Shown here in pieces: positions 1-64,000 of a stretch of 64,000 nucleotides of DNA. The position numbers and the translations under genes were made by a program. The notes below the pieces were generated by a model. That model saw only the letters and a program-made list of their open reading frames with translations. It was not told the DNA's origin and did no database searches. The stretch comes from Oceanospirillum maris DSM 6286. GTDB lineage: Bacteria; Pseudomonadota; Gammaproteobacteria; Pseudomonadales; Halomonadaceae. Position 1 is the stretch's first letter. Every line of letters starts with the position of its first letter. The DNA lies in assembly GCF_000422865.1 (NCBI RefSeq), contig NZ_KE383936.1, positions 158,146-222,145 on the forward strand. The letters run 5' to 3'.

Positions 1-279
1 GTTGATGGCAATCGTTGCCCAGATCTACCTTGCCCTTCTATGGCGGTGGTTAAAGGTGATGCTCGCCATGCTGCGATTAGTGCCGCTTCAATTCTAGCCA
101 AGGTTTATCGGGATCGACAAATGGCCGAATTGGAACAAGAATACCCCGGTTACGGCTTTGCCCAGCACAAAGGTTATCCGACTAAGCAGCACTTTGCAGC
201 GCTTAAAGCGTTAGGCCCGATACCTGAACATCGCCGCTCTTTTAAGCCTGTACAGCAGAGCTTAGAACTAAAAAATTAA
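1..279 (+). CDS. rnhB: Ribonuclease HII, 3' part only (5' end outside window)
   Basis: This is the C-terminal part of RNase HII, which cleaves the RNA strand of RNA-DNA hybrids and nicks at single ribonucleotides in DNA. The reading frame is open from base 1 and ends with TAA. Visible family blocks are [12 protein letters not shown], then [24 protein letters not shown] and the [16 protein letters not shown] block, all in the expected order; the KGD...AASILAK region carries one of the active-site acidic residues. The upstream catalytic DEVGRG motif lies outside the window. The rnhB-dnaE adjacency is standard in gammaproteobacteria. Confidence 0.95.
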
Positions 280-336
280 AGCAAGCCTGTAATAATATCC
301 CTTATCGCTTTGCCTGTTCCTTGATCGAGACGTTTT

Positions 337-3300
337 ATGACCCCCTCTTTTATCCATCTGCGTGTACATACTGAATACTCATTAGTTGATGGTTTAGTAC
401 GTATTAAAAAGCTGCCAGAAAAGCTCGAACAGTTGCAGATGCCTGCCATCGCTATTACTGATGAATCTAACATGTTTGCCTTGGTTAAGTTTTACAAAGC
501 CATGCAAGGGGCCGGCATTAAACCTATCTCTGGAGCAGATGTCTGGCTAGAGAACATCATAGATCCTTCAAAACCATACCGTATGACATTGCTGGCCATG
601 AATAACACCGGCTATCGGAATATGACCGAGCTGGTGTCCCGTGGCTATTTGGAAGGGCAGCACCAAGGGCGTAATATCCTAAAAGAGGCATGGCTTGAAG
701 AGCAGGCCGACGGTTTAATCGCACTGTCTGGGGCTAAAGACGGTGAAGTCGGTCATTTACTGGTGGCAGGTCACTACGCGGCGGCCAAAGATGCGCTACA
801 GAAATGGCAGCAGGTATTTCCAAACCGCTTTTATTTAGAGCTACAGCGCACCTATAGAGCGGACGATGAGCTGTGCGTGCACGAATCCGTTAAGCTTGCG
901 GGTGAGTGTCTGTGCCCTGTTGTTGCAACAAATGATGTGCGTTTTATCGACCGAGAAGACTTCTGGGCTCACGAAACCCGAGTTTGTATTGGCGAGGGCC
1001 GAGCGCTAGATGACCCTCATCGCAACAAAAGTTATTCAGAAGAACAGTATCTAAAATCTCAGGAAGAGATGGCTGAGCTATTTCAGGATATTCCTGAAGC
1101 GTTACAAAATACCGTTGAAATCGCTAAGCGCTGCACGATTGATGTGCAATTGGGTAAATATTTCTTACCGGACTACCCTATTCCAGAGGGTATGACGATG
1201 GATGATTTTTTCCGAAAAATCTCTCATGATGGTCTTACGGAACGCTTAGAGCAGCTATTTGATACCCATGCACCAGATTTCCATGAAACAGAGAAGATTT
1301 ACCGCGAACGATTAGATTTTGAGCTGGAAACGATTATTTCAATGGGGTTCCCCGGCTACTTTTTGATCGTAATGGACTTTATCCAATGGTCAAAAAGTAA
1401 TGGTGTACCGGTTGGGCCGGGTCGTGGTTCCGGTGCGGGTTCTTTAGTGGCTTACGCGCAAAAAATCACCGATCTTGACCCCCTAGAATACGACTTGCTG
1501 TTTGAGCGCTTCTTAAACCCAGAGCGGGTATCCATGCCCGATTTTGATGTCGATTTCTGCATGGATGGCCGTGATCGAGTGATCGATTATGTGGCTGAAA
1601 CCTATGGCCGTGATGCGGTTTCTCAGATTGCGACCTTTGGTACGATGGCCGCAAAAGCGGTCGTGCGAGATGTTGCGCGTGCCCAAGGTAAGCCCTACGG
1701 TTTAGCCGATAAACTGTCTAAGATGATCCCGTTTGAAGTCGGCATGACATTGGCAAAAGCCTATGAGCAAGAAGAGCCGATGAGGGAGTTTCTTGCCAAC
1801 GATGAAGATGCTGGTGAAATTTGGGAGATGGCGCTTAAGCTTGAAGGCACCGTACGAGGAACCGGTAAACACGCCGGCGGCGTGGTTATTTCGCCGACCA
1901 AACTGACCGATTTTTCACCGATCTTCTGTGAAGAGGGCGGCACCAGTTTAGTGGCTCAGTTTGATAAAGATGATGTTGAATCCGCCGGTTTGGTTAAATT
2001 CGATTTCTTAGGCCTTAGAACCCTGACTATTATCGACTGGGCGATTAAGGTTATCCATGAGAAAGCGGGTAATACCGATTTCGATATTGTTGATATCCCC
2101 TTAGAAGATAAAGCAACCTTTGACCTGTTGCAGCAAGGTGAAACAACCGCCGTATTCCAGCTGGAATCTCGGGGTATGAAAGACTTAATTAAGCGGCTAC
2201 GCCCCAGCTGTTTTGAAGATATTATCGCCTTGGTGGCGCTGTTTCGCCCAGGCCCTCTACAGTCGGGCATGGTTGATGACTTTATCAAGCGTAAGCATAA
2301 TGAAGAGCCGGTTTCTTATCCGCACCCGAATTATAATCACGATAGCCTGATACCGGTATTGAAGCCAACCTACGGCATTATTCTGTATCAAGAACAGGTG
2401 ATGCAGATTGCGCAGGTTATGGCCGGTTATACGCTGGGTGGCGCAGATATGCTGCGACGGGCCATGGGTAAGAAGAAACCGGAAGAGATGGCCAAGCAGC
2501 GGGCTGTCTTCCTAGATGGTTGTAAAGGTAAGGGTATTGATGCCGATCTTGCAGGTAACATCTTTGATCTGGTAGAAAAGTTTGCGGGTTACGGCTTTAA
2601 CAAGTCCCACTCTGCAGCTTATGCGTTAGTCTCTTATCAAACGGCATATTTGAAGCGGCATTACCCTGAAGCCTTTATGGCGGCAGTACTGTCCACGGAG
2701 ATGCAAAATACGGATAAAGTGGTCACGCTGGTAGAAGAATGCCGTCATATGAAGCTGCCGCTGACGCCGCCAGATGTTAACGCCGGTGATTTTAAGTTTA
2801 CCGTTAATGCTGATAACGAAATTGTCTATGGCCTAGGGGCTATTAAAGGTGTTGGTGAAGGGCCGATTGATTCTATTGTTGCCGCGAGAACAAGCGGTGG
2901 CCCCTTTGTAGATCTATTTGATTTTTGCGCCAGAACAGATTCCCGTAAACTGAATAAGCGCACGGTGGAAGCACTTATCCGTAGTGGCGCTTTTGACAAA
3001 ATTGGCCCGAATCGCGCGGTGATGCTCGCTAGCTTAGAAGATGCGTTTAAAGCGGCAGAACAGAGCAGTATCAACGAAAATATCGGCATGATGGATATGT
3101 TCGGAGAGATAGAGGCTGAGGAACAAGGCGATCCCTATGATGAGCATCGACAGGTGCGTCAGTGGACAGATAAAGAGCGGCTAAAAGGTGAGAAAGATAC
3201 ACTAGGCATCTATTTAACTGGCCATCCCTTTGATGAATATGAAGCGGAAGTACGCCGTTTTGCCCGAATGCGATTAAGTGACCTACAGGCCGGACGAGAG

Positions 3301-3822
3301 ACACAAAAGTTAGCTGGGTTGATTATTGATATCCGTACCATGAAGAGTAAACGCGGGGATACCATCGCCTTTATTACCCTTGATGATCGCTCAGGGCGTA
3401 CCGAGGTATCAGTCTTTGGTGAGCTATTTGAAGCCCATCGAACAGAGTTGCAAAAAGATCAACTAGTGATTATTGAGGGCGATGTCAGCTTTGATGATTA
3501 CTCTGCCAGTCTTCGTGTTCGAGCTAAAAGTGTTACTAGCTTATTAGCGGCCCGTGTGCGCTACAGTCATAGTTTACAGCTTATATGGTCACAAAAAGAA
3601 GTTGGTAAGAAGCACCTCAGTTTACTCGAAACTAAATTACAGCCCTTTACCGTATCTCAGCCTGACGAAGGTGTTGGCGTTGAAGTTTTTTATCAGCGTA
3701 ACGATGTAGCCGGTAAAGTCCGGTTGTCAGATCAGTGGCGGGTAGTCCCCAGCGATGAGTTGATTTATAGTTTATACGACGGTTTTGGGCTGAAAAACGT
3801 ACGTTTATCCTATGGTGACTAG
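337..3822 (+). CDS. dnaE: DNA polymerase III alpha subunit
   Basis: Catalytic subunit of the replicative DNA polymerase III holoenzyme. The 1161-residue length matches the family. The N-terminal PHP domain begins with FIHLRVHTEYSLVDG. The palm domain has the catalytic aspartates in PDFDVDFCMDGRD (about residues 400-410) and a further one in the KFDFLGLRTL block (about 554). Finger, helix-hairpin-helix (GAIKGVGEG), and OB-fold (AGLIIDIRTMKSKRGD, near residue 995) segments follow. The ATG at 337 gives the normal start MTPSFIHLRVH; no strong ribosome site is visible. It lies 57 bases after rnhB and 254 bases before accA. Confidence 0.98.
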   Translation: MTPSFIHLRVHTEYSLVDGLVRIKKLPEKLEQLQMPAIAITDESNMFALVKFYKAMQGAGIKPISGADVWLENIIDPSKPYRMTLLAMNNTGYRNMTELVSRGYLEGQHQGRNILKEAWLEEQADGLIALSGAKDGEVGHLLVAGHYAAAKDALQKWQQVFPNRFYLELQRTYRADDELCVHESVKLAGECLCPVVATNDVRFIDREDFWAHETRVCIGEGRALDDPHRNKSYSEEQYLKSQEEMAELFQDIPEALQNTVEIAKRCTIDVQLGKYFLPDYPIPEGMTMDDFFRKISHDGLTERLEQLFDTHAPDFHETEKIYRERLDFELETIISMGFPGYFLIVMDFIQWSKSNGVPVGPGRGSGAGSLVAYAQKITDLDPLEYDLLFERFLNPERVSMPDFDVDFCMDGRDRVIDYVAETYGRDAVSQIATFGTMAAKAVVRDVARAQGKPYGLADKLSKMIPFEVGMTLAKAYEQEEPMREFLANDEDAGEIWEMALKLEGTVRGTGKHAGGVVISPTKLTDFSPIFCEEGGTSLVAQFDKDDVESAGLVKFDFLGLRTLTIIDWAIKVIHEKAGNTDFDIVDIPLEDKATFDLLQQGETTAVFQLESRGMKDLIKRLRPSCFEDIIALVALFRPGPLQSGMVDDFIKRKHNEEPVSYPHPNYNHDSLIPVLKPTYGIILYQEQVMQIAQVMAGYTLGGADMLRRAMGKKKPEEMAKQRAVFLDGCKGKGIDADLAGNIFDLVEKFAGYGFNKSHSAAYALVSYQTAYLKRHYPEAFMAAVLSTEMQNTDKVVTLVEECRHMKLPLTPPDVNAGDFKFTVNADNEIVYGLGAIKGVGEGPIDSIVAARTSGGPFVDLFDFCARTDSRKLNKRTVEALIRSGAFDKIGPNRAVMLASLEDAFKAAEQSSINENIGMMDMFGEIEAEEQGDPYDEHRQVRQWTDKERLKGEKDTLGIYLTGHPFDEYEAEVRRFARMRLSDLQAGRETQKLAGLIIDIRTMKSKRGDTIAFITLDDRSGRTEVSVFGELFEAHRTELQKDQLVIIEGDVSFDDYSASLRVRAKSVTSLLAARVRYSHSLQLIWSQKEVGKKHLSLLETKLQPFTVSQPDEGVGVEVFYQRNDVAGKVRLSDQWRVVPSDELIYSLYDGFGLKNVRLSYGD

Positions 3823-3841
3823 GTCATCTGTGGTCTCTGTA

Positions 3842-3887
3842 AATGCTTTAGCATTCGGCAAAGGTTTTTTTTAAGCGGCCTTTGCCG
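3842..3887 (+). terminator. Paired hairpins after dnaE
   Basis: Two adjacent inverted repeats follow the dnaE stop: AATGC-ttta-GCATT (3842-3855), then CGGCAAAGG ... CCTTTGCCG (3856-3864 with 3879-3887) whose loop contains a run of eight T. There is no T-run after the second arm, so it is not a textbook intrinsic terminator; it may end or stabilise the dnaE transcript. Confidence 0.4.
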
Positions 3888-4076
3888 TAATATTATCGGT
3901 TCTGAAAATAGCTCAATTGAGACTAAAATACCCCAAGCAGACGTAAGCTCGATACGTCGGCAATGGTGGATGGATATTTCCATTGTTTGGGATAGAACAA
4001 AATACTTATTCACAGGCGCTTTTATGCGACTGTGTGCTTTTAATCGTAAGCATAGAACTTTTAATAGCGTGGACCT

Positions 4077-5048
4077 ATGAATCCCAACTATCTGGACTTT
4101 GAACAGCCTATCGCAGAGCTGGAAGCAAAAATTGACGAACTACGACTGGTTGGCAATGACAACGAGCTAAATATTTCTGATGAAATTAGCCGTTTGCAGG
4201 CAAAGAGCCTGAAGCTGATGGAGGATATTTTTTCTAATCTGACACCCGCTCAGGTTGTTCAGCTATCCCGTCATCCTCAGCGCCCTCATACGCTAGATTA
4301 TATTGACCAGATATTTACTGATTTTGATGAGCTGCACGGTGATCGTAATTTCTCTGATGATGCTGCTCTAATTGGTGGTATTGCTCGTCTAGATGATAAG
4401 CCTGTCATGATTGTTGGGCACCAAAAAGGTCGCTCGGTTAAAGAGAAAGTGCGCCGCAACTTTGGTATGCCGCGTCCTGAAGGGTATCGTAAAGCGTGCC
4501 GTCTTATGGAGATGGCCGAGCGTTTCAAAATGCCGATTCTGACCTTTATCGACACCCCAGGGGCTTATCCTGGTATTGATGCGGAAGAGCGCGGCCAAAG
4601 CGAAGCTATCGCGTATAACTTAGCCGTGATGTCCCGTTTGAAAACCCCGATCATCTCCACGGTTATTGGTGAAGGTGGCTCTGGTGGTGCTTTAGCAATT
4701 GGCGTATGTGATGAGTTGATTATGCTACAAAACTCCATCTATTCGGTTATTTCTCCAGAAGGCTGTGCGTCTATTCTATGGAAAAGTGCCGAGCGTGCTA
4801 GCGATGCCGCAGAAGCGATGGGTGTAACCGCTGCCCGTTTGCACCACCTGGGATTGGTTGATCGCTTGATCGATGAACCTTTAGGGGGCGCACACCGCAA
4901 CCCTGCCAAGGTAGCAACGGATCTTAAAGTTCAGTTGCTGGAAACCCTTGATCGTATGAACGGTATGGATGCAGAACAGTTGGTTGAACGTCGCTATGAG
5001 CGTTTAATGTCTTACTATGCCGGTAATCCTGATCTTGGTAACTGGTAA
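4077..5048 (+). CDS. accA: Acetyl-CoA carboxylase, carboxyltransferase subunit alpha
   Basis: With AccD this subunit transfers the carboxyl group from carboxybiotin to acetyl-CoA, forming malonyl-CoA for fatty acid synthesis. Length (323 aa) and the whole sequence fit AccA: the start [16 protein letters not shown], then [59 protein letters not shown] and the oxyanion-hole block [13 protein letters not shown]. The start has only a weak upstream GGA. The stop codon sits inside a 7-base tandem repeat (GGTAACT, 5037-5055), and a strong terminator follows. Confidence 0.97.
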
Positions 5049-5070
5049 CTGGTAAGCAATTCAGTGTTTT

Positions 5071-5109
5071 AAAATAACCCCGATAAGATTCTCTTGTCGG
5101 GGTTATTTT
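5071..5109 (+). terminator. Intrinsic terminator after accA
   Basis: A very strong hairpin: left arm 5071-5088 and right arm 5092-5109 form about 18 pairs including one G-U, with a TTC loop (5089-5091), ending in TTATTTTTTT. It would separate accA from tilS, which needs its own promoter or readthrough. Confidence 0.9.
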
Positions 5110-5132
5110 TTTGTTCTCTAGGGAAACCCGCC

Positions 5133-6716
5133 ATGTCTCACTTTGATGCTTTTCTCTCTGACTTTAGCCAGAAAATAAAGCTTTTACCTTCGCATAATCA
5201 GCTATGGCTTGCTTTAAGCGGTGGTTTAGATTCCGTGGTACTGCTGGATCTTGCGGTACGTTATTGTCGGCGGCAGGGCAAAGGTTTGAAGGTGCTGCAT
5301 GTGCATCATGGTTTAAGTCCCAATGCCGATGCTTGGGCGGATCACTGCCGCCAGCTATGCTTAGGCTATTCTGTTAAACCAATTGAAGGTCAATCTCAAG
5401 GGATATCCCAAGGAATAGAGATAGAATGCTTGATTGAGCGTGTCACTTTGTCTGCTGGCAATCTGGAAGAGCAAGCGCGCATGGCTCGTTATCAGGTTTT
5501 TGAGCGGTATTTAGCCGCTGATGATCTGTTATTAATGGCGCATCATGGTGATGATCAGCTAGAAACACAGTTGCTTAGGTTGATGCGTGGTGCCGGTAGT
5601 CAAGGTTTATCAGGTATGCCCCAGCACCGACGATTAGGGCTGGGGTGGCTTTATCGGCCTTTACTCAATATTGGGCGAGCAAGCCTTGAAGCCTATGGGC
5701 AGCAGCAAAAATTAGTGTGGATTGAAGATGAGTCCAACCATTCGGAGCAATTTAATCGCAACTATCTTCGCCACCAAGTTGTACCGCTGCTTAAAGACCG
5801 TTGGCCCAATGTTATTCAGGTTGCCGGTAGAAGTGCAAAAGCATTGGCGGATAGCGCAGAGTTGAATCAAGACTTGGCAGAGATGGATTTGGCACAGCTT
5901 TTAGTCTCGGAACAGGTGATGCGTTGTTCAGGATTACAAGCGCTGAAGCGTATTCGGCAGGCGAATGTCCTGCGTTTTTGGCTCGCTAAAAATGGCATTG
6001 CAGCGCCAGAGTACAGTCATATCGACGTGATTTTAGATGAGCTTCTACAGGCCAAAATTGATGCGCAACCTTGTTTTGTACGGCCTGAGTTTGAATTGCG
6101 CCGTTATCGCGATGAACTGCACTTAATAATGGCGAACCAAAGGCCGGGCGGTCATCAATCTAGACGCCAATCCAGCCGTCAACCGCAGGCTGATACGTTA
6201 GGCTCAGATAAGCTGAATGTAGAAACCTTGTTCTCCAAGGCAAGGCTTTGCTTAGATGGTGTGACATTTGAGTTTGAAAAAAAAGAGCCGCTAAAAAAAG
6301 AACGACTAGAAGAAACCGCTCCAACAAATAGCGAAGGGCTTATTTTACCGGATCACGGCTATTTCTATCTTAAAGCCCGAGCCGGTGGGGAGAGTATTCG
6401 CCTCGCCAAGCGTGGACGTAAAACATTAAAGAGTCTTCTACAGGAAGCAGGTGTACCGGCTTGGCTGCGGGATCAGGTACGACTTTTTTATTGGCAGGAA
6501 TCAAGCAGCTCTTTATTCTGTTCACACGAGCCAGTCTTGTTCCAACCTGTCTGTATCGGTATTTGGTCGCCTGCGCCTCAAGCCCGTTATCAGAACGAGG
6601 CAGAGGGTCTTTTTTGGTGGGATGCCTCGTGGCTCGCCCCTGATCTATCAAAAGAACTAAAAGAACCAAAAGAGTGGGTTAAGGTGAGAAAGGTTAAGTC
6701 GTTAAGTAAAGGTTAA
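5133..6716 (+). CDS. tilS: tRNA(Ile)-lysidine synthase
   Basis: Modifies the wobble cytidine of the tRNA-Ile CAU anticodon to lysidine with ATP and lysine, switching identity from Met to Ile. The N-type ATP pyrophosphatase P-loop SGGLDS lies near residue 30 (LWLALSGGLDSVVLLDLA), followed by LHVHHGLSPNAD, AHHGDDQLETQLLRL and the RNYLRHQVVPLL block. The C-terminal domain ends with RGRKTLKSLLQEAGVPAWLRD. I chose ATG 5133 because a longer reading from TTG 5094 starts inside the accA terminator. At 527 aa it is longer than the usual 430 or so: about 40 low-complexity Gln/Arg/Ser residues separate the middle and C-terminal domains. Its 3' end carries an 11-base repeat around the stop codon. Confidence 0.95.
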   Translation: MSHFDAFLSDFSQKIKLLPSHNQLWLALSGGLDSVVLLDLAVRYCRRQGKGLKVLHVHHGLSPNADAWADHCRQLCLGYSVKPIEGQSQGISQGIEIECLIERVTLSAGNLEEQARMARYQVFERYLAADDLLLMAHHGDDQLETQLLRLMRGAGSQGLSGMPQHRRLGLGWLYRPLLNIGRASLEAYGQQQKLVWIEDESNHSEQFNRNYLRHQVVPLLKDRWPNVIQVAGRSAKALADSAELNQDLAEMDLAQLLVSEQVMRCSGLQALKRIRQANVLRFWLAKNGIAAPEYSHIDVILDELLQAKIDAQPCFVRPEFELRRYRDELHLIMANQRPGGHQSRRQSSRQPQADTLGSDKLNVETLFSKARLCLDGVTFEFEKKEPLKKERLEETAPTNSEGLILPDHGYFYLKARAGGESIRLAKRGRKTLKSLLQEAGVPAWLRDQVRLFYWQESSSSLFCSHEPVLFQPVCIGIWSPAPQARYQNEAEGLFWWDASWLAPDLSKELKEPKEWVKVRKVKSLSKG

Positions 6717-6861
6717 GTAAAAATAGCGCGCTTTTTCTCAGGGAATTAGCCTCTAGCGAATTGTGATAACAAGGGGCTTCTGGTATCCTGCACTCCCATC
6801 TATTTTAGTACCTTAAGGTCTGTGTATTTTTGCTACCTTTAGGTCTTGTATATTAAATTAG

Positions 6862-8544
<1,683 letters not shown>

Positions 8545-8558
8545 GCGTCACCGTTTGC

Positions 8559-8590
8559 CAAAAGCCCTTTTTAATAAGGGCTTTTGTATT
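8559..8590 (+). terminator. Intrinsic terminator after pyrG
   Basis: Perfect 11-base inverted repeat CAAAAGCCCTT / AAGGGCTTTTG (8559-8569, 8576-8586) followed by TATTTTA. Confidence 0.8.
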
Positions 8591-8622
8591 TTAGCTTATT
8601 GATCCTGCTTACTTGCCATTAA

Positions 8623-10937
<2,315 letters not shown>

Positions 10938-10968
10938 TCTACTTTGATTAGCGCTCTGATCTGACTCT

Positions 10969-10999
10969 AAAAAAGGGGAGCCTACGGTTCCCCTTTTTT
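10969..10999 (+). terminator. Intrinsic terminator after eno
   Basis: A-rich left arm with GGGGAGCC pairs with GGTTCCCC plus T6 (10969-10982 with 10986-10999, loop TAC, one G-U pair). A classic rho-independent form. Confidence 0.88.
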
Positions 11000-11104
11000 G
11001 TCTGTGCTTTTTCACTCATAATGCCTGTTTTCTCAGAAGCCTGCGTGCGCCAATCCGCCCTAGCAGATTTAGACAGATAACTCTTCGGGACGCTGATCGA
11101 AATC

Positions 11105-11467
11105 ATGTTTCGTTTTCTTAATTTGATTCTTGTGATTCTTATTTTTCTGCTACAGATTCGTCTTTGGTGGGGTGAAAACAGCTTGCCGGAAACATGGCAG
11201 CTGGAACACCGTATTGACGTTCGTGAAACTGAAAGCGCAAGGCTTGCCTCCCGCAATAAAGCTTTGGCCGCAGAGGTTGCTGACTTAAGAAGTGGTCTTG
11301 ATGCGATTGAAGAGCGGGCCCGCTATGAACTGGGAATGGTTCGAGCCAATGAAACCTTCTTCTTGTTAGTCGATAAAGATGATAAAAGAAAATTTACAGG
11401 ATCTGGGGAAGATACCCATATTCTAGAAACACCGGCAGATGCTGATGCTGAAGAGGTGTCACCGTGA
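11105..11467 (+). CDS. ftsB: Cell division protein FtsB
   Basis: Bitopic inner-membrane divisome protein that forms a coiled-coil complex with FtsL and FtsQ to activate septal peptidoglycan synthesis. At 120 aa it has a short cytoplasmic start, one membrane helix (LNLILVILIFLLQIRLWW, about residues 5-22), a coiled coil (LASRNKALAAEVADLRSG) and the family signature AIEERARYELGMVRANETFF. The C-terminal tail is acidic and slightly longer than in E. coli. It overlaps ispD by four bases (GTGA), so the two are translationally coupled, the usual order. Confidence 0.95.
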   Translation: MFRFLNLILVILIFLLQIRLWWGENSLPETWQLEHRIDVRETESARLASRNKALAAEVADLRSGLDAIEERARYELGMVRANETFFLLVDKDDKRKFTGSGEDTHILETPADADAEEVSP

Positions 11468-12246
11468 GTAGGTTTTCTAAAACGGGGCCAGAGGCAGAAT
11501 TAAAAGCAGAGCCAAAAATTTGGCTGATTATTCCTGCCGCAGGTATTGGCTCTCGTATGCAGGCGGATCGACCTAAACAGTATCTTCCCCTTGCAGGCCG
11601 TCCAATCATTGAGCACACCCTAGAACGCCTCTCAAGGGTGTTACCCGACGCAGAATATATTATTTGCCTTAATCCTGATGACCCCTACTGGCCTGAGATA
11701 CAACATCCTAAAGGTATAACACTACGGCAGGTTGATGGCGGCAAAGAACGAGCTAATTCCGTACTTAACGGATTAAAGTCGATCGCTGATGAGGCTCATG
11801 TGGATGACTGGGTTCTGGTACATGATGTAGCGCGCCCCTGTGTGCGAGCATCTGATATTACCAAACTGCTGACTGAGTTAGCGGCTGATCCTGTGGGAGG
11901 GATTTTGGCTTTGCGGGTTTCAGATACAATGAAGCGTTCTAATGATCTATCAACGGATAACACTAGCCGAATTTGTGCAACGGTAGACCGCACGGGGCTT
12001 TGGCAGGCGCTTACCCCGCAGATGTTCCGTTTTGAACGCTTATTCACCGCCTTAGAGCAGGCTTTGTTGGCTAAGGTGAGTATTACTGATGAAGCTTCTG
12101 CCCTTGAATGGGCGGGTTATCAGCCTCGCTTAGTTTCCGGCTGTCGAGATAATATTAAAGTAACTCATCCTGATGATTTAGCCTTTGCCGAGCTGTTTTT
12201 AAACGCACAGGTTTTAATAACACCTTCCCTGCAAGAAAAGGAATAA
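11464..12246 (+). CDS. ispD: 2-C-methyl-D-erythritol 4-phosphate cytidylyltransferase
   Basis: Third step of the MEP isoprenoid pathway: joins MEP and CTP to give CDP-ME. The nucleotidyltransferase signature IIPAAGIGSRMQADRPKQYL is near the N-terminus, followed by GGKERANSVLNGL, VLVHDVARPCV and ITDEASALEWAG. The GTG start at 11464 overlaps the ftsB stop. The protein (260 aa) has about 18 residues ahead of the usual start, so translation may also begin at a later codon. ispF follows after three bases. Confidence 0.96.
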   Translation: MSRFSKTGPEAELKAEPKIWLIIPAAGIGSRMQADRPKQYLPLAGRPIIEHTLERLSRVLPDAEYIICLNPDDPYWPEIQHPKGITLRQVDGGKERANSVLNGLKSIADEAHVDDWVLVHDVARPCVRASDITKLLTELAADPVGGILALRVSDTMKRSNDLSTDNTSRICATVDRTGLWQALTPQMFRFERLFTALEQALLAKVSITDEASALEWAGYQPRLVSGCRDNIKVTHPDDLAFAELFLNAQVLITPSLQEKE

Positions 12247-12249
12247 TTG

Positions 12250-12726
12250 ATGCGTATTGGTCATGGTTTTGATGTGCATAAATTTGGCCCCGGTGATCAT
12301 ATTGTACTGGGTGGCGTGACAATCGATTATAAGCAAGGATTGCTGGCGCACTCTGATGGAGATGTGCTGATTCATGCTCTGTGTGATGCGCTCTTAGGTG
12401 CGGCGGGTTTAGGTGATATTGGTCGACACTTTCCTGATACCGATCCTGATTTTGAAGGCGTAGATAGCCGTGTTTTATTGCGCCATGTTGTGGCTCTGCT
12501 AAAAGAGCAAGGCTGGATGATTGGGAATGTTGATAGCACTTTAGTGGCGCAAGCACCTAAAATGGCTCCACATATTGATGCTATGTGTCAGAACATCGCC
12601 GAGGATCTACAGATTGAGCGCCACGCCGTTAATGTCAAAGCAACAACGACGGAGAAGCTTGGTTTTACCGGACGAAAAGAGGGTATTGCTGCCCATGCGG
12701 TGGTATTACTGCTCGCCCTTAGCTAG
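12250..12726 (+). CDS. ispF: 2-C-methyl-D-erythritol 2,4-cyclodiphosphate synthase
   Basis: Converts CDP-ME 2-phosphate to the cyclodiphosphate MEcPP in the MEP pathway. The 158-residue protein begins [13 protein letters not shown], with the zinc ligands Asp and His in GFDVH; then [30 protein letters not shown] and [17 protein letters not shown] 12250 is preferred over the adjacent TTG 12247. It follows ispD almost directly in one operon. Confidence 0.97.
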
Positions 12727-12791
12727 TTTTTAACAATTTTACCCATTTGATAACCCTGTGGTGTATTTGCCCACGATACTGGATACCTTTA

Positions 12792-13976
12792 ATGTCTGAG
12801 CCAACGCCTCCATCTGCTTTTGAATCTATTTCTCAACCGGTTTCTCAGTCTGCTTCACTGCCTGTTTCTGAGCCTAGGCCCCTGAGCCCGCTCCAAGAGC
12901 AAGATGATCTGGTTTGTCCATTATCGCTAGAGTTCCCTTATGCTTGGGGTGGCCCTGTTGGTCATGCGCAGCTACGTGCAGAGCCTGAGGACTTTCAGGT
13001 TGAAGAAATCTTAGGCTTTGAGCCAGAAGGTGAAGGTGAGCACCATTTTCTTTGGATTCGTAAGCGCGGTAACAATACCGATTGGGTTGCTCGCCAATTA
13101 GCCCGCTTTGCTCAAGTGGGCTTTAATGCAGTCTCTTATTCCGGTATGAAAGATCGCCATGCGGTGACGTTGCAATGGTTTAGCGTGCATATCCCTGGAC
13201 TGGATTCACCGGACTGGTCTGCCTTTTGTATTGAGGGTGTGGAGATTTTAAAAGCGATCCGCCATCGTAAGAAGCTAAAGCGTGGGGTTCATCGGGCGAA
13301 TAAGTTTGCCATTCGTTTGAGAAATTTTGAAGGTGATCAGCTTGCCATCGAAAGCCTGTTAGATCGCATCGCAACCCAAGGCGTGCCGAACTATTTTGGG
13401 GAGCAACGCTTTGGGCGCAAGGGGAATAACCTGAGCAAAGCGGTGGCTCGGGTTGAGGCAGGAGAGAGTCTTAAACTCAGTAAGCGGGATAAAGATGGCC
13501 GTGCCATGATGCTGTCGGCACTACGTAGCTGGTTGTTTAATCGCCTGCTAGCAGAGCGCATTGAACAAGGTAATTGGCAGGCTTGGTTGGAGGGCGATGT
13601 AGCGACTTTCTCTGGCAGTCGTAGTCAGTTTTCGATTGAGCTAGGGGATGATGATGTTCAGCGCCGTTTGGAAGAAGGCATTATTCATCCAACAGGCCCT
13701 CTATGGGGAGCGGGTGAGCCGAAGGTAACAGGTACAGCCCGAGCCTTAGAAGCTGAAGTAGCCAGTCGCTATCCTGAGTTAATCACAGGTATTGAAAGTG
13801 CGGGTCTTAACCCAGAGCGTCGCGCTTTACGACTAATACCGGAGCACCTGCATTGGGACTGGAATCAAGGCGATTTGGTGCTTTCTTTTATGTTACCTGT
13901 TGGTACTTTTGCCACCTCGGTGCTGCGTGAAGCCGTTGAGTGGAATAGCAGTTTTACTGAAGCAGAAGACCGCTAG
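12792..13976 (+). CDS. truD: tRNA pseudouridine(13) synthase
   Basis: Isomerises uridine 13 of tRNA-Glu. The TruD family blocks are visible: AEPEDFQVEEILGFEPEGEGEH, KRGNNTDWVARQLA, the catalytic motif SGMKDRHAVTLQWFS (Asp in KDR), and GVPNYFGEQRFGRKGNN. Between them lies the TRUD insertion domain. ATG 12792 gives 394 aa. The first 50 residues are a Ser/Pro/Gln-rich low-complexity segment not typical of the family, so an internal start is possible, though no better one is obvious. Next in line are surE and pcm. Confidence 0.94.
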   Translation: MSEPTPPSAFESISQPVSQSASLPVSEPRPLSPLQEQDDLVCPLSLEFPYAWGGPVGHAQLRAEPEDFQVEEILGFEPEGEGEHHFLWIRKRGNNTDWVARQLARFAQVGFNAVSYSGMKDRHAVTLQWFSVHIPGLDSPDWSAFCIEGVEILKAIRHRKKLKRGVHRANKFAIRLRNFEGDQLAIESLLDRIATQGVPNYFGEQRFGRKGNNLSKAVARVEAGESLKLSKRDKDGRAMMLSALRSWLFNRLLAERIEQGNWQAWLEGDVATFSGSRSQFSIELGDDDVQRRLEEGIIHPTGPLWGAGEPKVTGTARALEAEVASRYPELITGIESAGLNPERRALRLIPEHLHWDWNQGDLVLSFMLPVGTFATSVLREAVEWNSSFTEAEDR

Positions 13977-14009
13977 GCTTATGGCAATGATGAGAACGAG
14001 ATTTGAAAA

Positions 14010-14795
14010 ATGAAATTACTGTTATCAAATGACGACGGTGTACGAGCAGAAGGTTTGCGTGTACTGGCTCAGCGCCTGTCCCAAGATATGGCTAAAATAA
14101 CAGTTGTAGCACCGGACCGAGATAGAAGCGGAGCGAGTAACTCGTTAACGCTAACCCGTCCTTTATGCCCTGAAACACTAGACAATGGTTTTCATAGCAT
14201 TGACGGCACACCAACGGATTGTGTCTATATGGGGTTGTCAGGTTTGTTTCAATCGGATGCAGACCTTGTGGTTGCCGGTATTAATCATGGCGCGAATATG
14301 GGCGATGATGTGCTTTATTCCGGTACGGTGGCGGCGGCGACAGAAGGACGTTTTTTAGGGGTGCCTTCCATTGCGGTATCCCTTGCGGGTAAAACCCATT
14401 TTGCAACCGCCGCAGAGTTTGTGGCTCGCTTACTGACAGACTACCGCAGCTTAGATCTACCTGCGGGTAGTATCTTAAATATCAATGTACCAGACTTACC
14501 CTATAACGCGATTAAAGGTATTCGCTTAACCCGCCTTGGCCAACGTCATCCCGCAGGTGATCCTGTGCCTGTTTTAGACCCGAGAGGCAAGCAGCGTTAT
14601 TGGATTCCTGCCGCAGGGGGCACTCGTGATGCTGGGGAAGGTACTGATTTTGATGCCGTGGCAGCAGGATATATTAGTATCACACCGTTGCATGTCGACT
14701 TAACTCAGAACGGTACAAAGCAGACGCTAGCGAACTGGCTTGTTTCTGTGAGTTCCGCTACGGAGTTGGTCGCCGAAAAGCTGACGGCGGACTGA
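14010..14795 (+). CDS. surE: 5'/3'-nucleotidase SurE
   Basis: Metal-dependent phosphatase acting on nucleoside monophosphates, linked to stationary-phase survival. The metal-binding N-terminus MKLLLSNDDGVRAEGL is intact, followed by VVAPDRDRSGASNSLTL, GTPTDCVYMGL, AGINHGANMGDDVLYSGTVAAA and the C-terminal ISITPLHVDLT. Length 261 aa is normal. It precedes pcm by nine bases, the usual surE-pcm pair. Confidence 0.97.
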   Translation: MKLLLSNDDGVRAEGLRVLAQRLSQDMAKITVVAPDRDRSGASNSLTLTRPLCPETLDNGFHSIDGTPTDCVYMGLSGLFQSDADLVVAGINHGANMGDDVLYSGTVAAATEGRFLGVPSIAVSLAGKTHFATAAEFVARLLTDYRSLDLPAGSILNINVPDLPYNAIKGIRLTRLGQRHPAGDPVPVLDPRGKQRYWIPAAGGTRDAGEGTDFDAVAAGYISITPLHVDLTQNGTKQTLANWLVSVSSATELVAEKLTAD

Positions 14796-14804
14796 GGAGA
14801 TACG

Positions 14805-15590
14805 ATGAGCAAGTGGAATCTGCAGGGGATTGGTATGACCTCCCAGCGAACCCGTGATCGTATGGTCAGTCGGCTGCGGGAGAGAGGTATTGTTAACCCT
14901 GAGTTACTTGAGTTAATGGCAAAAATCCCACGGCATATTTTTCTGGATGAAGCGATATCCCATCGTGCCTATGAAGATATCTCTTTGCCGATTGGTTATC
15001 AGCAAACGTTATCTCAGCCCTGGGTTGTCGCCTGCATGACCGAGCTTTTGCTAAAGATGCCTAAGCGCCCGAGTAAGGTGTTAGAAATTGGCACAGGCTC
15101 TGGCTATCAAACCGCTATTTTAGCCAGTTTGTTTGATGAGGTCGTCAGCTTAGAGCGTATTGCCGGCTTTCAACCGAAGGCCAAGGCACGTTTTCAGGCT
15201 TTAGGCTTAACCAATATTCAACTGCACCATGCCGACGGCTATTTAGGCTGGCCTGCTAAGGCTCCTTTTGATGCGGTTATTGTAACGGCGGCCCCAGAAG
15301 AAGTGCCGCCTCAACTGATTGAACAGCTAAGTGATACCGGAGTGTTGGTGTTGCCTCTTGGCGATCAGGAAGAGCAAATACTGGTAAAAATCACTGCAAT
15401 ACCGCCCATTAAAATTGATCCTGAAAACTCGTTATCTAAAAGTGAATTAGCTGAAAACCCACAACCAGACAAAGCCGTATATACCAAAAAAGCACCTACC
15501 GTAACCAAGTCGACAACGATAACTCGACGCTTTAATAAAGAGACGATTACACCCGTATTCTTTGTTCCGTTAAAGCCCGGCATCATCTAG
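14805..15590 (+). CDS. pcm: Protein-L-isoaspartate O-methyltransferase
   Basis: Uses S-adenosylmethionine to methylate damaged isoaspartyl residues and start their repair. Family blocks: IPRHIFLDEAISHRAYEDISLPIG, QTLSQPWVVACMTEL, the SAM-binding VLEIGTGSGYQTAIL, and the late APEEVPPQLIEQL and VLVLPLGDQEEQ. ATG 14805 has GAGGAG eight bases upstream. At 261 aa it is longer than the usual 210-220: about 40 polar Lys/Thr/Ser/Pro residues are inserted before the final beta strands (ITRRFNKETITPVFFVPL). Confidence 0.95.
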   Translation: MSKWNLQGIGMTSQRTRDRMVSRLRERGIVNPELLELMAKIPRHIFLDEAISHRAYEDISLPIGYQQTLSQPWVVACMTELLLKMPKRPSKVLEIGTGSGYQTAILASLFDEVVSLERIAGFQPKAKARFQALGLTNIQLHHADGYLGWPAKAPFDAVIVTAAPEEVPPQLIEQLSDTGVLVLPLGDQEEQILVKITAIPPIKIDPENSLSKSELAENPQPDKAVYTKKAPTVTKSTTITRRFNKETITPVFFVPLKPGII

Positions 15591-15602
15591 GGAGTATTTT
15601 GA

Positions 15603-16535
15603 TTGAAATCTTCAGCTAAACCTCAGCACGGTATTAAAGTTTTTTTCAAGGGAATGGCGATGGGGGCTGCTGATGCCGTACCGGGTGTTTCTGGTGGTAC
15701 GGTGGCATTTATTACCGGTATTTATGAACAATTGATCGAGTCTATTCGTCATATTAATCCTAGTCTGCTACTGCTTTGGTATCGCTTAGGTTTTAAAGCT
15801 GCCTGGCAAAAAATAGACGGTAGTTTTTTACTAACGCTACTGGCGGGTATTATCAGTAGTATTGTGTTGTTGGCCCATGTCGTTAGCTATTTGTTAGAAC
15901 AGCAACCGGTTCTTTTATCTGCCTTTTTCTTTGGCTTGGTAAGCGCCTCTGTTCTTGTGATCTACAGTGAAATTGAACAGCGTAACTGGAAAACCACTCT
16001 TGGATTGTTCGTGGGTGTGGTTGTTATGATGCTGGTTAATCAGTTGATGCCAACTTTGGATACCGCTAAGCCGTTACATGTCTTTATTGCTGGGACTGTT
16101 GCGATTTGTGCCATGATTCTACCCGGAATATCCGGTAGTTTTTTGCTATTAGTTATGGGGGTTTATGGCGGTATTATGCATGCGGTTAAAGAACTGCAGT
16201 TGATGACGATGCTGTGGTTTTCTGCGGGTTGTATTACAGGCATATTGAGCTTTTCACAGGTGTTAAGTCTGTTGTTCCATCGTTTTCGTCAAATGACTTT
16301 AGCATTGCTGACCGGTGTACTAATTGGTTCGCTATCTCAGATTTGGCCGTGGCGACAGGTTGTATCGTACAAAATTGATAGCTTGGGTAAATCAGCGGCT
16401 ATTGCCCACGATAATTTATTGCCTACGGCCTATGAACAGCTAACGGGTATGAGTGCTCAGTTAGTCCCTGCCTTAATTTTGATGGTTCTGGGTTTTTCCC
16501 TTGTTTGGTTTTTTAATCAGCAATCTGAAAAATAA
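15603..16535 (+). CDS. DUF368 family undecaprenyl-phosphate translocase (PopT type)
   Basis: A polytopic inner-membrane protein of 310 aa. The N-terminal signature FFKGMAMGAADAVPGVSGGTVAFITGIYEQLI and a second related glycine/proline motif, ICAMILPGISGSFLLL, mark the DUF368 family. Members were reported as polyprenyl-phosphate flippases that recycle the lipid carrier for cell-wall and O-antigen synthesis (PopT). Eight or so hydrophobic segments are visible. The TTG start at 15603 has GGGAG nine bases upstream. The gene stands where nlpD is normally found, between pcm and rpoS. Confidence 0.88.
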   Translation: MKSSAKPQHGIKVFFKGMAMGAADAVPGVSGGTVAFITGIYEQLIESIRHINPSLLLLWYRLGFKAAWQKIDGSFLLTLLAGIISSIVLLAHVVSYLLEQQPVLLSAFFFGLVSASVLVIYSEIEQRNWKTTLGLFVGVVVMMLVNQLMPTLDTAKPLHVFIAGTVAICAMILPGISGSFLLLVMGVYGGIMHAVKELQLMTMLWFSAGCITGILSFSQVLSLLFHRFRQMTLALLTGVLIGSLSQIWPWRQVVSYKIDSLGKSAAIAHDNLLPTAYEQLTGMSAQLVPALILMVLGFSLVWFFNQQSEK

Positions 16536-17134
16536 ATTAACCAAAAATTTAATTTTGATTGATTTCTTCCTGCGCTCATATCTTACTGATCTGCAAGGCT
16601 GTTTGATATTTTATCTAACAGTCTTGCTCCCCTCCTTGAAAATTTTTCAATGATGCTTTTTATAAGAATGAAAAAAATGTTGTACATCATTCATCTAAAG
16701 CTATAGCTTCTTAGGTGCGGACAGAGCAGAAAAATTGAGTTCTCTAGCCGTAAAATAACAAAGTAGCTCGCTAAACTCTAAATAAAACGTGATAAGCCTT
16801 TATGTAAAAAAAGTATTAATAATTAAAGGGTTAATAAGCATTTTTATAGAAATTAGCCATCATTAAAATAATAAATGAGTCACTTTGTAATGGTCTGGTT
16901 ATTGGTGGTACTTTGTATCGCTACAATCCAGTCCATAGTAAACCATGCTCAAATATTCAACATTGGATTGAGCCAAAATGTTTTACCAGGAAATAAAGGC
17001 CAAATTTGGTCGGTTGTGATAAACAATGACTACATTGGATGTAAGGAGTCACAACACCCAGTCACAGGCCTGTACCGATAAAAATAAAAGTGCTAGCAAA
17101 GAACTGCCGGCACTCAGGACATGGGAATACTGCT
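16536..17134 (+). other. 599-base gene-free region upstream of rpoS
   Basis: AT-rich region between the DUF368 gene and rpoS. It holds a hairpin at 16594-16626 (CAAGGCTGTT / AACAGTCTTG with an inner GATA/TATC), a long-spaced inverted repeat AATGATG (16649-16655) / CATCATT (16685-16691), and two related segments ACATTGGAT (near 16960 and 17032). A 68-codon reading frame at 16875-17081 starts with a hydrophobic stretch but has no ribosome site. The rest probably contains the rpoS promoter and a long leader, since the gene that normally holds them (nlpD) is missing. Confidence 0.6.
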
Positions 17135-17138
17135 ATGA
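17121..17138 (+). promoter_or_regulatory. Possible five-codon minicistron overlapping the rpoS start
   Basis: ATG at 17121 encodes Met-Gly-Ile-Leu-Leu and ends in a TGA that overlaps the rpoS ATG (ATGA at 17135-17138). Such an arrangement could couple rpoS translation to reading of the short frame. The minicistron has a GGAC just upstream; whether it is translated is unknown. Confidence 0.25.
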
Positions 17139-18151
17139 CGACTCTAGAACATGATTTTGACATAGAGCACGATGCTAATCTTCGCCCATCTGAAGCGGAT
17201 GCAACAAAGGATTTATCCTTACAGAGCTTGTCTTCACAAGAGACTGAAGAACAAACAGAAGAGCAAGCCGAAGCGGATTTTGAACGCGCTCTTGAGCGCG
17301 AGGATAAATCAGAAAAAAGCTTAGATGCGACTCAGCTCTATCTTAGTGAAATTGGCTTTTCGCCTCTTCTCTCTCCAGAGGAAGAAGTTTACTTTGGTCG
17401 TCTTGCCCGCAAAGGTGATGCCGCTGGCCGACGTCGAATGATTGAAAGCAATCTTCGTCTTGTTGTTAAAATTTCCCGCCGTTACTTAAATCGAGGCTTA
17501 TCCCTGCTCGACTTGATTGAAGAGGGTAACTTAGGCTTGATCCGGGCGGTGGAGAAATTTGACCCAGAGCGCGGCTTCCGTTTTTCAACCTATGCAACGT
17601 GGTGGATTCGTCAGACGATTGAACGTGCCTTGATGAATCAAACTCGCACGATTCGCCTACCGATTCATGTGGTGAAAGAGCTTAATGTTTACCTGCGTGC
17701 CGCCCGCGAATTGAGTCAAAAATTAGACCATGAGGCGACACCGGAAGATATCGCTGCTTCGCTGGATCGTCCTGTCGAGGCGGTTAAAAAGATGTTAGGT
17801 CTTAACGAACGCGTTACCTCGATGGATCATCCTCTTGGCGGTGATATGGATAAACCTCTGGTTGAGACTATTGCCGATGCAGAGGATATGGATCCGGCAC
17901 ATATGCTGCAAAAAGATGATTTTACTCAGCATATGGATCTTTGGTTGTCAGAGCTTACAGATAAACAGTCTGAGGTTGTAGTGCGCCGTTTTGGCTTGCA
18001 TGGCCATGAGCCATCAACGCTAGAACAAGTAGGTGCCGAGATCGGCCTTACCCGTGAAAGGGTTCGTCAGATTCAGGTGGAAGGCCTACGTCGGTTACGT
18101 CGCATGATGGAAAAGCAGGGCATTTCCATTGAATCTGTTTTTAGTGACTAG
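17135..18151 (+). CDS. rpoS: RNA polymerase sigma factor RpoS
   Basis: General stress and stationary-phase sigma factor. The 338-residue protein has an acidic N-terminus (region 1.1 type), then region 1.2 [21 protein letters not shown], region 2 with [55 protein letters not shown], region 3 [14 protein letters not shown] and region 4 with VVRRFGLHG and the helix-turn-helix [23 protein letters not shown] 17135 has GGGAA ten bases upstream; the longer reading from TTG 17090 has no support. Typical neighbours surE and pcm are present but nlpD is not. Confidence 0.97.
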
Positions 18152-18167
18152 TGCAGGCTCAAGCTAT

Positions 18168-18204
18168 GACAGGGTTGACTTTACTCCTCCCTGTCTTTTC
18201 TTTT
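18168..18204 (+). terminator. Intrinsic terminator after rpoS
   Basis: GACAGGG (18168-18174) pairs perfectly with CCCTGTC (18189-18195), followed by TTTTCTTTTC. Confidence 0.7.
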
Positions 18205-18431
18205 CTCTTCTTCGTCTTTCCCTTCTATCTGAATGCTCCTAAATTATCGTATTTTCTGAATCGTTAGATATAAGGCTGTGCACTGCATGGCCTTTTTAAT
18301 TTAATGTCATTTTTTTTACGATTCCTTGTCCTTTATAAGTCTTTTGTAGCAATTTTGTCATTTTTCATTGGTGTAATGTCATGTATTGCGCAGAGGTCTA
18401 GCTGCGTCGCTTTACTGGAGATTGCATATCA

Positions 18432-20213
18432 ATGGCAGAAACAGCCGAGTTGCTGAATATTATCGAGCAGCAAAAAATAAACACCGTCTTTCAACCGATT
18501 ATTGGTGCTCATGGCCAATCTATTTTTGCCTATGAGGCCTTGACTCGTGGCCCGGCAGATAGCCCCTATTGCAGCCCAGTGAATCTATTTGAAGCGGCGA
18601 AACGCCAGCAGCAATTATTTGCGTTGGAGGCGATTTGCCGAAGGCGTGCAATTGAAAAGTTTACGCAACAGCAGCTACCAGGCAAGCTCTTTTTAAATGT
18701 AACCCCCGAAACCCTGCTGCAAGCGGATCATCATAAAGGTATGACCTTAGATCTGTTGAATAACTACGGTTTAAAACCTGAACAGGTGGTTATTGAAATT
18801 ACAGAGCACTCGCCAACCCATGACTATGAGTTGATGTGCCATGCGGTACGGCATTACCAAGGTGAAGGCTTTTCTATCGCCATTGATGATTTAGGTGCAG
18901 GTTATTCCAGTTTAAGGCTTTGGTCTGAGTTACAACCAGAATATGTGAAAATTGATCGTCATTTTGTTTCAGGGATTGATCGAGACAAGGTTAAACGTGA
19001 TTTTGTGCGCTCTATTGTCGAGATTGCTCGGGCGGTTAATAGTCAAGTGGTTGCAGAAGGTATTGAAACCCGCCAAGAGTTTGAAGCGCTATCTGAAATT
19101 GGGGTGGATTATCTGCAGGGTTATTACTTTGCAAGGCCTCACCCTGAACCGATTCGTGAAGTATCCAAGTCAGCTCAGAAGGTCTGGAAACAGATCAAGG
19201 AGAGTAGAGAGATGTACAAGGATGAAGGTCAAATAGGCCGATTAAAGCTTGATATTTCCCCCGTAACACCAGAGACACTGGTGGAAGAGGTGGTGGATAT
19301 TTTTGAGAAAAACGAACACTGGTTCTCCGCTCCGGTGGTCTCAGGTGGTTTACCGGTGGGGATTATCACTCGCTCCCGGTTACTGCAGAAACTGAGTAAA
19401 GCCTTTGGCCGTGATCTCTATAGCAAGAAACCTGTTAGCCAAATTATGGATCAGAACTTTATGTCGGTTGAACGACATATGCGGCTTGAGACCGTAAGCC
19501 AGCAGGTGACGCAACGAAACCGGAGCCGATTAGAGGAGGATTTTATTATCACCGAAAACGGCTACTATTCCGGCGTAGGTCAGGTGATTGATCTGTTAAA
19601 AATGATTACAGAGGTGCAGCTGAAAAGCGCGCAGAACTCAAATCCTCTGACAGGCTTACCGGGTAATGTCTTGATTCAAGAGCATATTGATCAGCTTATC
19701 ACCAGTAAAACACCCTTTGTAACGTGCTACTTTGATCTGGACAATTTTAAGCCTTACAACGATCAATACGGCTATGCCCGAGGGGATGATATTCTTCTGA
19801 GTGTTTCTCAGCTGCTTAAAAAACACTGTCAGCCTAAGCTGGATTTTGTGGGGCATGTTGGCGGCGATGACTACGTGGTGGTTTTCCAAAGCTCTAACTG
19901 GCAAACATTTGTTCAAGATGCTTTGAGTGAGTTCAGCCAATCGCGGCGAGCTTTCTACAGCCCTGACCACTTAGGGGATGGTGGCATTTGGGCTGAGGAC
20001 CGATTTGGTGAAAGACGGTTTTTTGGTCTGATGAGCATCTCTGTGGCCGCTATTGACTCTGAATCTGCAAACTTTGGTTCAGCCAAAGAACTTGTCAGTC
20101 GGTTAAGCCTAATTAAGCACGAGGCCAAACATGCCAAAGGCAATAGCTTGGTGGCTCAACTAGCTGGGTCTATTGTTAATTTGTTCACCGAAGCTGATAC
20201 CTGCAGTGCTTAA
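18432..20213 (+). CDS. EAL-CBS-GGDEF cyclic-di-GMP signalling protein
   Basis: Soluble 593-residue protein with the EAL domain first. Its catalytic set looks complete: YEALTRG (about residue 32), N in LFLNVTPETL, E in VVIEITEHS, AIDDLGAGYSSL, K in YVKIDRHFV, VVAEGIET and LQGYYFARP, so phosphodiesterase activity is likely. A CBS-domain pair, which usually binds adenosyl ligands, lies near residues 275-395. The C-terminal GGDEF domain has GGDDY (about 476) instead of GGDEF and lacks the RxxD inhibitory site five residues upstream (PKLD instead), so cyclase activity is doubtful. No membrane segment. GGAG lies 11 bases before the ATG. The gene has its own upstream region after the rpoS terminator. 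Confidence 0.9.
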   Translation: MAETAELLNIIEQQKINTVFQPIIGAHGQSIFAYEALTRGPADSPYCSPVNLFEAAKRQQQLFALEAICRRRAIEKFTQQQLPGKLFLNVTPETLLQADHHKGMTLDLLNNYGLKPEQVVIEITEHSPTHDYELMCHAVRHYQGEGFSIAIDDLGAGYSSLRLWSELQPEYVKIDRHFVSGIDRDKVKRDFVRSIVEIARAVNSQVVAEGIETRQEFEALSEIGVDYLQGYYFARPHPEPIREVSKSAQKVWKQIKESREMYKDEGQIGRLKLDISPVTPETLVEEVVDIFEKNEHWFSAPVVSGGLPVGIITRSRLLQKLSKAFGRDLYSKKPVSQIMDQNFMSVERHMRLETVSQQVTQRNRSRLEEDFIITENGYYSGVGQVIDLLKMITEVQLKSAQNSNPLTGLPGNVLIQEHIDQLITSKTPFVTCYFDLDNFKPYNDQYGYARGDDILLSVSQLLKKHCQPKLDFVGHVGGDDYVVVFQSSNWQTFVQDALSEFSQSRRAFYSPDHLGDGGIWAEDRFGERRFFGLMSISVAAIDSESANFGSAKELVSRLSLIKHEAKHAKGNSLVAQLAGSIVNLFTEADTCSA

Positions 20214-20230
20214 GACCGATTTTTTATAGG

Positions 20231-20286
20231 TTGTCGCAGAACTGTCATAAATATGTCGCAATACTGTCGTTTAGGCTGCGTATAAC
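20231..20286 (+). promoter_or_regulatory. Tandem Pho box and -10 of a PhoB-type promoter
   Basis: Four direct 11-base half-sites follow one another without gaps: TTGTCGCAGAA (20231), CTGTCATAAAT (20242), ATGTCGCAATA (20253), CTGTCGTTTAG (20264). CTGTCATAAAT equals the first half of the E. coli Pho box consensus. The 18-base box made by the last two half-sites ends at 20270, ten bases before a TATAAC (20281-20286), the spacing known for PhoB-dependent promoters, which lack a -35 element. The start codon of the downstream gene is 70 bases further on. Confidence 0.75.
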
Positions 20287-20355
20287 GGTTATAACGCAAA
20301 TCAAAACGCATATTGTTGGTTAAACAGCCAACCCAAAAGACAGAAAGGCAATACT

Positions 20356-20646
20356 ATGAAAATGACAGAACTGCACCAACTGATAGAACATCATCCTTCT
20401 GTAGAGGTTCAAATCCAGTCTCATCATGAAGGTGTTTACTTTACAGTAGAGATTATCTTGGGTGATATGACTTACTGCTTGCACGGACAAAAGGGTAAAC
20501 CGCTGGTTTTTCGTGATGAGGATTCAGCTCGTAACCTGCTTCAGCAATCAGGTATCAAACAGGTTAAATCTCACCGTGTTTTATCCCGTTTATCAACCCT
20601 TGCTCAGCCTTTGTTAAACACCGGATGGCGTGCTCAGTTAGCTTAA
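20356..20646 (+). CDS. Small hypothetical protein, probably DUF6482-like
   Basis: A 96-residue soluble protein beginning MKMTELHQLIEHHPSVEVQIQSHHEG. The layout (LHQLI..., a central YFTVEIILGDMTYCLHGQKGKPLVFRDEDSARNLL block, basic C-terminus) resembles a small family common in Pseudomonas and marine gammaproteobacteria that I believe is DUF6482; I cannot verify this. Function unknown. AGAAAGG lies about eight bases before the ATG. A tandem Pho box in front of it suggests induction by phosphate starvation. Confidence 0.8.
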   Translation: MKMTELHQLIEHHPSVEVQIQSHHEGVYFTVEIILGDMTYCLHGQKGKPLVFRDEDSARNLLQQSGIKQVKSHRVLSRLSTLAQPLLNTGWRAQLA

Positions 20647-20849
20647 TTTAAGCACTGACATTATTTAAGCGCCGCCACTGTGGGCGTATCTTTTATCGAC
20701 TTTTTAACCGAGTGTTTTTTTTTATTCTTCAGGACACGTTATTATAGCAACACCGTATAAGAGCCTCAGATGCTGAGTTGTCATCCCTAATCCCTAAAAG
20801 TAAGGGTATGCGACAAGCTAGGTTGATGTGTTGTAAATAAGGAATAACG

Positions 20850-21890
20850 ATGTCCGATACCACTATTGCTGCAATCCCAGATGTTGAATCTGTTCCTCGT
20901 GCAGCAAGCTCTTCAAACCTTCGTCAGGGTGTGCTCTTGATAAATTTAGGCACACCCGATGCGCCAACACCCGCAGCGGTTAAACGCTACCTTGCTGAAT
21001 TCCTGCATGATCATCGTGTGGTTGACCTAACCCGTTGGCTGTGGTGTCCTATTTTGCACGGAGTTATTTTGCAGATACGCCCTAAGCGTGTGGCTAAAGC
21101 CTACGCTTCTGTATGGACGGATGATGGCTCTCCTTTGCTTGCCATCAGTAAGCAGCAGCAAGCAGCGTTAAGCCAACATCTAAAAGACCAAGGGATTGAT
21201 CTGCCGGTAGAGCTTGCTATGACTTACGGTAATCCTTCTATTTCCGATAGCCTTGACCGTCTTGTTCAGGCTGGAGTGGAGGAGGTTATTGTTCTGCCTT
21301 TGTACCCTCAGTACTCTGCAACGACCACCGGTGCGGTATTTGATAAATTGGCCAAAGTAATTGCCACGCGCCCAGAATTCCCCGCGATTACTTTTATTCG
21401 TGATTACTATCGAACCGACGGCTACCTTGATGCGCTGGCGCAGTCGGTTAGAGACCACTGGCAAGAGCACGGTCGCGGTGATCGGTTGATGATCTCTTTT
21501 CACGGTATTCCTAAGCGTTACGCTGATCAAGGCGATCCATACCCACAGCACTGTCATCATACCGCAGAACAACTGGCCCAACGTTTAGGGCTAAAAGAAG
21601 GTGAATGGATCTGTAGTTTTCAATCTCGCTTTGGCCGTGAAGAGTGGCTTAAACCCTACACCGATAAAACATTAGAAGTCTGGGGGAAAGAGATTGAAAG
21701 GGTGGATATTATCTGTCCCGCTTTTGCTGCAGATTGTCTGGAAACCTTAGAGGAAATTCAGGTGGAAAATAAAGACGTTTTCCAAGAGGCCGGTGGAAAA
21801 ACCTTAAGCTATATTCCAGCGCTTAACGCCAGAGATGATCATATTCAGTTATTAGCAGACTTGGTTCGACAGAAGCTGTCGGTTCAATAG
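20850..21890 (+). CDS. hemH: Ferrochelatase
   Basis: Inserts Fe(II) into protoporphyrin IX, the last step of haem synthesis. Family blocks: GVLLINLGTPDAPTP, AVKRYLAEFLHDHRVVD, the DDGSPLLAIS region, YPQYSATTTGAVFDK, the catalytic His in LMISFHGIPKRYADQGDPY, CSFQSRFGREEWLKPYT and the Glu-rich ICPAFAADCLETLEEI. Length 346 aa. AAGGA lies six bases before the ATG. The N-terminal 25 residues are Ser/Ala rich. The last codons fall in an 18-base tandem repeat that runs past the stop. Confidence 0.97.
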   Translation: MSDTTIAAIPDVESVPRAASSSNLRQGVLLINLGTPDAPTPAAVKRYLAEFLHDHRVVDLTRWLWCPILHGVILQIRPKRVAKAYASVWTDDGSPLLAISKQQQAALSQHLKDQGIDLPVELAMTYGNPSISDSLDRLVQAGVEEVIVLPLYPQYSATTTGAVFDKLAKVIATRPEFPAITFIRDYYRTDGYLDALAQSVRDHWQEHGRGDRLMISFHGIPKRYADQGDPYPQHCHHTAEQLAQRLGLKEGEWICSFQSRFGREEWLKPYTDKTLEVWGKEIERVDIICPAFAADCLETLEEIQVENKDVFQEAGGKTLSYIPALNARDDHIQLLADLVRQKLSVQ

Positions 21891-21924
21891 AAGCTGTCAA
21901 TTCAATAGAAACTGTTGATTCAAT
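21871..21924 (+). repeat. Three 18-base tandem repeats across the hemH stop codon
   Basis: Units AGAAGCTGTCGGTTCAAT (21871), AGAAGCTGTCAATTCAAT (21889) and AGAAACTGTTGATTCAAT (21907) are contiguous. The hemH TAG stop (21888-21890) spans the first junction, so the first unit encodes the protein end and the others are non-coding copies. Confidence 0.9.
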
Positions 21925-21946
21925 TGAAATGGTGAACAATGATGGT

Positions 21947-21975
21947 GCCCCTATCAGATAGAAAAAGATAAGGGC
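21947..21975. terminator. Hairpin between convergent hemH and rsmE
   Basis: GCCCCTATC (21947-21955) and GATAAGGGC (21967-21975) pair with one mismatch, followed by ATTATTCTT. It lies between two genes that converge and could stop either transcript. Confidence 0.55.
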
Positions 21976-22001
21976 ATTATTCTTACGGGCTAAAAAACAG
22001 T

Positions 22002-22709
22002 CTAAAAAAGCCGTGCCAACAGCGCCGTAACCGCCGTTTCTACCCTCAGAATACGTTCACCCAAATGCACGGGCTTTAAACCAGCCTCAACCAGCTTTTC
22101 GACTTCATAGGGAATAAAGCCACCTTCGGGGCCGATAGCCAGTGTTGTTTCTCCCTCTATGCCTCGGGGACAGGCCTCTAGGCTGCCTGGATGAGCAACG
22201 ATTCCTTGGGTACCAGCACAGATATTTGGTAATCGGTCTTCCACAAAGGGCTTAAATTGTGTTTCAAGATGCACTTCTGGCAGCAGGGTGTCTCTGGCCT
22301 GTTCTAGGCCCAGAATTAAATTATCACGGATCTTTTCTGGCTTTAATTCTGGCGACATCCAGTAACTTTTTTCAACCCGCTTTGTGCCCAGTAAAACAAG
22401 ACGCTTTACGCCAAGGGTGCTGATATGTTGCAGTGAACGAGCCAACATTCTAGGTCTAGGCAGTGCAAGTATCAGTGTGAGTGGTAAAGGGGTTGGTGGT
22501 TCTTGGTCAAAATGGGTTTCAAGTATAACGCCATTAGCATCTGACTGACGTACCAAACCGCTTCCCATAAGCTGATTAAGACGACCTATTTTTAGCTTAT
22601 CGCCTATGGCAGCGCGATGTACGTTTTGGATATGCTGAGCGCGATGGTCGGTTAGGTGAACTTTATGTTCGCTGATAAAGTCTGACTCGTACAGTAGGAT
22701 TAAATTCAT
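22002..22709 (-). CDS. rsmE: 16S rRNA (uracil(1498)-N(3))-methyltransferase
   Basis: SPOUT-class enzyme methylating U1498 of 16S rRNA. The 235-residue protein has the N-terminal PUA-like part (DHRAQHIQNVHRAAIGDKL), the central LALPRPRMLARSLQHISTLGVKRLVLLGTKRVEKSYW, and the C-terminal SAM-knot motifs LAIGPEGGFIPYEVEKL and LGERILRVETAVTALL. Convergent with hemH. A GCGGGGG stretch before the start may act as a ribosome site. Confidence 0.95.
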   Translation of the reverse strand: MNLILLYESDFISEHKVHLTDHRAQHIQNVHRAAIGDKLKIGRLNQLMGSGLVRQSDANGVILETHFDQEPPTPLPLTLILALPRPRMLARSLQHISTLGVKRLVLLGTKRVEKSYWMSPELKPEKIRDNLILGLEQARDTLLPEVHLETQFKPFVEDRLPNICAGTQGIVAHPGSLEACPRGIEGETTLAIGPEGGFIPYEVEKLVEAGLKPVHLGERILRVETAVTALLARLF

Positions 22710-22818
22710 AGTTGATGCCCCCGCTTAAGAAGCAGGCATCATAAGCTGGCTGTTTGTGAATGCAAGCCGCTATTTAACTCATGCAGGGATGCAAGTGCTA
22801 TAACAATAGGATGGCATT

Positions 22819-23472
22819 ATGACCGATTATATCAATGCTCTAATCAAAGATGACGGCCCTGCTCTAGTCTATATCATGGACCCTATGTGCAGTTGGTGTT
22901 GGGCATTTAAGCCTGTTATCGAAGAGATACGAACTGCGTTCCCCGGGTTTAATGTTTACACCTTACCGGGTGGCCTAGCGCCTGATAGTAGTGAGCCTAT
23001 GCCTGAGGCTCAAAAGGTCCAAATATCGAGTATTTGGAAAAAAATTGAAAGCACCGTAGGCACAACATTTAATCATGATTTTTGGACGCAATGTGAACCA
23101 CGGCGCTCGACCTACCCGACTTGTCGCGCTCTTCTTCTTGCTCGAGATATTGGCAAAGAGAACGAGATGATTGATTCAATTCAGCGGGCTTATTATTTAA
23201 ACGCACAGAACCCTTCTGATATGGCAACGTTAGCATTGTGTGCCGCAGAGATCGGTATGGATATTGAGCCTTTCAAGCAAGCAATGGTCAGCGATGAACT
23301 TGACGAACGTTTACAGCAGGAATTGACGTTTCACCAACGTTTGGGCGTGCAAGGTTTTCCCTCTCTGGTGTTAAAAGTCTCTGACCGCTGGATGGGTATC
23401 GGTCTGGATTATAAAGATGCTAAGTCGATGATTGAACAGATCAAAGCAGGTATTGAAAAAACAGACATCTAA
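22819..23472 (+). CDS. DsbA-family thioredoxin-fold protein (cytoplasmic)
   Basis: A 217-residue thioredoxin-fold protein with a CxxC in DPMCSWCWAF near residue 23 and the cis-Pro region GVQGFPSLVL toward the C-terminus. It has no signal peptide, so it probably acts in the cytoplasm. The overall layout is that of the DsbA/FrnE-like group of thiol-disulfide oxidoreductases. Substrate unknown. AGGATGG lies just before the ATG. It is divergent from rsmE. Confidence 0.85.
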   Translation: MTDYINALIKDDGPALVYIMDPMCSWCWAFKPVIEEIRTAFPGFNVYTLPGGLAPDSSEPMPEAQKVQISSIWKKIESTVGTTFNHDFWTQCEPRRSTYPTCRALLLARDIGKENEMIDSIQRAYYLNAQNPSDMATLALCAAEIGMDIEPFKQAMVSDELDERLQQELTFHQRLGVQGFPSLVLKVSDRWMGIGLDYKDAKSMIEQIKAGIEKTDI

Positions 23473-23547
23473 GAGTGAGCGACGATATTTAATGAAAGGA
23501 GTACGATAACGTTCCGTTAACCAAAGGAAATATGAAATGGATCTAAT

Positions 23548-23561
23548 TTGATATAAATCAA
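23548..23561 (+). promoter_or_regulatory. FNR/Anr box
   Basis: TTGATATAAATCAA is a perfect match to the FNR/Anr consensus TTGAT-N4-ATCAA. A -10-like TTTATA lies at 23586-23591, close to the distance expected when FNR sits at about -41.5. The next gene is the sensor GGDEF-EAL gene starting at 23716, giving a leader of roughly 120 bases that contains the perfect inverted repeat ATGACT-caat-AGTCAT (23596-23611). Confidence 0.7.
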
Positions 23562-23715
23562 TAGATTAAAGATGTCTTTGTTTCGTTTATATGAGATGAC
23601 TCAATAGTCATGGTCATTGTGTCACATAAAGAAATAGTGATCTGACTCAGAGCGCTATTGTGTTATTTTGTGTAATATTAGGTATTTGTATTTTATGTTT
23701 GCCGAGGTTAACGCA

Positions 23716-26460
23716 ATGTTGTCACAAGGATGTTATAGCCGCCTAGCGGTAAAACGAGTGGCCTTTGGCGTGCTATTACTATGGCTCGCTTTGATACTGT
23801 GTGTGTGGAGTAATGATGCTTGGGCTATTCGTACCGAATCCAGTGAAGCTGTATTAACCGCCCAAGAGCTTAGATGGTTGCAACAACATAATAATCAAGT
23901 TGATGTGGGCATTGCGTTTGTACCGCCACATACAATGGAGCTTGATGAGAGTAATCAGTACCACGGCGTAGCTATGGACTTTTTGGCGCTGATGGAGAAA
24001 AAGCTCCCCGTTAATTTCAAAGCTCATTTCTATCCTTCCTATTCAGCCTTACTTGAAGGTGCTAAAACCGGCCAAATTGATATGGTCTTTGCTGCATCAA
24101 TTACCCCAGAGCGAGAGCAATACCTTATCTTTACCCAGCCTTATACTTTTCTATCCAATAAGATTTTTGTGCGTAAGACCGCTGAAGGCTTTCAAAATAT
24201 TGATGAGCTTATTGGCAAAACCGTTGCCGTGATTCGTGGTACTGCGATGGCTGAGCACCTTCGACTGTTTTACCCAGGAATTAAGCTACTTGAATTAAAA
24301 AGCTCAAAGGATCTTATGCTGGCGGTGTCGTCTGGTAATGCTGATGCGGCGATATCTGTTGTGGCTAGTGCGTGGTGGCATATGAAAGAAGAGGGTATTA
24401 GCAATCTTGATATCAGTGGTGATGCAAATTTTAGCTACGCGGTACGTTTTGCCACGAGAAAAGAGCTGCCACTTTTAGCGCATATCCTAGAAAAAGGCTT
24501 ATATAACATCAGTGACCGTGAGCATGATGAGGTGCATCGTCGTTGGCTGTATCCGCAGATAGCTGGTGTGATTAATAAAGAGACGGTCTATCGCTACGGT
24601 GGCTTAACGATAGCGATTTTTTTAATTGCTTTAATTATTTTTGGTTTGCTTTTAATTCGTCGCCTGCGGTATGAAGTTGCACAACGCTTGGAAACTGAGC
24701 AGGCCCTGCGCAATAGTGAAGAGCGTTTCGAGCTAGCGATTAGAGGAACTAATGATGGTATCTGGGATTGGAATCTACACACTAATGAGCTTTATTTAGC
24801 TCCTCGTTTTTTACAGATTATTGGTCAACGTGATGCCGGTGTTGGTGTTTTTTGGCAAGGTTTAGACCCTTGGTTAAAGCGCGTTCATCCAAAGGATCGC
24901 CCTCTATTTGAGCGGGCGACAGCAGAGCATCTTAAAGATCATCAACCGTTGGATATTCGTTACCGTATGCTACGGGATCAAGGTGAATGGATCTGGGTGC
25001 GTATGCGGGGACAGGTGCAACGTAATGAGCTGGATAATGCGCTGCGTCTTTGTGGTTCTATTATGGATGTCACAGAGAAAAAACGGTCTGAGGATGAGGT
25101 TCGCCGACTGGCTTATTTTGATCAGTTAACAGGCATTGCTAATAGGGAGCTATTTAAGATTAGCCTGCAGGGTGCGGTGAATAAGCTGAACACTCAAGAT
25201 AGCCCTTTCGCTATTATGTTTGTCGACTTAGATCAATTTAAGCTAATCAATGATTCCTTGGGGCATCGCATTGGTGATTTACTGCTTTATCGTGTTGCTG
25301 AGATGCTGGGGGAGATTTTGCCCACAACCTGCTTTATCGGACGATTAGGTGGCGACGAATTTGCTGTTCTTATGGAAGAGCCTAGTGGGGCTAGCGAGGT
25401 TAAGCAGTGGGCTGAGAAAATTATCGAGATGCTAGCAAAGCCGATGATACTTGATGACCACGATGTACGAATAACCGCAAGTATTGGTATTTCTCACTGG
25501 ATTGATGCCCCAGCAAGTCTTGATAGAGCTATGGAGCAGGCTGATATTGCATTGTTTGAAGCAAAGCGGGAGTGCCGAGGGTCATTCTGCTTCCATGAAG
25601 ATAGCATGAGTGAGCGTATTCTAGAGAAAACGCTACTGGCAAAAGATTTAGAAAGCGCCCTAAAAAATAATGAGCTTTATTTGATGTACCAGCCTCAAAT
25701 TAATCTACAGCAAGAACGGGTTATTGGCTGTGAGGCATTAATACGCTGGAATCACCCAGAACGAGGTTTGATCCCTCCTGATCATTTTATTTCTTTAGCG
25801 GAAGAGCGTGGTCTTATCCATCAGATTGGTGATTGGGTTTTGCATCAAGCCTGTAAGCAAGCCCGTAACTGGCTTGATGATGGTGTTGACTTTGGTGGTA
25901 TTGGCGTCAATGTTTCTTCTTTGCAGTTATTGTCTCAGGGTTTTGTTCAACGTGTTGAAGAGGCGCTGGAAACCTACCATCTATCGGCGGAATATATTGA
26001 ACTTGAAATTACCGAGACAGTATTGGTTCGAGATATTCAATTAGCTGAGCGTGTGATGAATCGCCTGTGTCAGCTGGGTATTAGCTTTTCAATTGATGAC
26101 TTTGGCACAGGTTATTCTTCTTTACTCTATTTGCAGCGTTTACCTATTGGCCGTCTTAAATTAGCTCAGGAATTTGTTCGGGATACCATGCCAGATGCCA
26201 ATGAGCATGGCCAAAGTGAGGCCGTTGTTTCAGCAGCACTTCATTTGGGAAAAAACCTTAAAATCCCTGTGATTGCGGAAGGGATTGAGAATTTTGCCCA
26301 GTTTGAGTGGTTAAAACACCAAGGCTGTGATGAAGGGCAAGGCTATCTATTTGCTAAACCAATGCTAGCGGCAGACTTTAAAGCGTTTGTGCATCATACG
26401 GCGTCCCATGGGATCTTACCGGTTCCTGTTGATCCTGAATGCACTATGATGGTGAGTTAA
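23716..26460 (+). CDS. Membrane-bound periplasmic-sensor PAS-GGDEF-EAL protein
   Basis: 914-residue c-di-GMP enzyme. Order: N-terminal signal/anchor helix (VAFGVLLLWLALILCVW), a type 3 periplasmic solute-binding domain (about 50-280; DVGIAFVPPHTMEL, MVFAASITPERE, IDELIGKTVAVIRGT), a membrane helix (about 293-315), a PAS domain (about 340-455), an intact GGDEF (about 544, LGGDEFAVLM) and an EAL domain (CEALIRWNHPERG near 672, IDDFGTGYSSL, VIAEGIEN). In the EAL domain the usual KID triplet reads KLA, so the Lys is kept but the Asp is not. ATG 23716 is preferred because GAGG lies nine bases upstream. The solute-binding domain suggests sensing of an amino acid or similar small ligand. An FNR box upstream suggests control by oxygen. 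Confidence 0.92.
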   Translation: MLSQGCYSRLAVKRVAFGVLLLWLALILCVWSNDAWAIRTESSEAVLTAQELRWLQQHNNQVDVGIAFVPPHTMELDESNQYHGVAMDFLALMEKKLPVNFKAHFYPSYSALLEGAKTGQIDMVFAASITPEREQYLIFTQPYTFLSNKIFVRKTAEGFQNIDELIGKTVAVIRGTAMAEHLRLFYPGIKLLELKSSKDLMLAVSSGNADAAISVVASAWWHMKEEGISNLDISGDANFSYAVRFATRKELPLLAHILEKGLYNISDREHDEVHRRWLYPQIAGVINKETVYRYGGLTIAIFLIALIIFGLLLIRRLRYEVAQRLETEQALRNSEERFELAIRGTNDGIWDWNLHTNELYLAPRFLQIIGQRDAGVGVFWQGLDPWLKRVHPKDRPLFERATAEHLKDHQPLDIRYRMLRDQGEWIWVRMRGQVQRNELDNALRLCGSIMDVTEKKRSEDEVRRLAYFDQLTGIANRELFKISLQGAVNKLNTQDSPFAIMFVDLDQFKLINDSLGHRIGDLLLYRVAEMLGEILPTTCFIGRLGGDEFAVLMEEPSGASEVKQWAEKIIEMLAKPMILDDHDVRITASIGISHWIDAPASLDRAMEQADIALFEAKRECRGSFCFHEDSMSERILEKTLLAKDLESALKNNELYLMYQPQINLQQERVIGCEALIRWNHPERGLIPPDHFISLAEERGLIHQIGDWVLHQACKQARNWLDDGVDFGGIGVNVSSLQLLSQGFVQRVEEALETYHLSAEYIELEITETVLVRDIQLAERVMNRLCQLGISFSIDDFGTGYSSLLYLQRLPIGRLKLAQEFVRDTMPDANEHGQSEAVVSAALHLGKNLKIPVIAEGIENFAQFEWLKHQGCDEGQGYLFAKPMLAADFKAFVHHTASHGILPVPVDPECTMMVS

Positions 26461-26493
26461 GGGGGGCCGCCACCGGCTTTCTCCCCCTTTTTT
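26459..26493 (+). terminator. Intrinsic terminator after the GGDEF-EAL gene
   Basis: AAGGGGG (26459-26465) pairs with CCCCCTT (26483-26489), with an inner GCCG/CGGC stem, and is followed by T6. It overlaps the stop codon and lies between converging genes. Confidence 0.75.
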
Positions 26494-26500
26494 ACCAAGA

Positions 26501-27697
26501 TTAACGATTAATAGCCTTAAATATCGCTTGGCTCAGACGGTCAATATTGCCATCGTTAATACCAGCAATATTAATTCGGCCGGAATCAACCGCATAAATA
26601 GCGTATTCATCTTTTAAGTATTTAACCTCTGCTTTACTCAGGCCAGAATAAGAGAACATTCCTTTCTGAGCGGTGATAAAACTAAAGTCACGATCGCTCG
26701 ATAACTGTTCAAGGTTTTGAACCAAATTCGCCCGCATACGATGGATACGGCTGCGCATCTCTGCTAGTTCCTGTATCCATTGCTGGCGCAATTCTGTATC
26801 AGATAAAATAGTGGAAACAATGGCAGCCCCATGGGCTGGAGGATTGGAGTAGTTGGCACGGATACAGTTGCAGGCTTGAGAGAATACATTACTGCAATGC
26901 TCAGGTGTTGAAGCAACGATGCTTAAAGCCCCAATACGCTCATTGTATAAGCCAAAGTTTTTTGAGCAGGATGTTGTGATTAAAGCTTCAGGGCACTTTT
27001 CAAGGATGAGCCTTAAACCTTGGACATCTTCTTCTAAGCCATCACCAAAGCCTTGGTAGGCACAATCAATCAAAGGAAGTAGGCCTTGGTCTGCAACGGC
27101 TTGGCTGATCTGCTGCCATTGCTCTAGTGTAGGGTCGATTCCGGTTGGATTATGACAGCTTGCGTGTAGGAGGATTACGTCACCTGCGGGTATCTGCCGG
27201 ATTTCCTCTAACATCCGTTCAAACGCTAGAGCATTTGCCTGAGCATCGTAATAAGGGTAGGTACGCACTTCTACGCCAGCCCCTGCAAAAACATGAAAGT
27301 GGTTTGACCATGTAGGATCGCTCACCCAGATTTTTGCTTTTGGATTGAGGGCATTGACCAGATCACCTGCAACCCGAAGAGCTCCTGTACCACCTGGGGT
27401 TTGCGCCGTACTGATGCAAGACGTTTTAGTAAGAGGGTGGTCATCACCTAGCATTAATGTTTGCAGTAATACGGCAAGCTCTGGTGCACCTGCAGGGCCA
27501 ATGTAACCCTTACTTTGTTCATGCTCAAGAATCAAAGCCTCGGCTTTTTTTACAACAGGCAAGATCGGTGTTAGACCCTGGTCATCCTTATAAACACCAA
27601 CACCAAGATCAATTTTTGTAGGTGTTGGATCTTTCTTAAATGCCATCATTAACGCCAATAGGGCATCACCGGGAATCGCCTTAACATTCTCAAACAT
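26501..27697 (-). CDS. Aromatic/aspartate aminotransferase (class I, TyrB/AspC type)
   Basis: PLP enzyme of 398 aa that transfers amino groups between aspartate or aromatic amino acids and 2-oxoglutarate. It begins MFENVKAIPGDALLALM and has IDLGVGVYKDDQG, TPGGTGALRVAGD, WVSDPTWSNHFHVF, HASCHNPTGIDPT, IDCAYQGFGDGLEED and the PLP lysine in TTSCSKNFGLYNERIG. I chose the ATG with GGAG seven bases upstream rather than the one four codons earlier. Substrate preference (tyrB or aspC) cannot be told from the sequence alone. Confidence 0.93.
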   Translation of the reverse strand: MFENVKAIPGDALLALMMAFKKDPTPTKIDLGVGVYKDDQGLTPILPVVKKAEALILEHEQSKGYIGPAGAPELAVLLQTLMLGDDHPLTKTSCISTAQTPGGTGALRVAGDLVNALNPKAKIWVSDPTWSNHFHVFAGAGVEVRTYPYYDAQANALAFERMLEEIRQIPAGDVILLHASCHNPTGIDPTLEQWQQISQAVADQGLLPLIDCAYQGFGDGLEEDVQGLRLILEKCPEALITTSCSKNFGLYNERIGALSIVASTPEHCSNVFSQACNCIRANYSNPPAHGAAIVSTILSDTELRQQWIQELAEMRSRIHRMRANLVQNLEQLSSDRDFSFITAQKGMFSYSGLSKAEVKYLKDEYAIYAVDSGRINIAGINDGNIDRLSQAIFKAINR

Positions 27698-27889
27698 GAC
27701 ATGCTCCAAAATAGGAAAAGATGTGACGGTTTTATTGTTATTTACCCGTTGAATAGTAACGCTTTTTGGCTAATGGGTTGTCTTCGCATATTGTTGAATA
27801 AAGCAGGCAGGACGTGCTAAGTGTAATCTTTTCATGACAGTTGCGGTGAGGCCTTGAAGCATCTAGGGTCAGATTCAAGAAGATGTAAC

Positions 27890-27913
27890 AAAAAAAGCCT
27901 GATTTTTTCAGGC
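27890..27913 (-). terminator. Intrinsic terminator after the diiron MBL-fold gene
   Basis: On the minus strand GCCTGA ... TCAGGC (27897-27902 with 27908-27913) is followed by T7. It separates the sensor operon from the aminotransferase downstream. Confidence 0.75.
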
Positions 27914-27958
27914 CTTTTGAGTGTGGATCTCTTTATTCTTTATTTCTTATTCTTGATT

Positions 27959-28693
27959 TTATTTTATGCCTGTTCCTACTTCTAACTCATCAAGCCAGTC
28001 TAAGAAACGCTGAACATCACGACCTTTAAAAATAGCACCATGCTGAGGAGCCATATATTCAATATCCAGTTGACGCACGCGACGTACCCAATCTTTCTTC
28101 GCTCGGTTAGACGGCATCCAGCGTTGATGGAAGAGTCGCATTTTATCCACATGGGCATCAAAGTCCTCCACAAACATTGGCGCGCCATCGGGTAGAAGTG
28201 CAGCGCCAATATCACCACTCATTAGAATCTTGGCTTGAGGGTCGTATACACTAAAATTGCCGGATGAATGCATATAGTGAGCAGGAATAAACTGAAGCTC
28301 AATATCGTCTAAACGTAGGCTTTTGCCTTCATCTGGTAGAGGATTGTAGCGAATGCTATTACAGCCAAAGTGACGTAGAAAACCTTCCCATAACCAAGGT
28401 GCGTGAAGCTCCGCATGGGGCAGAGTTTTATCCCAGAGTCCTAGAGAAGAGATGATGTCAGGGTCTTGGTGAGATGCAAACAGGTGCGTAATTTGCTGAA
28501 CAGGTACGTGATGAACCACCGCCGCGAGCATTGCCGAGAATAGCTCAATACCACCGGGATCGAGCATGATCGCGTGGTTAGTGGTTTTGATCATATATTG
28601 GTTGGTATCAATGATCTTGCTAGGGCGCTCTTCATCGCGACCAAAAACCAGCCATTCGTGGCTGCGACCTTCATGGAGCTTTATGACTTTCAT
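27959..28693 (-). CDS. ODP-like diiron metallo-beta-lactamase-fold protein
   Basis: A 244-residue MBL-fold protein whose metal ligands are of the flavodiiron/ODP kind rather than the zinc HxHxDH kind: H75-x-D77-x-D79 in FASHQDPDI, H142 in AHYMHSSGNF, D161 in MSGDIGAAL and H218 in APQHGAIF. Replacement of the second His by an acidic residue is the hallmark of diiron members. ODP proteins bind O2 and, in Treponema, feed oxygen signals into chemotaxis. There is no flavodoxin domain. It follows the chemoreceptor-like gene by 37 bases on the same strand, so the two probably form one operon. A sensing role is inferred from family and context. Confidence 0.85.
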   Translation of the reverse strand: MKVIKLHEGRSHEWLVFGRDEERPSKIIDTNQYMIKTTNHAIMLDPGGIELFSAMLAAVVHHVPVQQITHLFASHQDPDIISSLGLWDKTLPHAELHAPWLWEGFLRHFGCNSIRYNPLPDEGKSLRLDDIELQFIPAHYMHSSGNFSVYDPQAKILMSGDIGAALLPDGAPMFVEDFDAHVDKMRLFHQRWMPSNRAKKDWVRRVRQLDIEYMAPQHGAIFKGRDVQRFLDWLDELEVGTGIK

Positions 28694-28730
28694 AACAAAA
28701 TCCGGCGTTAGTGTTTGTAGGCTTACCTGA

Positions 28731-29339
28731 TTATCGCTCTAAAGAATGACGACATTTGGTGGCAATATGTTTAATTCGATTCGCAGCTTTTTCAAGCTTA
28801 ACCACAATGCCTTCAAGACTGGCTTGATAGCTGTCCGCAGCTGTTGCCGCCTCAAGACGAGAGGTTGCGGTGACGACATTGGCTGCCAACATACGCGATT
28901 CAATTTCATCCAGTAGTTCAAATAGCTTGCGCATGTGGCGACGGAGTTGCACCGACTGCTGATGATGCTGGTTATAGGCCATCTTGGCGATAGGGTCTAA
29001 TGTTTCAACGTAGGGTGCCGTTGAAGCTTTTTGTTGTGCTTTGGCAAAGCGGAGGTTCGCGTCAGAACTGTGCAGCTCTGCCAGAGAGGTGCGAGAAAGA
29101 ACGAGGGCTTCTCGATTAATTTCTTTAACCAACCAAATGGTGTCATTGGCCAGCTCAACCATAAAGTCGGTGATGGGCTTAAAAGTACGCACATTGTCTC
29201 CCGCGCGAGCTACAAGCGCTTTAGCGTTCATTGCCTCAAGAGAAATATTCTTTGCCTCAGTGAGCACAACGCTAAGATCTGCTGCGACTGTGGCGGCATT
29301 AATAAAAAAGTGGGCACTGTTTTTGCTTCTGAACTGCAT
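28731..29339 (-). CDS. Soluble minimal chemoreceptor-like protein
   Basis: A 202-residue, mostly helical soluble protein without membrane segments. Residues 31-70 (NISLEAMNAKALVARAGDNV and the following FKPITDFMVELAND) align by eye with the hairpin tip of chemoreceptors ([16 protein letters not shown]...[10 protein letters not shown]): the N-A-x-A and A-R-A-G positions are kept but the rest diverges. Flanking segments look like coiled coil. I infer a cytoplasmic signalling partner that may couple the ODP-like protein downstream to CheA/CheW or to receptor arrays. No clear ribosome site precedes the ATG, so the start could be a few codons inside. Confidence 0.7.
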   Translation of the reverse strand: MQFRSKNSAHFFINAATVAADLSVVLTEAKNISLEAMNAKALVARAGDNVRTFKPITDFMVELANDTIWLVKEINREALVLSRTSLAELHSSDANLRFAKAQQKASTAPYVETLDPIAKMAYNQHHQQSVQLRRHMRKLFELLDEIESRMLAANVVTATSRLEAATAADSYQASLEGIVVKLEKAANRIKHIATKCRHSLER

Positions 29340-29739
29340 GATAGGAGCACCACGGGCAGGCTATGGAAAGAAGGAAAGAATGATAACGATCGTTTAATTA
29401 TGGTGATGCCATGGACTAATGACAACCATTAGCTGATTTCGATACCCGTATTATAGCAATGGGAATGATGATACCAAAATAAGCTAAAGTGATATCGGGT
29501 CGCTTTTAAAACATTTACCTCTTTTTTGGTCTACTTTTGCTCGTAAGTAGTGCATATTTTTAATAAAGAAGTATCAGAAATTGGTTTTTATTACTCTACG
29601 AAAGTATTATTCTTTTTGCCTTGGTCTGAGGCTTCATGGATCTGAAGCCCAGAAAAAATAAGAATACGCCTCATGGCAATAATAATATTGCCAAAGGGCC
29701 TGCGGCCATAAGCTGCTGATAAGCAAATTAGGTGCTGTT
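29340..29739. other. 400-base divergent intergenic region
   Basis: Separates the minus-strand ODP/chemoreceptor-like pair from the plus-strand chemoreceptor. It holds two perfect inverted repeats near the plus-strand gene: GGCTTCA/TGAAGCC (29630-29649) and TGGCAATA-ataa-TATTGCCA (29674-29693), with centres 44 bases apart. I see no protein gene and no sigma-28 or sigma-54 motif in it. Confidence 0.6.
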
Positions 29740-31674
29740 ATGTCGAAACAGTCATTCGCGCTGAATAGCCGATTACTCCGCCCTGTTATTATTGCCATTA
29801 TCCTTTTAGCAGGGATACAAACCGTTTTATCCATTATCCTTATGACGTCAGGCGGGAAAAGCCTTGTCGATGATATTCGCTCACGGTTGAGCGCAGAGAA
29901 TGGCAAGGTATCGAATGAGCTGCGTTCTGCAAGTGAAGGCGTTCAATCTCAAATATCCCAGATGACCCTAAGAGTGTCAGAAGATCTGGCCACAAACCTT
30001 CAACAGCAGTTAGAACAAGAAAAAAGCAGTACAGTAAAACTTCTTGAGACTTCTTTGCTCGATACCTCAAAAAACATGGCCATACTTTTGGCTGCTGTAT
30101 CTCCTGAAGCTATTTGGGATCGTGATACGCCTCAATTAACACAATATGTCAAAATGGCCCATGAAAGTCAGCATGTGGTATTTGCTGGTTTTTATGATGG
30201 CTATGGTAAGCGGATGACCCGCTATTTGAATCGTCGAAGTGATCTTGTTAAAGAGTTAATGAAAACAGGGGAAGGTGATAATTCTTTAGATCGCGTGATT
30301 GATGCCGCTAAAAAACATAAACGCGTTGTCGTCATTGATCAGCCTATTAATCCCAACGGTGCTGTTATTGGCCGATTGGTTATTGGGGTGAGCCGAGACG
30401 TTGTGATTGATAATACTCAGAAAATGGAAGTGGGTTTTAATCAGCTGATTGCAGACAGCCTAGCAACAGTAAAAGGCAGTATTAATAAAGGTGGCTCCCA
30501 GTCGGTAACGGATTTGCAGAAGCGTTTGAGTGGGATTCAGCAACATAACGACTCCGCTCGATTAAGTATCGAACAAAGTGTTGAACACTCGTCTCAGAGC
30601 CTAGTGCAGCAAATGACGTTAGTTTCTGTTGTGAGCGCTTTGATTTTGGTGGTCGTTTTGGTCGTTGTTCTATCGGTGCGTTTATTACGTCGAATTCATG
30701 TTTTAACGGAGGCCCTAACGGATCTTTCCGCCGGTGAAAGCGATCTTACTCAGAGAATCGATGTAACAGGTCGTGATGAAATTACCGAAATGGCAAAAAA
30801 GGTGAATCACTTTGTGCAGGCGATTCAAGCGATTATCAATGATGCTCAGCAGATCTCTCACCACACGACCCATGTTGTTGCTGCTATGCATCAAGGTAAT
30901 TTACACGCCTCTGAAGCGACAGATCGTCAGCAAGCGGCTGCCTCTGAAGCCTCATCTGCTGTTGCTTATATCGCTAATAGTGTGGCGGAGGAAAGTAAAA
31001 GCGTTGCTGAAACGTTAGAAAGTGTTGATCAGATTCGAGAAGAAACCAGCCAAAGTGCTGTAATCTCCCGCCGAGTTCGCCATGATATTGAAGCGCTGGT
31101 TACGGATGTAGAGCATACAGCAGAGGTGATTAATAGCCTTGCCAGACAGAGTGATCAAATTGGTGATGTGTTGGATATGATTAAATCTGTTGCGGAGCAA
31201 ACGAACTTGCTGGCACTTAATGCCGCGATTGAAGCGGCTAGAGCTGGTGAAAGTGGTCGTGGCTTTGCCGTGGTTGCAGATGAAGTTCGTATGTTAGCCA
31301 GTAAAACTCAGCAATCTACCGAGGACATTGAGCGTCAAATTGATCAGTTGCAAGCAGGTACAAAACAAGCGGTTAAAGCGATCAATGATGCCAGTGATGT
31401 GGCTAGAAGTAGTATTGAAGGTATTCGACAATCTGACGAACGTTTAGCAAATGTTAGTACCTCGGTGGATCACTTGCACCGTATGTTTGCAGAGATCACT
31501 AGCATGACATCAGACCAATCATCTCGGGCGCAAAGCATGACACTTGCTTTAGGAGAAATTGTTTCTGAGGCAAAAATAACCTCTGAAGTGGTAGGGAATG
31601 CGACGGCTACCAGCCGCGAGCTTGAGTCTCTGGTTAAAGAGCTAGGACAGAAAGTCGATGGGTTTAAGGTGTAA
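29740..31674 (+). CDS. Methyl-accepting chemotaxis protein
   Basis: 644-residue transmembrane chemoreceptor. Membrane helix 1 is near residues 14-33 ([17 protein letters not shown]), a periplasmic sensing region of about 255 residues follows (Cache-like: [33 protein letters not shown]), then helix 2 near 293-313, a HAMP domain ([21 protein letters not shown]) and the signalling hairpin with the conserved tip [18 protein letters not shown] and [10 protein letters not shown] near 485-510. No C-terminal CheR-tethering pentapeptide is seen. TAGGTG lies just before the ATG. It is divergent from the ODP-like sensor pair. Ligand unknown. Confidence 0.95.
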
Positions 31675-31742
31675 TACCTATACCGGACAGTAGTGGTGTA
31701 CCTATTACTTGAACGGTTCTAATATAAGCCTCATAAAAAGAC

Positions 31743-31774
31743 ATCGCCGGTTATGAGTTCCGGCGATTTTTTTA
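31743..31774. terminator. Bidirectional terminator between the chemoreceptor and pseI
   Basis: ATCGCCGG (31743-31750) pairs perfectly with CCGGCGAT (31760-31767), followed by T7 on the plus strand; on the minus strand the hairpin is followed by GTCTTTTT. It can serve both converging transcripts. Confidence 0.8.
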
Positions 31775-32815
31775 TAAATTGACACATTCAAGCTGTACAG
31801 GCGTATTGACTTCAATATCGCATGTAACATTCTTGCCGATGATCTGATCCCAATATTTTGGTGCAGCACCGTAGCCAGGCCGTACACTGCGAATATGCTC
31901 TGGCATGATCGTATCACCTGCTTTCAGTGATTTGACAAAATATAATGAACGGCGAAACTGTACATTGCCTGATTCACTGGATTTGCGCCCATAATCAATT
32001 TCCCCCAGTGCCTGCCATGCTGTTTTAGTATCACGGCACAGGGCGGCTAAATCGGAAGGCTCCAGCGAAAAACTATCATCTGGGCCGCCGCCATTTCGAT
32101 CTAGAGTGAAATGTTTCTCGATAATACGAGCACCAAGCATAACGCTGGCAATAGCGGTGGTGTTATCCAGAGTATGATCGGATAAACCTGTAACCAAGCC
32201 AAAGCGTTCGATCATATCTGGGATCGTTGCTAAATTATAATCCTCTGCGGGAGCTGGGTAGCCACTGACGCAATGAAGAATGGCTAATTCTTTGCAGCCA
32301 CCTTCTCTTGCTGCAGCAATAGCCTCTTCAATTTCTTCTTTATCGGCCATGCCTGTTGAAATAATCATTGGCTTGCCTGTTTTCGCAACGTACTTTATCA
32401 AGGGGGTATCAATAGCTTCAAAGCTGGCTATTTTGTAGGCTGGGGCATTTAAATCTTCAAGTAGATCGACGGCGGTTGTATCAAATGGCGAGCTAAACAT
32501 AGTGATATCGAGTGTGCGAGCATAGTCAAAAAGCTCTTTGTGCCAGCTCCATGGTGTATGAGCTTCTTGATAAAGATCATAGAGCGTGCGTCCATGCCAA
32601 AGGCCTCCTTTAATAGTAAATTCTGGACGATCACTATTTAAGGTGATGGTTTCTGCGGTATAGGTTTGAATCTTTACGGCATCAGCTCCTGATGCCTTAG
32701 CCTGCTCAATAAGTTTTAATGCAGCCTCAAGAGAGCCATTATGATTGGCCGAAAGTTCAGCAATGATATAGGGCTGTGTTGTTTGGGAAATAAGGCGTTT
32801 ATTAATTGTGATCAT
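31772..32815 (-). CDS. pseI: Pseudaminic acid synthase
   Basis: Condenses the 2,4-diacylamino-altrose sugar with phosphoenolpyruvate to form pseudaminic acid. The 347-residue NeuB-family protein has an N-terminal TIM barrel (IIAELSANHNGSLEAALKLI, AVKIQTYTAETIT, MFSSPFDTTAVDLLEDL, IISTGMADKEEIEEA, LHCVSGYPAPAEDYNL, GLSDHTLDN, IEKHFTLDR) and a C-terminal SAF/antifreeze-like domain (RRSLYFVKSLKAGDTI, RPGYGAAPK). It is the last gene of the minus-strand pse operon and follows the formyltransferase-like gene by six bases. Confidence 0.95.
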   Translation of the reverse strand: MITINKRLISQTTQPYIIAELSANHNGSLEAALKLIEQAKASGADAVKIQTYTAETITLNSDRPEFTIKGGLWHGRTLYDLYQEAHTPWSWHKELFDYARTLDITMFSSPFDTTAVDLLEDLNAPAYKIASFEAIDTPLIKYVAKTGKPMIISTGMADKEEIEEAIAAAREGGCKELAILHCVSGYPAPAEDYNLATIPDMIERFGLVTGLSDHTLDNTTAIASVMLGARIIEKHFTLDRNGGGPDDSFSLEPSDLAALCRDTKTAWQALGEIDYGRKSSESGNVQFRRSLYFVKSLKAGDTIMPEHIRSVRPGYGAAPKYWDQIIGKNVTCDIEVNTPVQLECVNL

Positions 32816-32821
32816 TTGATG

Positions 32822-33454
32822 TTACAACTTTTCTAGAGTGACTTTATATTGATGACCTCTGAACTCGAAGTATGCTGGATAGCGGCTTGGGTCTGATACA
32901 CGAATTTTATCAAATTGATCCGCGATACTTCTTTGAGGGTCTATTTCGCTATCCGATGGCGTTCGTTTTGGATAGTAACTGGCATGATCATCAACTTGAG
33001 GTGCGGGCTTTATAGATTGATAGTTGGACACGGCAAAGTCCATCAGCTCTTCTTCGGCATCAAATAAGGCGTTATTGATTTCGTCATAAAGTGCATGTGA
33101 TGGTATATTTCTCGTCACTTTTCTCCAGATATTACCTGTATCAACCTTATCGTTTGCCTCAATTAAACTGATGGTTATTTCTGTAGCGCCGGCTATAACC
33201 TCCCAAATATAAGGGCTCCAGCCTCTTCCCTTCGGTAAATCACTCGCATGAATAACCAGCGTATGCTTGTAGTGACTCCGTATTTTTTGTGAGACAAGCT
33301 CAGAGCAGGAGATCAAAAAAAGAATCTCTCCTCCAGTAAGCTCAGACAGGGTACGGCATAACTGGACATTAATGTCTGAGTGCTTTGCTATCCAGCGCTC
33401 TAGCATTTGATTGACAGGATGAAGATGGGACGAACACAAGATACTAATATTCAT
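32822..33454 (-). CDS. Formyltransferase-fold protein in the pse operon (probable PseH replacement)
   Basis: A 210-residue protein with the formyltransferase fold signature HASDLPKGRGWSP (H69) and DTGNIW (D105), the equivalents of the HPSLLPxYRG and DxG blocks of methionyl-tRNA formyltransferase. The catalytic Asn of the usual N-x-H...D triad is Val67 here. The start ATG at 33454 overlaps the pseG stop (ATGA), so the two are coupled; the longer reading begins inside pseG. No PseH-type N-acetyltransferase is present in the operon, so this protein may acylate the C4 amino group, giving an N-formyl at C7 of pseudaminic acid. This function is inferred. Confidence 0.8.
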   Translation of the reverse strand: MNISILCSSHLHPVNQMLERWIAKHSDINVQLCRTLSELTGGEILFLISCSELVSQKIRSHYKHTLVIHASDLPKGRGWSPYIWEVIAGATEITISLIEANDKVDTGNIWRKVTRNIPSHALYDEINNALFDAEEELMDFAVSNYQSIKPAPQVDDHASYYPKRTPSDSEIDPQRSIADQFDKIRVSDPSRYPAYFEFRGHQYKVTLEKL

Positions 33455-34569
33455 AATGATTCCAGCTGCACCAATACAGTATTTACACCACAACCATCAG
33501 CAATTTGCTGACTTACCTTTGATAAACGGCTCATTAATTTAGGGGTTATTGTGGAAACCAAGTTCTTGATAACCTCAGGCTGACTTGAATAACTAATAAG
33601 GCAGGCTCCAGCCTCGGCTAAACTGGATGCAATTTTTGTCTGGTTTTCAGCTAATACAAGCATAATGGTCGGTAAGCCAAGAGTGCATCGCTCCCAGCTA
33701 GTACTGCCTGCAGCTCCTATTGCTAAATCACTATTAGCCATAATTTCCGCCATATTGTTAACACCGCAAAGAACCTTACAGGAGCACTCCATCATTTTTG
33801 CTTGTTGAATAACACTGTCTTTATGGGGGGCATTTTGTCCCATCACAACGGTAATAGTAATACCAGTCTTAAGGTGGCTTTTGTCTATTCCAGTAAGGAT
33901 CTGCCCCGTTATATTATCCTTATCCATTCCACCAAGGTTGACTAAAATATGATTAAGTTCAGGTGTTCTGCGTCGGTTTAAACTGTGCTCTCGCCATTGA
34001 GCGAATTCTGGCCTTAGCAAAGCATATTCTGCACCACACAGCAAAGTAGAGGCCTTAGGGGTTAACATCTCATAGTCAGATGGGTTTCGGTTGTAGGTTT
34101 GGTCAATCAATAAGTTGCTGATATGTTGACGGTCGGCAAGATCGTCGATTATAGCGAGCTTGCTGTAGTAGGGCTGACAGGCATTCTGCCAACGGAAATC
34201 TAGAGCATAGTGATCAACAATTAACCAGTCGATAATGCTACTTTGTATGGCGTCTATTGTCTGTGCCGCATCTTGCTGCCAGCTAACACCTAGCCAAGTG
34301 CTATGTCTGGGCAGAAGCTCTGTCTTACTGGATTGGGCTTCTATGGTATTAAGCTGAAGTGCTGAAATAGAGGAGGGCAAAGATAGTGGTAATAGATGTA
34401 CTGAGTATCCTTTGTTTGTTATCAACGAACCTAGATGACCCTGTAGCTCTCGGCAGATAAAAATGCACTGATGGCCTCGCTCTGTTAAGGCATCAGCCAA
34501 TGTTAGGCAGCGCATGACATGCCCTGTTCCTATTTCTATAGAGGCATCTGCTCTGAAGGCGATCTGCAT
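33451..34569 (-). CDS. pseG: UDP-2,4-diacetamido-2,4,6-trideoxy-altropyranose hydrolase
   Basis: Removes UDP from the activated sugar before the PseI condensation. The 372-residue GT-B-like protein starts with the family signature FRADASIEIGTGHVMRCLTLADAL and contains WLIVDHYALDFRWQN, IDDLADRQH, LLIDQTYNR, ILVNLGGMDKDN and the late GAAGSTSWERCTLGLPTIML. In a few species pseG and pseH are fused; here the C-terminus stops without an acetyltransferase domain. It overlaps the formyltransferase-like gene by four bases. Confidence 0.94.
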   Translation of the reverse strand: MQIAFRADASIEIGTGHVMRCLTLADALTERGHQCIFICRELQGHLGSLITNKGYSVHLLPLSLPSSISALQLNTIEAQSSKTELLPRHSTWLGVSWQQDAAQTIDAIQSSIIDWLIVDHYALDFRWQNACQPYYSKLAIIDDLADRQHISNLLIDQTYNRNPSDYEMLTPKASTLLCGAEYALLRPEFAQWREHSLNRRRTPELNHILVNLGGMDKDNITGQILTGIDKSHLKTGITITVVMGQNAPHKDSVIQQAKMMECSCKVLCGVNNMAEIMANSDLAIGAAGSTSWERCTLGLPTIMLVLAENQTKIASSLAEAGACLISYSSQPEVIKNLVSTITPKLMSRLSKVSQQIADGCGVNTVLVQLESL

Positions 34570-34633
34570 AAACTAGCCCAGTTTTGAATGATTAAGGTTA
34601 GGTTGTTATATCTCAAACTAGATCATCTATATT

Positions 34634-35335
34634 TCAAGTTAAATCGCCGTTCTTTTTTAGTACTTGAAACATCATTTCTGCTCGTATCCAGTCTTCCGGC
34701 GTATCAATATCTTGTACTCGATGGCGAGGTAATACGAGAGGTGTGGATTCAGGGCTAAAAATGATTTTTTCCTCAAGCCAAGCGTCTGCTTTACCCCAAT
34801 AAAATTGTCCGGCATCGTGATAAGCTTCTTCTAAATCTTGTGATCGAGTGTTGAAATATTCAGGGGAAAACATTTCCACTGAGTTTTGCGGTGTTATTTT
34901 TATCGCTCGTTGAATAGGAAAAGGATAGCTGGTAACCGTAAACGTATAGTCTGCATTTGTTTGTTGCTGTTGTTTTAGCCCACGCTGAAGATCTTCCGTC
35001 GTAACAAAAGGCGCTGTGGCATATAAACAGCATACTAAACTGGGTTTTTGTTGATGCTGGATAAGCCATTCCGTTGCATGCTTAACAACGGGGATCGTAC
35101 CAGCAAAATCATTAGCTAATTCAGACGGTCTTATAAAAGGCACTTCTGCACCGTATTTCTGTGCAACTTCAGCAATTTCCTGATCATCAGTCGATACTAT
35201 TACGCGATCAAAACAATGGCTTTTTAATGCCGCCTCAATCGACCACGCAATCATGGGTTTTCCAAAAAAATCGTTGATGTTTTTTCTGGGTATGCGCTTG
35301 CTGCCGCCTCGGGCCGGAATTATAGCGATGTTCAT
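34634..35335 (-). CDS. pseF: Pseudaminic acid cytidylyltransferase
   Basis: Activates pseudaminic acid with CTP to CMP-Pse for glycosyltransferases. The 233-residue protein opens with the nucleotide-binding motif IIPARGGSKRIPRKN, then GKPMIAWSIEAAL, VIVSTDDQEIAEVA and the C-terminal YWGKADAWLEEK and VQDIDTPEDWIRAE. Its ATG overlaps the pseC stop by four bases (ATGA). Confidence 0.95.
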   Translation of the reverse strand: MNIAIIPARGGSKRIPRKNINDFFGKPMIAWSIEAALKSHCFDRVIVSTDDQEIAEVAQKYGAEVPFIRPSELANDFAGTIPVVKHATEWLIQHQQKPSLVCCLYATAPFVTTEDLQRGLKQQQQTNADYTFTVTSYPFPIQRAIKITPQNSVEMFSPEYFNTRSQDLEEAYHDAGQFYWGKADAWLEEKIIFSPESTPLVLPRHRVQDIDTPEDWIRAEMMFQVLKKNGDLT

Positions 35336-36492
35336 ACTTGTAAAATTCCTTTTAAAACATGTACGACTTTGTCTTGTTGTTGCTCCGTCATGGCTGAGAA
35401 AACAGGCAAACTCATGGCTTCTTGGTAATAGCGTTCAGCTTCTGGGTAATCCCCTCGCTTGAATCCCATTTGCTGGTAATGGGGCTGAGTATGTACGGGA
35501 ATATAATGCAGGTTTACGCCAATACCTTCTGCCCGTAACGCTTCAAAGATTTCTCGATGCGTTTTTTTAAGGCGATCTAGCGTTAGGCGAATGACATAAA
35601 GGTGGCGGCCTGAATAACTGTCAGGATGCTGCCAAGGTAGTGTTAGCGGTAGATTCTGTAGCAGCTGGTCATAGCGATTGGCTAATTCATGTCGGCGGGC
35701 GACATATTGATCTAGCCGTTCCATCTGACTGATGCCTAGTGCAGATTGCAACTCCGTCATACGGTAGTTATATCCCAGCTCAATTTGCTGATAATACCAA
35801 GGACCATCTGGCTCATGTGTCATTAAATGAGGTTCACGGGTAATACCATGACTTCGATACAAGTTCATTTTTTCTGCAAGTTGATCATTATTAGTGACCG
35901 CCATGCCACCTTCAGCAGTTGTGATAATCTTGACAGGATGAAAGCTAAATACGGTGATATCACTGTAGTGACCGCTGCCGATATACTGTCCTTTATATTG
36001 ACCGCCAATAGCATGAGAGGCATCTTCAATGATTTTGAAGCCATAGCGTTGACTTAGCTTATGGATAGCTTCCATGTCGCAGGGCTGTCCACACAGATGT
36101 ACCGCCACCAATACTTTGGGTAACTTTCCGTCACGCTCTGCCGTTATCAATTTTTGTTCTAAAGCGGTTGGGCTTAGATTGTAGGTGCGGGGATCGATAT
36201 CAACAAAATCTACTTTTGCACCGCAATAAAGACCGCAATTGGCTGAAGCAACAAAGGTGATAGGGGTTGTCCAGAGCCAGTCACCTTTACCCACGCCAAG
36301 GACAAGGCAGGCGATATGCAGGGCGCTTGTAGCACTGTTAACCGCCAAGGCGTGTTTGGCGCTGACTTTATGGGCAATGAGTTGTTCAAATAAAGGCGTC
36401 TTTGGCCCTTGAGTCAGAAAGTCTGATTGCAGCACCTCAGTAACGGCATCAATATCGGCTTGAGAAATCTCCTGCCGGCCATAAGGTATCAT
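35332..36492 (-). CDS. pseC: UDP-4-amino-4,6-dideoxy-N-acetyl-altrosamine transaminase
   Basis: PLP aminotransferase that converts the 4-keto sugar made by PseB to the 4-amino sugar. The 386-residue DegT/DnrJ/EryC1 protein begins MIPYGRQEISQADIDAV and has AVNSATSALHIACLVLG, TTPITFVASANCGLYCGA, IIEDASHAIGGQYKG and the PLP lysine in FSFHPVKIITTAEGG, then YNYRMTELQSALG. It starts directly after the pseB stop codon (TAA-ATG). Confidence 0.95.
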   Translation of the reverse strand: MIPYGRQEISQADIDAVTEVLQSDFLTQGPKTPLFEQLIAHKVSAKHALAVNSATSALHIACLVLGVGKGDWLWTTPITFVASANCGLYCGAKVDFVDIDPRTYNLSPTALEQKLITAERDGKLPKVLVAVHLCGQPCDMEAIHKLSQRYGFKIIEDASHAIGGQYKGQYIGSGHYSDITVFSFHPVKIITTAEGGMAVTNNDQLAEKMNLYRSHGITREPHLMTHEPDGPWYYQQIELGYNYRMTELQSALGISQMERLDQYVARRHELANRYDQLLQNLPLTLPWQHPDSYSGRHLYVIRLTLDRLKKTHREIFEALRAEGIGVNLHYIPVHTQPHYQQMGFKRGDYPEAERYYQEAMSLPVFSAMTEQQQDKVVHVLKGILQV

Positions 36493-37491
36493 TTAGATAC
36501 TCCCTATTTTTTCATGATTATCACTGATCCAGCACTGTAAATCTTCGTCAGACATCCATTCACTATTGGTATCACTTGCATAGATAAAACCTTCTGGGAC
36601 GTGCTTACCGTCTTTGATTCGGTTCGCGTCTTTATCCCAGTTATTTATTTGAGGCAGGATTTTATAGTGCTCTGGATATTCATAGGTAAAGTAAGCATCT
36701 TCTGAGCCTATCATCTGCTCATGAAGCTTCTCCCCGGGGCGAATACCGATCACTTCTTGTTTTGCGTCTGGGGCGACAACACGAGCCAGATCGGTAACTT
36801 TCATAGATGGGATCTTTTTCACATAGATCTCGCCACCTACCATATCTTCAAAGGCATGCCATACCAGCTCCACACCTTGTTCTAGAGAGATCATAAAGCG
36901 GGTCATACGGCTATCGGTGATAGGTAATACACCTTTATTTTTAATCGACATAAAGAAAGGAATAACAGAGCCACGGGACCCCATGACATTACCGTAACGG
37001 ACAACGGAGAATCGAGTACCTTTGCCACCGGCATAGTGATTGCCTGCTACAAATAGCTTGTCGGAAGCTAATTTAGTGGCACCGTAAAGATTAATTGGGC
37101 TGCTGGCTTTGTCAGTGGATAACGCGACGACACCTTTCACCTTTTTATCGATACAAGCATCAATAAGGTTCATCGCCCCATCAATATTGGTTTTGATACA
37201 CTCAAAAGGGTTGTATTCAGCGGTAGGCACAATTTTAGTCGCAGCGGCATGAACGACATAATCAACACCATCAAGGGCTCTATACAAACGATCTCTATCA
37301 CGGACATCGCCTATAAAAAAGCGAACACGGCTGTCACCTTCAAACTTCTTCGCCATATCCCACTGCTTCATTTCATCCCGTGAAAAAATGATAACTTTCT
37401 TCGGATTATATTTGGCTAAAGTCATAGGCACGAACGTATTGCCAAAAGAACCAGTGCCGCCAGTGATAAGAATTGTTTGGTTGGACAACAT
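36493..37491 (-). CDS. pseB: UDP-N-acetylglucosamine 4,6-dehydratase (inverting)
   Basis: First step of pseudaminic acid synthesis: dehydrates and inverts UDP-GlcNAc. The 332-residue SDR-type protein has the NAD(P)-binding ILITGGTGSFGNTFV, FSRDEMKQWDMAKKF, VVHAAATKIVPTAEYNP and the VALSTDKASSPINLYGATK block characteristic of PseB/FlaA1. It is the first gene of the operon. A leader hairpin (GCACTT/AAGTGC, 37514-37535) lies just upstream. The operon probably supplies sugar for flagellin glycosylation. Confidence 0.96.
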   Translation of the reverse strand: MLSNQTILITGGTGSFGNTFVPMTLAKYNPKKVIIFSRDEMKQWDMAKKFEGDSRVRFFIGDVRDRDRLYRALDGVDYVVHAAATKIVPTAEYNPFECIKTNIDGAMNLIDACIDKKVKGVVALSTDKASSPINLYGATKLASDKLFVAGNHYAGGKGTRFSVVRYGNVMGSRGSVIPFFMSIKNKGVLPITDSRMTRFMISLEQGVELVWHAFEDMVGGEIYVKKIPSMKVTDLARVVAPDAKQEVIGIRPGEKLHEQMIGSEDAYFTYEYPEHYKILPQINNWDKDANRIKDGKHVPEGFIYASDTNSEWMSDEDLQCWISDNHEKIGSI

Positions 37492-37725
37492 AGAGAGGAA
37501 TTCCTTGCGAATTGCACTTGATTACAATGAAGTGCGTTCAGCCATTTTTTTAAGTTGATGGGAGCGCTTTCTACCAACTCTTGAATAGATGCTAGTGTAT
37601 TTAAAGGCAATAATAATACATTCAACAGAGGGAAGGGTGAAGAATCCTTGTGTGTTCTTCTGTTTCTATATTTAGGATTTATGCGGATATTATTGAATTG
37701 GCGATGGAATGAATAGTGGATAGGT

Positions 37726-37757
37726 AGGCCCTATCATTAGCTTGATAGGGCCTTTTT
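37726..37757. terminator. Strong hairpin downstream of the thiolase gene
   Basis: AGGCCCTATCA (37726-37736) and TGATAGGGCCT (37743-37753) form a perfect 11-base stem with a six-base loop. The T-run follows on the plus strand, not on the minus strand on which the thiolase is read, so its role as the thiolase terminator is uncertain. Confidence 0.5.
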
Positions 37758-37759
37758 AA

Positions 37760-38941
37760 CTAGAGCAGTTCAATAGCGACTGCTGTTGCTTCACCGCCGC
37801 CGATGCAGAGTGAGGCTATACCGCGTTTCTTGCCTTCTTGTTGAAGGGCGTGCATCAAGGTTACCAAGATACGAGAACCCGTAGAGCCAATCGGGTGACC
37901 TTGGGCGCAGGCACCACCGTAAATATTCACTTTTTCTGCCGGAATATTCAGGCCGTCGATCGCCAGCATGGTGACAATGGCAAAGGCTTCGTTAATTTCA
38001 AACAGATCAACGTCTTCAATCATCCAACCTGCTTTAGCCAGAACTTTCTCGATAGAACCGATAGGTGCTAGGGTGAATTCAGACGGCTGCATTGAGTTGG
38101 TGGCATGGGCAACAAAGCGTGCCATAGGTTTTAGGCCACGTTTTTCAGCTTCTGATTCTCGCATTAGAACGAGGGCCGACGCACCATCAGAGATAGAGCT
38201 AGAGTTGGCTGCTGTTACCGTGCCGTCTTTTGTGAAAGCAGGGCGTAGGGTTGGAATTTTGTCGATATTAGCGTTATGAGGTTGCTCGTCATCAACAACA
38301 AGAGTGTCGCCTTTGCGGCTGGATACGGTAACGGCAGCCGTTTCAGTTTTTAGCTTACCGTTATCAATAGCCGCCATCGCCTTTCTTAAGGAGTCGATAG
38401 CAAAATTATCCATAGCTTCGCGAGTGTAGCCGCGCTCATTAGCAACTTCTTGAGCAAAGACCCCCATTAATTTGCCGGTGCGGGCATCTTCTAGGCCATC
38501 CAAAAACATATGATCTTTGACTTCACCGTGACCTAGGCGCATACCGCTGCGAGCTTTGGTCATCAGGTAAGGTGCATTGCTCATGCTTTCCATACCACCG
38601 GCGATCATAATATCGTTACTGCCTGCCTTGATTAGATCGTGGGCTAGCATGGCAGCTTTCATACCTGAACCGCATAGTTTGTTAACGGTGGTGGCTCCCG
38701 TTGATACTGGGATTTCAGCATTCATCATCGCTTGTCGAGCTGGGCCCTGGCCTAAGCTTGCCGGTAGCACGCAACCCATAATGACTTCCTGAATATCTTC
38801 AGGTTGTAAATTGGCACGACGAATCGCATCGGCAATCGCTATACCGCCTAGCTGGGGGGCTGTTAAGCTGCTTAAACTGCCCATCATGCCACCCATAGGG
38901 GTGCGTGCGCCTGAAACGATTACAACTGCATCTTCTTTCAT
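37760..38941 (-). CDS. Acetyl-CoA C-acyltransferase (thiolase)
   Basis: 393-residue thiolase II family enzyme that cleaves or forms beta-ketoacyl-CoA. The acylated Cys is in TVNKLCGSGMKA, the catalytic His/Asn region in DLFEINEAFAIV, GHPIGSTGSR, and the second Cys in SLCIGGGEATA. The usual GGAIALGHP reads GGACAQGHP. It may take part in fatty acid or branched-chain amino acid breakdown with the acyl-CoA genes at 44048-47852. It is divergent from the TetR gene, sharing a 222-base region that includes a 21-base tandem duplication (TTTTATACGATCATGTCGATC and its copy, 38958-38999). Confidence 0.93.
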   Translation of the reverse strand: MKEDAVVIVSGARTPMGGMMGSLSSLTAPQLGGIAIADAIRRANLQPEDIQEVIMGCVLPASLGQGPARQAMMNAEIPVSTGATTVNKLCGSGMKAAMLAHDLIKAGSNDIMIAGGMESMSNAPYLMTKARSGMRLGHGEVKDHMFLDGLEDARTGKLMGVFAQEVANERGYTREAMDNFAIDSLRKAMAAIDNGKLKTETAAVTVSSRKGDTLVVDDEQPHNANIDKIPTLRPAFTKDGTVTAANSSSISDGASALVLMRESEAEKRGLKPMARFVAHATNSMQPSEFTLAPIGSIEKVLAKAGWMIEDVDLFEINEAFAIVTMLAIDGLNIPAEKVNIYGGACAQGHPIGSTGSRILVTLMHALQQEGKKRGIASLCIGGGEATAVAIELL

Positions 38942-39144
38942 GGTTGGTAGCCCTTGTTTTTATACGATCATGTCGATCTTTTATACGGTCATGACATTAT
39001 GACGGTGGATGTTTATTGATCACAGTGACGATTAACGTTACCGATAATCTTCGTTATTTCAATATCTTGGCGATTTTTGCTTGGATTCTATTTGACCCGT
39101 TCGGGCAGATTGTGGTTAATTTGATGTCATTAAACCAAAAACCA

Positions 39145-39158
39145 AGCAAGCGCTAGAT
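39145..39158 (+). promoter_or_regulatory. KstR2-type TetR operator before the TetR gene
   Basis: AGCAAGCGCTAGAT matches AnCAAGnnCTTGnT, the motif of KstR2-type TetR regulators, at all but one defined base. It ends five bases before the TetR start codon, which suits autorepression, and may also affect the divergent thiolase. A better copy lies at 43914-43927. Confidence 0.5.
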
Positions 39159-39163
39159 TTAAT

Positions 39164-39733
39164 ATGACTCTAACCAATAATTCAAAACGACGCAAGGAAC
39201 TGGTCTCCATCGCCGCTCGGCTGTTTTGCGAGCAAGGCTATGAACGGACAACGGTTCGTATGTTAGCGGACGCTATGGGTATTAAATCCGGTAGCCTCTT
39301 TCATCACTTTAATGATAAGCAGGAGATTCTTTGCGCGGTTATTCAGGATGGTATGGAAAGCGCCCTAGAAATTGCAGATCAAGCCCTTGAAGGAGAGGCA
39401 GATCCTAAAAGGCGTTTTATGGCTTTAGCCAAGGCTCATTTGAGCACCTTATTAAATGATCGCAATGCCCATGTTGTTGCTTTATATGAATGGCGTAGTT
39501 TGACTGATAGCTCCCTTGGCGTATTAATCGATATGCGAGATCGTTATGAGCAGCTTTGGCAGCAGGTGATTGATGATTGTGCAGCTGTAGGTTTGTTGCA
39601 TGGTGATCAGCCTTTGATTCGTCGTTTTGCCCTTGGTGCGTTAAATTGGACCGTACAATGGTACGACGCAGGTGGTGAGAAAACACCGGACGATTTAGCT
39701 CAAGCTCTTGGTGAGTTAATTGGCCTAAGTTAG
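39164..39733 (+). CDS. TetR-family transcriptional regulator
   Basis: A 189-residue repressor-like protein with an N-terminal helix-turn-helix (LVSIAARLFCEQGYERTTVRMLADAMGIKSGSLFHHFNDKQEIL), the family's most conserved region. The C-terminal ligand domain resembles those of acyl-CoA-responsive TetR proteins such as KstR2 (ALYEWRSLTD, NWTVQWYDAGGEKTPDDLA). Location between a thiolase and an acyl-CoA catabolism operon, and matching operator-like palindromes upstream of itself and of that operon, suggest it controls acyl-CoA degradation. Effector unknown. Confidence 0.88.
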   Translation: MTLTNNSKRRKELVSIAARLFCEQGYERTTVRMLADAMGIKSGSLFHHFNDKQEILCAVIQDGMESALEIADQALEGEADPKRRFMALAKAHLSTLLNDRNAHVVALYEWRSLTDSSLGVLIDMRDRYEQLWQQVIDDCAAVGLLHGDQPLIRRFALGALNWTVQWYDAGGEKTPDDLAQALGELIGLS

Positions 39734-39755
39734 CTTTTAAGTCAGTATTCAACGG

Positions 39756-39787
39756 AGCTTTACACTTCTCCAGTGTAGAGCTTTTTT
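39756..39787 (+). terminator. Intrinsic terminator after the TetR gene
   Basis: AGCTTTACACT (39756-39766) pairs with AGTGTAGAGCT (39772-39782), one G-U, loop TCTCC, then T6. Confidence 0.85.
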
Positions 39788-39887
39788 AGTCCTTTTATTT
39801 TTCAGCGGCCTATTCGCTGAGAAGCTGTTGTATTAAGAAGTAATAATAGAGCTTGAGGTTAATAATTCTCCATATTAGAATCCATAA

Positions 39888-39906
39888 AATGTTATGTTGT
39901 AACATT
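39888..39906 (+). promoter_or_regulatory. Zur box
   Basis: AATGTTATGTTGTAACATT, with perfect 7-base arms AATGTTA/TAACATT, matches the gammaproteobacterial Zur operator form (TGTTAT-type palindrome). It lies 19 bases before the GTG start of the porin-like gene, so zinc-loaded Zur would block this transcript and probably the znu genes behind it. Confidence 0.8.
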
Positions 39907-39924
39907 ACTTTTATGGAGCTCGTT

Positions 39925-41235
39925 GTGAAAAATAATATATTGAGAAAAAGTCTATTAGCCGCCTCTGTCAGTGCATTAAGTGTCTTTAGTGGGTCGGCTT
40001 TAGCCGTAGATAAAACCTCAGATGTTGATGTGTCTATTATTCTAGAGGGGATTTTTTATAACGAGCTAAGCTCCGGCACAGCTACACCGGCAGGCTTTGG
40101 CGAGGCAGATCATGATGGCCATGATCATGGCGATACAGAAGAAGGCCATCAGCATGGGTTTGAAGAAGGCTTTGGGCTTGGGCATTCAGAGCTGGCTATT
40201 GATGCGGGACTAGGTGAATTATTCGACGGACGGCTTTTACTTGGTTTCGATAAAAGTAATGTCTCGGTTGAAGAAGCTTGGGTTAAAACCAGATCTTTAC
40301 CGGCTGGCTTACAGTTGAAATTTGGTAAGTTTTTATCTGATATAGGTTATGTGAATAGTCAGCACAACCATAGCTGGGACTTTGCCGATCGTCCTTTAGT
40401 GAATCAATACCTATTCGGTGAGCATGGCTTGCAGGATGTAGGGCTTCAGGCAACGTGGCAGCTTCCAACAGAGAGCTATACCTTGGTTGGTATCGAGCTA
40501 CTTCAAGGCGAAGGCGGTATCCTTGATCCCTATGCAGAGCAAGAAGATGTTTTTGAGGAACAAGATGCAGGGCCTCGTATTATAACGGGTTTTGCTAAGT
40601 TTGGCCCCGATCTAGGTGCTGACCATGCGGTTCAAGTTGGTGCTTCAGGGGGGTATGCCAGCCAGTATGTATCTGGCTACGATAAACATTTCCACGGTAC
40701 AGAACCTCATACAACCGCTCAAATGGGCAGTAGCTGGTTTGCGGGCTTGGATGGCGTTTATAAATACTCATCAGGTAAAGCGTATGGTGAAGGTGATTTA
40801 CGCTTAACCTCGGAATATTACTATGTTGAGCGGGATTTGGCTCAGTATTCCGGTGAGTATCATGGTCATGATATTGGCACGAGCAGCGAAGAGTACCACT
40901 TTGAAGGCAGCACCAAAGGTACCTCTTACACCGAGAAACAAGATGGCCTTTATATTGAAGGTATTTACGGTGTAATGCCGAGATGGCAGGTGGGTGTGCG
41001 TGCAGAAGCATTAGGGTTGGTTAATAAAAAGTGGAGCGGTGGCCATGGGGCTAATCTAGAGTCTTTAGATGCGTCTTATCGTTATTCAGGTCAAGTCACA
41101 TGGCGCCCAGTGGAGCCTGTTTTCTTGCGGACACAGTTTAATCATAAGGACTTTTCCGGCAGCGATGGCAGCAGTAACGAAGTTATTGTGCAGTTCAATG
41201 TCGCTCTTGGTGCCCACGGTGCCCATAGCTTCTAA
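39925..41235 (+). CDS. Zinc-regulated outer-membrane porin-like protein
   Basis: A 436-residue exported protein: signal peptide KNNILRKSLLAASVSALSVF...SALA, then a mature part with alternating beta strands and many aromatic residues, ending in a beta strand. A His/Asp-rich loop near residues 55-80 (ADHDGHDHGD then EEGHQHG) and other His clusters suggest zinc capture at the cell surface. Similar proteins are found beside ZnuA homologues in marine gammaproteobacteria as zinc-regulated porins. I chose GTG 39925 because GGAG lies seven bases upstream and a signal peptide follows immediately. A Zur box precedes it and znuA/C/B homologues follow. Confidence 0.8.
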   Translation: MKNNILRKSLLAASVSALSVFSGSALAVDKTSDVDVSIILEGIFYNELSSGTATPAGFGEADHDGHDHGDTEEGHQHGFEEGFGLGHSELAIDAGLGELFDGRLLLGFDKSNVSVEEAWVKTRSLPAGLQLKFGKFLSDIGYVNSQHNHSWDFADRPLVNQYLFGEHGLQDVGLQATWQLPTESYTLVGIELLQGEGGILDPYAEQEDVFEEQDAGPRIITGFAKFGPDLGADHAVQVGASGGYASQYVSGYDKHFHGTEPHTTAQMGSSWFAGLDGVYKYSSGKAYGEGDLRLTSEYYYVERDLAQYSGEYHGHDIGTSSEEYHFEGSTKGTSYTEKQDGLYIEGIYGVMPRWQVGVRAEALGLVNKKWSGGHGANLESLDASYRYSGQVTWRPVEPVFLRTQFNHKDFSGSDGSSNEVIVQFNVALGAHGAHSF

Positions 41236-41339
41236 TTGAATTGAGACACTGTTTTGATAAGGCAGCTTTGGCTAAGTTAACGCTATCGTACTATTTAGTA
41301 TTGTCTAATTTTATACTATCTTATTTTGCCTGCCTTTTA

Positions 41340-41396
41340 GGTAGAAAGGAGGACTCTACGCTTGTCGTAACCTTTACGATAAGCCTCCTTTCTGCC
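41340..41396 (+). promoter_or_regulatory. Long interrupted hairpin before the znuA-like gene
   Basis: GGTAGAAAGGAGG (41340-41352) pairs with CCTCCTTTCTGCC (41384-41396), and inside it CTTGTCGTAA (41361-41370) pairs with TTACGATAAG (41374-41383), leaving an eight-base bulge ACTCTACG. It has no trailing T-run, so it is more likely an RNA-processing or stability element than a terminator. The left arm contains AAGGAGG. Confidence 0.6.
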
Positions 41397-41436
41397 TGTT
41401 TCCCATTTATTTTAATAGTTAGCGAGAGACAATCTC

Positions 41437-42399
41437 ATGCGACGTTTTTTTATCCTGCTGGCACTTTTGCTGCCTATATATGGGTTTAGTGCTAGTTTTG
41501 CCGTTGCTGCTCAGCCAGTAACGGATGCACCAAATACACAACCGGTTCGAGTTCTTGTCACCACTAATAGTTTGGGCTTTCTTGTTGCTGAAATAGCCGC
41601 GTCTCTGATCGAGAATAAAAAGTTAGAACTTAAGGTGCTAGCGGCTCCAGGACGAGATGTTCACTATCTAGATGCTCGGCCTAGCTTTATTGCTGCAGCG
41701 CGCAGAGCCGATCTATTGATTGAAACAGGTGCCGGTGTAGAAGAGGGTTGGCTACCGGTTGTGGTTTCAAGTGCTGCGAACCCTGCTATCAACGAAGGCC
41801 GGTTAGGACGATTACGTGTTGCAGAGCATTTAACGCTGCGCCAATCCATCACAGTAACCGGCCCCCATGCGGGACATGTTCATGCGGCTGGTAATCCTCA
41901 TTTTAATATCGACCCTCTTCGTATGGCCTTAGCATCCCGAGTAATTGCGAGACGTTTGGGTGATTTTTTTCCAGACCAGAGAGCAGAGTTAATTAAGGCT
42001 TCTTTCTTGCTGGAAAAGCGTCTTAAAGATGCGGCAAAAAAAATGGCGGCACAATTGATTGAAGGACAACGCTTTATTGCTTATCACGAAGATGTTGATT
42101 ATTTAGAAGAATGGCTGCCCGTGATCAATATCGGTTACTTAGAGCCTATTCCGGGGTTGCCGCCAACCTCAAAGCATTTACGCAGCCTAGTTGAACAGCA
42201 TAAAGGTGACGCGCTTGATAGAGAGCCAAAACCACGGGTTATTTTTGCTGCATTCAACCCCAGTCAAGGCGCTGATTTTCTAAAAAATCGTTTAGGCTGG
42301 ACGACGCACCCTGTCCCTATAGAGCCTGAGCAGCCCAACTGGGAAAGCTATTTAAAATTGATGATTATATGGACTGATGCTTTTGATAAAAAATACTAG
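41437..42399 (+). CDS. Zinc ABC transporter substrate-binding protein (ZnuA-like)
   Basis: A 320-residue periplasmic metal-binding lipid-free protein with signal peptide FFILLALLLPIYGFSASFAVAA. Cluster A-I features include VLVTTNSLGFLVAEIA at the mature N-terminus and histidines in GRDVHYLDARPS, AGNPHFNIDP and RFIAYHEDVDYLEEWL, the three usual zinc ligands. The His-rich charged loop of ZnuA is replaced by the short HAGHVHAAG. It is followed by an overlapping ABC ATPase and permease, and preceded by a Zur-controlled porin gene. Confidence 0.9.
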   Translation: MRRFFILLALLLPIYGFSASFAVAAQPVTDAPNTQPVRVLVTTNSLGFLVAEIAASLIENKKLELKVLAAPGRDVHYLDARPSFIAAARRADLLIETGAGVEEGWLPVVVSSAANPAINEGRLGRLRVAEHLTLRQSITVTGPHAGHVHAAGNPHFNIDPLRMALASRVIARRLGDFFPDQRAELIKASFLLEKRLKDAAKKMAAQLIEGQRFIAYHEDVDYLEEWLPVINIGYLEPIPGLPPTSKHLRSLVEQHKGDALDREPKPRVIFAAFNPSQGADFLKNRLGWTTHPVPIEPEQPNWESYLKLMIIWTDAFDKKY

Positions 42400-43081
42400 T
42401 CAGCTAAGCCTAGTCGCAGCGTTTGATGAGGCTTGTTTAGGCTACAGTTCAAACGTGGCCCAGGCCCTCGGGCCGATAAATGTTCAGTTAAAACAGGGGC
42501 AGCGTTTCGTTTTAACAGGAGATAACGGAAGCGGAAAATCCTTGTTGCTAAAAACGTTAGCGGGTGTGTTACCGATATTAAAAGGCCAGTTAACCATCTT
42601 TACAGAGCGTATTGCCTATCTTTCCCAGGAGCACTCTAGACCGGATGTTTGGCCGCTCACGGGATATGATTGGTTTGAAATGATGGGCGCTGATCGACCG
42701 CTAGGGAAGGCATGTCCCCTCTCTTCTGGTTTGCTGGATCGACGATTAGATCAGCTAAGTGGCGGGCAGTGGCAGCGGGTACGGTTGTCAGCCGTGTTTG
42801 CCTCTGGGGCAGACTTGATTATTTTAGATGAGCCAACTAATCATCTGGATCATTTCGCAAAAACGTTGCTCGCGGATCGCTTGCATGCTTTGCCCTCAAA
42901 CTGCTGCTTATTGATGACCAGTCACGATAGCCTTTTAATGGAAGGGTTAGATGTTGAGACGTTAAAGCTTGAGAAATTAAAGATAGAGCGACTAGAGCTT
43001 GAAACACTAAAAATGGAAGAATCAAAAGCTGAACGGATAACAGCTAAACAACACAGTGAGTTTGCCAGTCATGTTGGATAG
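42377..43081 (+). CDS. Zinc ABC transporter ATP-binding protein (ZnuC-like)
   Basis: A 234-residue ABC ATPase: Walker A GDNGSGKS, Q-loop near IAYLSQEHSRP, signature LSGGQWQRVRL, Walker B LIILDEPTNHLD and switch His in MTSHDS. It overlaps the end of the znuA-like gene by 23 bases. The last 40 residues are unusual: four 15-base repeats (42962-43021) encode LKLEK, LKIER, LELET, LKMEE, an extended helical tail. The start at 42377 has a poor ribosome site, consistent with coupling. Confidence 0.9.
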   Translation: MLLIKNTSQLSLVAAFDEACLGYSSNVAQALGPINVQLKQGQRFVLTGDNGSGKSLLLKTLAGVLPILKGQLTIFTERIAYLSQEHSRPDVWPLTGYDWFEMMGADRPLGKACPLSSGLLDRRLDQLSGGQWQRVRLSAVFASGADLIILDEPTNHLDHFAKTLLADRLHALPSNCCLLMTSHDSLLMEGLDVETLKLEKLKIERLELETLKMEESKAERITAKQHSEFASHVG

Positions 43082-43856
43082 TTTCTGGATCTGGCCCTTT
43101 ATCTCTGGGGCTAGTATCGCGTTTTTGTTAGGGCTTGCTGGCGCTACACTTTTTTTGCGTTCCGCGATATGGCAAGGGCTTGTTGTCGGGCAAAGTGCAG
43201 CCGCTGGAGGCGTTTTAGCCAGTGTTATGGCTTTACCTCTCGTTCCGGTTGCACTTTTGTTTAGTGCCTTGGTCTCTTTGCTCACAAGGCGAAAAGCAAA
43301 ACTGCAGCAAGAACGTTTATTGCTGGCTTTTCTGTTATGTGGAGCCTTAATGACGCTGTTGATTGTTAATATCCCCCAGGCCAGCGTTGCGGCATCCCGT
43401 TGGCTTGAGGGGGATGTTTACTTTATCACTCGGCAAGATAGCTTATGGTTACTTATTCCTATAATGATGCTTGCTGTCGGATACTCTACGTTGCAGCGTG
43501 TTTGGCAGCATAGCCAAATAATGCCAGATAGAGGCTGCGCCCCAAGACTTAGCCGTTGGCGTTTTCTTTTTGAAGCATTCTGGCAGTTATTATTGATCGT
43601 CCTAGGGTGTCTTTTTTTAGGTCTGCCAGCGGCCTTATTTTTAATATTGTTACCGGCCTGGATTGCCGCTTTTGTGGCAAATGGGTTTAAGCCCTTTCTG
43701 CTGCTAAGTAGTCTGATTAGCCTGGTCTTATTTGTAATATCTTGGGCGGTTGCCCTAGATCTAGATCAGCCCTTCTCGCCTATATTGATTCTTCTTGGTA
43801 GCAGCTTTGCACTACTGATTTATCTACTTAAACCGTTTTTTATGACTAAAAAATAG
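43071..43856 (+). CDS. Zinc ABC transporter permease (ZnuB-like)
   Basis: A 261-residue integral membrane protein of the ABC-3 family, with about seven hydrophobic segments, the early FLLGLAGATLFLRSAIWQGLVVGQSAAAGGVLAS and the middle block RWLEGDVYFITRQD typical of ZnuB. It probably forms the zinc channel with the ZnuC-like ATPase. ATG 43071 overlaps the znuC stop by 11 bases; a GTG at 43056 is an alternative. Confidence 0.88.
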   Translation: MLDSFWIWPFISGASIAFLLGLAGATLFLRSAIWQGLVVGQSAAAGGVLASVMALPLVPVALLFSALVSLLTRRKAKLQQERLLLAFLLCGALMTLLIVNIPQASVAASRWLEGDVYFITRQDSLWLLIPIMMLAVGYSTLQRVWQHSQIMPDRGCAPRLSRWRFLFEAFWQLLLIVLGCLFLGLPAALFLILLPAWIAAFVANGFKPFLLLSSLISLVLFVISWAVALDLDQPFSPILILLGSSFALLIYLLKPFFMTKK

Positions 43857-43913
43857 ATAAAAAAATAGGTTGAGGCTTGCGTCATAGGAAAAGGATCGCT
43901 AAATTGATATAAA

Positions 43914-43927
43914 ACCAAGCGCTTGCT
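43914..43927 (+). promoter_or_regulatory. KstR2-type TetR operator before the acyl-CoA operon
   Basis: ACCAAGCGCTTGCT matches AnCAAGnnCTTGnT at every defined base. It sits between a possible TTGATA -35 (43904-43909) and a weak TAGTTA -10 (43927-43932), where a repressor would block RNA polymerase. The acyl-CoA synthetase gene starts about 120 bases downstream. Confidence 0.6.
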
Positions 43928-44047
43928 AGTTATTTTGCCTGCGCTTTTTTTAGAGTGTTAGAGTGACGTTTACGTAAACTGACTGGATGTGCTTTGCATC
44001 TGGCCATGAATAAGAATAATCAGGCGTAAAATATTCGGAGACCCATA

Positions 44048-45769
44048 ATGACCGCTAAAACTACCCCTAATACGACTGCAGGTACTGGCTCTATGGCAAG
44101 TACTGGCTCTGTAAATAAAGAGCATTACGCTGCTTTTATGGCTGACTTTTCCATGGATCAAGTGGAAGCACAGTTTACCGGTAGCTTAAAAGATGGCTTT
44201 AATGCCTGCGTTGAGTGCTGTGATAAACAAGTTAATGCAGGCCGTGGTGATGAAGCCGGTTTGTATTGCGAAGCCACAGACGGCACCAGTTCAAGCTATA
44301 CCTGGGCGGAATTACAGAAAAAATCAGCCCAGTTTGCTAATTTCCTAGCGGCTCAGGGCGTCACCGCCGGTGACCGCGTTTCCTGTATGTTACCGCGTAC
44401 CGCCGACCTTTTAGTGGTTGTACTGGGAACGTGGCGTATTGGCGCTGTCTATCAGCCCCTGTTTACCGCTTTCGGTTATGAAGCGATTGAATACCGTATC
44501 TCCCAGTGTGATGCCAAACTGGTGGTGACTGATAGCAACAATCGCCATAAATTTGATCAAGTAAAAGGTTTACCTTCTGTTGTGCAAGTGTGTGATAACG
44601 CTGCTGATGCTGAAGCAAAAGGTGATCTGCACTTTGCGACCATTATGGCGGCACAGGATGACACATTTGAACCGGTTATTTTGGCCGCAGACCAGCCGTT
44701 TTTGCAGATGTTTACCTCGGGCACCGTTGGTAAATCAAAAGGGGTTGCTGTACCTCTGAAAGCATTGGTTGCCTTCCATATTTATATGAAGTACGCCATC
44801 GGTTTAGAGCAAGATGATAAGTATTGGAACGTCGCTGATCCAGGTTGGGCTTATGGTTTGTACTACGCCATTACCGGCCCATTGTGTTCAGGGGTTGCAA
44901 CGCACTTTAATGAAGCGGGCTTTACCACAGAAAACACCTATGAAATGCTGGAGAAATACCAGATTACTAATCTGGCTGCTGCTCCAACAGCCTACCGAAT
45001 GATGATGGCTAGCGATGCTCATAAGGAGATGAATCCTAAGCTTGTGCTGCGTCGGGCCAGCTCTGCCGGTGAGCCTTTAAGTCCAGAAGTTGTTAACTGG
45101 GTAACAGATGTATTGGGTTGCCCTGTGATGGATCATTATGGACAGACTGAAACGGGCATGACCTGCTGCAACCATCACACTCTTGAACATAATATGCACA
45201 TTGGTGCGATGGGCTACGCCCTGCCGGGCTATCGTGTGGTGGCTCTGGATGCGGACTATAACGAGGTTAGCGCAGGGGAAGAGGGGCAGTTTGCTGTTGA
45301 TATGGAAAATTCACCTGCATTTTTCTTCCAAGGCTACACTTGGCAGGAGAAAAAACCCTTCCACGGCAAGTATTACTTAACCGGTGATATGGTCTTTGAA
45401 AACCGTGATGGTTGTTACCAGTTTAGTGGTCGTGATGACGATATTATCACGACTGCAGGCTACCGTGTAGGTCCTGCCGATGTTGAAGGGACTGTGTTAG
45501 AGCATGAAGCGGTGGCAGAAAGTGCAGCCGTAGGTAAGCCCGATGCAAAACGTGGTCATATCATCAAATCTTTTGTTGTACTGCGTGATGGTTACGAGCC
45601 TTCGGCTGAACTGGTGCAGGATATTCAAAACCTAGTTCGTGAACGTTTATCAACCCACTCTTTCCCACGAGAGATTGAGTTTGTTGATGAGCTGCCAAAA
45701 ACACCTAGTGGCAAAATTCAGCGCTTTGTTCTACGTAAACAAGCAGAAGACGAAGCAGCAACTGTATAG
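44048..45769 (+). CDS. AMP-forming acyl-CoA synthetase
   Basis: 573-residue member of the acetyl/medium-chain acyl-CoA synthetase group, activating a carboxylic acid with ATP and CoA. The AMP-binding P-loop TSGTVGKSKG, the YGQTETGMTCCNHH motif, the YYLTGDMVFENRDG and FSGRDDDIITTAGYRVGPADVE region, and the C-terminal catalytic Lys in PKTPSGKIQRFVLRK are all intact. The first 25 residues are Thr/Ser/Gly rich and probably disordered. It is the first gene of a probable operon with an SDR and an acyl-CoA dehydrogenase; the exact substrate (short, medium or branched chain) cannot be told. Confidence 0.93.
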   Translation: MTAKTTPNTTAGTGSMASTGSVNKEHYAAFMADFSMDQVEAQFTGSLKDGFNACVECCDKQVNAGRGDEAGLYCEATDGTSSSYTWAELQKKSAQFANFLAAQGVTAGDRVSCMLPRTADLLVVVLGTWRIGAVYQPLFTAFGYEAIEYRISQCDAKLVVTDSNNRHKFDQVKGLPSVVQVCDNAADAEAKGDLHFATIMAAQDDTFEPVILAADQPFLQMFTSGTVGKSKGVAVPLKALVAFHIYMKYAIGLEQDDKYWNVADPGWAYGLYYAITGPLCSGVATHFNEAGFTTENTYEMLEKYQITNLAAAPTAYRMMMASDAHKEMNPKLVLRRASSAGEPLSPEVVNWVTDVLGCPVMDHYGQTETGMTCCNHHTLEHNMHIGAMGYALPGYRVVALDADYNEVSAGEEGQFAVDMENSPAFFFQGYTWQEKKPFHGKYYLTGDMVFENRDGCYQFSGRDDDIITTAGYRVGPADVEGTVLEHEAVAESAAVGKPDAKRGHIIKSFVVLRDGYEPSAELVQDIQNLVRERLSTHSFPREIEFVDELPKTPSGKIQRFVLRKQAEDEAATV

Positions 45770-45780
45770 CAACGATTTTT

Positions 45781-45845
45781 GGCTACCACGCAGAGCGTGG
45801 TAGCCCGTTAAGAGTTAACTCGTTCCCACGCTCTGCGTGGTAACG
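45781..45845. repeat. Inverted pair of REP-like hairpins (BIME-like)
   Basis: Two hairpins with the same 15-base core in opposite orientation: GGCTACCACGC-AGA-GCGTGGTAGCC (45781-45805, perfect) and CGTTCCCACGC-TCT-GCGTGGTAACG (45821-45845, one mismatch), separated by GTTAA-GAG-TTAAC. The core CCACGCTCTGCGTGG is a well-known repeat in many proteobacterial genomes. It lies between two genes of one operon and may protect or pause the transcript. Confidence 0.8.
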
Positions 45846-45864
45846 CAAACGTGAGAGAAACCCC

Positions 45865-46626
45865 ATGCAAATTTCAGGAAAAACCTTCTTAGTTACTGGT
45901 GCTAGCTCAGGCTTAGGCGAAGCAACAACGCGTAGTCTAATTGCTCAAGGTGCCAATGTTGTCTTGGCCGATATCAATAAAGCAGGTATTGAACTTGCGG
46001 CGGAGCTGGGTCAGGCGGCAAGTTTTATCGCTACGGATATTACCTCGGAAGAGGATGTACAAAATGCTGTTAATTTAGCGGTTGAATCTTACGGTGCTCT
46101 ACATGGCGTAGTGCATTGTGCCGGTATTGTTGTGGTACAGAAACTATTGGATCGTGATTTAAACCCTGCATCGTTGGATCTGTTCGCTAAAGGGGTAAAT
46201 ATCAACTTAGTGGGCACATTTAATGTTAATCGACTTGCTGCTCAAGCGATGGCTAAAAATGAGCCTTTGGCAGATAACGAACGCGGCATTATTATCAACA
46301 CGGCGTCTATTGCTGCCTTTGATGGTCAGGTTGGACAAGCGTCTTATGCGTCGTCTAAAGCCGGTGTTGCTGGTATGGCACTGCCTTTAGCCCGAGAACT
46401 ATCCCGCCACGGTATTCGTGTGATGACACTGGCCCCAGGTGTATTTGAAACACCGATGATGAGTGATATCCCTGACGAAGCCGTTGAAGCGTTAGGCAAC
46501 TCTGTGCCTTTCCCTAAACGCTTGGGTAAACCTGCAGAATTTGCCGCAATGGCCTGCCATATTATTGAAAATACCATGCTGAATGGTGAGGTGATCCGCT
46601 TAGATGGCGCTATCCGTATGGTTTAA
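45865..46626 (+). CDS. SDR dehydrogenase, type 2 3-hydroxyacyl-CoA dehydrogenase-like
   Basis: A 253-residue short-chain dehydrogenase. The NAD-binding [18 protein letters not shown], the HCAGIVVV block, catalytic Ser in [15 protein letters not shown] and Tyr-Lys in ASYASSKAG are present. Its closest known relative by motif is HSD17B10, which oxidises 3-hydroxyacyl-CoA and 2-methyl-3-hydroxybutyryl-CoA ([24 protein letters not shown] segment, and the GVFETPMM block). It sits between an acyl-CoA synthetase and an acyl-CoA dehydrogenase. Three 16-base repeats follow its stop codon. Confidence 0.9.
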
Positions 46627-46633
46627 GCATGTT

Positions 46634-46679
46634 GCTTATTTAATATGCCGTTTATTTAACATGCCCTTTATTTAAAAAG
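46634..46679 (+). repeat. 16-base tandem repeat between the SDR and acyl-CoA dehydrogenase genes
   Basis: GCTTATTTAATATGCC (46634), GTTTATTTAACATGCC (46650) and a partial CTTTATTTAAAAAG (46666) are contiguous imperfect copies filling nearly the whole spacer. Confidence 0.85.
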
Positions 46680-46694
46680 TTGAGGAATACCGCT

Positions 46695-47852
46695 ATGCAG
46701 ATGGCATTAACCGAAGAGCAGCAGATGATTCAGGATATGGCGCGTAAATTCGCCGAGACTGAATTAGAGCCAATGGCAGCAGAGCTGGATAAAACCGGCA
46801 ACCGTGAGGTGCTACTGTCCAACCTAAAAAAATTAGCCGATCTTGGTTTTATGGGCTTAAACGTCAAAGCGGAATATGGCGGCTCTGAAGCCGGTGTTGT
46901 TGCTTTTAGCGTTGCGATGACAGAAATTGCCCGAGCCTGTGCCTCTACCGCCGTTACGATGTCAGTCACTAACATGGTGGCCGAAGTGATTCAGGAAGTG
47001 GGTAACGAAGAGCAGCGCCAGAAGTATATTCCTAAAATATGCAGTGGGGAATTTGCCGCAGGTAGTTTCTGTTTAAGTGAAGCGAATGCTGGGTCAGATC
47101 CTTCCGGTATGCGTGCCAGTGCCATTAAAGATGGCGAAGACTGGGTGATCAACGGTGCTAAGCAGTGGATCAGTAGCGCTGAATACGCCGGTGTTTTTGT
47201 GGTCTGGGCGGTGACCGATAAAGATGCCCCTAAAGGTAAAGGTATCTCCTGCTTTTTAGTTGATGCGGATAACCCTGGTGTCACTATCAGCAAAGCAGAA
47301 GAAAAAATGGGCCAAAAGGCCTCTGCGACTAACGAAGTCGTGTTTGATAACTGCCGCGTGCCGGACTCTGCCATTATGGGCAAGTTAAATGATGGTTTCC
47401 GCATTGCCGTGGCTGAACTGGCGGGAGGGCGCATTGGTATCGGCTCACTGGCGCTAGGCATTGGTAGTGCGGCTATGGATTATGCGGCGCGTTATACCAA
47501 AGAGCGGGAACAGTTTGGTAAGCCGCTATCCAGCTTTCAAGGGCTGCAATGGATGATGGCGGATCATTATACCGAGCTTGAAGCGGCGCGCTTGTTGCTA
47601 ATGAGTGCCGCTTGGAAGAAAGAACAAGGCCTACCCTTTGCCAAAGAAGCGTCAATGGCCAAACTCTATGCCACTGAAAAAGCTAATACTGCCTGCTACA
47701 GTGCACTGCAGCTTATGGGTGGCAACGGCTACGTCAAAGAGTACCCGCTGGAACGCTTCGCCCGTGATGCCCGTGTCACCACTATTTATGAAGGTACTAG
47801 TGAGATTCAACGAGTGATTATCGCCCGTGAAATTTTGAAAGATCTTGGTTAA
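46695..47852 (+). CDS. Acyl-CoA dehydrogenase
   Basis: A 385-residue flavoprotein that introduces the alpha-beta double bond in acyl-CoA. Family blocks: FCLSEANAGSDPSGMRA, WVINGAKQWISSAEYAG, YTKEREQFGKPLSSFQG, QLMGGNGYVKEYPLERFARD and the catalytic Glu in TIYEGTSEIQRVIIAR. GAGG lies nine bases before ATG 46695; a second ATG two codons later is possible. Last gene of the operon; with the SDR and a thiolase it would complete a short- or branched-chain beta-oxidation spiral. Confidence 0.93.
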   Translation: MQMALTEEQQMIQDMARKFAETELEPMAAELDKTGNREVLLSNLKKLADLGFMGLNVKAEYGGSEAGVVAFSVAMTEIARACASTAVTMSVTNMVAEVIQEVGNEEQRQKYIPKICSGEFAAGSFCLSEANAGSDPSGMRASAIKDGEDWVINGAKQWISSAEYAGVFVVWAVTDKDAPKGKGISCFLVDADNPGVTISKAEEKMGQKASATNEVVFDNCRVPDSAIMGKLNDGFRIAVAELAGGRIGIGSLALGIGSAAMDYAARYTKEREQFGKPLSSFQGLQWMMADHYTELEAARLLLMSAAWKKEQGLPFAKEASMAKLYATEKANTACYSALQLMGGNGYVKEYPLERFARDARVTTIYEGTSEIQRVIIAREILKDLG

Positions 47853-47929
47853 GAGCTGTATTTTATGCTAAGACGCTTGTGATTTTAACGGATAGCGCGA
47901 AATTCCCCTTCCAAAATTATCGAGCCTAA

Positions 47930-48260
47930 GCGAGATGTTTTGGTGGGTGATGGAGCGCAACTTGCAGAGCAAGTTTTCTTATCCTATTCTTATTGGGCTT
48001 CAGGATTGCTTGAGTCGTTAGACTGCTTGGAGTATGAAAACCACAATAAACACATTATATCCTCCGTTTCTTGTCTGAGCTTATGGCTACGCGTTGTAAG
48101 CAATCCTAACCGTAAGACGGGAAAACGAATCAGTTAGCCGCCCGTTTTGGCTAGGGTGACTAATGCGGTCGGGCATGGCCGTCTAGTCGTAGGAATCCCC
48201 CACCAGAGTCAGTTTATCTGATTTAGTGGAGGGAGGATGTCAAAAGATGTGCTATTGCGC
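47930..48260 (+). ncRNA. Candidate solitary TnpB-type omega-RNA (IS200/IS605 right-end-like)
   Basis: The 3' part (48189-48243) has the conserved layout of TnpB-element right ends: GTAGGAATCCCCC, a hairpin (TCCCCCAC 48196-48203 with GTGGAGGG 48226-48233) and GGAGGATGTCAA. Upstream are GTCTAGTC, a short stem TAGCC/GGCTA and a possible pseudoknot GCCCG/CGGGC, as in omega-RNA cores. A perfect 10-base long-range stem AGGATTGCTT (48002-48011) / AAGCAATCCT (48098-48107) and a 5' hairpin AACTTGC-aga-GCAAGTT (47959-47975) complete it. The bases after GTCAA (from 48244) would be the guide. No tnpB or tnpA lies nearby. Identification is from memory of such ends. Confidence 0.6.
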
Positions 48261-48286
48261 TATGTTCTCTATTGTCTCTTGATTTA

Positions 48287-48309
48287 ACTGCCTTCGGGCG
48301 GTTTTTTTT
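48287..48309 (+). terminator. Intrinsic terminator with UUCG tetraloop
   Basis: ACTGCC-TTCG-GGCGGT (48287-48302) followed by T8. It ends any transcript from the acyl-CoA operon or the omega-RNA-like region before the flagellar promoter. Confidence 0.9.
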
Positions 48310-48413
48310 CGCCTGTAGAAAAGCGGCAAAGCCCTGCCTTTATGTTGTATTTAGGTTTTTTTTAAAAGAATGAATATATATTAACCAATTGTTTTAAAAG
48401 GTTTTTTTATTTT

Positions 48414-48429
48414 TGGCGTGATTATTGTA
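48414..48429 (+). promoter_or_regulatory. Possible sigma-54 promoter before flgB
   Basis: TGGCGTG-ATTA-TTGTA resembles the -24/-12 consensus TGGCACR-N4-TTGCW with correct GG-to-GC spacing; the -12 GC is GT here. It lies 35 bases before the flgB start. flgB operons of polar flagellates are commonly sigma-54 dependent. Confidence 0.5.
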
Positions 48430-48463
48430 TTAATTATGGCAAAGAAAATAGGTAGGGCAGATT

Positions 48464-48865
48464 ATGACCGCAATTAGTTTCAAGAACGCTCTTGGTATTC
48501 ATCCTGATGCACTGCGTGTTCGCACGGAGCGATCTGAAATATTGGCCAATAATATTGCCAATTCAGATACGCCGGGCTTCAAAGCGCGGGATTTAGACTT
48601 TAAAGGCATTCTAAAGGGTGAGTATAAAAGTCGTGACCGCATGGAGCTAGAACGAACCAATGCGCGTCATATTCCCGCTGAAGCCGTTACGACAGAAAGT
48701 TCGTTGAAATATAGACTTCCTACTCAGCCTTCTGTTGATGGTAATACCGTTGAATCTGATATTGAGCAGGCGCAGTACGCTCGTAATGCTCTTGAATTCC
48801 AGTCCAGCTTTACCTTTTTGAACAGTAAGTTCAAAGGGTTAAGCAAAGCGCTGAGGAGTGAATAA
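48464..48865 (+). CDS. flgB: Flagellar basal-body rod protein FlgB
   Basis: Proximal rod subunit exported by the flagellar type III apparatus. At 133 aa it has the N-terminal rod signature RSEILANNIANSDTPGFKARDLDF and the C-terminal helix region QYARNALEFQSSFTFLNSKFKGL. GTAGGG lies about ten bases before the ATG. It is the first gene of flgBCDE, two bases before flgC. Confidence 0.97.
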   Translation: MTAISFKNALGIHPDALRVRTERSEILANNIANSDTPGFKARDLDFKGILKGEYKSRDRMELERTNARHIPAEAVTTESSLKYRLPTQPSVDGNTVESDIEQAQYARNALEFQSSFTFLNSKFKGLSKALRSE

Positions 48866-48867
48866 CG

Positions 48868-49320
48868 ATGGCTTTAGGCAAAGTTTTTGATATCGCCGGC
48901 AGCGGCATGAGTGCTCAAACGTTACGTTTGAATACCACCGCCAGTAACATGGCTAACGCGCAAAGTGTGAGCAGTAGTGTTGATCAGACCTACCGTGCGC
49001 GAAAGGCTGTATTTGCTCCTATGCTGGAAAACTATAAACAGGGAGAGTTGGGTAATCCTGTGACGAGTTTTGACCCTCGAGATAGTGCCGGAGAAGGTGT
49101 TTTGGTTCGTGGTATTGTTGAAAGTGATGCGCCTTTGCAGCGCCGCTTTGAACCGGATCATCCCATGGCAAATGAAGAGGGATACGTATTTTATCCCAAC
49201 GTCAATGTCGTAGAAGAGATGGCGGATATGTTGTCTGCTTCACGCTCATTTCAAACTAATGTTGAAGTCATGAACACTGCTAAAACGATGATGCAGCGTG
49301 TGTTGACGTTAGGCCAGTAA
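48868..49320 (+). CDS. flgC: Flagellar basal-body rod protein FlgC
   Basis: Proximal rod subunit of 150 aa. N-terminal block FDIAGSGMSAQTLRLNTTASNMANA, central FEPDHPMANEEGYVFYPNVNVVEEMADM and C-terminal SRSFQTNVEVMNTAKTMMQRVLTLG are all typical. Ribosome site GAGGAG overlaps the flgB end. Confidence 0.97.
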   Translation: MALGKVFDIAGSGMSAQTLRLNTTASNMANAQSVSSSVDQTYRARKAVFAPMLENYKQGELGNPVTSFDPRDSAGEGVLVRGIVESDAPLQRRFEPDHPMANEEGYVFYPNVNVVEEMADMLSASRSFQTNVEVMNTAKTMMQRVLTLGQ

Positions 49321-49334
49321 GCGAGGAAATAGTC

Positions 49335-50051
49335 ATGGCGATAGATACAACCACAACAAACAGTGCATTCTATGCAACATATGGCCTAGAAGCTCGTCAA
49401 GCGGCTGAGAAAGCAGAAGATGCAGCCAAGAGTAATGAGATGGGTAAAGATGAGTTTATGAAACTCATGATTACGCAGATGAACAACCAAGATCCGCTAG
49501 AGCCGCAGGGTAATGCTGAGTATATGGCACAGTTGGCACAGCTATCTATGGTGGAAGGTATTCAAAGTCTGAATACAGTAACAGAAGGTTTTATTACCTC
49601 GCTGCAGTCTTCGCAGGCGCTACAGGCCTCTGCACTGGTGGGGCGCAAGATTCAAGTTCAATCGGATATTGGTAACTTAGTGGAAGGTGGAACGCTTGCC
49701 GGTAGTATTTTTGTGCCTTCTGCTGCTCAAAATATGGATATGATGATTGTTGATAACGCCGGTCAAGTTATAAAAACGATGGATACCGGCGAGTATCGTA
49801 ATGACTCGGGTTACTTCTCTGAAGGTCAGATTGACTTTGAGTGGGATGGCACAATGGATAACGGTGAAATGGCTCAAGCAGGCCTGTATCAAGTGGTATC
49901 CAGCGCTGAAATCGAAGGTCAGGCTTATGCCTTGACAGCTTATACCAACGCCAACGTAAACAGTGTCACCATCGCCAATGGCGGCGAAGTGTGGCTAAAC
50001 CTTGCCGGTAAAGGCTCGGTAGCGTTGAGCGAAGTGAATGAATTTTTCTAA
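49335..50051 (+). CDS. flgD: Flagellar hook assembly scaffold protein FlgD
   Basis: Hook-capping protein needed to polymerise FlgE. The 238-residue protein has the N-terminal KDEFMKLMITQMNNQDPLEPQGNAEYMAQLAQLSMVEGI signature, a middle SALVGRKIQVQ block, and the C-terminal FlgD Ig/Tudor-like part with FEWDGTMDNGEMAQAGLYQVV. Directly precedes flgE. Confidence 0.96.
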   Translation: MAIDTTTTNSAFYATYGLEARQAAEKAEDAAKSNEMGKDEFMKLMITQMNNQDPLEPQGNAEYMAQLAQLSMVEGIQSLNTVTEGFITSLQSSQALQASALVGRKIQVQSDIGNLVEGGTLAGSIFVPSAAQNMDMMIVDNAGQVIKTMDTGEYRNDSGYFSEGQIDFEWDGTMDNGEMAQAGLYQVVSSAEIEGQAYALTAYTNANVNSVTIANGGEVWLNLAGKGSVALSEVNEFF

Positions 50052-50076
50052 GCATTAGAAATAAGGATTAAGGATT

Positions 50077-52419
50077 ATGAGTACATTCAATCTTGGTATT
50101 TCTGGCCTTTCAGCTGCCAAAAAACATTTGAATACCGTGGGTAATAACATTGCTAATGCTAGCACGGTAGGTTTTAAAAAATCCCGTGCAGAATTTGCAG
50201 ATGTGTATGCAAAATCAGGTTTAGGTTCATCTTCTGGTCAAGTTGGTGGTGGTGTTAGTGTGACTAATATTGCCCAGCAGTTCTCCCAAGGTGGTCGTAC
50301 TTCTACCGAGAACAGCCTTGATTTACGCATTGATGGCAATGGTTTTTTCGTTGTTGAGGCGGGTAATGGCACAACAAACTATACCCGTGCGGGTATGTTC
50401 CATGTAAACAATGAAGGTTATATAGAAAGCTCTACGGGGCAAAAATTACAGGGTTACGGTGCTAATGCCAATGGTGATGGTGTTGCTGTCGGCGCGATTG
50501 ATGATCTTTTTATTCCGCAGGATAATATCGCGCCTAATGCAACTTCAGAGTTAAAAGCATCGTTTAATTTAGACTCCCGTGCGGACGCGCCGACAAATTA
50601 TATTTTTGATTCAGCAGATTCAGATACCTATACCCATATCTACCCCTCGGTGATTTACGATACGCTGGGCAACTCCCACACCATGACGCAGTACTTCATC
50701 AAGCAGCCACCTTACCTTCCAGAATATGGTGAGCCAACCCGTGCTATTCAGTCTCTTTTGGGCGCAGCTAAATATGGCGCTGATGGGTATCTAAATTCGA
50801 GTAATTATCCAACCTTGAATGATGGGGAAAATGTTTTCCCTGGTGATATCGATGAAGATGCAAACCCAGCAACTACAGAATTAGATAGCGATATTGCTGA
50901 GATTTTTACTGGTATAGGTGGTGGTTTTAACTTTAATACTAGCTTTTTGGGTGCGGCTCCGATCGATCAAGCCGGTGTTAATGCTAACGCCGCACTAACC
51001 TCTGACCAAGCTGCGATTGAGGCTGCGATTGATACTGCGATTGCTGCTGCCGCAACAGGGTCGGGGGCGACTGGCGCAGGTGCTTTTACGGATGCGCTTG
51101 CGGCAACTCCTGCGGGTGATGCAGACGCTGCTGCTTCTGCTGCTGAAGCATACCTAGCTGGCTTGGGTGAGCCTCAAGCTGTTATTGATGCAGCAAGAGA
51201 TGCAATTCTTGCCGCTGGCTCCCCTTCTAGTACAACTGTTAAAGAAGTATATAGTGATCGGTTATCGGCTATTAAGACGGCTTTGCAAGGAATGATGGAT
51301 AGTTCTTCTGGTCGTACTAAGGAGTATTATGAGGATATTTATAAAGCGGTAGATGATTATATTCCTACTGTGAATGGAGATATTAGTAAAGATGTTTTTG
51401 ATGGCGCTATTGCTGAAATTGAACAGGCCATTTCTGGTGGTTCCCGTGCTTATGCTGGTGTCGATACAATTGCTGGTGAGTTACGAATGGCTGTTATGGA
51501 TTCAGCTGCCGTCCCGGCAATTGACCCTCTAACCGCTGAATTAAATATAGGTAATTTAAAAGGGCCTTTATCTGCACCTGTATTTGATGCCAGTGATTTT
51601 GAAGCCGCTTATGAGAATATTGTGGCAAAATTGGAAGCGGGTCGTGATGCTAATACAGGGACTGAAGAAGGCGGTGTTTATCAGTTAGCCTTAAATGCCC
51701 TGCAAGATGTAGATAAAGACTGGAGTACAGATGATTCCGCTCAAGAGTCTATGCTTAAAGTGCTGGATGCTCTTGAGTCCGAAGCTGCTGATAACCGTTG
51801 GCAGGTACATGTTACTATCGATGGTGAAAAAGTTACGGATGATAACGAAAATACGCCGGACTATTTTTCCTTTAACTTTACCGAGTTTGGCATTTTAGAT
51901 GAACCCATGCCAACGATGAAAATTAAGGACTGGGTTCCAAAGGACAGTCTGGGTAATGTGAACGGCTCTGATGAACCGCAGGTTTTTGAGATTAATCTAG
52001 ATGGTACGACTCAGTTTGCAGGTTCTTTTGGTGCCAAGACACTTTCGCAGGATGGTTTTGCGACAGGTGAGCTAGCCGGCCTTGAAATTGACGATGCAGG
52101 TACTATTGTCGCTCGTTACACTAACAGTGAAACCCGTTTGATTGGTCAGGTAGCGTTAGCTAACTTCCGTAACGAGCAAGGTTTAACGCCTGTTGGCGGA
52201 ACGATGTGGGTCGAGACTAGCGAATCTGGTGATCCGGTTGTTAATTCACCGGGTGTTGGTATTGCCGGTAGTATTGAGTCGCGAACGCTAGAAGACGCTA
52301 ACGTGGATCTTTCAGAAGAGCTGGTTGATATGATTATTGCTCAGCGCGATTATCAGGCGAATGCTAAAACGCTACAAACTGCAGATACTCTAACGCAAAC
52401 TATTATTAACTTGCGTTAA
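50077..52419 (+). CDS. flgE: Flagellar hook protein FlgE with a large central insertion
   Basis: Hook subunit. The N-terminal MSTFNLGISGLSAAKKHLNTVGNNIANASTVGFKKSRAEF and C-terminal VDLSEELVDMIIAQRDYQANAKTLQTADTLTQTIINLR core helices are canonical, as are SLDLRIDGNGFFVVE and YDTLGNSHTMTQYF. At 780 aa the protein is nearly twice the usual length of about 400. Between about residue 210 (KQPPYLPEY) and 574 (WQVHVTIDG), where the family normally continues almost directly, lies a roughly 360-residue Ala/Asp/Gly-rich insertion, part of it a low-complexity stretch (AAIEAAIDTAIAAAATG). GGATTAAGGA precedes the start. Last gene of the flgBCDE transcript. Confidence 0.95.
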   Translation: MSTFNLGISGLSAAKKHLNTVGNNIANASTVGFKKSRAEFADVYAKSGLGSSSGQVGGGVSVTNIAQQFSQGGRTSTENSLDLRIDGNGFFVVEAGNGTTNYTRAGMFHVNNEGYIESSTGQKLQGYGANANGDGVAVGAIDDLFIPQDNIAPNATSELKASFNLDSRADAPTNYIFDSADSDTYTHIYPSVIYDTLGNSHTMTQYFIKQPPYLPEYGEPTRAIQSLLGAAKYGADGYLNSSNYPTLNDGENVFPGDIDEDANPATTELDSDIAEIFTGIGGGFNFNTSFLGAAPIDQAGVNANAALTSDQAAIEAAIDTAIAAAATGSGATGAGAFTDALAATPAGDADAAASAAEAYLAGLGEPQAVIDAARDAILAAGSPSSTTVKEVYSDRLSAIKTALQGMMDSSSGRTKEYYEDIYKAVDDYIPTVNGDISKDVFDGAIAEIEQAISGGSRAYAGVDTIAGELRMAVMDSAAVPAIDPLTAELNIGNLKGPLSAPVFDASDFEAAYENIVAKLEAGRDANTGTEEGGVYQLALNALQDVDKDWSTDDSAQESMLKVLDALESEAADNRWQVHVTIDGEKVTDDNENTPDYFSFNFTEFGILDEPMPTMKIKDWVPKDSLGNVNGSDEPQVFEINLDGTTQFAGSFGAKTLSQDGFATGELAGLEIDDAGTIVARYTNSETRLIGQVALANFRNEQGLTPVGGTMWVETSESGDPVVNSPGVGIAGSIESRTLEDANVDLSEELVDMIIAQRDYQANAKTLQTADTLTQTIINLR

Positions 52420-52452
52420 TGATCTAGTTGCTTGGTTGTTATCGCTTAGCCG

Positions 52453-52482
52453 CATAAAACCTCTCTTCGGAGAGGTTTTATG
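52453..52482 (+). terminator. Terminator after flgE
   Basis: CATAAAACCTCTC-TTCG-GAGAGGTTTTATG: a perfect 13-base stem with a TTCG loop. The A and T tracts are inside the stem, so it can work in both directions. It separates flgBCDE from flgF. Confidence 0.8.
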
Positions 52483-52543
52483 TTTAAACAACTTTTTATG
52501 TTTAAACAGGTTTTTTGCGTTTGCAGTGATCGTTTTTTGTTTT

Positions 52544-52559
52544 TGGCATAAGGCTTGCA
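52544..52559 (+). promoter_or_regulatory. Sigma-54 promoter before flgF
   Basis: TGGCATA-AGGC-TTGCA matches TGGCACR-N4-TTGCW at all core positions (GG and GC correctly spaced). The start site would be near 52570, leaving a leader of about 130 bases before flgF. The -12 element lies inside a 13-base inverted repeat (GGCTTGCAGTTAC / GTAATTGCAAGCC, 52553-52582). Confidence 0.7.
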
Positions 52560-52702
52560 GTTACTTAGGTAATTGCAAGCCTTTTGCCGTTTTAGAGCGC
52601 TCAAACCTGAGTGATACAGATAAAAGCGGCAAAAGCTCACCTGATTATAAAATCGCTTTGGATGTATTTTGCACAGAAAGGGCGATGACGAGGTAGTTCC
52701 TT

Positions 52703-53443
52703 ATGGATAAAGCGCTTTATATTGCGATGACCGGCGCCAAGCACAACATGATGGCGCAAACGGCTCGAGCGAATAACTTAGCTAATGCGAATACCACGGG
52801 CTTTAAGGCGGATTATGAGCAGTCCCGCGCTATGCCGGTTTTTGGCGAGCATTTTCCAACACGGGTTTATGCCTTAACAGAACGCCCCGCAACCGATATG
52901 CAAAGCGGGGCCTTTATTGAAACAGGTCGCGCCTTGGATATAGCGCTCCAAGGCGATGGTTGGATTGGTGTTCAATCAAATACCGGCGATGAGGCTTATA
53001 CCCGATCCGGCGATCTAGTGATTGATCCTAATGGTGTGTTACGTACCGGCAAAGGCCTGCCGGTAATGGGTGAGGGCGGCCCTATTGTTATTCCTCCAGC
53101 CTCCCATGTAGAGATTGGTGTGGATGGGGTTATTACGGTTCAGGCCCAAGGTGCGCAAGCCAATGAGTTGGCTCAGGTTGATCGAATTAAACTGGTGAAC
53201 CCTGACAAACAACAAATGGAAAAAGGCCTTGATGGTCTCATGCGTTTACGCACCGGCGAACCTGCAGAAGCGGATGCGCTTGTTCGAGTTGAGTCAGGCT
53301 TTCTTGAATCCAGTAATGTTAATGCAGCTCAAGAGTTGATCAATATTCTTTCATTAACGCGTCAGTATGAAATGCAAACCAAGATGATGAAGACCGTTGA
53401 TGAAAATTCGGCCGCGGCCGCTTCTGTTATGCGAATGAGCTAA
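52703..53443 (+). CDS. flgF: Flagellar basal-body rod protein FlgF
   Basis: Proximal rod subunit of 246 aa: MDKALYIAMTGAKHNMMAQTARANNLANANTTGFKADY at the start, DIALQGDGWIGVQSNTGDEAYTRSGDL, and the C-terminal SNVNAAQELINILSLTRQYEMQTKMMKTVDENSAAAASVM. First gene of a likely flgFGHIJKL operon with its own sigma-54 promoter. Confidence 0.97.
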   Translation: MDKALYIAMTGAKHNMMAQTARANNLANANTTGFKADYEQSRAMPVFGEHFPTRVYALTERPATDMQSGAFIETGRALDIALQGDGWIGVQSNTGDEAYTRSGDLVIDPNGVLRTGKGLPVMGEGGPIVIPPASHVEIGVDGVITVQAQGAQANELAQVDRIKLVNPDKQQMEKGLDGLMRLRTGEPAEADALVRVESGFLESSNVNAAQELINILSLTRQYEMQTKMMKTVDENSAAAASVMRMS

Positions 53444-53468
53444 CTGAAACCAAATTGAGGGTAAGACC

Positions 53469-54254
53469 ATGCATGCAGCTTTATGGGTAAGTAAAACAGG
53501 CCTAAGTGCGCAAGATACACAGTTACGCACCATTTCAAATAACTTGGCTAACGTTAGTACGATTGGCTATAAGAAAGAACGCGCTATTTTTCAAGACTTG
53601 CTTTACCAGCAAGTACGTCAGCCGGGTGCTCAGTCTTCTCTGAATACCCAGCTACCATCGGGTTTGCAGTTGGGTACAGGTGTTCGCACGGTTGCCACGC
53701 AAAAGATGCATACCGCCACTAGCCTACAAACAACGGAACAACCGTTGGATATGGCGATTGATGGTCGTGGTTTTTTCCAGATTCAGATGCCGGATGGAAC
53801 CTTGGGCTATAGCCGTAATGGTCAGTTTCAGGTTAATGGCGAAGGCCAAATTGTAACAGCAACAGGCTTTTTAATGGAGCCTGAGATCCAGATTCCTGAA
53901 GATGCACAATCGGTGAATATCAGCCAAGATGGTATTGTGTCGGTTCAGTTGCCGGGAGATGTTTTAGAGGAAGAGATTGGTCAAATCACGGTGGCGGACT
54001 TTATTAACCCCACAGGTTTGCGATCCATTGGTGGTAACTTATTCCAGGAAACCGCTGCGTCAGGTGCGCCAATTGTGGGTGTTCCCGGTGATGATGGTTT
54101 AGGGGTTACGAAGCAAGGAACGTTGGAAAACTCCAATGTTAATGCGGTTGAAGAGCTGGTTAATATGATCTCGACCCAGCGCGCGTACGAGATGAATTCT
54201 AAAGTTGTTTCTGCCGCTGACGGTATGCTGCGTAACCTAACGCAAACTCTTTAA
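53469..54254 (+). CDS. flgG: Flagellar basal-body distal rod protein FlgG
   Basis: Distal rod subunit of 261 aa. Family blocks: ALWVSKTGLSAQDTQLRTISNNLANVSTIGYKKERAIFQDLLYQ, TEQPLDMAIDGRGFFQIQMPDG, and the C-terminal SNVNAVEELVNMISTQRAYEMNSKVVSAADGML. TTGAGGG precedes the start. Confidence 0.97.
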   Translation: MHAALWVSKTGLSAQDTQLRTISNNLANVSTIGYKKERAIFQDLLYQQVRQPGAQSSLNTQLPSGLQLGTGVRTVATQKMHTATSLQTTEQPLDMAIDGRGFFQIQMPDGTLGYSRNGQFQVNGEGQIVTATGFLMEPEIQIPEDAQSVNISQDGIVSVQLPGDVLEEEIGQITVADFINPTGLRSIGGNLFQETAASGAPIVGVPGDDGLGVTKQGTLENSNVNAVEELVNMISTQRAYEMNSKVVSAADGMLRNLTQTL

Positions 54255-54342
54255 GGTTCGTTAAGTTGTTGTTCAGTCGTTAATGGGTTAATAACGCTAT
54301 TGACTGGCGGAACAAAGAGCTGGCTGAATAAAGAGATGGATC

Positions 54343-54375
54343 GATAGTGAGATGATAGTGAGATGATAGTGAGCA
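54343..54375 (+). repeat. Three 11-base tandem repeats carrying the flgH ribosome site
   Basis: GATAGTGAGAT (54343), GATAGTGAGAT (54354) and GATAGTGAGCA (54365) are contiguous. Each contains AGTGAG, a weak ribosome-binding sequence, and the last copy runs directly into the probable flgH start ATG at 54375. Confidence 0.88.
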
Positions 54376-55049
54376 TGAAACGAAGCGCAGGATTAATGGT
54401 GTTACTAGCGGTAATGCTGACTTTAGTGGGCTGCCAAAAGAAGGAAGAGCTGATCAAGCCGGATGATCCTTTTTATGCACCTGTGCAGCCAAGTCATATT
54501 GCACCGCCTCCTGCTACGAATGGCTCGCTCTATCAGCAAAACTATAGCATGACCCTATATGGTGATCGTAAGGCTTACCGTGTGGGTGATGTGATCACTA
54601 TTCTGTTGACTGAGACGACAAGTTCTCAAAAATCAACTAAGTCATCCCTTTCTAAATCGACAGAAGTTGAACTGGTCAACCCGACTATTTTAGGGCAACA
54701 GCCTCTTGATTTAGCTACAAATATTGAGAATGACACCTCTTTTTCAGGTAAAGGCTCTACGGGGCAAAGTAATAGTTTAGAAGGCAGTATCACGGTAACC
54801 GTACACCAACTATATCCTAACGGCTTGATGTTGGTTAAAGGTGAGAAGTGGTTGAATCTAACCAATGGATCGGAGGTGATTCGGGTGAGCGGCTTGCTGC
54901 GCCCCGAAGATGTTTCACCTGAGAATACCGCCTTGTCAACGAAGCTTGCGGATGCTCGGCTTACCTATAGTGGTACAGGTGATTTAGCGGATACCACTCG
55001 GCAGGGTTGGTTAACACGTTTCTTTAATAGCAGTTGGTGGCCCTTCTAG
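54375..55049 (+). CDS. flgH: Flagellar L-ring protein FlgH
   Basis: Outer-membrane lipoprotein forming the L-ring bushing. The 224-residue protein has a lipoprotein signal with lipobox LVGC ([18 protein letters not shown]), then [71 protein letters not shown] and a conserved C-terminal [17 protein letters not shown] 54375 begins with the Lys-Arg of a normal signal; ATG 54363 is an alternative. It ends shortly before flgI. Confidence 0.95.
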
Positions 55050-55060
55050 GAGTTATTGCA

Positions 55061-56146
55061 ATGCGCTTTATGATCACAATGGCTTTATTGGTTTGGTCGA
55101 TGACCGCCCAAGCGGAACGCTTAAAAGATATTACGAACGTTGAGGGTGTACGCAGTAACCAATTAATCGGTTATGGCTTGCTGGTAGGTTTGAGTGGTAC
55201 AGGTGATAAAGCCCCTTTTACCAACCAGACTTTTGCTAACATGATGAGTCAGTTCGGTATCACCTTACCCCCTGGCGTTGATCCTAAATCAAAGAATATT
55301 GCAGCCGTGACCATTCATGCTGAGTTACCGCCATTTACCAAGCCTGGTCAGCGCATTGATGTGACGGTCAGCTCTATTGGTAATGCCGCCAGTTTGCGAG
55401 GTGGCACACTTTTGATGGCTCCTTTACGTGGGGCCGATGGTAATACGTATGCTGTGGCACAGGGTAGCCTTGTGGTGGGTGGTTTAGGCGTTGAGGGTGC
55501 TGATGGCTCTCGTATTCAGGTGAATGTACCTAGCGTTGGGCGTATTCCAAACGGTGCAACGGTGGAGCGTGCTGTTTCCCACAACTTCTATAATGGTGAC
55601 AGCATTACCTTTAACTTGCACCGCCCTGACTTTACTACGGCGAAGCGTGTTGCTGAGAGGGTGAATGATCTTCTGGGGGATAATATTGCCCAAGCTTATG
55701 ATGCCGTTTCTATACGAGTACGGGCTCCCCGTGATCCATCTCAACGTGTTAGCTATCTATCTGTACTGGAGAACCTAGAAGTTCAGCCCGGTGAAGAAGC
55801 GGCGAAAATTATTATTAACTCCCGCACGGGTACTATTGTTATTGGTCAGAATGTACGGGTTTCACCCGCCGCGGTGACGCATGGCAGTCTTACCGTGACG
55901 ATCCAAGAAGCACCCGAAGTGGTACAGCCAAATATTCTAGCTAATGGTGAAACGGCTATTCAGGAAAGCACTGCTATCGATATTCGAGCGAATGACTCCA
56001 CTATGTTTAAGTTTGCACCTGGAGTAACGCTTGATGAGATTGTGCGGGCTGTTAACCAAGTTGGTGCCGCTCCCGGTGACTTAATGGCCATTTTAGAGGC
56101 TTTGAAGCAAGCGGGCGCGCTAAAAGCAGACTTGGTCGTTATTTAG
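55061..56146 (+). CDS. flgI: Flagellar P-ring protein FlgI
   Basis: Periplasmic P-ring subunit of 361 aa with a cleavable signal ([16 protein letters not shown]), then [76 protein letters not shown] and the C-terminal [39 protein letters not shown] 55061 has AGGAG eight bases upstream; the longer reading from GTG 55034 overlaps flgH. Confidence 0.97.
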
Positions 56147-56244
56147 TAAACCGATAAATAAGCGATCTGACAGTCTGGGTAACGACCCGACCGTTTGGTT
56201 AATAAGTGGCCAGCGAATAACGAGACCGCTTTAGAGGAAAAACG

Positions 56245-57240
56245 ATGATTAATAGCAAGTATGATCAGGCGAGAGTCGTAACCGATGTGCAGGGGCTTGA
56301 ATCTCTGCGCAAAGGTGCTCGTGAAGATGACCCTGAAGCACTCAAAGAAGTCGCCCGTCAGTTTGAAGCCATGATGGTTCAAATGGTTATGAAAAATGCG
56401 CGTCAATCTAATGAGCTGCTATCAAAAGATGGCGTTTTTGATAGCGAACAAGTGCGCTTTTATCAGCAGATGTTTGATGAACAGATGGCGGTCAGTATTA
56501 CTGAAGGCGGTACTTTTGGCTTGGCTGATGTACTTGTTCGCCAATTAAGTAAGGACTATGGCTTAGAAACAGAGGCCGATCAGGCTAAGAATCCTGTTTC
56601 AATTCAAGACATGCTTAATCGTGGTAGTCGTTTCCCTGCGAGTCGCTATGACCCAGAACTTGTACAGAGCTGGCGTGAAAAATTTGCTGCTGAACGGGCT
56701 GATAAACAAACAGCCTTAGACGAGGCCAAACGACTCGAAGAAGGCTTTACATCACCGGAAGATTTTATCAGCACCCTTTATCCTGCTGCAGAGAAAGTTG
56801 CGGAAGAGTTGGGCTTAAACCCTCAGGTGATGTTATCTCAAGCGGCTCTTGAAACCGGTTGGGGGCGCTTTATGATTCGTGATGATAGCGGCAAAAATAG
56901 CTTCAACTTGTTTGGTATTAAGGCGGACAAACGTTGGGATGGTGAGTCTGCTGTGGTTTCAACCCTTGAGTATCGAGGCGGGACAGCCCAGCGAGAACAA
57001 GCCGCTTTCCGTGCTTACGGTAGCTATGAAGAAAGCCTGCGGGATTACGCCAATTTCTTACAAAGCAACCCTAGATATACCGATGCACTGAAAAATGCCG
57101 CCGATCCTGTGAAGTTTACTAAGGGCTTGCAAGATGCAGGTTATGCTACTGATCCTGCCTATGCACAGAAAATTCAAAGTATTCTAAATAGCAGCAGTAT
57201 GCAGCTTGCCGCTAAAGGAAATAACAATAGCCAGGGATGA
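56245..57240 (+). CDS. flgJ: Flagellar rod-assembly protein / muramidase FlgJ
   Basis: Two-domain protein of 331 aa: N-terminal rod-capping domain (EVARQFEAMMVQMVMKNARQSNELLSKDGVFDSEQVRFYQQMFDEQMA) and C-terminal peptidoglycan hydrolase of the glucosaminidase family (NPQVMLSQAALETGWGRFMIRDDSGKNSFNLFGIKADKRWDG with catalytic Glu in ALETGWG, and FRAYGSYEESLRDYANFL). It opens the cell wall for rod growth. Confidence 0.97.
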   Translation: MINSKYDQARVVTDVQGLESLRKGAREDDPEALKEVARQFEAMMVQMVMKNARQSNELLSKDGVFDSEQVRFYQQMFDEQMAVSITEGGTFGLADVLVRQLSKDYGLETEADQAKNPVSIQDMLNRGSRFPASRYDPELVQSWREKFAAERADKQTALDEAKRLEEGFTSPEDFISTLYPAAEKVAEELGLNPQVMLSQAALETGWGRFMIRDDSGKNSFNLFGIKADKRWDGESAVVSTLEYRGGTAQREQAAFRAYGSYEESLRDYANFLQSNPRYTDALKNAADPVKFTKGLQDAGYATDPAYAQKIQSILNSSSMQLAAKGNNNSQG

Positions 57241-57312
57241 TGCCGGGTTATTCACTGTGTTAAGACCTCCGTACCCTTATTAAAGGCCGGCGCTTAATAT
57301 TGGAGCAGAATT

Positions 57313-59472
57313 ATGTCAGATCTACTGAAGTTGGGTTACTCCGGGACAAGTGTTCACCAGAACGCTTTAAATGTTACCGGTCATAACATTGCGAACTTGG
57401 ATACGCCAGGGTATAGCCGCCAGCAAGCGGTTCAGCAGACAACAACGCCTCAAGGTTCCGGTGAAGGATATTATGGCACCGGTGCGATGACGACGACTAT
57501 TCGTCGTATTTCGGAGGCTTTTTTAACCCAGCAAGTTCGTAACGATACCAGCTTAGCAAAAGAGTCTGAAACGCTGCTGGGCTATGCTAAGCAGCTTGAT
57601 AACTTACTTGCCGATTCAAGCTCCAGCCCTGGTGCTGTATTGAATGACTTTTTTGCGGCAATGGAGTCGTTAAATGATGAGCCGGACTCCCAGCCTTTAC
57701 GTTCGTTGGTGCTTGCGGAATCTCAAACATTGGTCAATCGCTTTAACCTTGTCAATGAGCGTTATGAAGCAACTAATGATAACCTGAATACGCAAATGAT
57801 GACCAATGTTGATGATATCAACCGTATTGCTATTGCTATTGCAGGATTGAATGAAGAGATTGCAGCATCAAGCGGGCGTGGCGAAGGTACGCCAGCTAAT
57901 GATCTATTGGATATGCGCGAAGAAAAGCTGCGGGAATTAAGTGAATACGTGGGTGTGACCACAACCGATGTTGCCGATGGGACGGTATCGGTATTTATTG
58001 GTGATGGCTTCCCTCTTGTTATTAATGACGAGCCTTTTAAATTAAAAGCGGCACCAGGCCGAACCGATCAGCAGGCATTGGATATCTATTATTCTGATCC
58101 CCGAGAAGGGGATAAGATGATTACTGAGCTTGTTACGGGCGGTGAGTTAGGGGGGCTTCTTAAATTTCGTGAAGACGTTTTAAACCCTTCTATCAATGAG
58201 CTAGGCCGATTGGCCATCACCATGTCTGAAACCTTTAATGATCAGCATAAACTGGGGATGAATCTCAATAATGAGATTGGCGGTAATTTTTTTCGGGATG
58301 TAAACGAACGAGAGCTAGCTGAATCTCGTGTCACGGCTTATCAGGATAATAATCCCAATGGCAGTTTAGGCTTAGAAGTTCATATTACGGATTCAAGCGC
58401 ACTGACCAATAAAGACTATCGGTTGACCGCGTTGGAAGGTGGTACTGATACTAATACTAAATTTACACTGCGTGACTCTGACGGTAATCCTGTTCGTTTT
58501 ACCTATACCGATGCGGCAGGAGATACGGTTAATAAATCTGTCGTTACCTTGGCTGATTTAAAAGATGAGAATATTACCGTTGAGGTTGATGGCTTTCGAT
58601 TAAAACTGCCCAGTAGTGCTGCTGACAGTGTCTATAAAGGTGATGATTTTACGATCTCGCCTACTCGCACGGGTGCTAAAGATATTAGCCGTGAAATTAC
58701 ATCAGGTGATGAAATTGCCATTGCATCACCGATGCGAGCAACCACCGCTTCTTATAATACGGGTTCATTAGAAGTTATTTCTCGTGGTGTTAATGAAACC
58801 TTTAAGTCTGCTAGTACCGGTGGTTTTTCCGGTGATGAACCGGAAGATCCTAGTGTGTTCTTTGATCAGCGTGACGGCGCTATGCGACTGTACGATGGTG
58901 GTGTTGTATCGGATCTTCCTGATGGGGTTAAAGTTGAATTTGATCCAGCCCCTAGTAGTTATGCCAGTGGAGATGCTGATATGGCCTACGATATTATCGA
59001 TCCTAGTACAGGAGCTGTGCTTGCATCGGGTAATTACACATTAGGTCAAACTCAAAATGTTATTCCCGATAGCTGGGGTATCGAGATGAGTCTAGGCGGT
59101 ATGCCTGCAACTGGGGATACCGTTATTATCGACTTTAACACCGACGGCTTTGGTGATAACTCTAATGGTTCTGCCATGTCTGACTTACAGTCAGAAGGGG
59201 TTATTGATGGGGGGAAAGTAACCTATCAAGACTCTTACGCCCATATTGCTGAGTTTGTGGGCATCCAAACCGCCGAGGCTAAGGTTAATGCAGAATCTGG
59301 TGCGATTATTTTGGATCAGAGTGTTGCGCTAAGGGATGGTGTTTCTGGGGTCAACCTTGATGAGGAAGCGGCTAACCTGATTAAATTTCAGCAAGCCTAT
59401 AATGCTTCTGCACAGCTAATCTCTATTTCACAACAACTATTTTCAACGCTCATTAACGCGGTTGGGAGATAA
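57313..59472 (+). CDS. flgK: Flagellar hook-associated protein 1 (FlgK)
   Basis: Hook-filament junction protein of 719 aa. N-terminal block LLKLGYSGTSVHQNALNVTGHNIANLDTPGYSRQQAV and C-terminal GVSGVNLDEEAANLIKFQQAYNASAQLISISQQLFSTLINAVG are canonical; NRFNLVNERYEATNDNLN and the NDLLDMREEKLRELSEYVGV region follow the family. The middle is longer than in E. coli. GGAGCAG precedes the start; flgL follows after two bases. Confidence 0.96.
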   Translation: MSDLLKLGYSGTSVHQNALNVTGHNIANLDTPGYSRQQAVQQTTTPQGSGEGYYGTGAMTTTIRRISEAFLTQQVRNDTSLAKESETLLGYAKQLDNLLADSSSSPGAVLNDFFAAMESLNDEPDSQPLRSLVLAESQTLVNRFNLVNERYEATNDNLNTQMMTNVDDINRIAIAIAGLNEEIAASSGRGEGTPANDLLDMREEKLRELSEYVGVTTTDVADGTVSVFIGDGFPLVINDEPFKLKAAPGRTDQQALDIYYSDPREGDKMITELVTGGELGGLLKFREDVLNPSINELGRLAITMSETFNDQHKLGMNLNNEIGGNFFRDVNERELAESRVTAYQDNNPNGSLGLEVHITDSSALTNKDYRLTALEGGTDTNTKFTLRDSDGNPVRFTYTDAAGDTVNKSVVTLADLKDENITVEVDGFRLKLPSSAADSVYKGDDFTISPTRTGAKDISREITSGDEIAIASPMRATTASYNTGSLEVISRGVNETFKSASTGGFSGDEPEDPSVFFDQRDGAMRLYDGGVVSDLPDGVKVEFDPAPSSYASGDADMAYDIIDPSTGAVLASGNYTLGQTQNVIPDSWGIEMSLGGMPATGDTVIIDFNTDGFGDNSNGSAMSDLQSEGVIDGGKVTYQDSYAHIAEFVGIQTAEAKVNAESGAIILDQSVALRDGVSGVNLDEEAANLIKFQQAYNASAQLISISQQLFSTLINAVGR

Positions 59473-59474
59473 TT

Positions 59475-60740
59475 ATGCGAATTTCAACATCTCAGATTAA
59501 CTATCGTAATACCACCAGTATTTTACAAAATCAGACGGATCTTTTTAACACCTCCCAGCAGCTGGGGACAGGTAAGCGAGTATTAACGCCCTCTGATGAT
59601 CCTGTGTCGAGTACTTTAGCGTTTAATGCGAAAAACAAGCTGTCTAATATTGATCAATACGGTAAAAATATCGATTACGCCGTAAAAAGTCTGCGTACCA
59701 GTGAATCTGCTCTAGAAAGTATTCATACCGGATTAACCCGTGTACGCCAGTTGATGATTCAAGCGACCAACGATACGATTGGCGACGATGGCCGTAAAAC
59801 AATCGGTTTAGAAATCAGAGAAATTACGGATCAGTTAGAAAAGTTTATTAACACCAAAGATGAGCAAGGCAACTATATCTTCTCTGGTAGTAAAGTTGAT
59901 ACTCCCCCTTTCGCAAAGCAGTCTGACGGTAGCTACAGTTATCAAGGTGATGGCAAAGAACGAGAAGTTCAGATCTCGGATAGTGTTAAAGCGGCTTTAA
60001 ATATGACCGGTAAGGAAATTTTTGAAGATATTCCTTCCGCTATGTATGCCCAAGACCCAGTTAAGAGTTATCCAAATGAAGCTAATACGGGAACAGATGA
60101 TATTACCGTAACAGGTAAACAGGCATTTCTGGATGGGCATCAAATTGGAGACTATCAGGTAGAGGTAACGAATGATGCAGTGACGCCACCTGAAATTACA
60201 GTCACTGGGCCGCGTGGAAGTGTAATTGACCTTTCTGCACCTGCAGCTGGAACTCCAAATACTTTAGAGGCTTTGGCTAGCTACTTAAACAACGGCGCTG
60301 ATGCATCTACGGGTTCTATGGCTTTAACATTGCCAGGAGCACCAACGACAGTTACTGGCGACAGCTTCACCCTGCGCGTCAATAATGAAAAGCAAGATAT
60401 GCTGACGGGTATGCAGCGTTTTGCTGAAACGTTAGAAAATTATAGTGGTGAAGACTATCAAAAAGATCTACTTAGTAGTTCTTTAGATGATGTTGATAGT
60501 TGGCTAAATAGCGTTGAAGTGGCTCGTACAGAACACGGTACACGCCGTAATGGTGTTGATGCGATTGGCCAAAATAATGCCAGCGTTGAGATTTTCCTTA
60601 AAGAGCAAGTGAGCACCTTAGAAGATATAGACTGGGCATCAGCGATGAGTGAGTTTATTCTACAGAAAACAGCCTTAGAGGCTTCACAGCAAACCTTTAG
60701 CAAAATCTCATCGCTAAGTTTGTTTAACTATATGAACTAA
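59475..60740 (+). CDS. flgL: Flagellar hook-associated protein 3 (FlgL)
   Basis: Second junction protein, 421 aa. The flagellin-like N-terminus MRISTSQINYRNTTSILQNQTDLFNTSQQLGTGKRVLTPSDDPVSS, the FINTKDEQGNYIFSGSKVDTPPF block and the C-terminal DWASAMSEFILQKTALEASQQTFSKISSLSLFNYM are typical. A roughly 100-residue central segment (TGTDDITVTGKQAFLDG onwards) makes it longer than E. coli FlgL. Last gene before the flagellins. Confidence 0.96.
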   Translation: MRISTSQINYRNTTSILQNQTDLFNTSQQLGTGKRVLTPSDDPVSSTLAFNAKNKLSNIDQYGKNIDYAVKSLRTSESALESIHTGLTRVRQLMIQATNDTIGDDGRKTIGLEIREITDQLEKFINTKDEQGNYIFSGSKVDTPPFAKQSDGSYSYQGDGKEREVQISDSVKAALNMTGKEIFEDIPSAMYAQDPVKSYPNEANTGTDDITVTGKQAFLDGHQIGDYQVEVTNDAVTPPEITVTGPRGSVIDLSAPAAGTPNTLEALASYLNNGADASTGSMALTLPGAPTTVTGDSFTLRVNNEKQDMLTGMQRFAETLENYSGEDYQKDLLSSSLDDVDSWLNSVEVARTEHGTRRNGVDAIGQNNASVEIFLKEQVSTLEDIDWASAMSEFILQKTALEASQQTFSKISSLSLFNYMN

Positions 60741-60784
60741 ATCACCTAGCTAAATATCCGAGATGAATGCTCTGTTGTAATTTC

Positions 60785-60809
60785 AAGCTGCCAACTGGCA
60801 GCTTTTTTA
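60785..60809 (+). terminator. Intrinsic terminator after flgL
   Basis: AAGCTGCC-aact-GGCAGCTT followed by T6 (60785-60809). Confidence 0.9.
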
Positions 60810-60951
60810 TATCTAATGCGGCGAAGATTTACCGATAGATATCGAATACCATTGCCGCTTTTCTTGATGATAAGCGACGAACTTATTCCGCTTGAATGAT
60901 TTTAATGGATTTATTGATCTTAACTGTATGATAGTTAAGGGTTTTTTTAAT

Positions 60952-60967
60952 TGGCACGCTGCTTGCT
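60952..60967 (+). promoter_or_regulatory. Sigma-54 promoter of flagellin 1
   Basis: TGGCACG-CTGC-TTGCT matches TGGCACR-N4-TTGCW exactly. The transcript would start near 60978. No sigma-28 motif of correct spacing is seen before this gene. Confidence 0.85.
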
Positions 60968-61089
60968 TTGTTAGAGGTAAGGCAAGCTCGGGCGTACTCG
61001 CTTCGAGTGATGAGTATGCCGGGCATTAATTTGATTAAGCAGCCTGCAGGCTGCGTGTCCAATACCTGAGAAAACGGAAGGGACTGAAT

Positions 61090-62253
61090 ATGGCTTTATT
61101 TGTAAATACCAACGTAGCGGCTTTAAACGGCCAGAAAAACCTGATGGACGTAACGAGCCGTATGAACAGCTCGTTTGAAAAGCTATCTTCTGGTAGCCGT
61201 ATTAATAGCGCGAAAGATGATGCAGCAGGCTTGCAGATTTCTGACCGACTTACGACTCAGGTTATCGGCTTAGAGCAAGCAACCCGTAATGCCAACGATG
61301 GCATCTCTATTGCGCAAATTGCAGAGGGTGCATTGAGTGAAGTAACCACAAATATCCAGCGTATGCGTCAGTTAGTAGTACAAGGCGGTAACCGTACTTT
61401 GTCATCTGACGACCGGAATGCTTTAGGGCAAGAATTCACAAAGTTGCTTGATGTGAATAATGATATCGCCGGACGTACTTCCTACGGTACTCAAAAACTA
61501 TTGAACAGTGACTCTCCTGAAGCTGGCTTTCAGATTCAAACGGGGGCTTATTCTGGTGAGCAAGATACTATCACTACAGGCAATGCTGAGCTTTCTGCTA
61601 TGTTTGGCAAGGTTTTGTCAGACGAAGGGATCACTGGCGATTTATCTGATATGAGTGCTGGTTTGTCGGATTACGGTACTCTAGGTGAGATGGTTGGCGC
61701 TTATATGGCTGTTAATGGTGAGTCTGATATAGCCGCAGCAGCTGACGCTCTTTTGGGTGTTCGTACGGGTGATATTGCTGCTTCTAGTTTAGGTGAGCGA
61801 GGCGCGGCTGAACTGAATGTAGTGGAATTAACTAAAGTGCTAACACAAGAGGCTAGTGGCAGTGGTGGTTTTGCTGTGCTTTCGACTGTAAGTGCTGCTC
61901 TAGGCTTTATGGGCTTGGCTGGTACAGGTTCTGATGTATTGACAGGTGATGAGCTTCATACTATTCACGGTTTTGCCACAGATACACTGCTTGATTCAAT
62001 GACGAGTTTAATTACTCAAGTTGATAAACAACGTGCCAAGTTGGGTGCAGAGCAAAACGGCCTGACATCGGTTATCCGAAGTAATACAACTGCTGTAGTT
62101 AATGTATCGGATTCTCGCTCACGGATTATGGATACTGATTTTGCGGCGGAAACTTCAGAGTTAACCCGTAACCAAATTATCCAGCAAGCATCTACGACTA
62201 TTCTGTCTCAGGCAAACCAGTTGCCGCAAACAGCGTTAACCTTGCTGGGCTAA
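61090..62253 (+). CDS. Flagellin 1
   Basis: Filament subunit of 387 aa. Canonical flagellin ends: MALFVNTNVAALNGQKNLM, SFEKLSSGSRINSAKDDAAGLQISDRLTTQ, NANDGISIAQIAEGALSEV, and C-terminal RSRIMDTDFAAETSELTRNQIIQQASTTILSQANQLPQTALTLLG. The central region (about 170-310) is Ala/Gly/Ser rich and has diverged from flagellin 2. GGAAGGG lies 8-9 bases before the ATG. It has a sigma-54 promoter, unlike the next two genes, and is therefore probably the core flagellin. Likely a target of pseudaminic acid glycosylation on Ser/Thr. Confidence 0.96.
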   Translation: MALFVNTNVAALNGQKNLMDVTSRMNSSFEKLSSGSRINSAKDDAAGLQISDRLTTQVIGLEQATRNANDGISIAQIAEGALSEVTTNIQRMRQLVVQGGNRTLSSDDRNALGQEFTKLLDVNNDIAGRTSYGTQKLLNSDSPEAGFQIQTGAYSGEQDTITTGNAELSAMFGKVLSDEGITGDLSDMSAGLSDYGTLGEMVGAYMAVNGESDIAAAADALLGVRTGDIAASSLGERGAAELNVVELTKVLTQEASGSGGFAVLSTVSAALGFMGLAGTGSDVLTGDELHTIHGFATDTLLDSMTSLITQVDKQRAKLGAEQNGLTSVIRSNTTAVVNVSDSRSRIMDTDFAAETSELTRNQIIQQASTTILSQANQLPQTALTLLG

Positions 62254-62371
62254 CGTTCTAGGCAGTCGGGTTTAGCATCACTATGATCAATATATTAGAG
62301 CTTAATAAGATGGCTTTAATAGATGACGTAACCTGAATAAGCTGTCTTATAAATGTTCTTTTTTAAATAAA

Positions 62372-62402
62372 AGCCTGTAGTTAATCTGCAGGCTTTTTTT
62401 TA
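62372..62402 (+). terminator. Intrinsic terminator after flagellin 1
   Basis: AGCCTGTAG (62372-62380) pairs with CTGCAGGCT (62386-62394), one G-U, loop TTAAT, then T8-9. Confidence 0.9.
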
Positions 62403-62421
62403 ATTTTTTTGATAAAAAAGT

Positions 62422-62448
62422 TAAAGCTAATGATTATGCAGCCGATAA
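62422..62448 (+). promoter_or_regulatory. Sigma-28 (FliA) promoter of flagellin 2
   Basis: TAAA (62422-62425), 15 bases, GCCGATAA (62441-62448): an exact match to the FliA consensus. The start codon follows at 62537. Confidence 0.88.
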
Positions 62449-62536
62449 ATAAAGTACAGCGGCTTTGTATGGCCTAAAGCAATTAGTTAGATAGATTAAA
62501 TCTTAAATTTAAATTAATAAGATTGAGGGTTCTCCC

Positions 62537-63706
62537 ATGGCTTTATTTGTAAATACCAACGTATCGGCTCTAAACGGCCAAAAAAACTTGATGGATGTTA
62601 CTAGTCGTATGAACAGCTCGTTTGAGAAGCTGTCTTCTGGTAGCCGTATCAACAGTGCTAAGGATGATGCGGCAGGTCTTCAAATTTCTGATCGTTTAAC
62701 CACCCAAATTACCGGTCTAAACCAAGCTAACCGTAACGCGAATGATGGTATCTCTATTGCTCAAATCGCAGAAGGCGCATTGAGTGAAGTAACCACTAAC
62801 GTACAGCGTATGCGTCAGTTGGTTGTACAAGGTGGTAACCGTACTTTATCGTCTGATGACCGTAGTGCTCTAGCGCAAGAATTTACCAAACTGCTGGATA
62901 CCAATAACGATATTGCAGATCGTACTGCTTACGGCACGACCAAAATCTTGAATGGCGATTCGCCAGAAGCGGGCTTCCAGATTCAATCAGGTGCGCAAGC
63001 AGGCGAGCAAGATACGGTAACAACTGGTAATGCTGAGCTTGCTGCCTTGTTTGGTAAGATGGGTGAAGGTAATGCAACAACTATGTCTGATATTAGTGCC
63101 AACCTTAATACTGCAGGTGAGATAGGTAAGGTTATTCAGGCCTATGCTGTTATCGCTGGTGAATCTGACTTGGGTGCTGCCGCTGATGCGGTTCTGGGTG
63201 CGGATCGTGAGGGTACTGTTGCTGATTTAGGTGGTGATAACGCTAAAGGCACAGTGAATGTTTCTGCTTTGACAGAAGTACTTGAAGGTGAAGTTGCCAA
63301 CTCTGGTGAGTTTGCTGTGTACTCTGATATTGGTGCTGCTTTAACTGTTGGTACTCTTGCCGCTGATATTGGTACTGTAGTTTCTACAGGCTTTACCGAT
63401 GCTCAAATTAATACGCTACACGGCTTTGCTACTGATACCCTGCTAGATGCGATGAGTGGTCTTGTGACTCAAGTTGATAAGCAGCGCGCTAAGCTGGGTG
63501 CAGAGCAAAATGGTTTGACCTCTATGGTGCGTAGTAATACTGCGGCTGTGGTTAACGTATCGGATTCTCGTTCTCGCATTATGGATACTGATTTTGCTTC
63601 AGAAACTTCTGAGCTGACTCGTAACCAAATTATCCAGCAAGCTTCTACGACTATTCTGTCTCAGGCTAACCAGTTGCCACAGACTGCATTGTCTTTGCTT
63701 CGTTAA
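62537..63706 (+). CDS. Flagellin 2
   Basis: Filament subunit of 389 aa, nearly identical to flagellin 1 over the first 160 and last 75 residues and different in the middle (AALFGKMGEGNATTMS onwards). TTGAGGG lies ten bases before the ATG, and the leader just before the start (GAGGGTT then TCCCATGG) is shared with the third flagellin gene. It is transcribed from its own sigma-28 promoter and ends in a strong terminator, so it is an independent unit. Confidence 0.96.
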   Translation: MALFVNTNVSALNGQKNLMDVTSRMNSSFEKLSSGSRINSAKDDAAGLQISDRLTTQITGLNQANRNANDGISIAQIAEGALSEVTTNVQRMRQLVVQGGNRTLSSDDRSALAQEFTKLLDTNNDIADRTAYGTTKILNGDSPEAGFQIQSGAQAGEQDTVTTGNAELAALFGKMGEGNATTMSDISANLNTAGEIGKVIQAYAVIAGESDLGAAADAVLGADREGTVADLGGDNAKGTVNVSALTEVLEGEVANSGEFAVYSDIGAALTVGTLAADIGTVVSTGFTDAQINTLHGFATDTLLDAMSGLVTQVDKQRAKLGAEQNGLTSMVRSNTAAVVNVSDSRSRIMDTDFASETSELTRNQIIQQASTTILSQANQLPQTALSLLR

Positions 63707-63723
63707 TGATAGTTACAATGACG

Positions 63724-63805
63724 GTCACTGCAGCGTTAATCTAGATGCTGGTAGTGACTGCCATGCTATGGAAAAAAACACGATCTTCGGATCGTGTTTT
63801 TTTTT
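63724..63805 (+). terminator. Double hairpin terminator after flagellin 2
   Basis: First an inverted repeat GTCACT (63724-63729) / AGTGAC (63753-63758), then the strong terminator ACACGATC-TTCG-GATCGTGT flanked by A7 and T7 or more (63772-63805). Confidence 0.9.
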
Positions 63806-63839
63806 GCAAATTTATTTGCTGTTTTCTTTAAATTTATTT

Positions 63840-63866
63840 TAAAGCTTAGACATACCTAGCCGATAT
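63840..63866 (+). promoter_or_regulatory. Sigma-28 (FliA) promoter of flagellin 3
   Basis: TAAA (63840-63843), 15 bases, GCCGATAT (63859-63866): one mismatch to the FliA consensus and the same TAAAGCT start as the flagellin 2 promoter. Confidence 0.82.
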
Positions 63867-63922
63867 ATATATTTACAGAGCTTCCATAGCTTAAAAAAAT
63901 CAATAGGTTTGAGGGTTTTCCC

Positions 63923-64000
63923 ATGGCTTTATTTGTAAATACCAACGTATCGGCTTTAAACGGTCAAAAAAATCTAATGGACGTTACCAGTCGTATGAAC
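63923..64000 (+). CDS. Flagellin 3, 5' end only (cut by window edge)
   Basis: The first 26 codons, beginning MALFVNTNVSALNGQKNLM, are identical in protein sequence to flagellin 2. The same GAGGG ribosome site and leader precede the ATG. The rest lies outside the window. Confidence 0.93.
   Translation, partial: MALFVNTNVSALNGQKNLMDVTSRMN

Follow-up and report, generated by a model that had tools for sequence, protein, structure and literature searches.

The 64,000-nucleotide stretch of Oceanospirillum maris DSM 6286 analyzed here (hereafter, the window) harbors a complete insertion of the IS200/IS605 type, 355 bases long (positions 47889-48243), which we identify with moderate confidence as a protein-free IS605-type transposon carrying a standalone omega-RNA scaffold that likely works in trans with the TnpB of sister elements. 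The element has recognizable ends behind a TTTAA motif, is present in two further full copies, and has sisters adjacent to tnpB and tnpA genes; the corresponding site is empty in a relative, and the scaffold is shared with other tnpB-less elements, whose stems show compensating base changes. We think that the most likely function, a predicted one, is that of a guide RNA working in trans with a TnpB from elsewhere. The element is neither a unique oddity nor a plain tnpB deletion.

Extent and parts of the insertion

The insertion is larger than the locus outlined in the preliminary description of this DNA. It starts with CGGATAGCGCG, followed by the left-end hairpin, and finishes with the right-end hairpin and GATGTCAA (Table 1); an ORF scan of the window found no ORFs of at least 80 aa inside it. 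The right-end layout reported previously, GTAGGAATCCCCC-hairpin-GGAGGATGTCAA at 48189-48243 with GTCTAGTC just 5' of it, is present as claimed, and the hairpin placed at 47959-47975 is likewise real. Position 48244, previously given as the start of the guide, is the correct one where a right end finishes in TCAA. The reportedly perfect 10-base long-range stem does form 10 of 10 pairs, but one of these is G-U, and the stem lies one base off, at 48003-48012 with 48097-48106. The letters of the proposed TAGCC/GGCTA stem and GCCCG/CGGGC pseudoknot exist as well, but the relatives favor pairing of 48133-48143 with 48154-48164; the unguided fold forms none of these three pairings. The predicted promoter boxes are missing from the site list of the promoter scan, and in the full copy on contig C20 the -35 box reads TTACAA instead of TTGCAG.

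Table 1. Features of the insertion and its immediate flanks (window coordinates)
Feature	Position	Strand	Basis or remark
TTTAA target/TAM motif, directly outside the left end	47884..47888	+	precedes 12 of the 13 left ends listed in this genome
Left end with hairpin CCAAAA (47911-47916) / TTTTGG (47938-47943)	47889..47957	+	common to tnpA- and tnpB-bearing elements
Palindrome AACTTGCAGAGCAAGTT, overlapping the predicted -35 box	47959..47975	+	sequence
Predicted promoter, TTGCAG, 17 bases, TATTCT	47962..47990	+	pattern in 8 of 9 tested elements; weak compared to the consensus
5' hairpin: outer stem TTCAGG/CTTGGA, inner hairpin GTC-GTTA-GAC	47999..48031	+	unguided fold; three copies
Block common to tnpB-less elements of other genomes (CCTCCGTTTCTTG, CAATCCTAACCGTA, CGAATCAG)	48061..48133	+	sequence comparison
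Stem 1 equivalent GTTAGCCGCCC/GGGTGACTAAT, 10/11 paired, adjoining hairpin A	48133..48164	+	pairing in relatives; absent from the minimum-energy fold
Omega-RNA hairpin A, CGGTC-GGGCAT-GGCCG	48166..48181	+	100% paired, compensatory change in tnpB-linked right ends
Omega-RNA hairpin B, CTA-GTCG-TAG	48183..48192	+	100% paired, compensatory change in both the tnpB-linked and the tnpB-less set
Right-end hairpin = terminal omega-RNA hairpin	48197..48233	+	sequence and alignment
TCAA, right cleavage motif, final bases of the element	48240..48243	+	closes 15 of the 16 right ends listed in this genome
Would-be guide AAGATGTGCTATTGCG, host flank	48244..48259	+	position directly 3' of the right end
Host terminator-like hairpin downstream of the element	48286..48303	+	also in a relative without the insert

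Genomic site and the flagellar genes

The insert is located between the terminator and the stop, at 47852, of a gene that we take to encode an acyl-CoA dehydrogenase (recognized by eye rather than by a family-library search); flgB starts at 48464, about 150 bp past the terminator. The flgB gene was found in six of the six genomes of the genus. In the genome closest by FlgB identity (G001, 94%), the dehydrogenase gene, the terminator and flgB follow in the same order and the element is absent, so that the comparison with close relatives proposed earlier yields an empty site, at which the exact junction letters have diverged. In the 650 bp preceding flgB, no element was detected in the other four regions compared (L065-L068; the neighborhood in L065 and L066 differs there), that is, none of the five other genomes of the genus has the element upstream of flgB. 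When 275 genomes from the family were searched and two candidates were scored in each, the matches found elsewhere were to the ends only; further full copies may exist among the other candidates.

These data bear directly on the possibility that the host has adopted the RNA as a guide for a nuclease-dead TnpB (TldR) acting on flagellar genes. TldR systems that act on flagellar genes exist, and the location of the element upstream of flgB was previously considered suggestive. We nevertheless regard this scenario as highly improbable, given that the five other genomes lack an element at this location, that the insert sits behind another gene with a terminator between it and flgB, and that neither a good second target nor a TldR came to light. 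A genome search for TTTAA followed by 14 guide bases, with up to 3 mismatches, produced one place besides the locus itself (a reversed-pattern control produced none), and we calculate that chance alone would yield about one place with 3 mismatches; there is thus no convincing second target for the guide. All four places in the genome that match the TnpB profile PF07282 retain the HDRD motif with its catalytic aspartate, and the two longer ones also retain GIDLG, so that a nuclease-dead TldR, which had been proposed to reside elsewhere in the genome, was not found among them. A role in flagellar control is not supported by anything in the analysis.

Copies and sister elements in the O. maris genome

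In the 3.7 Mb genome assembly (G000; 43 contigs, with the window on contig C1), a 401-base query matched 11 places: the locus itself, two full copies on C26 (97%) and C20 (93%), which bring the total to three, and partial matches. Related right ends, for which a genome search had been suggested, thus occur elsewhere in the genome. The C20 copy has lost left-end bases and one pair of hairpin A. Profile searches detected four PF07282 places and three PF01797 places, none of them on C1, which bears out the earlier observation that neither tnpB nor tnpA is nearby. On C2, C5, C27 and C10, the right end immediately follows the 3' end of a tnpB, and these tnpB 3' ends account for the four PF07282 places; the left ends on C15 and C28 precede a tnpB start, and those on C21 and C19 precede a Y1 tnpA, which is shortened on C19 and intact on C21 (132 aa; PF01797 E 3e-44), making movement by TnpA in trans possible. 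The examined tnpB copies are all incomplete and run into contig ends, which is why a whole tnpB copy was not seen in this genome.

Sharing its ends and target motif with the tnpA-bearing elements and encoding no ORF, the insert fits a non-autonomous IS200/IS605 element of the PATE/MITE kind. The earlier proposal of a MITE-like derivative of an IS605-type element hence stands, together with the related right ends; its other half, a mere relic, is not supported because the middle of the insert belongs to a recurrent tnpB-less class with compensating RNA stems (see below).

Two further observations concern this genome. A second tnpB-less right end (L044; G000:C2:283202-283310, minus strand) retains hairpins A and B intact; its terminal hairpin is short, and a stem of 7 pairs, GGTTATT/AATAACC, adjoins hairpin A. 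No left end was seen at this place. The right end of the C26 copy (L002:1830-1850) contributes GGAGG-ATG in frame with a downstream 414-aa ORF, a candidate start; this ORF, inspected by eye, presumably encodes a SerB-like protein.

The omega-RNA scaffold of tnpB-linked right ends

Model R1 was built from an alignment of 21 tnpB-linked right ends, four from the O. maris genome, one from G002 and the others from other genomes. In this set, stem 1 (AGAATG/CATTCT), which lies in the tnpB frame, is paired in 97.6% of the cells, and hairpins A and B in 100%; another helix in the tnpB frame is paired in just 67.3%, and the inner terminal stem in 79.0%. Both sides were changed in 61 cells, compared to 18.6 +- 3.3 in shuffled alignments (reached in 0 of 500) and 5-13 with the partners slid, although kinship of the rows inflates all such counts, here and in the tnpB-less set below. 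Further pair types did no better than shuffles, 97 of 500 of which reached the count.

The covariance search against TnpB omega-RNA that had been suggested for the locus returned matches both with R1 and with the leave-out model R3 described below. On the O. maris genome, R1 matched the window at 48134-48243 with 58 bits (E 9.6e-11), the C26 copy with 57.9 bits and the C20 copy with 41.5 bits; R1 was trained in part on sister right ends, and these scores therefore reflect a shared scaffold rather than an independent discovery. Rfam gave no match in the window at the gathering threshold, and relaxing the E-value added only chance-level matches.

R1 matches were present in 45 of the 390 genomes of the order. 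Several unusual arrangements also came to notice. Another family of the order contains a compact element, about 225 bp long (L101, about 634-859; G145:C3), which has a complete scaffold scoring 98.9 bits with R1 and consists of a left end behind TTTAA fused to the final part of tnpB and the right end. In genus g10, a right end lacking a TnpB match is repeated (L110-L112 and similar; L111 has less than 100 bases upstream); in L110 it is accompanied by a left end and further strong hairpins. The R1 scores of this group are weak, so its scaffold is a different one. A tnpB-less right end located shortly after a tRNA-like sequence (L178/L106; G604:C3:180704-180776) has a hairpin B, CCA-GTAG-TGG, changed on both sides. 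In G399, near-identical 74-base right ends are located at the ends of contigs C55, C126, C127, C331 and C367, which points to a multi-copy element.

A tnpB-less class in several genera

Forty stretches were fetched, and 32 places in them (31 R1 matches and L178; L173-L177 and L179-L182 were set aside) were compared with TnpB proteins. The DNA upstream of the right end gave no match at E 1e-3 in 15 places and contained tnpB or pieces of it in 10; the remaining 7 (six of G399 and L155), with less than 110 bases upstream, were too short. Among the 15 tnpB-less places, L150 (two copies), L152, L160, L165 and L161 show the whole layout: a left end or its remains, promoter-like boxes, the 5' hairpin, the shared block, a stem adjoining hairpin A, hairpins A and B, the terminal hairpin and TCAA. 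The omega half is present in L154 and L164 and interrupted in L167, and the other six places have the right-end part only. A DNA search with L152 produced matches, mostly partial, in 18 of the 37 genomes of its family, and covered most of the query in G236, G216, G194, G655 and G415. Model R2, with the copies of the window element in its training set, matched 32 of the 390 genomes, tnpB-linked scaffolds included; all 11 further R2 places that were checked lack an upstream TnpB match. L149-like and many short right-end matches were left out of this survey of the class.

The stem adjoining hairpin A pairs despite differing letters, as in GGTGTATGCC/GGCATACACT, GGTGAATCCC/GGGATTCACT, GGTTTTCCCC/GGGGAAAACT, GGAAATAC/GTATTTCT and CCTAAGAT/ATCTTAGG (strings picked by eye). 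For 11 tnpB-less elements of other genomes, which also served to train model R3 with no row of the O. maris genome, 32 cells were changed on both sides, compared to 10.0 +- 2.5 in shuffles (reached in 0 of 500) and 1-11 with the partners slid, and 6 of the 10 pairs of stem 1 underwent compensatory change. With the three O. maris copies added, the values were 46 cells, 13.2 +- 3.1 shuffled and 3-14 slid, with compensatory change in 7 of the 10 pairs of stem 1. Because tnpB is absent from these elements, coding cannot explain the compensatory changes. The alignments omit L151, L153, L159, L161, L167-L169, L178 and L044, in which the 5' half is missing, broken up or difficult to align. Of these, L161 and L044 do pair at stem 1, and L151, L153, L167 and L178 have no stem above shuffles there.

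Under the plainest reading of the insert as a non-autonomous IS605 element (PATE/MITE), only the DNA ends would matter, TnpA would act in trans and the omega-RNA part would be inert. The ends are indeed common to tnpA-bearing copies, the stems could work in single-stranded DNA, and the exact fold of the window copy is uncertain. Yet stem 1 and hairpins A and B are internal and show compensatory change in tnpB-less elements, and, as in IS608, TnpA would need the terminal hairpins only. Although such PATEs are known, as the relevant part of their description indicates (PMC3119063), we consider an inert omega-RNA part somewhat unlikely.

In the leave-out test, model positions 1-152 of R3 scored 92.2 bits for the window copy, 94.4 for the C26 copy and 74.7 for the C20 copy. 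Four tnpB-less elements likewise outside the training set, L190, L245, L246 and L248, scored 83.9-117.6 bits, and the tnpB-linked right ends of the O. maris genome 58.8-82 bits. The bulk of the window score comes from the right-end part: 47889-48165 alone obtained 17 bits (E 3.8e-5 for 277 bases). Judging by this similarity, the middle of the insert is homologous to the tnpB-less class, but remotely. We also considered a simple product of tnpB deletion and rejected it, because the middle belongs to the tnpB-less class and because the best match to the segment 47975-48165 among the other genomes of the genus did not go beyond E 0.135.

A class member would combine a promoter of its own, a 5' hairpin domain that is new and has an AUUA-type loop, an omega scaffold no longer tied to the tnpB frame, and a guide taken from the landing site. 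Chances seem to us about even that these elements are protein-free IS605 satellites forming one class, which spans at least four genera and perhaps five, each a movable RNA gene that a sister TnpA would move and a TnpB retain, so that every insertion would create a new trans-acting guide.

Fold of the window copy

The 5' hairpin has 6 of 6 outer and 3 of 3 inner pairs in all three O. maris copies, in a class-like layout. The unguided fold forms it, and the RNA is more stably folded than its shuffled versions (z -2.99, 0 of 200). In eight other rows, outer stems typed by hand are fully paired with different letters. An automated pattern for this hairpin cut the outer stems of L152, L189, L188, L206, L204 and L253 1-2 bases off and missed L187 and L252; for L152, L188/L206, L189 and L190, the hand-typed set has the correct strings.

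The score of the 48133-48143/48154-48164 stem was reached by 5 of 300 shuffles for the window copy, 3 of 300 for C26 and 1 of 300 for C20, in a test that omitted rows L150, L154, L160 and L165, where hairpin A was misplaced. Two of the 10 stem 1 pairs of R3 are broken in the window copy, and in its minimum-energy fold, GACTA/TAGTC around hairpin A replaces stem 1 and hairpin B. We hold that the scaffold of the window copy is shared by descent.

The alternative fold, together with the retention of the scaffold and the remodeling of the 5' half, could also suit a decoy, an RNA that binds TnpB without productive cutting and so dampens the sister elements. Such a decoy appears improbable to us because, in the three O. 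maris copies, the scaffold still runs into the host-derived guide position behind TCAA, as that of a working guide RNA would.

The probable partner TnpB and a proposed scheme for action in trans

In the TnpB family of L005/L070, the first RuvC aspartate was detected in 19 of 22 rows (two of the others are shortened, and one was missed by the pattern); the HDRD aspartate is present in 22 of 22, as follows from the manner in which the rows were chosen. The family has a glycine aligned at what we take to be the place of the RuvC-II glutamate of ISDra2 TnpB. Further along the protein, all 22 rows (one of them a repeat) have a glutamate within the motif [VI][NR]E, which presumably fits an alternative catalytic position. 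The partner TnpB is likely to be an active nuclease.

For the guide RNA acting in trans, we propose the following scheme. A TnpA supplied by another element, for instance the one on C21, would excise the element as single-stranded DNA and insert it behind a TTTAA elsewhere. Transcription from the predicted internal promoter would start near 47997 and proceed through the scaffold into the flank, yielding an RNA of about 250 nt. TnpB would take up this RNA, with the first 16 or so flanking bases as the guide, and cut TTTAA plus guide, that is, the site vacated by excision. Repair from the sister chromosome would then restore the copy, so that the satellite would persist at its site in the way that tnpB-bearing elements do.

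Should the RNA act in trans, site retention guided by TnpB would extend to elements without tnpB, and a single nuclease gene would serve many guide-only satellites. Such an arrangement would resemble a dispersed guide array and could plausibly be a stage on the way to the trans-encoded guides of Cas12. The remodeled scaffolds show which omega-RNA parts are kept without the constraint of the tnpB frame, which bears on the trimming of guide scaffolds.

Comparison with known systems

Standalone IscB omega-RNA loci are known and resemble the window element in being guide scaffolds without an adjoining nuclease gene; they differ in the nuclease family. The consensus of HgcC RNA (Rfam RF00062) has an end that resembles IS605-type right ends, and L152:1609-1683 showed a weak Rfam match to the archaeal HgcC RNA (21 bits, compared to the gathering threshold of 50; E 0.23); HgcC RNA was not listed for the window locus in the Rfam search. 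That HgcC RNA may itself be an omega-RNA is a lead only.

The omega-RNA of ISDra2 TnpB is similar to the window element in having a right-end scaffold with several stems, a flank-derived guide and a 3' end that coincides with the transposon end; it also has a pseudoknot between the 3' end and the 5' part (PMC10097598). In contrast, the ISDra2 omega-RNA overlaps the 3' end of tnpB (PMC10097598), whereas the window element lacks tnpB and its 5' half is remodeled.

We found no description of tnpB-less elements with a remodeled omega-RNA in the literature searched, although an earlier one is possible. PATEs and standalone guide scaffolds are already known; the tnpB-less class with a remodeled omega scaffold, extending over multiple genera, is apparently new relative to that literature. 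The PATEs of Haloquadratum walsbyi, palindrome-associated transposable elements that are protein-free IS605 derivatives, are close in DNA layout: they lack terminal inverted repeats, have near-terminal IS605-type palindromes, are too short to encode a transposase and occur in several near-identical copies (PMC3119063). Some of them are described as core-deleted IS605 elements, in passages that name no RNA (PMC3119063). The window element differs from PATEs in having at its core a structured RNA that has a separate history and recurs across genera.
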